A stretch of 32,860 nt of DNA. Origin: Merismopedia glauca CCAP 1448/3. GTDB taxonomy: Bacteria; Cyanobacteriota; Cyanobacteriia; Cyanobacteriales; CCAP-1448. The stretch spans positions 1 through 32,860 of the forward strand of contig NZ_PVWJ01000056.1 in assembly GCF_003003775.1 (NCBI RefSeq). Reading direction: 5' to 3'. Of this stretch, positions 1 to 32,860 are shown in pieces (the first letter of the stretch is position 1; the number at the start of each line of letters is the position of its first letter). Position numbers and translations under genes: made by a program. The notes under the pieces were generated by a model. That model ran no database searches. It worked only from the letters and a program-made list of their open reading frames with translations, and was not told the origin of the DNA.

Positions 1-96
1 TCCAACTCCTTAGTGCTGGAAACGATTCCCGATTCCCGACTCCCGTAGCCGCAGGCTGCGCGCAGCGCATATCCCGATACGCCAGAAATATCGGAC

Positions 97-111
97 TTAT
101 GCAAGAGGTCT
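97..111. repeat. 15-nt repeat, inverted copy at 32811-32825
   Basis: The 15 bases TTATGCAAGAGGTCT recur exactly, as the reverse complement, at 32811-32825. Both copies lie directly after the stop codon of a gene, here 7 bp beyond the end of the leftward radical SAM gene. The preceding 1-96 is non-coding and holds a short CCCGATT-like tandem stretch (about 22-46) and a GC-rich segment (about 44-68). I infer a dispersed intergenic repeat; nothing else supports a function. Confidence 0.5.
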
Positions 112-118
112 ACTCTCT

Positions 119-1687
119 CTAAGCTGCTGTGGCTTTTACTCTCTCTCGCTTGCTTTCTTCTAGGTTAAATTGAGCTAATTCTGCTTCAATTTGATCGCGG
201 ACTAGTTCGCGAAACTCGATAAAATGTTCCGCGTGGGCGCAAACCGTTAAATAATGATCCCAAACGGCTGGATTGCGTTTAATAATGCTAAATAAGTGAT
301 GCCAAAACTGCCAACGGGTATTGCGTTTGAAGCCTTGTCTCCAAACGATAATCGCTAGAGCGCGTAACTCACCTAAACTAGGGAAGCTAGCAGGTGCTTC
401 GCAGGGAGAGGGTGCAATTTCCAGGAAGTGGCGGTAAACTCGATCTAAGAAGCGTTTTGGTTCGTATAAAGTACAGAAAGCCCGAATATATTCCTGAGCA
501 ATTTCTTCTGCTGGGCGAGAGGGAATGAAATTCATCAAGGTCATTTGGTTTCCATCACCTTTGCTGCCCAAGAGTCGTCCTTCCTTCTCTAGACGATGCC
601 ATAGGGCGGTATTGGGGAGTGCCTGGAGAATACCAAACAAGGCTGTGGGAATGGCAGTTTGTTCGACAAATTCGATAATGCGATCGCCCGCACCAGTTTT
701 CTCGCCATCAAATCCAATAATTAACCCCGCCATCACCCGCAATCCAGCGTGATTGATTTTCCATACATCATCCACCATCGAACTGCGGGTATTTTGAAAC
801 TTTTTGGTCATCTGTAAGCTAGCAGCATCTGGAGTTTCAATCCCCAAGAATACGGCGTTAAAGTTACATTCCACCATTAACTGCATTAATTCGGCATCTT
901 GTGCCAAATCTATAGAAGCTTCGGTATTAAAGGTAAACGGATATTGTTTTTCCTTCATCCAGATTTTCAAATCTTCCAGCAGCAGCTTAACATTGCGCTT
1001 GTTGCCGATGAAGTTATCATCTACCATAAATATCGCCCGTCGCCAACCCAATTCGTAGAGATAATTAAGTTCGGCGATGAGTTGCTGTGGAGTCTTAGTT
1101 CGAGGTTTACGCCCATATAAAACTATTATATCGCAAAATTCGCACTGAAACGGACATCCGCGCGAGAATTGAATCGACATCGAATCGTAGGCTTCAAAAT
1201 CTAGCAATTCATACCGAGGAATAGGGGTATAACTGACATCTGGTTTCTCCCCATTAGATCGGAAAATTCCTTGAGATTCTCCCCGTTGATACGCTTCAAT
1301 GAACATAGGGAGAGTGATTTCTCCTTCATCCAAAATTAGATAATCTGCACCTGCGGCTAAAGCATCTTCTGGTACTGAAGTAGGATATGGTCCCCCCACA
1401 GCTACTTTTTTACCCCGTAGCTTGGCTTGGCGAATCAGTGCTAATAAATCCTGCTTTTGGACGATCATCGCCGAGAGAATGACTAGATCTGCCCATTCCC
1501 ATTCAGCTTCCGTCACATCTCGAACATTGCGATCTACTAGCTTAAATTCCCACTCTTGAGGTAGGATTGCAGCCACGGTTACCAATCCCAGAGGAGGTAA
1601 CAGAACCTTGCGATTTACTAATTCCAAAATCTTTTCAAAAGACCAAAAAGTTTTAGGAAATAGCGGATAAACTAGCAGAACCTTCAT
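119..1687 (-). CDS. B12-binding-domain radical SAM protein
   Basis: The protein has 522 residues. The N-terminal part (about 1-140) has the Rossmann-like layout of a cobalamin-binding domain, but no DxHxxG motif is seen, so B12 binding is uncertain. A radical SAM core follows with the cluster motif C178-x3-C182-x2-C185 in RGCPFQCEFCD, which should hold a [4Fe-4S] cluster and cleave S-adenosylmethionine. The C-terminal third resembles the DUF4070-type extension of cyanobacterial members. I chose the ATG at 1687 because GGAGGTTAAT directly precedes it and the family signature MKVLLVYPLFP begins there; the frame stays open upstream to 1801 but that extension looks non-coding. The substrate cannot be told from sequence. 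It is transcribed in the same direction as the psb28-family gene, 153 bp downstream of it. Confidence 0.85.
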   Translation of the reverse strand: MKVLLVYPLFPKTFWSFEKILELVNRKVLLPPLGLVTVAAILPQEWEFKLVDRNVRDVTEAEWEWADLVILSAMIVQKQDLLALIRQAKLRGKKVAVGGPYPTSVPEDALAAGADYLILDEGEITLPMFIEAYQRGESQGIFRSNGEKPDVSYTPIPRYELLDFEAYDSMSIQFSRGCPFQCEFCDIIVLYGRKPRTKTPQQLIAELNYLYELGWRRAIFMVDDNFIGNKRNVKLLLEDLKIWMKEKQYPFTFNTEASIDLAQDAELMQLMVECNFNAVFLGIETPDAASLQMTKKFQNTRSSMVDDVWKINHAGLRVMAGLIIGFDGEKTGAGDRIIEFVEQTAIPTALFGILQALPNTALWHRLEKEGRLLGSKGDGNQMTLMNFIPSRPAEEIAQEYIRAFCTLYEPKRFLDRVYRHFLEIAPSPCEAPASFPSLGELRALAIIVWRQGFKRNTRWQFWHHLFSIIKRNPAVWDHYLTVCAHAEHFIEFRELVRDQIEAELAQFNLEESKRERVKATAA

Positions 1688-1840
1688 ATTAACCTCCAAT
1701 ATTGGCTGTTTGGGCTGTGGAACTGATCTGAGAGCGATCGCGCTAATCCAAGGAAGAAGGAAGAAGGGAATATGGCTCAAATACTTGGGTGAAAAGTCCA
1801 ATCTATATCCTCCTTGTCTCCCTTGTCCCCCTCATCTCCC

Positions 1841-2215
1841 TCATCTCTCCGTTTCTCCGTATGCCATACCGTTAGCTTCCGCGTAACGGTGCATAAATCG
1901 CATAAATCTGTCCCAATGATCTTCACTGTCGATATCAAATTGAACTTCTACCCGATCTAATTCATCTCCTTCGGGCCCTGTAAACCTAAATTGCACCGAA
2001 TCGGGTTCAATTGTAATCTCACCTTCTTCATCTACTAGACGCATGGAGTTAGAAAACTGTTTCGTAAAGCTATTGAATCTTTCTAAAGCTTGCAATTGCT
2101 TGAAAATCATCACCACTCGTCGTCCTGTAGCACCTTTAACTTTTCGCAAACTGACGTTGCTAAGTTCTTCAGGCAAATCTTGGAAAAATTCTATGACAGG
2201 ATTAGTAGAACTCAC
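1841..2215 (-). CDS. psb28: Photosystem II assembly protein, Psb28 family
   Basis: About 124 residues, the usual Psb28 length. The family core is clear: IEFFQDLPEELSNVSLRK near the N-terminus, LVDEEGEI in the middle and the C-terminal signature HWDRFMRFMHRYAEANG. Psb28 proteins are small extrinsic factors that bind photosystem II assembly intermediates on the cytoplasmic side of the thylakoid. The segment around residues 30-55 differs from the classic Psb28 and suggests the Psb28-2 type, which is my inference. The start is uncertain: no suitable ATG exists. The GTG at 2215 gives a family-length protein. An upstream TTG (2266) would begin inside the CAATCAA tandem repeat and is rejected. No strong Shine-Dalgarno sequence is visible. 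Confidence 0.82.
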   Translation of the reverse strand: MSSTNPVIEFFQDLPEELSNVSLRKVKGATGRRVVMIFKQLQALERFNSFTKQFSNSMRLVDEEGEITIEPDSVQFRFTGPEGDELDRVEVQFDIDSEDHWDRFMRFMHRYAEANGMAYGETER

Positions 2216-2263
2216 GATTTTATCTATTTTAGGAATAGTGAAAGATCGGGGCAAAAGAGAGCC

Positions 2264-2305
2264 CAATCAACAATCAACAATCAACAATCAACAATCAACA
2301 ATCAA
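2264..2305. repeat. Heptameric tandem repeat (CAATCAA)x6
   Basis: Six perfect copies of CAATCAA followed by CAATGCC. A second array of four copies with matching flanks (CCCAATCAA at one end, CAATGCC at the other) lies at 11086-11113. This is the heptameric STRR class known from cyanobacteria. It sits about 48 bp upstream of the psb28-family start codon. Confidence 0.9.
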
Positions 2306-2343
2306 CAATGCCATTTTGTTTAACTCATCCTAGCGTGTTTTGT

Positions 2344-4485
2344 CTAGAATGCAGGAGAAACGCTGGGTGTAGGGGTTGTAACTGGAGAAGTATCATTAAC
2401 TGTCAAATCAAGCTGATAGTTAGTTGTTTCAGGAGCATTAGAGATAATTACTAACTCGTAGAAACCTGATTCTGGTAAAGTTCCCGACCAATTGCGTTCT
2501 GGAGAATCTTCTAAAATTTGGACTTGCCCCGAAGGACTGTAAACAGAGATGAGGACTTGATCTGGAGCCTCAAGCTTCAATTGCATTAATTGTCCGGCAG
2601 CTAATTGAGCAATGTAGGCTTTTCCTTCTCCGAGCTTAAGAGTACCATTTAACTGTTTGCTGGTGGCTCCAGGGTCAAAGACGACGGTTTCTAGAGCGGT
2701 TTTGGCTTCTAAAGTTGGTACTATATCAGCCGCGATCGCATACCAAAGTTGCCCCACTGGAGTTTTCAACCAATCATCAAAGTCTAAATTCAAGGTTTTG
2801 GCAGTATATTGGGGTAAAAGAGCGGCAAATTTCCCATTTGCCAGATCGGTGAGAGATCTACTACTCAATCGGAGGCGATTGACTCGACTCGTCCACTGTT
2901 TGCGATCGGCACTATTATATGTCCCCAAATCTTTCCGCACTTGAGATGTGAGGTTGACTTGTTCAATTTGGTTGAGTAAGTCATTAGCAATTTTATCTCT
3001 GTCGGCTCTTAAACTAGCTTCTTCAGGAGTATTTCCTAACACTTTCCCTTTTTGTTCTGGTTTCAAGTTTTCAAAGGCTTGATTGACCAATTCTTCGTAA
3101 AAAGATAGCTCTATTCCTAAGTTTTGCCGACGTTGTTGTAATGCTTGTTGTCTTTGGGCTTCGGAATTATCGACTGGAGTGGAGGAACTAGTTGGAGTAG
3201 CAGTCGGTGAAGTTGTAGGAGTAAGAGTAAGGGTAGGGGTAGGAGAAGAAGATAATTTTTCCACTTGTGATCGAATCCACCAACTCCCAGCCCACCAACC
3301 TATTGCCCCCGCACTAGCAATTACTAGTAACCATAATAGGGTTTTGCCTAAGCATCCCCAATGGCTTCGTTTTGGGGTCACAGAGGCTGATACAGCAGAG
3401 GTCGCAGGAGGTACTACGGCAAACGTAGCTCCTGTGTTTGGCTCTGCTGGGGTAGGTACAGGAGATATTATCGGTACTACTGGTGCTTCAGGAGTGTGAG
3501 CAACTGTGGCAATTAAAGGATGCCCCTGAGTGTCGTCCAGGGCTTGTAAGACTTCTTGAGCCGATTGATAGCGATCGCTTGGTATTGGTTGCAACATTTT
3601 TTCCAAAATTCCTTGGAATTTCGGACTAATATGACCTATTTGTGACCAATGCCAACTCAGGGTACGATTGTCAATCAGTTCTTGCGGTTCCTTACCTGTC
3701 AGTAAAGCCAAGGCTGTAGCTGCTAAAGCATAAAGATCGCTTTGAGCCGATACAACTCCTCTTTGCATCTGTTCTCTGGGGGCGTAACCAGCTTTACCCA
3801 AACGAGTGGGAATAATGGTACTTTGTCCTGCAAGAGCGGCGGGACTGTATTGTAATTCGGCTCTAACTGCTACCTCTTTGACACCGCCAAAGTCAATTAA
3901 AACAGGTTTACGATCCTGAGTTCTTAAAATTAAGTTATCTGGAGAAATATCGCGGTGAACTACCCATAAAGCATGAATATAATGCAATACAGGTAAAATA
4001 TCTTCAAATAGTTCCACTACTTCGGCTTCTGTGAACCCAATTCCCTGTTGCTTGCGGGTATTGAGTAGAGCTTGATAGGTTTGACCATCAACATAATCTT
4101 GGACTAAAAATAAGCGTTCTTCCCCCTGATAGGCAACCCGAAATAGTTCTCTAAATCTAGGAATTTGTGGGTGTTGTAACTTGTAAAGAACTCCAGCTTC
4201 TCGTTCAAATAACTCTTGAGATTTTTGCAGTGCATAATCACCTTGTACTTGAGGCGCAAATTCTTTCAAGACGCACAGTTCGTGAAAACGATTCAAGTCT
4301 TGGGCTAAATAAGTCTGCCCAAACCCACCTTTACCCAACTCTCTGACTATACGATAGCGATCGCCTAATGTGACCCCATTGGGTAAATTTCGGGGATTAA
4401 CCCCAAGCATCGGTTCGCCACAATGTTGACAAAAGCGATTTCCGGCTGGATTTGGATGTCCCTGACTACAATATACAAGGTTCAT
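2344..4485 (-). CDS. Ser/Thr protein kinase with N-terminal zinc ribbon
   Basis: 713 residues. A putative zinc ribbon opens the protein (C6, H10, C19, C22 in NRFCQHCGEP). A Hanks-type kinase domain follows at about 44-316, with the glycine loop GKGGFG (51-56), catalytic lysine K74, HRD at 177-179, N184 and DFG at 198-200, so it should be active. A Pro/Ala/Thr-rich linker leads to one membrane span (about 380-401), then a Thr/Pro-rich stretch (about 412-438) and a C-terminal extracytoplasmic region of about 270 residues. The C-terminus (from about 610) resembles a pre-peptidase-type beta-sandwich, which is uncertain. The layout is like the cyanobacterial SpkB class, in which the Cys motif has been linked to function; target proteins are unknown. 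ATG start; stands alone after 477 bp of non-coding DNA. Confidence 0.88.
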   Translation of the reverse strand: MNLVYCSQGHPNPAGNRFCQHCGEPMLGVNPRNLPNGVTLGDRYRIVRELGKGGFGQTYLAQDLNRFHELCVLKEFAPQVQGDYALQKSQELFEREAGVLYKLQHPQIPRFRELFRVAYQGEERLFLVQDYVDGQTYQALLNTRKQQGIGFTEAEVVELFEDILPVLHYIHALWVVHRDISPDNLILRTQDRKPVLIDFGGVKEVAVRAELQYSPAALAGQSTIIPTRLGKAGYAPREQMQRGVVSAQSDLYALAATALALLTGKEPQELIDNRTLSWHWSQIGHISPKFQGILEKMLQPIPSDRYQSAQEVLQALDDTQGHPLIATVAHTPEAPVVPIISPVPTPAEPNTGATFAVVPPATSAVSASVTPKRSHWGCLGKTLLWLLVIASAGAIGWWAGSWWIRSQVEKLSSSPTPTLTLTPTTSPTATPTSSSTPVDNSEAQRQQALQQRRQNLGIELSFYEELVNQAFENLKPEQKGKVLGNTPEEASLRADRDKIANDLLNQIEQVNLTSQVRKDLGTYNSADRKQWTSRVNRLRLSSRSLTDLANGKFAALLPQYTAKTLNLDFDDWLKTPVGQLWYAIAADIVPTLEAKTALETVVFDPGATSKQLNGTLKLGEGKAYIAQLAAGQLMQLKLEAPDQVLISVYSPSGQVQILEDSPERNWSGTLPESGFYELVIISNAPETTNYQLDLTVNDTSPVTTPTPSVSPAF

Positions 4486-4962
4486 AGCTTGGCAAAGTGC
4501 CTCAACTTCTTGGTGGCTAGCGATCGATAGGATACATCTGACGTGTATTTTTCAGCACTCTAGATAGACAGACTTAACTAGCTGTTTTAACATAACTGAA
4601 TCTGTAATTTCCATTATTTGGTTGAGATGCGACAGCTTAAGCTGTCCAGCATTTAAATTGGGATATGAGTCTGACGCGAAGATCGAGATTAACAAATTTA
4701 GATGCGTCTTAGCTTATCATCACTATTTTTCTATTTATCCATTAAATATATAGGTGAAGTATTAAATATTTAAAACCCTCGCCAACCGATTGTCAATTAA
4801 TATCCAATTGTCTCTGATTTACTAAATTAATTGGCAATTAAATTCAGCAATATGGCTGTAGTAAATAACTATCTTTTCCTGGAATATCAAAAATAATCTG
4901 TATCAAAATAAATAATTAATTAAATCTACCCTTAGTAAAAATACCTTTAAAAACCTAGTTTT
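4486..4962. other. AT-rich intergenic region between divergent genes
   Basis: These 477 bp separate the leftward kinase and the rightward ELW-repeat gene and must hold both promoters. No convincing ORF or RNA gene is seen. The right half (about 4690-4960) is strongly AT-rich. The one clear structure is a perfect 16-bp palindrome at 4631-4646. Confidence 0.7.
4631..4646. promoter_or_regulatory. Perfect 16-bp palindrome, candidate operator
   Basis: GACAGCTTAAGCTGTC is its own exact reverse complement with no spacer. It lies 145 bp upstream of the kinase start and 316 bp upstream of the ELW-repeat gene. It may be an operator for a dimeric regulator; no regulator is recognised and no second copy was seen in the window. 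Confidence 0.35.
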
Positions 4963-6396
4963 ATGCTGCAAACATTGTATAAACCCAATCAAAGAAAAAC
5001 TCCGATTTTTGGTGCTATTATTAGCTCATTTTTAGCACTTTTGGGATTGAGTAATTCAATTTTAGCTAAATCACCGCCACCAACCAAAGGTTCATATCAG
5101 CCAAAAAGTTCCTACCCAAGTGATTTAACTAATATTAATGGCACGTTATATTTTTCTGCCAATCATCCTCAAACTGGTAGAGAATTATGGAAAAGTAACG
5201 GTACATCTCGCGGTACAAGTTTAGTCAAAGATATCTATCCAGGAGTAGCCAGTTCTTCTCCTACCACTCTAACCAGTATCAGGAATACTCTATTTTTCTC
5301 AGCTAATAGTCCCCATCTAGGAATTGAATTATGGACTAGTCAAGGCACTCCAGAGACTACCAATATAGTCACAGATATCAATCTTGGTTGGGAATCTAGC
5401 TTTCCCTATGAATTGCTGAAAGTTCAAAACTGGTTGTATTTTACTGCTCTCCAGCCCCAAGTTGGAACTGAGTTATGGCAAACAGATAGTACTCCAGTAG
5501 GTACAACATTAATCAAAGATATTTTTCCGGGAACAATTGGCTCTATACCACAATTTCTGACTAAAACTAAGACTGGTGTATTCTTCACCTCTGAAACCCC
5601 AGAAGCTGGTAGGGAATTATGGAAAACTGACGGTAGCAAATCAGGTACAGTTTTAGTTAAAGATATTAGCCCAGGTATAGAAAGTAGCGATCCTTTCTAC
5701 CTGACAGCAGTTGGAAATCAGCTATATTTTAAAGCTCGAACTCCCGAAAATGGAGAAGAGCTATGGCGCAGTGATGGCACTTTAAAAGGGACAAAACTAG
5801 TTAAAGATATTAATCTAGGGATCGATGATGCTTTAATCTTGTTTTTAACTAATGTGAATGGGAGGCTGTTTTTTAGTGCTTATCAACCTAAATCTGGCAT
5901 AGAACTGTGGAAAAGTGACGGTACTTCCCAAGGTACAGTAATAGTTAAAGACATCTTTCCAGCAGAAGAATGGTCTAATCCCTCTAATTTGATTAATATT
6001 AACGGCACCTTGTTTTTCACGGCAAGGCATCCCAGTCAAGGCACAGAACTGTGGAAAACTGATGGTACTCCTGAAGGTACAGTAATAGTTAAAGACATCA
6101 ATCTCGGCGAAGCAGATGCTTACCCTGAAAGACTAGTAAATGTCAATGGTGTCCTTTACTTTACCGCCACAACTCCTGAAACGGGACGAGAGTTGTGGAA
6201 AAGTGACGGTACTTCCCAAGGTACTGTACTAGTAAAAGATATTAACCCAGGTTCTAAAGATACAGAATTCGATGAGTTAACTGGTGTCAAGGATATTTTG
6301 TTTTTTACCGCCTACACTCCAGATAGTGGTGACGAGTTATGGAGAAGTAACGGTACGATGATGGGGACTTTTTTAGTGAAAGATATTTATCGATAA
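4963..6396 (+). CDS. Secreted ELWxxDGT-repeat protein
   Basis: 477 residues. A signal peptide is likely: a basic start (KPNQRK), a hydrophobic core at about 15-30 and a possible cut after ILA at about residue 35. The rest consists of nine repeats spaced 48 residues apart (the Glu of ELW at 74, 122, 170, 218 and onward), each with ELWxxDGTxxGTxLVKDI. Repeats of this type probably fold as beta-propeller blades outside the cell; the biochemical role is unknown. The last repeat stops abruptly after LVKDIYR, and its TAA codon is the first three bases of the inverted-repeat element at 6394-6491. The gene may thus have been shortened by insertion of that element. The start is the first ATG before the signal peptide. 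Confidence 0.85.
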   Translation: MLQTLYKPNQRKTPIFGAIISSFLALLGLSNSILAKSPPPTKGSYQPKSSYPSDLTNINGTLYFSANHPQTGRELWKSNGTSRGTSLVKDIYPGVASSSPTTLTSIRNTLFFSANSPHLGIELWTSQGTPETTNIVTDINLGWESSFPYELLKVQNWLYFTALQPQVGTELWQTDSTPVGTTLIKDIFPGTIGSIPQFLTKTKTGVFFTSETPEAGRELWKTDGSKSGTVLVKDISPGIESSDPFYLTAVGNQLYFKARTPENGEELWRSDGTLKGTKLVKDINLGIDDALILFLTNVNGRLFFSAYQPKSGIELWKSDGTSQGTVIVKDIFPAEEWSNPSNLININGTLFFTARHPSQGTELWKTDGTPEGTVIVKDINLGEADAYPERLVNVNGVLYFTATTPETGRELWKSDGTSQGTVLVKDINPGSKDTEFDELTGVKDILFFTAYTPDSGDELWRSNGTMMGTFLVKDIYR

Positions 6397-6491
6397 GTAG
6401 GTAGTCAAAATTAATTGTATAAGTTTGTTTTGGGCATGGGGCATAGGGCATGGGAATCGGAAATGTACAATTAATTCTGTTGAGGTGCTTA
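6394..6491. mobile_element. MITE-like inverted-repeat element, copy A
   Basis: A 98-bp element beginning TAAGTAGG and ending GTGCTTA. The arms are imperfect inverted repeats of about 28 bp sharing AATTAATTGTA. The centre carries three GGGCATR heptamers (6432-6452). A second copy of the same organisation is at 25421-25521. It encodes nothing and resembles a non-autonomous transposable element; its TAA start serves as the stop codon of the ELW-repeat gene. No source transposase is in the window. Confidence 0.65.
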
Positions 6492-6562
6492 ATCTGAATT
6501 ATATTTCGGGTCAATAACTTTGACTGGACTGACTCTCTAGCTTTAAAAGGTGGAAAAATACG

Positions 6563-7507
6563 CTAATTTCGGTGGTTATTTTGATAGCGAATTCTGGAAC
6601 CCGTCCACAACAGCTTTTCTCTCAGGGTTTGGTAATAAGAGTAGTTTTCTCGCAAAATAATGAATTTAGCTTGACAATTAGCCATCCGCACATCTACTCT
6701 TTGTCCTGGCCAAATCGCCGTTCCTAAGACTCCATCCGTCCACAATTTGGTATTTAATTCATAATCTCCCAAAGCCCAAATACTCACAACAGAACCAGAG
6801 GGAATCACTATTGGACGACTAGCTAAACTGAGGGGACAAATAGGAGTGACTACCATCGCTTCCATCCCCGAATAGACAATAGGACCACTTGCAGAAACGT
6901 TATAGCAAGTCGAACCTGTGGGACTAGCAACAATTAATCCATCACCTTGATATTGATCGACTACTTCCCCATCAATTTCTAATTCTAATGTTGAAGTAAT
7001 CATGCGATCGGCAGAAGCAGGCTTAATGCACATTTCATTAAGCGCCAAAAAGCGATAGGCTTCCAGCGCGCTGGTGCGATCGCCTATTGGTTGTAAGTTC
7101 GTCCGATTTCCCTCAAATAACCCTGCTTCTAACATCATCCGCCGTTCGATCGCGTATCGATCTTCCAGCAACCTTTCCCAAACCGCTTCCGTCTCCCGAA
7201 AGGTTTCAAACGCTTCCGTCAAAAAACCCAAATGTCCCCCAATATTCACCGCCAAAATCGGAATTCCATCAGCCGAAAGATGACGCGCCGCAGCCAAAGC
7301 AGTCCCATCTCCACCTAAAACAATGGCGAGGTCAATTGGGTGGGTTGCAGAGGCTAAAAAAACGGGGTAGGGATTATCTTTGGCTCCACTTGGTCCCATC
7401 AAAACGTGACAGTTGAGTTTTTCTAACTCGCGAGCGCACTTTTCGGCTACCTGACGGCTGGTAGGATCTCCAGCTTTATGGGCAATAATGACATTTTTTA
7501 ACTGCAT
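6563..7507 (-). CDS. nadK: NAD kinase
   Basis: 314 residues, close to the usual length. It phosphorylates NAD+ to NADP+ in the cytoplasm with ATP or polyphosphate. The family signatures are all present: GGDGT at 65-69 with catalytic D67, the VNIGGHLGFLTE segment, and GDGLIVASPTGSTCYN for nucleotide binding. The N-terminus matches the cyanobacterial form. Cyanobacteria usually encode two NAD kinases, and sequence alone does not say which one this is. ATG start at 7507 with no strong ribosome-binding site. Transcribed alone; divergent from tatC. Confidence 0.93.
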   Translation of the reverse strand: MQLKNVIIAHKAGDPTSRQVAEKCARELEKLNCHVLMGPSGAKDNPYPVFLASATHPIDLAIVLGGDGTALAAARHLSADGIPILAVNIGGHLGFLTEAFETFRETEAVWERLLEDRYAIERRMMLEAGLFEGNRTNLQPIGDRTSALEAYRFLALNEMCIKPASADRMITSTLELEIDGEVVDQYQGDGLIVASPTGSTCYNVSASGPIVYSGMEAMVVTPICPLSLASRPIVIPSGSVVSIWALGDYELNTKLWTDGVLGTAIWPGQRVDVRMANCQAKFIILRENYSYYQTLREKLLWTGSRIRYQNNHRN

Positions 7508-7731
7508 TTAGATCGATGTGAGGGCAGTAGGAAGACCAAATCTTAGCAGAAATGCGATCGCGTTTCCAACTTGCTGGATTTGTAGCTTTCATTAACTTAC
7601 CAAATCGGCTAGGGAATGTTTTTATGAATTATTTTGCGCCATAATCCAAGCAGAGGAAGAGTTTGAAGTAGATTTGCTCGAACATGGAGCAAGCGATCGC
7701 TCTCCTGAAACTCCACCACCTAGATACAATA

Positions 7732-7749
7732 GTGCAAGAAACGTTGCAC
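7732..7749. promoter_or_regulatory. Small stem-loop just upstream of tatC
   Basis: GTGCAA (7732-7737) and TTGCAC (7744-7749) form a 6-bp stem with a 6-base loop, ending 16 bp before the tatC ATG, where it would lie near the ribosome-binding region. It could affect translation or bind a regulator; support is only the symmetry. Confidence 0.25.
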
Positions 7750-7765
7750 CTAGCCCATCGGAATA

Positions 7766-8557
7766 ATGCCCCCAGAAGCAGAACAACTAACCAACTTAGA
7801 ACCAGAACTAGATCCGACTAACGAATATCTGGAAGACGAATACCTCAACGAACTTCCCGATGAAGTGGAAATGTCTTTATTGGATCACCTCGAAGAACTG
7901 CGGACTCGCATTTTTTATGCTTTAATTGCCGCAGTGATTGGAATGAGCGGTTGTTTCTTTGCTGTCAAACCCATAGTCAAATTATTAGAAGTTCCGGCCC
8001 ACGGAGTCAAGTTTTTGCAACTGACACCAGGAGAATATTTCTTTGTTTCCATCAAAGTAGCTGGTTATAGCGGTTTACTAGTGGCTAGTCCCTTTATTCT
8101 CTACCAAATCATTCAATTTGTCCTCCCCGGATTAACTCGCAAGGAACGCAGCTTACTTGCTCCCGTAGTCTTAGGTTCTGGGGTTTTGTTTGCGGCTGGA
8201 TTAGTATTTGCCTATTTAATTTTGATCCCTGCGGCGTTAAACTTTTTCGTCAGCTATGGTGCAGATGTTGTTGAACAATTATGGTCTATAGACCGTTATT
8301 TTGAATTTGTTTTACTATTACTTTTCAGTACTGGCTTAGCCTTTCAAGTCCCAATTATTCAAATTATTCTCAGTTTTTTGGGCATAGTTTCTTCCGAAAA
8401 AATGCTCTCCGGTTGGCGCTATATACTTATTGGTTCAGTAATTATTGGGGCAATTATTACTCCTTCTACCGATCCATTAACCCAAAGTTTGCTCGCAGGA
8501 GCAATTTTAGGGTTGTATTTTACTGGAATTGGGTTTGTGAAGTTAGTTGGGAAGTAA
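7766..8557 (+). CDS. tatC: Sec-independent translocase subunit TatC
   Basis: 263 residues. TatC is the multi-spanning membrane core of the twin-arginine pathway, which recognises folded precursors by their RR signal peptide. After an acidic N-terminal extension (about 1-36) comes the family signature [13 protein letters not shown], then six predicted membrane helices, including [16 protein letters not shown] and [18 protein letters not shown]. The conserved periplasmic and cytoplasmic loop residues, such as [11 protein letters not shown], are present. The acidic leader is longer than in E. coli, as is common in cyanobacteria. The gene stands alone; TatA/B are not in the window. Confidence 0.95.
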
Positions 8558-8695
8558 TTTAGGCGATCGCTTGTCTTCATCTCTACCCAATGGCATCAGC
8601 ACAGCGAAAATGCACCTTTGGGCTAGGTCGTATGGTGGCATTTTTTAGCCAAAAATAGCTCTGTGACATCATGGAAGGACTAGAGAAATCTCAAC

Positions 8696-9808
8696 ATGAA
8701 ATATGTACATGAGTATCGGAATCCAGAAACTGTCCAGCAATATGCCCAAGCGATCGCCCGTCTTACCACCCGCCCCTGGACGCTTATGGAAATTTGTGGC
8801 GGTCAAACCCACACTATCGTCAAATATAGTCTAGATACCCTACTTCCTAGGGATATTACCCTGATTCATGGCCCTGGCTGTCCCGTGTGTGTGACCCCTG
8901 CGGAAATAATTGACGCAGCGATCGCTTTAGCCACTCATCCCAAAGTCATTCTCTGTTCCTTTGGCGATATGCTGCGGGTGCCTGGAACTCCAGGAATGGG
9001 GGATTTACTAAGTGTTAAAGCTACAGGCGGCGATGTTCGGATGCTTTATTCCCCCCTAGATGCCCTAAAAATCGCTCAAGTTAATCCTGACAAGGAAGTC
9101 GTATTTTTTGCTGTTGGCTTTGAGACAACTGCTCCAGCAACCGCAATGGCTGTCTATCAGGCTGCCCAACAAAACCTTCATAACTTCTCCCTACTGGTGT
9201 CTCACGTCCGCGTACCTCCCGCAATGGAAGCGATCTTATCCTCCCCAAACTGTCAGGTACAGGGTTTTCTGGCAGCAGGTCATGTGTGTACTGTCATGGG
9301 TTACCAAGAATACGAGGCGATCGCTACCAAACACCAAATTCCTATAGTCGTCACTGGCTTTGAACCAGTAGATATTCTGCAAGGGCTGTACCATTGCATT
9401 CGCCAACTAGAAACCGGACAAGCACTGGTGGAAAATCAGTACCCTCGGTCAGTCCAGAAACAAGGCAACGAATCAGCTAAAGCCTTGCTGCAAAGAGTCT
9501 TTGAGATTGTACCCCAAACCTCCTGGCGCGGTATCGGTGAAATTCCTGCTAGCGGACTAGGGCTAAAACCTGAATTTTCTGCCTTTGATGTGCGTCAGAA
9601 AGGTTTACTAACAGCTACAAAGCTTACCAAGGCTACCGATCCTAACAACTGCATTAGCGGATTGATTTTACAGGGAATTCGCAAACCCCAGGAATGCTCA
9701 GCCTTTGGGACTCGCTGCACCCCCGATCGTCCCCTCGGCGCACCGATGGTTTCCTCTGAAGGGGCTTGCGCTGCCTATTATCGCTACCGTCAGACTCCCA
9801 CAATTTAA
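8696..9808 (+). CDS. hypD: [NiFe]-hydrogenase maturation protein HypD
   Basis: 370 residues, full length. HypD is the iron-sulphur scaffold that, with HypC, assembles the Fe(CN)2CO group of [NiFe]-hydrogenases. Diagnostic motifs are ICGGQTH with C34, GPGCPVC with C62 and C65, GFETT, and the C-terminal cysteines in [15 protein letters not shown] and EGACAAYY that bind the [4Fe-4S] cluster. A GGAAGGA stretch lies about 20 bases before the ATG. hypE follows after 4 bp, so the two are surely co-transcribed. hypA, B, C, F and the hydrogenase genes are not in this window. An intact hypDE pair implies that the organism makes at least one [NiFe]-hydrogenase. Confidence 0.96.
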
Positions 9809-9812
9809 CCTC

Positions 9813-10895
9813 ATGAACCCCGATTTTCTGAGCAGTTGCCCCATCCCTTTGCAACAATACCCCCATATCCTTATGGCTCACGGTGGGGGCGGCAGGCTCA
9901 TGCATCAACTGATTGAGGAAATGTTTCTGCCTGCCTTCGGCACCCATCCTCACTGGCAACACGATGCTGCCTGCCTGAAATTGCCCCACGGTCGTATCGC
10001 CTTTACCACCGATTCCTACGTTGTATCACCTCTGTTTTTCCCTGGTGGTAATATTGGCTCAATGGCTGTCTATGGCACTGTCAACGATCTATCAATGTCT
10101 GGTGCCAAACCTCTCTACCTAAGTCTTAGCTTCATTTTAGAAGAAGGACTGCCGATGGCAACCCTTTGGCGAGTGGTTCAATCCATCCAGGCTGCGGCAA
10201 CTCACGCAGGGATTAAGATTGTTACGGGTGACACCAAGGTTGTCGAACGGGGTAAGGGGGATGGATTGTATCTCAATACTTCTGGGATTGGCATTATGGA
10301 ACATCCCTGGAACATTCACCCCAAAGCAGTTCAACCAGGGGATGCTATTTTACTCAGTGGGGATCTGGGACGGCACGGCATCGCTATCATGGCTCAGCGA
10401 GAAGGCTTAGCATTTGAAACCACTCTAGAAAGCGATCTGGCTCCAGTTTCCGACCAAGTTCAGGCATTGTTAGGGGCTGGAATTGAAATCCACTGTCTGC
10501 GCGATCTCACCAGAGGCGGATTAGCTACAGCCCTGAATGAAATTGCGATCGCGGCTCATGTCACTATTGAACTGGAAGAACAATACATTCCTGTGAGCGA
10601 AGAAGTTCAGGGAGCCTGCGAAATTCTGGGGCTAGATCCCCTCTATATTGCCAATGAAGGTTGCTTTGTTGCCTTTATTCCAGCAAACGCTGTCACAGCA
10701 GCCCTAACCCTATTGGGTTCTCATGCGCCTCAAACAAAGTCCGATCTATCCGCTCAAAAAATTGGTTTTGTCCAGAAATCCAGCCCCAATCAAAATTCTA
10801 GCTTTGCTCAAGGAGTAGTCAAGCTCAACAGCTTGATAGGTGGAAGCCGAATTCTTGACTATAAAAGCGGAGAACAACTTCCCAGAATTTGTTAG
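9813..10895 (+). CDS. hypE: Hydrogenase maturation protein HypE
   Basis: 360 residues. HypE dehydrates the carboxamide placed on its own C-terminal cysteine by HypF to a thiocyanate, the source of the cyanide ligands. The N-terminal AHGGGGRLM, the [10 protein letters not shown] segment and the GDTKVVERG loop mark the PurM-like ATP-binding fold. The protein ends exactly in PRIC, so the essential terminal cysteine is present. I chose the ATG at 9813, 4 bp after the hypD stop, because family homology begins there; the frame is open back to 9705 inside hypD, but that part is not HypE. Confidence 0.95.
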
Positions 10896-10988
10896 GTTTT
10901 GCCTCTAAATAACGGTCTAACTGGTGATTTCTGCTGTAATAGATGATACCATTTTCATTTTCTTGGGCTACACATTGGGGTGTAGCAA

Positions 10989-11009
10989 GTCAAAAGTCAA
11001 AAGTCAAAA
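10989..11009. repeat. Heptameric tandem repeat (GTCAAAA)x3
   Basis: Three perfect 7-bp units, GTCAAAA, followed by a partial unit. It lies downstream of hypE, in the 237-bp gap between the convergent hypE and the ProA-like gene. It belongs to the same heptameric class as the CAATCAA array 77 bp further on. Confidence 0.75.
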
Positions 11010-11085
11010 GTTTACGGATCATAGTTTTCAGCGCTTAACAATGTCCTAACCTAAATGCGTAGTGCTATAACGGTGGAAGAAAACC

Positions 11086-11113
11086 CAATCAACAATCAAC
11101 AATCAACAATCAA
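11086..11113. repeat. Heptameric tandem repeat (CAATCAA)x4
   Basis: Four perfect CAATCAA units followed by CAATGCC, with the same flanking bases as the six-unit array at 2264-2305. It lies just beyond the stop codon of the leftward ProA-like gene. Confidence 0.88.
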
Positions 11114-11132
11114 CAATGCCGACTTTTCTAAA

Positions 11133-12395
11133 TTAGCCTTTTCCTTGAATTACTTCCTTAGTAGTGGTTAAACTGTCTACACCAATTAAACCTCGTCTGA
11201 CACCCTTGCGGTTCGACATTCCTAGAAAAACACTGGGAGAATGCTCTACGGCTCGATAAAATCGGGGTGAAGTATTGATGTAAATCGAAGCGCTATCTAC
11301 TTTGAGGTTGAATTCTCGGCTTTCGGCGTAGGAATCAGTGGCTATTGCATCAGCATGACAACTACTGTAGCGATTAATCCAAGCGATCGCTCCAGGTAGA
11401 TCGTCTACCACCTTAAAAGCTACCACTTTTTTGAGATAGGGTTGGCTCCATTCTATATCTGCAACTGGTTTGAGTTGTTCGGGAAACTGAGCTACTAAGT
11501 CAGCATCTCCTCGGACTTCAAATCCTTTGTCTTTGAGGTTGTTCCATAATAGAGTCAGGGCTGATGGTTTGTGATGGGTAGTAATTAAAACTTTTTCAAT
11601 TGCATTTACTGCGTCTGGTTCGCTACTATGACTATCCATAATCATCCACCGCACTAGGTCTAAATTGCCCTTAACAGACCAATATAAATAACAATTACCA
11701 ATTGCTGTAGTTAATACCGGAGCCGTAGACTGTTGCATTACCTGTTGGACGAAGCTGGGACGACCATATGGAATAACTAGACTCAAATATCGCTCTTGAG
11801 TTACTAATTCCCGAATCGAACTACCTTGAGCGGCTGGTAAGATTTGCACAGTATCGATCGGTAAACTAGCTTTTTCCAACCCTGTTTGTAAAGCTGAGGC
11901 GATCGCTTGGTTAGAGTTATTCGCTTCACTACCTCCTCGTAAAACTAAGCTATTTCCTGTCTTAAGGCATAATCCCGCAGTTATCGATGCTATATCTGGT
12001 AAGGCTTCGTAGATTAGGGCAATAGTTCCCAAAGGCACTAGTTGTTTATAACTTTGGGCTTCCCTAACTTGATGCTTGGTCGTCATCGCTTGGTGAATTG
12101 GATCGGGTAGCTGTCCCAAACGACGTAAAATTTGAATTGTACTTTGCAACCTTTCTGGAGTTAGCCTTAACCACTCCAATAGGACACTAGGAATTGCCAT
12201 TTCCCGACTCGCTTCTAAGTCTAGGGTGTTGGCTTCCAAAATTACATTAAAGTTATCTTGTAGAGCCTGTGCCATTGCGGCAATCCCACGACTGCGCTGG
12301 ACTCCTTCTATGGTTAATAATTGCGAACTAGCTTGATAAGCCCTACACACCGCAGCTAATGGCTCAATCACCGGACTTTGATCGTCAACTTCCAT
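11133..12395 (-). CDS. ProA-like aldehyde dehydrogenase-family protein without catalytic Cys
   Basis: 420 residues, the size of glutamate-5-semialdehyde dehydrogenase (gamma-glutamyl phosphate reductase), the second enzyme of proline synthesis. ProA-type segments are clear: PLGTIALIYEALPD, CLKTGNSLVLRGGSEANNSN, DAIATDSYAESREFNLKVDS and GLIGVDSLTTTKEV. However, where ProA has the catalytic cysteine in CNxxETLL, this protein reads DAVNAIEKVLI, placing V263 at that site. GGKEA is also changed to GGSEA. It is therefore unlikely to perform the standard thioester reaction and may be a regulatory or repurposed paralogue; a true proA is expected elsewhere. The upstream zinc-ribbon membrane protein gene ends 4 bp before this ATG, so they form an operon. 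Confidence 0.8.
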   Translation of the reverse strand: MEVDDQSPVIEPLAAVCRAYQASSQLLTIEGVQRSRGIAAMAQALQDNFNVILEANTLDLEASREMAIPSVLLEWLRLTPERLQSTIQILRRLGQLPDPIHQAMTTKHQVREAQSYKQLVPLGTIALIYEALPDIASITAGLCLKTGNSLVLRGGSEANNSNQAIASALQTGLEKASLPIDTVQILPAAQGSSIRELVTQERYLSLVIPYGRPSFVQQVMQQSTAPVLTTAIGNCYLYWSVKGNLDLVRWMIMDSHSSEPDAVNAIEKVLITTHHKPSALTLLWNNLKDKGFEVRGDADLVAQFPEQLKPVADIEWSQPYLKKVVAFKVVDDLPGAIAWINRYSSCHADAIATDSYAESREFNLKVDSASIYINTSPRFYRAVEHSPSVFLGMSNRKGVRRGLIGVDSLTTTKEVIQGKG

Positions 12396-12399
12396 GAGG

Positions 12400-12798
12400 C
12401 TAACGCCGCCAAACTAACCAAGCAACTTTGACTAAAACTAAGATCACTAGTAAGACAATCCCCCAAAGTAATACGTTCATTATTCCCGATGAACTCAAAA
12501 CCATCGAGAAACCGATAATTATGACTGCTGTACTAATTACTAACAGTAAGGGTAGGCTATCCGTCTTAGTGCGAGTAATGTGCCAGCGATCGCCAATCCA
12601 CCGCCAACAACGCTTGCTGGGATAGTGGCTCGAAAGTTGTTCGATCCCATAACCGTCTTCTTCAACTGCAAAAATTTGATGACAGCGATCGCATCCAAAG
12701 GCTTCCGTTAAGGTAATCGGAACTAAAAGCCCTTTGCGTCCGCAAGGACAGGGATACTCGCCACTGATATCAATCTTCTCAGGTTTCAAAGATGGCAC
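12400..12798 (-). CDS. Conserved zinc-ribbon membrane protein of unknown function
   Basis: 132 residues. The N-terminal half is soluble, with two cysteine pairs, C17-x-C19 (YPCPCGRKG) and C36-x2-C39 (GCDRCHQIF), which form a likely zinc ribbon. A W-rich stretch (KRCWRWIGDRWHI) comes before two strongly hydrophobic spans at about 82-101 and 106-129, and the protein ends in a basic WRR. The predicted form is a small inner-membrane protein with a cytoplasmic zinc knuckle. I do not recognise the family. It lies 4 bp upstream of the ProA-like gene in the same operon, hinting at a shared role. Confidence 0.72.
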   Translation of the reverse strand: MPSLKPEKIDISGEYPCPCGRKGLLVPITLTEAFGCDRCHQIFAVEEDGYGIEQLSSHYPSKRCWRWIGDRWHITRTKTDSLPLLLVISTAVIIIGFSMVLSSSGIMNVLLWGIVLLVILVLVKVAWLVWRR

Positions 12799-12948
12799 AA
12801 TTTGCGATCGCTCAATTATAGCTAATTGAACTACTTTTTCCAGATAACTGCAACTCTTACAGCTATCTATTTTTGACTTTACAGGTTTTAGTCCCTATTT
12901 GACAAGTAGTTAAGCTTGGGCAGTTAAATTACTTACCAAATACTACAA

Positions 12949-13020
12949 AGCGGGCAACGCGATTCGAACGCGCGACATCAACCTTGGCAAGGTTGCGCTC
13001 TACCACTGAGCTATGCCCGC
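12949..13020 (-). tRNA. tRNA-Gly (anticodon GCC)
   Basis: Read on the minus strand, the gene begins GCGGGCATAGCTCAGTGG and closes its acceptor stem with TGCCCGC. The D-loop TAGCTCAGTGGTAGAGC, the anticodon arm CAACCTTGCCAAGGTTG with anticodon GCC, and the T-loop GTTCGAATC are all regular. The discriminator base is U, normal for bacterial tRNA-Gly, and CCA is not encoded. Total 72 bases. Confidence 0.96.
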
Positions 13021-13099
13021 AACAAAGTAACTTATCTATTGTCTCAATCTTTTTACTATTTGTCAACAGCCAGTTACTGAAACTTTTGAGCTAAGCTGA

Positions 13100-13123
13100 G
13101 GGGCTACGGGGCTACGGGGCTGA
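13100..13123. repeat. Octameric tandem repeat (GGGGCTAC)x2-3
   Basis: Two perfect GGGGCTAC units and a third that ends GA instead of AC. It lies between tRNA-Gly and ribH and has no clear function. Confidence 0.6.
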
Positions 13124-13160
13124 GATTAGATCTTTTTGGAAAGTATTTGAGCAATAGATC

Positions 13161-13187
13161 CCTTCTTCCTTCTTCCTTCTTCCTTCA
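13161..13187. repeat. Heptameric tandem repeat (CCTTCTT)x3 overlapping the ribH stop
   Basis: Three perfect CCTTCTT units and a fourth partial unit. The ribH stop codon (TGA on the minus strand, 13185-13187) lies in the partial unit, so the repeat touches the coding end. Confidence 0.75.
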
Positions 13188-13748
13188 CTGTCCTGGAGAG
13201 AAGTTAACCGCAGGTAAAGCTGCGCGCTCAGAATCAGACATATATCCAAATTCTGGACTACGTGGTAAAGCTTGATTAACTTGCCGCATTAGGGTTGCCA
13301 TTTCTAGAGCATTCATGGCATATTCCCAACCTTTATTGCTCTTAATTCCGGCTCTTTCCAGAGCTTGCTGCATATTATCAGTAGTCACAATCCCAAACAC
13401 AATCGGCACACCAGTTTGGACGCTAGCGGCGGCAATTCCTTTAGCTACCTCACCAGCGACATAATCGAAATGAGGTGTTTGTCCCCGAATGACTGCTCCC
13501 AAGCAAATCACCGCATCATAGCGACGGGTGATAGCCAGTCGGCGCGCCACTAGGGGAACCTCAAAACAACCAGGAACCCATACATAATCTACTTGGGTGC
13601 CGTGGGGGTTAACATCTATGCCGTGACGTTTGAGACCATCTTGACACCCTTCCAGGAGTTTACCTGTAATCAAATCGTTAAATCGACCAATTACAATGGC
13701 AAATTTCAGGGAGGCATCAGAAGTAAAAGTGCCCTCAAAGACTGTCAT
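13185..13748 (-). CDS. ribH: 6,7-dimethyl-8-ribityllumazine synthase
   Basis: 187 residues. RibH condenses 5-amino-6-ribitylaminouracil with dihydroxybutanone phosphate in the penultimate step of riboflavin synthesis and forms icosahedral or pentameric shells. The active-site segments are all seen: GRFND near 21-25, VPGCFEVP at 58-65, [16 protein letters not shown] with catalytic H93, GIVTTDN and NKGWEYA. The tail beyond residue 155 (about 30 residues, [17 protein letters not shown]) is longer than in E. coli and is typical of cyanobacteria. ATG start. It lies downstream of psbZ on the same strand after a 177-bp gap, a pairing also found in Synechocystis, so co-transcription is possible. Confidence 0.96.
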
Positions 13749-13925
13749 GGCGCTCTTTAATATTTGTTTGCTATGTTCAAGATCCTAGCACCGTTTTGTG
13801 TAAGTCAGAGACTTAGCACTGCTGCGCCTGTACAGTCAGAAGTATTGATTTTCAAGGGTTCTGATTGAGGACGTATGGGTACTTCACTTACACTGTCTTG
13901 TAGTAATTGGAATTAGTCTAAATGG

Positions 13926-14126
13926 CTAGACCACGAGAAAATTGAGGACACCGACTACAATAACAAGAGCGCCCCAAGCAATGGAACCCAGCCAGATCAA
14001 TTGCTTAGATCGATCCCAGCTTTGGGGTGAAGCATAGGCGACAGGAACGCCCACTACCATCACAAATGATAAAACCACTAAAGCAGTAAGAGCCAAGTTA
14101 AACAGGAGTCCGAAAATAAATGACAT
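13926..14126 (-). CDS. psbZ: Photosystem II protein PsbZ (Ycf9)
   Basis: 66 residues with two membrane helices: [20 protein letters not shown], then the conserved loop [17 protein letters not shown], then [16 protein letters not shown]. PsbZ sits at the edge of photosystem II and stabilises its link to antenna proteins and supercomplexes. The ATG at 14126 is chosen over the open frame back to 14150 because GGGAGGATTATTTA precedes it at good spacing and the family begins with this Met. ribH follows downstream. Confidence 0.95.
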
Positions 14127-14366
14127 TAAATAATCCTCCCAAGACACCAACAGACAAGATAAAGAGCGCGCGAATTTAACTAATTCAGCTAGAAGTTTCG
14201 ATCGCGTTGATATTTGCTCCTCAGTAGTACGCTACCAAAAAGTGACTCCTGGGGGAAGGATAAAAGTAGAAATAATCTTATTTTCATTTAAGTCTGCGAT
14301 AGGTGGGATGGAGACAGTGGGAGTAGTGGAGATCGATTTTTGGGATTAATCTGCGGAATTTAGGTT

Positions 14367-17057
14367 ATGGATCTGATTTTATGCCATGAAACTGTTGATT
14401 TTGATGCTTTGGGTGCAGCTATTGGCTTAACGCGACTGATGGCGGGAGCTAAAGTAGTTTTAACTGGAGGCGCTCATCCGGCGGTAGGAGATTTTTTGGC
14501 ATTGTATCGAGACGAATATGCCTTAATTGAAAGACGGGCGGTACATCCCCAACAAATTCGGAATATTGTGATAGTGGATGCTCAAAAGCGCGATCGCTTG
14601 GGTAAGGCGGCTGAGTGGTTGGATTTAGCACATCTAGAATCTATCGCTATCTACGACCATCACTTGCACCAAGATGGGGATATTAAGGCAAATATCCAAC
14701 AAATTGAGCAAGTTGGGGCAACTACTACGTTAATTGTCGAAAAAATCCAAGCCGCAGGACTAGAATTAACTCCAGCCGAAGCCACAGTAATGGCGTTGGG
14801 AATTCATGTGGATACTGGTTCTTTGACTTTTGCGGGAACTACTCATCGAGATGCAACTGCCTTAGCTTGGTTAATGGGACAAGGGGTACAATTGCAGGTG
14901 GTGGCAGAATATGTCGAGCCTGGACTGTCTTTACCTTTACAGCACTTCCTCAAAATAGCTTTAGAGAACTTACATACCGAAACCATTTGGGGATATAAAA
15001 TCGGTTGGATATTGCTTAATACTGAAGATTATCTGCCTGGTTTGTCTACTTTAGCCTCCAGGTTAGGGGATATAGCCGAAACAGATGTTTTATTACTAGC
15101 AGCAACTTACGACAACGAAAAACTGACAATTGTGGGACGCTCTCAAATTCCTGGGGTAGAACTCAATCAATTATTTCAGCCTTTAGGGGGTGGTGGACAT
15201 CCTCAAGCCGCAGCTTTAACAGTTAAATCGACTAACCCTTCAGAAACTTTAGCTAAACTCTTAGAACAGCTTAAAAAACAAGTTCCCAGACCCCTAACGG
15301 CGCTTGAACTCATGTCATCCCCCGCCCGTACCATTCGCCCTGAAACTACCATTAACGAAGCCCAAAGGATTCTGCTACGCTACGGTCATTCTGGTCTGCC
15401 TGTGGTCGATCGTCAAGACCAGTTAGTTGGGATTATCTCTAGAAGAGATATCGACTTAGCTTTACACCACGGGTTCAGTCATGCACCAGTTAAAGGTTAC
15501 ATGGCAAATAGTATTAAAACCATTACTCCTGAAACCTTGTTACCAGAAATTGAGTCATTGATGGTGACTTACGATATTGGGCGTTTACCAGTTTTAGCCA
15601 ATGGACAACCTGTGGGGATTGTCACCCGTACCGATGTTCTTAGACAACTCCATCGCTTGAACCGCCATACTCCTAGAACCGAACTTGTGGTGGGATTTAA
15701 TCGAGAATTTACGATAAATTTGGCTAAATATCTGCCTTTGCCTTTGTGGGAAATTATGACTCAAGCTGCTCAGGCAGCTACTGCTAGGGGATGGCAGTTG
15801 TATGTAGTGGGAGGTAGCGTTAGAGATTTGCTATTAGCAAAGCAAGAGGGCAATAAATCTCCAGCAATGCAAGATATAGATTTAGTAGTCGATGGATTTG
15901 ACCAAACCGCCGATGTGGGCGCTGGAGTAGAACTAGCGAAAACCCTACAACCGTTATATCCTGAAAGCCGCCTAGAAATTCATGGAGCCTTTCAAACGGC
16001 AGCTTTGTTATGGCATAAACATCCAGTCTTAGGTTCATTATGGATTGATATTGCTACTGCCAGAACCGAGTTTTATCCCTATCCCGCCGCTAATCCTGAA
16101 GTAGAAGCAAGTTCCATTCGCCAAGACTTATACAGACGAGACTTTACAATTAATGCTTTAGCAGTGCGACTGACATCTAACCATGCTGGAGAAGTTTTAG
16201 ACTTCTTTGGGGGAGCAATTGACCTTAAAGAGCGAAAAATAAGGGTATTACACCCAAATAGCTTGATTGAAGATCCCACTCGGATTTATCGAGCGGTAAG
16301 ATTTGCTGTCAGGTTGAGATTTACGATTGAGGCGCAAACCGAAGCCTATATTCGCTATGCAATTAATAGTGGAGTTTATCAGCGATCGCTCCTCGCGCAC
16401 AAAAAAGCTCCAGCTTTACAAACTAGACTCAAAACTGAGTTGAAATATATTCTCCAAGCACCCTATTGGGAAAGAGCAATTCAACTTTTAGCATCTCTAG
16501 GGGCTTTGCAGTGTCTACATCCTACATTACAGTTAAACCAAAAACTCTGGTGGTTGCTGCGTTTGGTAGATAGATGGCTGCGACGATTCGATCGCCAAGA
16601 CAATTTAGTTCACTGGCTGCTGAGGCTAGAAGTCCTGCTTTTAGGCTTAGAAACAAGCGATCGCCAGTCAGTTGCTTATAACCTACAGTTACCTAATGAT
16701 AGCTTAGAAAGATTGAGCCATTTAGAAACTTACCAAACCAAAATTGAGTCTGGTTTGTCTGAGTTCGAGCAAGTCAGTCAGATTGTCAAACTTTTGCAAA
16801 ATTACGATTTACCCACTCTAATACTAGTAGCCTTGAGGAGCGAACATCGCCCCACCCGTCAAACCATCTGGAAATATCTTACTATCTGGAAACAAGTAAA
16901 ATCGCCTCTCAACGGCAACGATCTCAAAACCTTGGGTTATCCACCAGGAGCATTATACAAAGAGATACTAGAAGACTTGCTCGCAGCGACTTTAGATGGT
17001 AGGGTAAGCGATCGCCTAACTGCTCAAACATATTTGGCTCAAAAATACTCACTATGA
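14367..17057 (+). CDS. DHH-CBS-tRNA nucleotidyltransferase fusion protein
   Basis: 896 residues in four parts. First, a DHH phosphoesterase domain (about 1-170) with DFDALG at 11-16 and DHH at 97-99. Second, a DHHA1-type region ending in GGGGHPQAA (274-282). Third, a pair of CBS domains (about 312-430), probably sensing an adenine nucleotide. Fourth, a class II nucleotidyltransferase (about 455-896) with GGSVRD at 482-487, the catalytic aspartates D503 and D505 in DIDLVV, and the RRDFTINA segment. The last part adds C or A residues at the tRNA 3' end; the tRNA-Gly in this window lacks encoded CCA and needs such an enzyme. In some bacteria the task is split between CC- and A-adding enzymes, and I cannot tell which this is. 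It overlaps the convergent flavoprotein gene by 6 bp. A broken duplicate of its 3' end lies at 25393-25615. Confidence 0.9.
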   Translation: MDLILCHETVDFDALGAAIGLTRLMAGAKVVLTGGAHPAVGDFLALYRDEYALIERRAVHPQQIRNIVIVDAQKRDRLGKAAEWLDLAHLESIAIYDHHLHQDGDIKANIQQIEQVGATTTLIVEKIQAAGLELTPAEATVMALGIHVDTGSLTFAGTTHRDATALAWLMGQGVQLQVVAEYVEPGLSLPLQHFLKIALENLHTETIWGYKIGWILLNTEDYLPGLSTLASRLGDIAETDVLLLAATYDNEKLTIVGRSQIPGVELNQLFQPLGGGGHPQAAALTVKSTNPSETLAKLLEQLKKQVPRPLTALELMSSPARTIRPETTINEAQRILLRYGHSGLPVVDRQDQLVGIISRRDIDLALHHGFSHAPVKGYMANSIKTITPETLLPEIESLMVTYDIGRLPVLANGQPVGIVTRTDVLRQLHRLNRHTPRTELVVGFNREFTINLAKYLPLPLWEIMTQAAQAATARGWQLYVVGGSVRDLLLAKQEGNKSPAMQDIDLVVDGFDQTADVGAGVELAKTLQPLYPESRLEIHGAFQTAALLWHKHPVLGSLWIDIATARTEFYPYPAANPEVEASSIRQDLYRRDFTINALAVRLTSNHAGEVLDFFGGAIDLKERKIRVLHPNSLIEDPTRIYRAVRFAVRLRFTIEAQTEAYIRYAINSGVYQRSLLAHKKAPALQTRLKTELKYILQAPYWERAIQLLASLGALQCLHPTLQLNQKLWWLLRLVDRWLRRFDRQDNLVHWLLRLEVLLLGLETSDRQSVAYNLQLPNDSLERLSHLETYQTKIESGLSEFEQVSQIVKLLQNYDLPTLILVALRSEHRPTRQTIWKYLTIWKQVKSPLNGNDLKTLGYPPGALYKEILEDLLAATLDGRVSDRLTAQTYLAQKYSL

Positions 17058-18293
17058 GTTTAACGCCAAACTAGCTTTAGTTAATGCTGGAACAATGCGA
17101 TCGCTTGCTGCCCTCGCACCCGACAAATTTCGAGCCGTAGGGCCCACTTGCAGCGCAGCCAATCCGCCCATGATAAATAACTCGCATCCCTGCCAGCGCA
17201 AGTATTCATCTACCACTGGTAAACCTTTTGCCATTTTAGTTGGATATCTATCTAAAACATCTTGGAGTAAGGGCTGTTGCAGCGCGTCCAATTGACTTCC
17301 AGTTGCCAGCCAAATACGATCTATGGGTTCCCTGTTAATACACTCATGTACGGCTGAATTATCGCAACAGACGTGCCAACGATCCTCCTTCCATCTGGCT
17401 TGAGACACCTGACACCGTTCGTAGAAATCAATCTTGCCATCTCTTTCTAAACGACGCAGTTGAGTTAACATCTCTGGAGTCATAGAACCACCATTGCGCG
17501 CCTGTTGAATCATTTCCCAACGCGCCAACCAATCCGGTTCTGTCCAGAAATCTTTCAAATATTTGGGACCTAACCAACCTGGATCAGCATCAAACAATTT
17601 CTGGTATACCGATCGCCTCGATACAAGTAAAACCTTTGCCCCTCGCTGAATTGCCCCAACTGCTAAATGACCGCTTGTCAGCCCCCCTCCCACGATTAGA
17701 ACTCGCTCCCCTTGAAGTTGCAATCTTCGTAAATCAACGTAATTTGAATGTAGTAGGCGATCGCCTGGATAGTTATCCGGAATCTGCCCTACCCAATCTG
17801 GAAAATTAGGCATTCCGCCACCGCTAGCGATCGCGACTCTGCGGGCAATAATTGTTTGACCATTTGATAAATCTAAGGAAAAACCAGCATTACGGCGCTC
17901 TAAGGCTTTAATTGCCATTACCTGAGCCGGATACACGCAATCTTCTAACTCCCACTTACTAATTACTGACTGGCAAAAATCTTGAAAAAGTCGAGTTCCT
18001 GGTAGATCGTAAGGAGCAAATAACTCGTTGCGGCGAGATTCGGCAAAAGTCCGCAGAGCGTGGGGATCGGGATCTGGTTGATGTACCGCAGGTGACCTCA
18101 GATGGGGAATTTCCAAAGCTGCGAATTGGTGATGCCATCGATCCATCCAGACACCACTAGGATCGAAGACTAAAAACCGTCGGCGCATGGATTTCTTTTT
18201 CTGCAATAAATGCGTTACTAGAGTTAAAGCATGGGGCCCAGAACCGATAACGGTAAGGTCGATATAAGTTGGTAAAGCCAAAACGGTATCCAA
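17052..18293 (-). CDS. FAD/NAD(P)-dependent oxidoreductase, putative Zur target
   Basis: About 413 residues with two dinucleotide-binding motifs: VIGSGPHA (15-22) near the N-terminus for FAD and LIVGGGLTSGHLA (199-211) for NAD(P). The layout resembles flavin monooxygenase/lysine N-hydroxylase-like flavoproteins, but the substrate is unknown. No ATG is available: an in-frame stop lies 9 bp upstream of the TTG at 18293, so translation begins there or at the next TTG (18281). The Zur-type palindrome at 18304-18318 starts 11 bp upstream, where a bound repressor would block initiation, so the gene is probably induced by metal shortage together with the divergent CobW-like operon. The stop codon overlaps the convergent nucleotidyltransferase gene. 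A role in metal acquisition or a redox step during zinc limitation is inference. Confidence 0.78.
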   Translation of the reverse strand: MDTVLALPTYIDLTVIGSGPHALTLVTHLLQKKKSMRRRFLVFDPSGVWMDRWHHQFAALEIPHLRSPAVHQPDPDPHALRTFAESRRNELFAPYDLPGTRLFQDFCQSVISKWELEDCVYPAQVMAIKALERRNAGFSLDLSNGQTIIARRVAIASGGGMPNFPDWVGQIPDNYPGDRLLHSNYVDLRRLQLQGERVLIVGGGLTSGHLAVGAIQRGAKVLLVSRRSVYQKLFDADPGWLGPKYLKDFWTEPDWLARWEMIQQARNGGSMTPEMLTQLRRLERDGKIDFYERCQVSQARWKEDRWHVCCDNSAVHECINREPIDRIWLATGSQLDALQQPLLQDVLDRYPTKMAKGLPVVDEYLRWQGCELFIMGGLAALQVGPTARNLSGARAASDRIVPALTKASLALNS

Positions 18294-18303
18294 TATAAAT
18301 TAG

Positions 18304-18318
18304 TGATAATGATTATCA
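18304..18318. promoter_or_regulatory. Zur/Fur-type operator, perfect 7-1-7 palindrome
   Basis: TGATAATGATTATCA has two perfect 7-bp half-sites around one base. This is the form of Fur-family boxes and fits the cyanobacterial Zur consensus TGANAATNATTNTCA as I know it. It lies between divergent genes, 11 bp from the flavoprotein TTG and 96 bp from the CobW-like ATG. The zinc-linked neighbours favour Zur over Fur, which is inference. Confidence 0.78.
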
Positions 18319-18413
18319 TTTTTGATATATTATAGAACAACGCCAAACAGTCCAGCCGAAAAATGGGGGCGACTGAGGCGTGATTCCGAGTTATGTGAGC
18401 GTTTCTACCAACA

Positions 18414-19208
18414 ATGCCATCTTTAAACGTCACGTTAGTTTCTGGTGCGCCTGGTGCTGGTAAAACCACCTGGATACGCCAACAGGCTGAAGCTGAGGCT
18501 GGAGCAGTTGTCTATGTAAATGTAGGTTCGGGGGAAACTTCCGTCGATAGTACCTATTTGGCAGCAGAAGCTACCAAACTGGTAGTCTTACAGATCGGTC
18601 AGTTGTCTGATTTTTTAAAAGATCCGTCAGTGCAAATTGCTCAAAAAATAGCTGAATGCGCTGTCTATATCGAACTAGGATTTCATATAGATCTATATTC
18701 CTTAGTTTTGCCCGAAAACATAGCAAATTGTCGTAGAGTTGTCTTATTATCGCCGGAAGCTCCCCAGAGTGAATGGCACAAATGGGCGGATATCGTCGTT
18801 GCTGGGGCTGAAACTCGGATTAATTTATCATCTCCTCATTTTTGGCGTTCTCCTCTAACCGGACAGGTTATAGACTTTAACAGTCTCGATACCTTCTGGT
18901 ACGAACTAACTGCTGGGGCTTACGGTACTATTCAACGAGCTAAAGGCATTTTTGATATCAGCGATGGGCGATCGCTTTACTTTGATTTTGCGGCTAGAGA
19001 ACGAGATATCGGCTCTCTAGAACTCAATTTACCCCGTTGGCTCGATGGTAGACCGCAGCGCTTTAGCGGGATTGAGATTGTGGGGGAAGGACTTGATAGC
19101 GAAGCGATCGCCCAAACCTTGGAAAGTTCTTGTTTGGAAGATCGAGCAATTGCCTACTATCAACAAAAAATTAAAGAATCGCTAGCAACAGGAGGCAATA
19201 AGTCATGA
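18414..19208 (+). CDS. Degenerate CobW/COG0523-like P-loop protein
   Basis: 264 residues. A Walker A motif, SGAPGAGKTTW (10-20), is intact, and the C-terminal region (about 170-215, RAKGIFDISDGRSLYFDF then LNLPRWLDGRPQRFSG) resembles the CobW C-terminal domain. Key G3E GTPase features are missing: no CxCC metal motif (the region reads YVNVGSGETSVDS), no ETTG (YIELGFH instead) and no NKxD (ADIVVAGAETR instead of ADIILLNKTD). It may bind a nucleotide without specific GTP recognition or metal transfer, acting as a scaffold or regulator. The stop overlaps the next ATG (ATGA), so it is translationally coupled to the metallophosphoesterase. The Zur-type box 96 bp upstream suggests induction under zinc limitation. 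Confidence 0.75.
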   Translation: MPSLNVTLVSGAPGAGKTTWIRQQAEAEAGAVVYVNVGSGETSVDSTYLAAEATKLVVLQIGQLSDFLKDPSVQIAQKIAECAVYIELGFHIDLYSLVLPENIANCRRVVLLSPEAPQSEWHKWADIVVAGAETRINLSSPHFWRSPLTGQVIDFNSLDTFWYELTAGAYGTIQRAKGIFDISDGRSLYFDFAARERDIGSLELNLPRWLDGRPQRFSGIEIVGEGLDSEAIAQTLESSCLEDRAIAYYQQKIKESLATGGNKS

Positions 19209-20017
19209 AAATTGGAGTAATATCTTGTATTCACGGTAACTATGAGGCTCTAAACGCTGTTTTATCGGATATAGATGCTCGACAAGTGGATAAAATTTAT
19301 TGTCTGGGAGATCTCGTCGGATACGGACCTCATCCTAACGCCGTGGTGGAAATGATTCGCGCCCTAGATATTCCCACCTGTCAGGGTTGTTGGGATGAAG
19401 ACATTGTGGAAGGGTTGAATTCTTGCGAATGTAGCTATCCCTCATTGTTGGCAGAAAAGCGGGGTAAATTGGCGCACGATTGGACAGATCGAGCTATTCA
19501 TTCAGAAGCCCGAGACTTTCTCCGACAACTGCCCTTGAGTTTGCGAGAAGATAACTTATGTTTTCTGCATGGCAGTCCTCACAGTCAACACGAATATATG
19601 CTGCCAGAAATGGATGCTTTTGTCGCAATGGAACGGGTTTTAGCAACTGGTGCGGATATTTTGTTCTGTGGACACACTCACATTCCCTATGCGCGATCGC
19701 TTGATGGGGGTCAGTTGCAAATAAAAGTAAAATTACAGGATAAATCTGCGGAAAATCTCAGTTTCACTGGGTCTGTCAAACGGATTATCAATGTAGGTTC
19801 TGTGGGCGAACCCCGTCATGGCAGACCAAATGCTACCTACGTTATTTATAACACCGATCGCGATTTGGTGGAACTGCGAGAAGTTGAATATGACTATCAA
19901 AAAACCTGTGCTGCCATTATTGACAAGGGTTTACCGCCAATTTTCGCTTGGCGTTTAGCGAAGGGTTTAGAGTTTGCCGAACGAGCAGACGATCCTAATC
20001 ATGCCTGTCAGCGCTAA
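19205..20017 (+). CDS. Calcineurin-like metallophosphoesterase with Cys-substituted ligands
   Basis: 270 residues of the YfcE/MJ0936-type phosphoesterase family. Most motifs are kept: GDLVGYGPHPN with D36, LHGSP with H122, FCGHTHIPY with H157 and H159, and NVGSVGEPRHG. But the first motif reads ISCIHGN instead of SDIHGN (C8 for Asp), and GNHD/GNCD reads GCWDED (C62 for Asn, W63 for His). A further CEC pair lies at 74-76. These positions normally bind the two catalytic metals, so either metal preference has changed or activity is altered. The ATG overlaps the CobW-like stop. A ligand set richer in cysteine could sense or hold zinc, which is inference. Confidence 0.82.
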   Translation: MKIGVISCIHGNYEALNAVLSDIDARQVDKIYCLGDLVGYGPHPNAVVEMIRALDIPTCQGCWDEDIVEGLNSCECSYPSLLAEKRGKLAHDWTDRAIHSEARDFLRQLPLSLREDNLCFLHGSPHSQHEYMLPEMDAFVAMERVLATGADILFCGHTHIPYARSLDGGQLQIKVKLQDKSAENLSFTGSVKRIINVGSVGEPRHGRPNATYVIYNTDRDLVELREVEYDYQKTCAAIIDKGLPPIFAWRLAKGLEFAERADDPNHACQR

Positions 20018-20056
20018 ATTGCGATTTAGAGAGAAAGAAGCAAGGGTTTGATAGCT

Positions 20057-20842
20057 ATGAGTCAATGGGCAATTATTAGTGGTATTGAAGGCAATTTAAC
20101 TGCATATGAAGCAGTGTTAGCCGATCTTAAAAGGCAGAAACAGACTGTAGATGAATTGTATATTCTAGGAGATGCGATCGCTCCTACTCCCGAAAGTCAA
20201 AAGGTAATTCAACGACTGAAATCGCCTCGAATTGGTGAACTAATACCTCATATTTGTCAGGGGTGGTGGGAAGAACAATTACTCATTTTGCACTGTTTGG
20301 GACGAACGGCAGAACCTACCGAATTAATTGATGAATACGGGATGGAAATGACTAAAACCTTGTGGGATGCGATTCCTCGCAGTGAGATAGAGTGGGTACG
20401 ATCGCTCGATTTTGGCTTCTTTGAACTAGATTGTTTGTTGATTCACGGTAGCAGCGTTAGCGTCAGCGATAAATTAACTCCCGATACCTCCCCTATTCAA
20501 ATGCTAGATCGGCTGATGCGAATGGATGCCAACACTTTGTTCTGCGGTCGTTCAGGACAGGCATTTGAGTATGAAATTCAGCAAGGTGAAGTAACATCGA
20601 GCTTAACTGCATTAGACCGCATACATTCCCCACAAGCCGTTTTAGTTAAGCCCAGACGGATTGTCGGAGTTGGTAATGTTGGGCGCATTTCCGGAAGAGC
20701 AACTTACACTCTCTACAATCCTTACACCAATCTAGTCGAATTTAAAATGGTGCGATACGGTTCTGGCAAAGGTTTCCAGACAATTAAATCGCAGCTAAAG
20801 ACATCTGGAACTCAGTTTAAAAGGATAAAACCTCATAATTAA
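20057..20842 (+). CDS. Metallophosphoesterase-fold pseudoenzyme
   Basis: 261 residues, visibly a diverged relative of the preceding protein with the same fold order. The ligand motifs are mostly lost: SGIEGN for SDIHGN (G9, E11), QGWWEEQ for the GNHD segment, and FCGRSGQAF for CGHTH (both His gone). D39 of GDA and H130 of IHGS remain, and the VGNVG strand is kept. It is unlikely to bind two metals and may partner or regulate its active neighbour. I chose the ATG at 20057, 39 bp after the previous stop, because the family N-terminus (WAIISGIEGN) follows; a TTG at 20048 is possible. Confidence 0.75.
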   Translation: MSQWAIISGIEGNLTAYEAVLADLKRQKQTVDELYILGDAIAPTPESQKVIQRLKSPRIGELIPHICQGWWEEQLLILHCLGRTAEPTELIDEYGMEMTKTLWDAIPRSEIEWVRSLDFGFFELDCLLIHGSSVSVSDKLTPDTSPIQMLDRLMRMDANTLFCGRSGQAFEYEIQQGEVTSSLTALDRIHSPQAVLVKPRRIVGVGNVGRISGRATYTLYNPYTNLVEFKMVRYGSGKGFQTIKSQLKTSGTQFKRIKPHN

Positions 20843-20941
20843 GCTAATTCTCTATATTTCGTTTCCTTATAACTGAAGTTCAAAGTCAACAGTGAAACCT
20901 CAGAATTAACTCGTTACTCAAATAATTCTATTTATCATCCC

Positions 20942-21940
20942 ATGTCACAGACCCACCAAAAACCACTCTCTATTCGCCCCCGTCGCTTGCGGCGAACTGA
21001 AACCATGCGTCGCCTAGTGCGAGAATATACCCTGCGGGTAGAAGATTTGATTTACCCTTTATTTGTCATGGAAGGAGAAGGACAAACCCAGGAAGTACCA
21101 TCAATGCCTGGTTACTACCGCTATACCTTAGATCTGTTACTCGACGAAATCAAAGAGGCTTATGGATTGGGGATTGGGGCGATCGCTCTTTTTCCTCTAA
21201 TTTATTCAGAAATGAAAGATAATACTGGAAATGAAAGCTATAATCCTGAAGGCTTAATTCCCCGCGCCATTCGTGCCATTAAAACCGTAATTCCTGAAAT
21301 TATCCTGATATCTGATGTTGCTCTCGATCCTTACAGCAGTGAAGGACATGACGGTATCGTTCGAGATGGCATCATTCTTAACGATGAAACGGTTGCTGTA
21401 TTGACCAAACAGGCACTTGTACAAGCAGCCGCTGGAGCCGATTTAGTTGCCCCCTCAGACATGATGGACGGTCGAGTGGGAGCAATTCGTCAAGCTTTGG
21501 ATGCAGAAGGTTGGATTAATGTTGGGATTATCGCCTATTCAGCTAAATACGCCTCTGCCTACTATGGTCCTTTCCGGGATGCCTTGGATTCAGCCCCCAA
21601 ATTTGGAGACAAAAAAACCTATCAAATGGATGCAGGCAATTCTAGAGAAGCTATCAAAGAAGTGGATTTAGATATAGCCGAAGGTGCAGATATTATCATG
21701 ATTAAGCCTGCACTCGCATATTTAGATATTATCTACCAAATTAGGCAGCATACCAACTTAACCATTGCGGCATACAACGTTAGCGGCGAATACGCTGCTA
21801 TTAAAGCTGCGGCGAGGCAAGGTTGGATTGATGAGAAAAGAGTTATCCTAGAAAGCCTCACCAGTATGAAAAGAGCAGGAGCCGACTTAATTTTGACTTA
21901 CTTTGCCAAAGAAGTGGCATTAATGTTGTCAAATCCCTAA
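20942..21940 (+). CDS. hemB: Delta-aminolevulinic acid dehydratase (porphobilinogen synthase)
   Basis: 332 residues, full length. HemB joins two aminolevulinate molecules to porphobilinogen, the first common tetrapyrrole step towards haem and chlorophyll. Schiff-base lysines are K202 (YSAKYASAYYGPFRDA) and K255 (IMIKPALAYLD). The metal-site segment reads DVALDPYSSEGHDG (125-138), with Ala, Asp and Asp where zinc enzymes have three cysteines, so it is the magnesium/potassium-type, zinc-independent form. It follows the phosphoesterase pair after 99 bp with no clear box of its own. That form is also usual in cyanobacteria, so this may be the housekeeping gene rather than a zinc-sparing copy. Confidence 0.95.
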   Translation: MSQTHQKPLSIRPRRLRRTETMRRLVREYTLRVEDLIYPLFVMEGEGQTQEVPSMPGYYRYTLDLLLDEIKEAYGLGIGAIALFPLIYSEMKDNTGNESYNPEGLIPRAIRAIKTVIPEIILISDVALDPYSSEGHDGIVRDGIILNDETVAVLTKQALVQAAAGADLVAPSDMMDGRVGAIRQALDAEGWINVGIIAYSAKYASAYYGPFRDALDSAPKFGDKKTYQMDAGNSREAIKEVDLDIAEGADIIMIKPALAYLDIIYQIRQHTNLTIAAYNVSGEYAAIKAAARQGWIDEKRVILESLTSMKRAGADLILTYFAKEVALMLSNP

Positions 21941-21952
21941 AATTTGCTATTA

Positions 21953-21967
21953 TGATAATAGTTATCA
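21953..21967. promoter_or_regulatory. Second Zur/Fur-type operator, upstream of sufE
   Basis: TGATAATAGTTATCA matches the 7-1-7 palindrome with one mismatched position (GTTATCA for ATTATCA). It starts 12 bp after the hemB stop and ends 20 bp before the sufE ATG at 21988, a place where it could repress sufE and the following genes. Confidence 0.68.
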
Positions 21968-21987
21968 TTCTTAAAAAAATGAGATTG

Positions 21988-22425
21988 ATGCCCCCACTAT
22001 CTCAACCCTTACCCCCTAATCTCAACCAAATAATTCAGAAATTTCAACATATTTCCGAACCAAAACGGCGCTATGAATATTTACTCTGGTTTTCCAAGCG
22101 CTTGCCCCCATTTCCTAATGATTGGCAGATTCCAGAGCATAAAGTCCCTGGTTGTATCTCTCAGGTATACGTGACAGCAACTTTAGAGGAAGGTAAGGTT
22201 ACATTTCACGGCGATTCTGATTCCCAATTAACCAAAGGATTGATGGGATTGTTAGTAGAGGGATTGAGCGGGTTGACTCCTTCAGAAATCGCGCAGTTAA
22301 AGCCCGATTTTATCCAGCTAACAGGGTTGGATGTGAGCTTAACTCCCTCCCGCAGTAACGGTTTTTACAACATTTTTTTGACAATGCAACAAAAAGCTTT
22401 GCTATGTCATATAGAACCCATTTGA
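21988..22425 (+). CDS. sufE: SufE-family sulfur acceptor protein
   Basis: About 145 residues. SufE accepts persulfide sulphur from the cysteine desulfurase SufS for Fe-S cluster assembly. The acceptor cysteine C56 lies in KVPGCISQVYVTA, and GDSDSQLTKGLMGLLVEGLSGLTPSEI follows, as in the family. I chose the ATG at 21988 because the protein family begins near PLPPNLNQIIQKF; the longest open frame starts at 21952, but its first codons are the operator itself. The ATG at 21979 is also possible. The box suggests control by metal status, which would tie Fe-S sulphur supply to the island. Confidence 0.9.
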   Translation: MPPLSQPLPPNLNQIIQKFQHISEPKRRYEYLLWFSKRLPPFPNDWQIPEHKVPGCISQVYVTATLEEGKVTFHGDSDSQLTKGLMGLLVEGLSGLTPSEIAQLKPDFIQLTGLDVSLTPSRSNGFYNIFLTMQQKALLCHIEPI

Positions 22426-22636
22426 GATCTTTTGTGAAGCCCTTACCGAGACAGCATTTCCATCTCAAACCATTAGTTTGGCGAAACTCTCTCCCAATCG
22501 GATTTATAGCATAGATACCAAATGGATTCTATAGAAGAATCTGTTTAATTTGGTCAGTAGCTAACTAATAGCTGCAATATAAACCTATTACAAGTGTTTA
22601 ATTGCCATATTATTGTACTTTTAGCCTAATATTCTG

Positions 22637-23275
22637 ATGAGCCTATCAATTTTGCCCGATGATATCTTCAACCATAGCCTAGCTACTGAAACTCAATCTC
22701 CTGTATCGGATAGGGAAATGGAACAAGCAGTTCAGACGCTGTTATTAGGTTTGGGCGAAGATCCCTATCGTGAAGGACTGCGAGACACTCCCAAGCGAGT
22801 AGTTAAAGCCTTAAAGTTCCTTACCTCCGGCTACCAGGAATCTCTAGATGAATTGCTCAACGGAGCAGTATTTCACGAAGATGCGAACGAAATGGTGTTG
22901 GTTCGGGATATAGATCTGTTTAGTTCCTGCGAACATCACATACTGCCTATTTTAGGTCGCGCTCATGTAGCTTATATTCCTAACGGCAAAGTCATTGGTT
23001 TGTCTAAAATTGCCCGAATTTGCGAAATGTATGCCCGTCGTTTGCAAGTACAAGAACGCCTGACAGCCCAAATTGCCGATGCCATTCAAGGCTTGCTCAA
23101 GCCTCAAGGCGTAGCCGTAGTGGTGGAAGCTACCCATATGTGCATGGTGATGCGAGGGGTACAAAAACCTGGTTCTTGGACGGTAACTAGTTCGATGCAA
23201 GGGGTATTTGCTGACGATGCTAGAACCCGTCAGGAATTTATGGATCTGATTCGCCACAGTCCGTCATTCCATTAG
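22637..23275 (+). CDS. folE: GTP cyclohydrolase I (zinc-type FolE)
   Basis: 212 residues. FolE turns GTP into dihydroneopterin triphosphate, the first step towards folate and pterins, as a homodecamer with one zinc per subunit. The zinc ligands are present: C98 and H101 in [10 protein letters not shown] and C169 in THMCMVMRG. The active-site stretches [23 protein letters not shown] and [12 protein letters not shown] are normal, so this is the zinc-dependent form rather than metal-flexible FolE2. The 211 bp upstream hold no visible Zur box. The COG0523 GTPase follows 74 bp after the stop, and such GTPases are known to support FolE under zinc limitation (ZagA in Bacillus). Confidence 0.96.
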
Positions 23276-23312
23276 ATCGACCCCAACTGCGATCGCCAGA
23301 GCGAGTATCATA

Positions 23313-23327
23313 TGAGAATGATTACTA
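23313..23327. promoter_or_regulatory. Degenerate Zur-type box upstream of the COG0523 gene
   Basis: TGAGAATGATTACTA keeps the left half-site in the TGANAAT form and ATTA of the right half, but its last three bases differ from a palindrome. It ends 22 bp before the ATG at 23350. It is a weak candidate, supported mainly by position and by the two better boxes nearby. Confidence 0.4.
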
Positions 23328-23349
23328 TTCGCGTAAAGAGGCGTGACCT

Positions 23350-24321
23350 ATGGTAGCTACTAATGTGCCCACTTCCGTTCCTGTAACCGTTCTCACTGGA
23401 TATCTGGGAGCGGGAAAAACCACCCTGCTCAACCGCATTCTCACCTACGAACACGGTAAGAAGGTAGCAGTAATTATTAACGAGTTTGGGGAAGTTGGGA
23501 TTGATAATCAGTTAGTTATAGACACTGACGAAGAAATCTTTGAAATGAATAACGGCTGCATCTGCTGTACGGTGCGGGGAGATTTGATTCGCATTATTAG
23601 CAATTTGATGAAACGCCGTCACAAATTCGACCATTTGGTGCTGGAAACTACCGGACTTGCCGATCCCGCGCCCGTGATTCAGACTTTCTTTATGGATGAA
23701 GATGTCAGATCTCAAACCCATCTCGATGCTGTCGTTACCTTAGTTGATGCTAAACACATTCACCAGCATTGGGATGCAGATGAAGCAGTGGAGCAAATCG
23801 CTTTTGCCGACATAATTTTGCTCAATAAGACCGATTTAGTTACCCCTACAGACTTAGAAGCTTTAGAACAGCGCATTCGATCGACGAATGTAATGGCAAA
23901 AATTTATCGCACCCAAGATGCGGCGGTAGATATGGATCGGATTTTGGGAGTGAGTGCTTTCGATCTGAGCCGCGCTTTAGAGATAGATCCGAATTTTTTG
24001 GGGGAAGATACTCACGAACACGACCAAACGGTAACTTCTGTTGCAATTTCCCAACCAGGCACTTTAAACTATGACAAACTCAATTACTGGATGGGGCAAC
24101 TCCTGCGGGAGAAAGGAGTCGATATCTTTCGGATGAAGGGAATTCTCAATATTGAAGGGGAAGATAATCGCTTTGTCTTTCAGGGAGTACATATGCTACT
24201 TGATGGTAAAGACGATCGCCCTTGGCAGCCTCACGAGACGCGCCAAAATCAACTAGTCTTCATCGGTCGCAATTTAGATGAAGCCGAACTAAAAACCGGA
24301 TTTATGGCGTGTTTGGTATGA
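23350..24321 (+). CDS. COG0523/CobW-family GTPase, putative zinc metallochaperone
   Basis: 323 residues, complete G3E GTPase: Walker A GYLGAGKTT (17-25), NEFGEVGIDNQLV, the metal-binding GCICC with C70, C72 and C73, Walker B ETTG (99-102), and the guanine motif NKTD (159-162). A short His-rich patch (DTHEHDQ, about 220) and the C-terminal CobW domain (DIFRMKGILNIEG) follow. Proteins of this type deliver zinc to client enzymes when zinc is scarce. Its neighbour folE encodes a zinc enzyme and is a plausible client. A weak Zur-type box lies upstream. The stop overlaps the ATG of the WD40 gene (ATGA), so the two are translationally coupled. B12-related CobW function is less likely, since no cobalamin genes are nearby. 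Confidence 0.92.
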   Translation: MVATNVPTSVPVTVLTGYLGAGKTTLLNRILTYEHGKKVAVIINEFGEVGIDNQLVIDTDEEIFEMNNGCICCTVRGDLIRIISNLMKRRHKFDHLVLETTGLADPAPVIQTFFMDEDVRSQTHLDAVVTLVDAKHIHQHWDADEAVEQIAFADIILLNKTDLVTPTDLEALEQRIRSTNVMAKIYRTQDAAVDMDRILGVSAFDLSRALEIDPNFLGEDTHEHDQTVTSVAISQPGTLNYDKLNYWMGQLLREKGVDIFRMKGILNIEGEDNRFVFQGVHMLLDGKDDRPWQPHETRQNQLVFIGRNLDEAELKTGFMACLV

Positions 24322-25391
24322 GGAGAACTTCAAAAGTCGAATTTAAAGATACTTGGCGCGGGGAACTATCAGATTATATCCAGGCGATCGCTTGGTGTCC
24401 GCAAGGTCGCTATTTAGCTGCAAGTTCTGCGGCGGGAGAAGTCTCATTATTTGCGGCTCCTAGCTTTGAAACCACTATTCTTCAAGGGGAAACAGGACTA
24501 TCTGTAGACTGCCTGGGATTTTCTTATGACGGACAGTTTTTAGCAATCGGCGGTCAAGATGGAGGATTGAGAATCTGGTCGCTAGCTTCAGATGCTCCCC
24601 AACTAATTGCCACTTTAGATAACAAATCGGTGTGGGTTGATCGCTTGTGCTGGAATCCAATAACTCGCGAACTAGCCTTCAGTTTGGGCAAATACGTGCA
24701 AGTTTGGGATGCTGATAATCTAGAGGTCGTTGCCACCCTCAGTTTTAGTGCTTCTAGTGTCTTCGATCTCGCTTGGAGTGCCGATGGCAAATACTTAGCC
24801 GTAGCAGGTTACCAGGGGGCAAAAGTCTGGCAGACTGGGGATTGGGATGCAGAGGCAGAAGTTTTAGAGAATGCTTCAGCTACAGTGGCGATCGCTTGGT
24901 CGCCAGATAGCAAATTTATTGCCCAAGGTAACCTAGATAATACCCTAACTGTCAAGGCGTGGGGCAATCCCTACCCCTGGCTGATGCAAGGTTTTCCTGG
25001 TAAAGTCAGGCAAGTAGCATGGTCGTCACTACCAAATAAATTTGGATTCCCACTTCTAGCATCCTGTAGCGGTACGGCAGTAGTAGTCTGGGAAAAGGAT
25101 ATAGACGAGCAAATCGGCTGGGATGGGCGTATTTTGGGCAACCATGAAGCCACCGTTCGCGCGATCGCTTTTCAGCCAGATTCCCTAGTATTAGCATCTA
25201 CCGCAGAAAATAGCTGGATTGCCCTGTGGGATCGAATAGGGCGATTAAATCAAACCTTAACGGGCGCAATCAAAGGCTTTTCTTGCCTAGCTTGGCATCC
25301 TCAAGGACATCACCTAGCCGCCGGAGGAGTTAATGGAGAAATATTAGTCTGGTCGCAGAATATGCGGGGTCGGGGTTTTGGTAGACAGTAA
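24318..25391 (+). CDS. WD40-repeat protein coupled to COG0523 GTPase
   Basis: About 357 residues made of WD40-type blades throughout. Motifs such as LRIWSLAS, VQVWDADN, VVVWEKDI, IALWDRIG and ILVWSQNM mark successive blades, and AIAWCPQGRYLAASS and similar strands precede them, so a single propeller of about seven blades is likely. No signal peptide or membrane span; cytoplasmic. I start at the ATG at 24318, which overlaps the GTPase stop by ATGA; a GTG at 24309 is possible. Such propellers are protein-binding platforms. Coupling suggests a partner role for the zinc chaperone, which is inference. The gene ends 1 bp before the duplicated nucleotidyltransferase fragment. Confidence 0.85.
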   Translation: MRRTSKVEFKDTWRGELSDYIQAIAWCPQGRYLAASSAAGEVSLFAAPSFETTILQGETGLSVDCLGFSYDGQFLAIGGQDGGLRIWSLASDAPQLIATLDNKSVWVDRLCWNPITRELAFSLGKYVQVWDADNLEVVATLSFSASSVFDLAWSADGKYLAVAGYQGAKVWQTGDWDAEAEVLENASATVAIAWSPDSKFIAQGNLDNTLTVKAWGNPYPWLMQGFPGKVRQVAWSSLPNKFGFPLLASCSGTAVVVWEKDIDEQIGWDGRILGNHEATVRAIAFQPDSLVLASTAENSWIALWDRIGRLNQTLTGAIKGFSCLAWHPQGHHLAAGGVNGEILVWSQNMRGRGFGRQ

Positions 25392-25392
25392 C

Positions 25393-25615
25393 ACCTTGGG
25401 TTATCCATCAGGGGCATTATTAAGTAGCTAGGCAAAATTAATTGTATAAGTTGAGTTTGGGCATGGGGCATGGGGCATACCCCCGCTAGAAAATATACAA
25501 TTAATTCTGTTGAGGTACTTATCGAGAAATTCTAGAAGACTTGCTCGCAGCTACTTTAGATGGTAGTGTAAGCGATCGCTCCACCGCTCAAATATATTTG
25601 GCTCAAAAGTATCCA
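25393..25615 (+). pseudogene. Broken duplicate of the nucleotidyltransferase gene 3' end
   Basis: Bases 25393-25420 and 25522-25615 closely match 16929-17050, the last codons of the DHH-CBS-nucleotidyltransferase gene. The shared text includes ACCTTGGGTTATCC and, further on, GAAGACTTGCTCGCAGC, and the copy can be read as ALYREILEDLLAATLDG across the join. The copy has no start or upstream part and is interrupted at 25421 by the inverted-repeat element. It is therefore a remnant of a segmental duplication followed by insertion. Confidence 0.8.
25421..25521. mobile_element. MITE-like inverted-repeat element, copy B
   Basis: A 101-bp element, TAAGTAGC at one end and GGTACTTA at the other, with arms sharing AATTAATTGTATA and a centre of three GGGCATR heptamers (25459-25479). 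It matches copy A at 6394-6491. The flanking pseudogene shows the uninterrupted frame, so the boundaries are defined to within a base or two. Any target duplication is very short (at most TA or one base). Confidence 0.75.
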
Positions 25616-25731
25616 ATATCAAGTATTTAATTGACTTATTTAGATAAAGAAAGAAGAAAGAGGTAATAAGGCAAAAGGAAACGCAAATAAACAATTTAAA
25701 GGCACATCAACTTAATAAGTTCATCATATTA

Positions 25732-25763
25732 CCCCGATTCCCAATCCCCAATTCCCAACTCCC
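25732..25763. repeat. Imperfect heptameric repeat (CCCAATY-like)
   Basis: A run of variant units such as CCCGATT, CCCAATC, CCCAATT and CCCAACT leads directly to the ATG of the pseudokinase-like gene at 25765. It is one of the cyanobacterial heptameric repeat types and occupies the place where a ribosome-binding site would be. The 116 bp before it (25616-25731) show nothing recognisable. Confidence 0.7.
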
Positions 25764-25764
25764 T

Positions 25765-27120
25765 ATGAACATCATCCATAGAACCGTTCTGAATCAAGGT
25801 AAATACGTACTGAGAGCCAAAATTGGTAGAGGAGTGTTTAGCATCACCTACCGAGCCACTCAAACAGAATCTGGGGAAACGGTAGTTATCAAAACTTTAT
25901 CGGACACAATCTATAAAAACCGAGATTTAGAAGCAGTTAGCAGTAATTTTCTGGACATAGTTCCCAAATTCATCGCCTGTCAGCATCCCCATCTAGCTAA
26001 AATCATTGATTACTTTGATGAAGAAGGACGACCCTATGTAGTTCAAGAATATGTCACGGGGAAAAACTTAGCAGAACTGATCTCAGCAGAAAATCCCTTA
26101 CCAGTCACAGTTGCGATCAATTACATTCGCCAATTAGCCAGTGCTGTCCGTACCCTACACCAACACGGACTATTACACCAAGATATCAGACCCCATAACA
26201 TCATGAAAATTAAGGGGACAGAATCTTTGGTACTGGGTGAACTAGCCATAGCTACTAGTTTACATCCCATGCTCCAGCAAACTCACGCCAAGCTACAAGC
26301 GGCTGGATATGCCCCACTTGAGAGATACCAACCCTCTGGAAACATGACTCCAGCTAGCGATATTTACTCCCTAGCAGCCACCTTATACTTCTTTTTGACT
26401 GGAACTAATCCAGTCCCCGCACCAGTGAGAGAGGAATACAGTCGGATTCAGCCACCCCATCCTCAAGGTTCTTTAGGCGATCCTCTCTTGCTTCCTGCAT
26501 TGCGAAAAGCTCAACCCAAAATTAAATCAGCGATCGAATTAGCCATTTGGCGAGGTTTAGAACTAGATCCTCAAAAACGCCCCCAAAGCGTGAAAGCATG
26601 GTTAGCAATGCTACCTCGTTTAGCCTATCCCAGTCAGGAACAAGCATTATCAAAAAAGCAGCTTTTAGACAAGCTTAGACCCGAAAAGGTGGCGCTATTT
26701 GGCGCTAAAAATCCCGTTACAGCCGATCTCATTCCCTCAGAACCGCCCTATCACCCAGAGCCGGAAATTCAAGACCAGATTGTTACTCTCCCTGTCCCAG
26801 AAAACGATGTACCTTATAAAGCAGAAATCAAAGAAGTAAATAGTCAAATTTCGACGGAAGAAGCGCAATTTACAAGTACTTTGGAGCCTAAACCCGAATA
26901 TACACAGAATCCCAAACAGCGATCGCCCTGGATGGGTTTGCTACTTACCCTAGCTATAGGTTTGTCAACTGGGATGGGTTTTGGTTTAGCTTTGAGACAA
27001 AATCGCCCTACCGAACCAGGAGAAACCATTCTCCACACCGAACAATCTTTCCCCAATCGCAGTCCTTGGCCCATTCAAGAAACACCTGCAATCATTCGCC
27101 GTCGCAACTCTAGTCAGTAG
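25765..27120 (+). CDS. Ser/Thr protein kinase-like protein, probable pseudokinase
   Basis: 451 residues. The kinase-like domain spans about 13-285: a weak glycine loop IGRGVFSITY, K43 in VVIKTLS, the alpha-C/hinge segment VVQEYVTGKNL, and the catalytic-loop equivalent LLHQDIRPHNIM with HQD (138-140) and N145. The DFG position reads LGELAIA (158-160 GEL), so the magnesium-binding aspartate is missing. It is most likely catalytically impaired and may act as a scaffold or regulator. A long linker rich in Pro and Glu leads to one membrane span (about 389-410) and a short C-terminal tail. The start is the ATG directly after the CCCAATY repeat. Confidence 0.82.
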   Translation: MNIIHRTVLNQGKYVLRAKIGRGVFSITYRATQTESGETVVIKTLSDTIYKNRDLEAVSSNFLDIVPKFIACQHPHLAKIIDYFDEEGRPYVVQEYVTGKNLAELISAENPLPVTVAINYIRQLASAVRTLHQHGLLHQDIRPHNIMKIKGTESLVLGELAIATSLHPMLQQTHAKLQAAGYAPLERYQPSGNMTPASDIYSLAATLYFFLTGTNPVPAPVREEYSRIQPPHPQGSLGDPLLLPALRKAQPKIKSAIELAIWRGLELDPQKRPQSVKAWLAMLPRLAYPSQEQALSKKQLLDKLRPEKVALFGAKNPVTADLIPSEPPYHPEPEIQDQIVTLPVPENDVPYKAEIKEVNSQISTEEAQFTSTLEPKPEYTQNPKQRSPWMGLLLTLAIGLSTGMGFGLALRQNRPTEPGETILHTEQSFPNRSPWPIQETPAIIRRRNSSQ

Positions 27121-27205
27121 CTTGGTTGGGTTGCCTGAATAGTATCAGTCAAATATGTGTTTATTTATGAATATGCCCATTTGAAGTGTTTATTTTGCGG
27201 TTTTT

Positions 27206-27230
27206 GTTGGGTTTACTTCGTTAACCCAAC
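27206..27230. repeat. Inverted repeat GTTGGGTT/AACCCAAC downstream of the kinase-like gene
   Basis: An 8-bp perfect stem (27206-27213 with 27223-27230) closes a 9-base loop TACTTCGTT. Such GTTGGGTT hairpins recur in cyanobacterial intergenic DNA as far as I know. No T-run follows, so it is not a standard terminator; it may still mark a transcript end. Confidence 0.45.
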
Positions 27231-27369
27231 CTACAAGGTTCTGTGTGTCCCAAAAAACCATTAAATGTAAAAAGTTAACCCTTGTAAGCTTCCTAGATCC
27301 CCATCTACGATCCAACGAACTGGAAAAGTCAGGTTATAATTTGGGGCAGAGGTGTAAAGAATTATTTCT

Positions 27370-27693
27370 ATGAGCGATCCGGTTTTACGAGCTTTTTTCC
27401 TGGGTAGAGCTTTGGCTCAAGCCGTTGGAGAACAAATAGAAGCGACTGTGACTAATGGTTTGAGTGAATTAGCTAAACTTGATGCCGAGCAAAGAGAGCG
27501 TCTGCGTCAATTTAGCCAACAGGTGATGGAGAAAGCGGCGCGGGATGTTGAAGGAGCGGCTAGCAGTAGTGGAAGTTCGACAACTACCAGTCCATTTGGC
27601 AGTTCTAATGGAGATTTACAAGTAACAATTGACGAATTGCGGGCAGAAATCGCACGTTTGCGAACTGAACTACAGCTTTACCGCAGTCGGTAA
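27370..27693 (+). CDS. Small conserved cyanobacterial protein, putative DUF6825 type
   Basis: 107 residues, mostly helical. The N-terminal half (VLRAFFLGRALAQAVGEQIEA, then LAKLDAEQRERLRQFSQQVMEKA) forms amphipathic helices; a Ser/Gly/Thr-rich linker (about 62-80) precedes a C-terminal coiled coil (VTIDELRAEIARLRTELQLY). No membrane span or cysteines. It looks like the small family widespread in cyanobacteria and plastids, but the family name is uncertain and no function is known. It lies 51 bp upstream of the AarF-type gene, in the same direction. Confidence 0.7.
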   Translation: MSDPVLRAFFLGRALAQAVGEQIEATVTNGLSELAKLDAEQRERLRQFSQQVMEKAARDVEGAASSSGSSTTTSPFGSSNGDLQVTIDELRAEIARLRTELQLYRSR

Positions 27694-27744
27694 TAATGTT
27701 TTTAAGTCAGTCAAATAGCCCCATCGCGATCGCTAGGAATTAGA

Positions 27745-29526
27745 GTGTCTTTACTGTCCGATCCCGAAATTACCCCCAAAATAGTTACTAATGGTAACTC
27801 TCTACCCCAAGGTATGGTTCACTCTACTGCTAGTAGCATCCCGACTCAACCATACAATGCCAAATCATATCGATGGAATCGGCAGCATTATTCACGTCAA
27901 CGCCGATTTATTGATATTTGGCACTTTTTTCTGTCGTTAATGACTAGCTTATGGCTCAACGGTAAGAAATGGAGCTATCCAGGTGGTTTTAGCGAAGCTA
28001 AGCTAGCAAAACGCCGCCGTCAACAAGCAATTTGGATTCGAGATAGTTTTCTGGACTTAGGACCAACTTTTATTAAACTCGGACAGTTATTCTCTACTAG
28101 AGCCGATTTATTTCCAATTGAGTACGTCGAAGAGCTTTCTAAACTCCAAGATCGAGTTCCAGCTTTTAGTTATGAACAAGTTGAGCAAATTGTTCAACAA
28201 GATTTGGGTAAACCTGTTTCCAGCTTATTTACTAGTTTCGATCCTGTTGCCCTAGCAGCAGCTAGTTTAGGACAAGTACATAAAGCTCAACTTCGCAATG
28301 GACAGGAAGTCGTAGTTAAGATCCAGCGCCCTGGCTTAAAACAGCTTTTTACCATAGATTTGGCAATTTTAAAGGGAATAGCTCGTTACTTTCAAAGCCA
28401 TCCTCGTTGGGGAAGAGGTAGGGATTGGCTGGGAATTTACGACGAGTGTTGTCGGATTTTGTGGGAAGAAATAGATTATCTCAGTGAAGGTCAAAACGCA
28501 GATACTTTTAGGCGTAATTTTCGACCTTTCGATTGGGTGAAAGTTCCCAGAGTTTATTGGCGTTATACTTCTCCCAGAGTATTGACTTTAGAATATTTAC
28601 CAGGGATTAAAATCAGTCACTATGAGGCTTTAGAAGCTGCCGGAATTGACCGCAAAGAGGTGGCTAAGCTAGGTGCTAGAGCTTATTTGCATCAATTGCT
28701 CGATGACGGCTTTTTTCATGCCGATCCTCATCCAGGAAACATTGCCGTAAATCCAGAAGGAGCTTTGATTTTTTATGATTTTGGGATGATGGGCAAAATA
28801 GCCCCTGTTACTCGCGAAAAGCTGATGGATACCCTGTTTGGCATTGCCCAGAAAGATGGGGAACGAGTCATGAAGTCTTTAGTAGCTCTAGGTGCTTTAG
28901 CTGCTAACGAAGATATGGGGCCAGTCCGGCGATCGATCCAGTATATGCTGGATAATTTTATGGATAAACCCTTTGAAAATCAGTCAGTTAGCCAAATTAG
29001 CGATGATTTATACGAAATTGCTTACGATCAACCTTTCCGTTTCCCTGCGACCTTTACTTTTGTCATGCGGGCTTTCTCGACTTTAGAAGGAGTCGGAAAA
29101 GGACTAGATCCAGACTTTAATTTTATGGAAGTGGCACAACCATTTGCAATGCAGCTTATGACTAATGGTAATGGTTCAGATAATGGCAGCTTTTTGAGCG
29201 AACTGGGTCGTCAAGCCGCCCAAATGAGTTCTACCGCCTTGGGATTACCCAGACGGATTGAAGATACCATCGAAAAGCTAGAACGGGGTGATCTACGGGT
29301 GCGAGTTCGTTCTGTAGAATCAGATAGAATTTTACGTCGCATTAGTAATATTCAGGCAGGAACCAACTATACTTTACTAGTTGGTAGTTTTACACTGTCA
29401 GCAACAATTCTGTTTGTCAATCACTACGTGTGGCTGGCAGCAGGATTGGCTTTAGTGGCGGCTATCTTGTTAGCGATCTGGATTCGCTTAACGATCCGCC
29501 TTGACCGCATGGATAGAATGTTTTAA
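27745..29526 (+). CDS. AarF/ABC1/UbiB-family kinase-like protein
   Basis: 593 residues. Atypical kinases of this family support quinone biosynthesis; in cyanobacteria and plastids they are associated with thylakoid prenylquinones and plastoglobules. Seen here: the KxGQ motif K111-LGQ (109-114), AAAS at 171-174 in place of the glycine loop, K192 in EVVVKIQRPG, the catalytic segment FFHADPHPGN (323-332), and DFG at 345-347. The C-terminus carries two hydrophobic stretches (about 549-583, YTLLVGSFTLSATILFVNHY then LAAGLALVAAILLAIWI), the usual membrane anchor. The start is the GTG at 27745 with AGGA about 9 bases upstream; an internal Met at 24 is possible. The PP2C gene follows after 17 bp, so they may be co-transcribed. 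Confidence 0.93.
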   Translation: MSLLSDPEITPKIVTNGNSLPQGMVHSTASSIPTQPYNAKSYRWNRQHYSRQRRFIDIWHFFLSLMTSLWLNGKKWSYPGGFSEAKLAKRRRQQAIWIRDSFLDLGPTFIKLGQLFSTRADLFPIEYVEELSKLQDRVPAFSYEQVEQIVQQDLGKPVSSLFTSFDPVALAAASLGQVHKAQLRNGQEVVVKIQRPGLKQLFTIDLAILKGIARYFQSHPRWGRGRDWLGIYDECCRILWEEIDYLSEGQNADTFRRNFRPFDWVKVPRVYWRYTSPRVLTLEYLPGIKISHYEALEAAGIDRKEVAKLGARAYLHQLLDDGFFHADPHPGNIAVNPEGALIFYDFGMMGKIAPVTREKLMDTLFGIAQKDGERVMKSLVALGALAANEDMGPVRRSIQYMLDNFMDKPFENQSVSQISDDLYEIAYDQPFRFPATFTFVMRAFSTLEGVGKGLDPDFNFMEVAQPFAMQLMTNGNGSDNGSFLSELGRQAAQMSSTALGLPRRIEDTIEKLERGDLRVRVRSVESDRILRRISNIQAGTNYTLLVGSFTLSATILFVNHYVWLAAGLALVAAILLAIWIRLTIRLDRMDRMF

Positions 29527-29543
29527 GCCTCAGAACAATCGCT

Positions 29544-30320
29544 ATGAAACTTAGCTTCACAAGCCTTTCAGATACAGGAGTAGTGCGGGCCGTAAACCAA
29601 GATGCCTGTTATGCAGACTCCCCTCAAGCCAGGTTTTTTATTGTCGCTGATGGTATGGGCGGACACGTAGGTGGTCAAGAAGCCAGCCGGATCGCTAAGG
29701 AGACTGTTTGCTCGGTTCTAGATAAGTATTGGAATTCTAATGAAACTTCACAAACTCTGCTGGCAAAAGCCTTAGTAGAAGCTAATGAAGCCATCGTGAC
29801 AGATCAGTTCCAGCACCCAGAAAGAGCAGATATGGGCACTACAGCAGTAGTGTTGATGTTCCGCGATCGCACTGATAGTGCTTGGTATACTCATGTGGGA
29901 GACTCCCGCTTATATCTGTTGAGAGACGGTCAGCTTCAGCAAGTTACTCAAGATCATACTTGGGTATCAATGGCAGTGAAAATCGGCGATTTGACCCAAG
30001 AACAAGCCCGCAACCACCCATATCGTCACGTTCTATCCCAATGCTTGGGACGTAAGGACTTGTCTCAAATAGAAGTCCAGCCAATCGAGATTAAGTCGGG
30101 CGATCGCCTATTATTATGCAGTGATGGTTTGACAGAAGAACTCCCTGATGCCGAAATTTGTCGATATTTGAGTTCAGATGGTAGCTGTGAAGACATAGCG
30201 ACCGCTTTAGTTAACGCAGCTAAAGCTAATGGTGGTAGAGATAATATTACAGTCGTGATTGTTGAGATTGACGCATTCCAACCAGGCTCAGGTTTTTCCA
30301 GCCAGAGTACCTTGGATTAA
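29544..30320 (+). CDS. PP2C-family Ser/Thr protein phosphatase
   Basis: 258 residues, a minimal bacterial PPM phosphatase. Metal-binding and catalytic motifs are RAVNQD with D20, ADGMGGH (35-41), MGTTAVVL, THVGDSRLYLL, LCSDGLTEEL and GGRDNITVVIVEI, as in the PstP/PphA group. It should dephosphorylate Ser/Thr-phosphorylated proteins using two Mn or Mg ions in the cytoplasm. ATG start. It lies directly downstream of the AarF-type kinase-like gene; two further kinase-like genes in the window make a local signalling link possible but unproven. Confidence 0.95.
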   Translation: MKLSFTSLSDTGVVRAVNQDACYADSPQARFFIVADGMGGHVGGQEASRIAKETVCSVLDKYWNSNETSQTLLAKALVEANEAIVTDQFQHPERADMGTTAVVLMFRDRTDSAWYTHVGDSRLYLLRDGQLQQVTQDHTWVSMAVKIGDLTQEQARNHPYRHVLSQCLGRKDLSQIEVQPIEIKSGDRLLLCSDGLTEELPDAEICRYLSSDGSCEDIATALVNAAKANGGRDNITVVIVEIDAFQPGSGFSSQSTLD

Positions 30321-30432
30321 TCTGACAATTTAATTTATCGGGAATGATGGCAACTGGGACAAAAGTGATAGGATAAGTGCAAATTATTGCTGATGAGCAA
30401 GTTTAGTCCTAAAAATTATCCCCAATATCCCT

Positions 30433-30912
30433 ATGTCTTTTGCTACTCAAAGTACTACCAATCGCGGTCGTCAATCGAAAAAACACTTGACTGTAGCGCC
30501 TCAAGTTACCAGAAACTACCCAGAATCGGTATCTCCGGTTCCAGATCTTAAACCTACTCCTCTAGCTTTACCCTGGCTGCGATCGCTCTTGGTTGCTCAA
30601 CGCAGCACCACTGCGATCTGTTTTTTGCTAGTGGCGGGGTTGCTATCTGTTTATACTTGGACAGTCTACACTCAGCAGCTATGGACTAGGGAATATCGGA
30701 AGTTAGAAAGCTTACAGCGACAAGAACGTCAAATGACTGCGGCGAATGAAGTGTTAAAAAATTCCTTAGCAGACACCGCCGAACGTCCAGAAAGTGGTTT
30801 ACTACCAACTAGCGTAGCTAATAGTATCTTTGTCATCCCTGCACCTCAGCGTCGCTTTATTCCAGCCAAAGCGGTAGAAGCACCAGAACCCAAAAGACCA
30901 CTGGGCTATTAA
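30433..30912 (+). CDS. FtsL-like membrane coiled-coil protein
   Basis: 159 residues: a basic, Pro-rich cytoplasmic N-terminus (1-58), one membrane span (about 59-79, TTAICFLLVAGLLSVYTWTVY), then a short coiled coil (about 82-115, YRKLESLQRQERQMTAANEVL) and a Pro-rich tail. This is the architecture of the divisome proteins FtsL/FtsB. It lies directly upstream of ftsI (91-bp gap), the usual place of ftsL. Sequence identity with known FtsL is too low to see by eye, so the assignment rests on architecture and position. ATG start. Confidence 0.65.
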   Translation: MSFATQSTTNRGRQSKKHLTVAPQVTRNYPESVSPVPDLKPTPLALPWLRSLLVAQRSTTAICFLLVAGLLSVYTWTVYTQQLWTREYRKLESLQRQERQMTAANEVLKNSLADTAERPESGLLPTSVANSIFVIPAPQRRFIPAKAVEAPEPKRPLGY

Positions 30913-31003
30913 TGAGGCAGAAGGCGGTAGTGTAGGTTTATAAGCTTAAATTTGCTATATTTCTCGTTTTTATATCGAAACTGGTCGCTTTTTTAGAGAG
31001 CAG

Positions 31004-32812
31004 ATGAAAAAAATTCCCACGTCTAACTCCAAACTAGCTGGATTACCCCTAGAACTAGTCCCGCCAAATGTCGCCCAAGTCAGGCAAAAGGCGGCAATTC
31101 CAACGCGGTTGTTAATTGTGTGGGGAGTGCTGCTCTCGGCAGGATTAGGATTAACTATTAATTTATATCGACTGCAAATTATCCAGGCATCCAGCTTACA
31201 AAAGAAAGCTCGTCAGCAGCAAACTGTATCGGTACGTCCTTTTGTCCCTCGCCGTCCCATAGTCGATCGCAATGGCAATGTTTTGGCGATTGACCAGCCA
31301 ACTTATACTTTATACATCCATCCCAAACTGTTCAAGGTATCCAAAGCGGAAATAGCTGACAAATTAGCCCCATTATTAGAGCGATCGCCCAAACAAATCT
31401 TAAAACAAATCGGAGATAAGCCAAGTGGTGTCAAAGTAGTTGGGAATCTCAAAGAAGATGTGGCTAACAGGCTTCATGCACTACGCGCCGATGGAGTCGA
31501 ACTAATTCAAGAATACTCCCGTTTATACCCCCAAACAGGCATGGCGGCAGATGTGTTGGGATATGTAGATACCAACCATCAAGGACAAGCAGGAGTTGAA
31601 TACAGTCAGCAAAAGTATTTAGAACGGAGTGTAGGTACAGCCTTATTGAGTCGTTCGGCGAAAGGGGAAATTATGCCCGATCGCTTGCCAGAAGGCTTTT
31701 TACACTTTGACGACCTCAGCTTGCAGCTAACTATCGATTCCCAGTTGCAAAGGGCAGCTAGGGTGGCTTTGCAAGAGAAAATGAAGCAATTCAAAGCCAA
31801 ACGGGGCGCTGTGATCGTCATGAACGCTCAAGATGGTTCCCTGTTAACTTTAGTCTCAGAACCAACTTACGATCCCAATACCTACTATAAATATAACCTA
31901 GCATTATTTAAAAACTGGGCGCTGGCAGATTTGTATGAACCAGGCTCGACCTTTAAGCCGATTAACGTGGCGATCGCCCTAGAAAATGGCGCAATTAAGC
32001 CGAGCGATCGATTCAATGACCCAGGTAGTATTTCTGTCGGCGGTTGGCAAATCCGTAATGCTCAAATGAGCAGTCATGGAGTCATCAATATTTCCGAAAT
32101 CCTCCAATATTCTAGCAATGTGGGGATGGTGCAAATTATGCAACGGCTCAAGCCAGGAGTCTACTATAGTTGGTTAGAAAAATTGGGTTTAGGGCAAAAA
32201 GTGGGGATAGATTTGCCGTTTGAAGCCCCAGGACAGATGAAAAAGCGAGAAGAGTTTACCAATTCGCCGATTGAGCCAGCTACCGCCGCTTTTGGTCAAG
32301 GTTTGTCTCTGACACCCATTGAACTGGTTACTTTACACGCTACGTTAGCCAATGGCGGGAAACTGGTTACACCCCATGTAGTGCGGGGACTGTTCAACAG
32401 CCAAGGAGAGGCATATTGGCAACCAGATTTACCTCAACCCCGTCAGGTCTTTTCTCGCGAAACTAGCCAAACAGTGCTAGAAATGATGGAAAACGTGGTT
32501 ACAGATGGGACTGGTAAAGCGGCTCAAATTCCTGGTTATCGAATCGGTGGAAAAACTGGTACGGCGCAAAAAGCAGGTCCTAGGGGTGGTTATCTCAGCG
32601 ATGCCAAAATTACGAGTTTTGTGGGCGTTCTCCCCGTTGATAGTTACCGCCGCTACGTGATTCTCGCCGTAGTTGACGAACCTCAAGGGATTGCTTTTGG
32701 TTCCACTGTGGCTGCGCCTATCGTCAAGTCGGTAATGGAAACATTAATTGCGATCGAGCATCTACCTCCCTCAGACATTAAAGCAGCGAATGAAGCGGTT
32801 TTGAAACCTTAG
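31004..32812 (+). CDS. ftsI: Peptidoglycan transpeptidase FtsI (PBP2b/3, class B)
   Basis: 602 residues. FtsI crosslinks septal peptidoglycan in the divisome. A single membrane anchor at about 33-56 (TRLLIVWGVLLSAGLGLTINL) is followed by the pedestal domain (PRRPIVDRNGNVLA) and the transpeptidase domain with the active-site serine in STFK (315-318), SSN (370-372) and KTGT (517-520). All catalytic motifs are intact. ATG start. The preceding FtsL-like gene supports a division role rather than elongation. The TAG stop overlaps the start of the AGACCTCTTGCATAA repeat. Confidence 0.94.
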   Translation: MKKIPTSNSKLAGLPLELVPPNVAQVRQKAAIPTRLLIVWGVLLSAGLGLTINLYRLQIIQASSLQKKARQQQTVSVRPFVPRRPIVDRNGNVLAIDQPTYTLYIHPKLFKVSKAEIADKLAPLLERSPKQILKQIGDKPSGVKVVGNLKEDVANRLHALRADGVELIQEYSRLYPQTGMAADVLGYVDTNHQGQAGVEYSQQKYLERSVGTALLSRSAKGEIMPDRLPEGFLHFDDLSLQLTIDSQLQRAARVALQEKMKQFKAKRGAVIVMNAQDGSLLTLVSEPTYDPNTYYKYNLALFKNWALADLYEPGSTFKPINVAIALENGAIKPSDRFNDPGSISVGGWQIRNAQMSSHGVINISEILQYSSNVGMVQIMQRLKPGVYYSWLEKLGLGQKVGIDLPFEAPGQMKKREEFTNSPIEPATAAFGQGLSLTPIELVTLHATLANGGKLVTPHVVRGLFNSQGEAYWQPDLPQPRQVFSRETSQTVLEMMENVVTDGTGKAAQIPGYRIGGKTGTAQKAGPRGGYLSDAKITSFVGVLPVDSYRRYVILAVVDEPQGIAFGSTVAAPIVKSVMETLIAIEHLPPSDIKAANEAVLKP

Positions 32813-32825
32813 ACCTCTTGCATAA
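32811..32825. repeat. 15-nt repeat, inverted copy of 97-111
   Basis: AGACCTCTTGCATAA is the reverse complement of 97-111. It begins inside the ftsI stop codon. Together the copies suggest a dispersed repeat placed at gene ends. Confidence 0.5.
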
Positions 32826-32860
32826 ATACTAGAATTGTTAGTTGAGTCAAGGAGGAAGGA

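Follow-up and report, generated by a model that had tools for sequence, protein, structure and literature searches.

The window analysed here, i.e., the whole 32,860-nucleotide stretch of contig NZ_PVWJ01000056.1 of Merismopedia glauca CCAP 1448/3, contains three consecutive forward-strand genes encoding a short COG0523-like P-loop protein (GTPaseS), a metallophosphoesterase with cysteine-substituted metal ligands (MPE-A), and a paralogous pseudo-phosphoesterase (MPE-B). This trio is accompanied by further genes and by Zur boxes (Table 1). The putative Zur box of an earlier note on this DNA is real: the TGATAATGATTATCA box in the promoter region carries no mismatch, and no other site of the genome (5.2 Mb) matches perfectly. 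Four other genomic sites have at most one mismatch, one of which, at 21953, belongs to the same gene cluster. Among the 136 loci with readable upstream DNA, a Zur box with at most three mismatches is found in the corresponding region of 88 (65%), as against 3.8% expected from simulated sequence.

Table 1 Features of the MPE-A gene cluster, with positions in the window
Feature	Positions	Strand	Remarks
FAD/NAD(P)-binding oxidoreductase	17052..18293	-	PF13434 and others; divergent from the same Zur box
Zur box TGATAATGATTATCA	18304..18318	.	0 mismatches; between the divergent FAD-oxidoreductase gene and GTPaseS
GTPaseS, short COG0523-like P-loop protein	18414..19208	+	Retains Walker A; lacks CxCC and NKxD
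MPE-A, metallophosphoesterase with Cys-substituted ligands	19205..20017	+	270 aa; PF12850 E=4.4e-23
Cys8 codon TGT	19226..19228	+	Metal-1 Asp position of DxH; 120/120 Cys, outgroup 15/16 Asp
Cys62 codon TGT	19388..19390	+	Metal-2 Asn position of GNHD; 120/120 Cys, outgroup 16/16 Asn
C74-x-C76	19424..19432	+	120/120 MPE-A, 4/16 outgroup; loop 71-85, pLDDT <50
Cys235 codon	19907..19909	+	MPE-A-specific; 120/120, none in outgroup
H266-x-C268	20000..20008	+	MPE-A-specific; 120/120, none in outgroup; C-terminal tail 260-270, pLDDT <50
MPE-B, paralogous pseudo-phosphoesterase	20048..20842	+	Likely start ATG 20057
HemB2, porphobilinogen synthase paralogue	20942..21940	+	Zinc cysteines missing (ALDPYSSEGHDG)
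Second Zur box TGATAATAGTTATCA	21953..21967	.	1 mismatch
SufE-like protein	21979..22425	+	Identity read from sequence; listed ORF start 21952
FolE, GTP cyclohydrolase I	22637..23275	+	PF01227; SCEHH and HMCM motifs kept
Weak Zur box	23313		3 mismatches; near the ZagA-like COG0523 gene
Full-length ZagA-like COG0523 GTPase	23350..24321	+	CICC motif; PF02492 7.8e-61
WD40-like protein	24309..25391	+	WD40 nature read from sequence; after the COG0523 gene

The genes around the trio point to zinc. The other genomic HemB (G000:C146:5017-5979) retains the zinc cysteine triad (CLCEYTTHGHCG), and the HemB pair, judged by these residues, is a classic zinc-sparing swap. The FolE of the cluster is likewise a second genomic copy, the other copy being on G000:C211. 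By its gene content and boxes, the trio is placed in a Zur-box cluster together with zinc-starvation paralogues, an operon of this kind being the usual setting of MPE-A across cyanobacteria. Of the remaining neighbours, an FAD-oxidoreductase homologue is present in 40 of the 84 loci tested and a SufE relative in just two of the 84. For the SufE-like protein, the start at 21979 is likelier than the listed one, since the second Zur box overlaps the latter. We note that the WD40-like gene overlaps the ZagA-like gene, and that its homologue occurs in 18/84 loci, mostly beside a COG0523 gene.

MPE-A is assigned to the calcineurin-like phosphoesterases (PF12850/PF00149) by profile and predicted fold. 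The PF12850 (Metallophos_2) score of 82.4 bits compares with a Pfam cut-off of 27. An AlphaFold2 model of MPE-A, built from 66 sequences, has a mean pLDDT of 84.3 and a pTM of 0.83, with low confidence at residues 71–85 and 260–270. The predicted fold matches 3RQZ with a Z score of 29.9 (rmsd 2.5, 218 residues) and the streptococcal asymmetric Ap4A hydrolase/phosphodiesterase SapH (3QFM/3QFN) with Z scores of 27.7–27.8, and Foldseek/VIA searches with the model ranked MPE-superfamily structures first. According to both Pfam and the predicted fold, a single MPE domain covers nearly the whole chain, and neither reveals a DNA-binding or other output domain.

In this superfamily, the Asp of DxH serves metal 1 and the Asn of GNHD serves metal 2, as their non-shared acidic and amide ligands, respectively. 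In accordance with the earlier note, the translated ORF reads ISCIHGN in the N-terminal motif and QGCWDED in the second motif, with Cys8 and Cys62 on these Asp and Asn positions. The alignment runs without gaps around C8 and C62 in all 120 orthologues, and in 16/16 and 15/16 rows, respectively, of the outgroup (the 16 non-orthologous relatives sampled), which confirms that the two cysteines stand where DxH has its Asp and GNHD its Asn, and rules out a shifted alignment. The other ligands, which the note had described as intact, are indeed kept in every one of the 120 orthologues: the bridging Asp36 of GDxxGYG, His122, and the GHxH residues His157 and His159. His10 of DxH is kept in all of them as well. 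In addition, a tryptophan (Trp63) directly follows C62 in 120/120, so that the His of GNHD/GNHE, normally catalytic, is missing too. This histidine is also missing from most of the sampled relatives (GNYD or GNTD in 12/16), and its loss is therefore probably older than MPE-A.

Both cysteines are present in all 120 distinct cyanobacterial orthologues, at identities down to 56%, which rules out a one-off mutation or a sequencing error. The orthologue alignment had been set beforehand as the test of the earlier reading, and it turned up neither an orthologue with normal SDIHGN/GNHD nor a shift of register. The 120-sequence set comes partly from a motif scan whose patterns contain C62, C74, and C76, an ascertainment bias controlled by 48 distinct motif-independent sequences: in this phylum-wide sample, found by whole-protein similarity alone, C8 and C62 occur in 48/48, and in the first whole-protein similarity search they occur in 27/27 (the window sequence counted). 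Since the outgroup retains Asp at position 8 (15/16) and Asn at position 62 (16/16), the two cysteines are derived. As far as these alignments tell, the substitution in MPE-A is derived, fixed, and old. A phage origin was rejected, given a single distant Vibrio phage match (26%) and no relative among viral contigs. Outside cyanobacteria, the double cysteine was absent from the relatives sampled. We also note one contig labelled Candidatus Gracilibacteria (L105) that carries MPE-A at 73% identity in cyanobacterial gene order, and that is probably a misbinned cyanobacterial contig.

The cysteines on the ligand positions are not the only ones that set MPE-A apart. The C74-x-C76 pair, found in four relatives, is older than MPE-A; three of the four come from plasmid arsenic-resistance operons. 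Residues C235, H266, and C268, as well as H91, H129, and H205, are invariant in MPE-A and rare or missing in relatives, and the mean number of cysteines per protein is 10 in the MPE-A family versus 5–6 in MPE-B and the outgroup. In the MPE fold, the metal-1 and metal-2 ligands are near one another, and with the CxC pair and further invariant cysteines nearby in sequence, one may think of a redox switch, in which C8 and C62 would form a reversible disulfide in an emptied metal site and so switch binding or activity, for example under thioredoxin control in light. We regard this as unlikely, because the cysteines sit exactly on ligand positions with all of the His ligands kept, which a disulfide does not need, and because the genomic setting is one of zinc. 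Four invariant cysteines (C8, C62, C74, and C76, two of them in the uncertain loop) might hold an iron-sulfur cluster or a soft metal, Cu(I) or Cd, instead of zinc, and both the SufE-like gene in the operon and the CxC relatives in arsenic operons can be cited in its favour. The invariant histidines, however, favour a mixed His/Cys site, a SufE relative occurs in just two of the 84 loci tested, and the surroundings are marked chiefly by Zur boxes and zinc-sparing paralogues, so that such a cluster or metal is quite improbable.

The downstream paralogue MPE-B carries Gly for D8, Glu for H10, Trp for N62, Arg for H157, and Gly for H159, and the same losses are seen in nearly all of 106 distinct MPE-B homologues. 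No Pfam family matches MPE-B at E 0.001; the protein is predicted to keep the MPE fold, with 3RQZ as its best structural match. MPE-B shares the locus with MPE-A in 120 of 138 cases (some MPE-A loci that lack it stop at a contig edge) and lies at most 500 bases downstream in 94. In the tree it forms a separate, long branch with full support, apart from MPE-A and the outgroup, which rules out a recent copy of MPE-A and makes the split between the two old; the MPE-A clade itself has only moderate support (81/53). We note that MPE-B is a conserved pseudo-phosphoesterase in its own right, widespread in cyanobacteria next to MPE-A. The retention of the other ligands in MPE-A, as against the loss of nearly all of them in MPE-B, indicates that selection acts on the site in MPE-A and that it is not decaying. 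The same comparison bears on the idea that MPE-A is itself a catalytically dead, VPS29-like scaffold with purely structural cysteines, to which the clear degeneracy of MPE-B and the VPS29 chains among the structural matches lend some colour: with five of seven ligands and both cysteines invariant in 120 sequences at 56% identity or more, and lost in MPE-B, we consider this idea very improbable.

The gene upstream of MPE-A, GTPaseS, ends in a 4-base overlap with the MPE-A start and adjoins MPE-A on its upstream side in 137 of 138 loci, not all of which are independent, as some genomes were retrieved by more than one search. Its Pfam assignment is marginal, with a weak PF02492 match just over the cut-off and a PF07683 match just under it. 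The Walker A residues G14, G16, K17, and T18 are conserved in 94–97% of the family alignment, and two other motifs are missing from that alignment: the segment with the CxCC metal motif is absent, and the NKxD guanine-specificity motif has no counterpart of the NKTD of ZagA. The full-length COG0523 protein of the same operon, in contrast, possesses CxCC. The C-terminal part of GTPaseS holds an invariant GAYG...R.K segment, and the protein could represent a subfamily of its own.

The same trio is found on plasmid clusters of Trichormus, Picosynechococcus, and Dolichospermum, which between them hold hemB, thrS, hisI, folE, and zinc ABC transporter genes. In a zur mutant of Synechococcus PCC 7002, hemB-II, folE-II, G0131, and G0132 are induced, and G0129 (annotated as a phosphoesterase) and G0130 of the cluster are not (PMC4628125). 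The induced G0131 and G0132 have their counterparts at the GTPaseS position and in the FAD gene (G0132), respectively. By the gene order of PCC 7117, G0129 and G0130 should be MPE-B and MPE-A, with an imperfect fit to the published descriptions. Members of a small-genome family of the class (1.7–2.9 Mb; L135–L140 and L142) keep the trio with no good Zur box close upstream, from which it follows that the role of the trio is not confined to zinc starvation; this retention without a strong box suggests a housekeeping role. Together, the uninduced G0129/G0130 and these boxless trios weaken the case for a purely Zur-linked role.

What the cysteines do to the site can be considered against this background. 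That the metal set has changed, as the earlier note proposed, is plausible and withstood the attempt at refutation; it follows soundly from the presence of both cysteines in every orthologue in a gap-free register. The accompanying suggestion of a zinc sensor found no support, as MPE-A lacks any DNA-binding or output domain and the part of a sensor is already taken by Zur. We propose that MPE-A is probably a tight zinc-binding protein that acts with the products of its two partner genes. More specifically, we picture, with nearly even confidence, a thiolate-rich zinc-binding module in cytoplasmic zinc allocation, working with GTPaseS and MPE-B. The binuclear site would have been rebuilt such that each metal is offered a Cys-His-His set plus the bridging Asp36, with C8, H10, and H159 at site 1 and C62, H122, and H157 at site 2, and with extra Cys and His residues supplied by the C74/C76 loop and the H266/C268 tail, segments that are modelled as mobile or uncertain. 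Such a cysteine-bearing site would prefer and hold Zn(II), as opposed to the Mn, Fe, or Mg of ordinary members. GTPaseS, as a COG0523 relative without a CxCC of its own, would drive the loading or release of zinc, with MPE-B, the dead paralogue, as the structural partner. The sequences directly show the replaced ligands with their invariance, the recurrent trio, the Zur box, and zinc-sparing genes beside it, and the fold is known by prediction; which metal is bound and how tightly, the assembly of a complex, transfer driven by NTP, and the identity of the client are inferred, and we read the partnership of the three proteins from gene order.

The main competitor to a role in zinc allocation sees MPE-A as a working phosphohydrolase with a binuclear centre specific to zinc, whose substrate would be a nucleotide or phosphodiester that accumulates in zinc starvation, such as a dinucleoside polyphosphate or an intermediate tied to the FolE-served folate pathway, and whose cysteines would let MPE-A compete for scarce zinc. 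Five remaining ligands and the general fold are retained, SapH is among the close structural relatives (with GNWED where MPE-A has GCWDED), and FolE copies are often nearby. On the other hand, a greater dependence on zinc runs contrary to the zinc-sparing logic of an operon in which HemB2 drops its zinc cysteines and, to our knowledge, all known active relatives keep the Asp and Asn ligands that are altered in MPE-A. We hold an active hydrolase, and with it the zinc-specific enzyme suggested in the earlier note, to be possible, though doubtful. The operon contains its own natural control: HemB2 lost zinc cysteines and MPE-A gained cysteines, by which MPE-A is no ordinary zinc-sparing replacement. 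The almost constant association of MPE-A with a P-loop protein similar to a zinc metallochaperone, but for the missing metal site, favours the joint role in zinc allocation. It is conceivable, if on the doubtful side, that the trio forms a three-part cyanobacterial zinc metallochaperone, in which the lost thiol site of the NTPase is supplied in trans by the cysteine-rebuilt phosphoesterase together with its dead sister; if true, this device would be kept even by the small-genome members of the class. The delivery of scarce zinc to the right proteins in bacteria is an open question, on which most work has centred on COG0523 GTPases, and this widely conserved cyanobacterial trio offers an example, directly amenable to testing, of how the metal centre of a phosphoesterase may have been adapted to another metal.

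Of known proteins, those closest to MPE-A are the bacterial metallophosphoesterases of the structural group of 3RQZ, SapH (Spr1479), and 1NNW (PF12850), which have its fold along almost the entire chain (Z 27.7–29.9) and share the GD, HGS, GHTH, and N-terminal SxxH(G/A)N motifs. Unlike this group, MPE-A has Cys in place of Asp and Asn, extra invariant Cys and His residues, fixed partners, and a Zur setting. In the plasmid search, the nearest sequences from outside the cyanobacteria include, at ~32–37% identity, phosphoesterases of arsenic operons, with arsM, ACR3/arsB, arsC, and arsH as neighbours (Adhaeribacter, L034; Paraclostridium, L151; and Rubrobacter, L152). They share the CGC/CEC loop motif with MPE-A and, unlike it, keep the SD[IV]H and GNYD ligands. 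We note that these CGC phosphoesterases with normal ligands recur in arsenic operons on plasmids of Bacteroidota, Bacillota, and Actinomycetota (L034:4001-4780, L151:3001-3744, and L152:3001-3768).

GTPaseS has the P-loop, weakly the CobW_C region, and the Zur setting in common with the COG0523 GTPases (ZagA, ZigA, and ZNG1), a ZagA-like member of which stands beside FolE in the operon; it differs from them in lacking CxCC and NKxD and in its nearly invariable position beside MPE-A (137/138). MPE-B, like the VPS29-type pseudo-phosphoesterases, has the fold without the ligands and, unlike VPS29, is bacterial, co-encoded with MPE-A, and has no known retromer-like partner. In the searchable literature, we found neither a published link of a Cys-ligand metallophosphoesterase to zinc nor a description of the MPE-A family; the papers on the Zur clusters of PCC 7120 and PCC 7002, as searched, name the pair at most 'phosphoesterase', with the cysteine substitutions unmentioned. 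Behind the label 'metallophosphoesterase family protein' stands a separate family, present in many genomes of cyanobacteria. The locus as a whole finds its nearest counterparts in two Zur-regulated clusters for zinc sparing, in Anabaena PCC 7120 and in Synechococcus PCC 7002, with their hemB2, folE2, thrS2, and COG0523 genes, to which it corresponds in both matching genes and Zur boxes.
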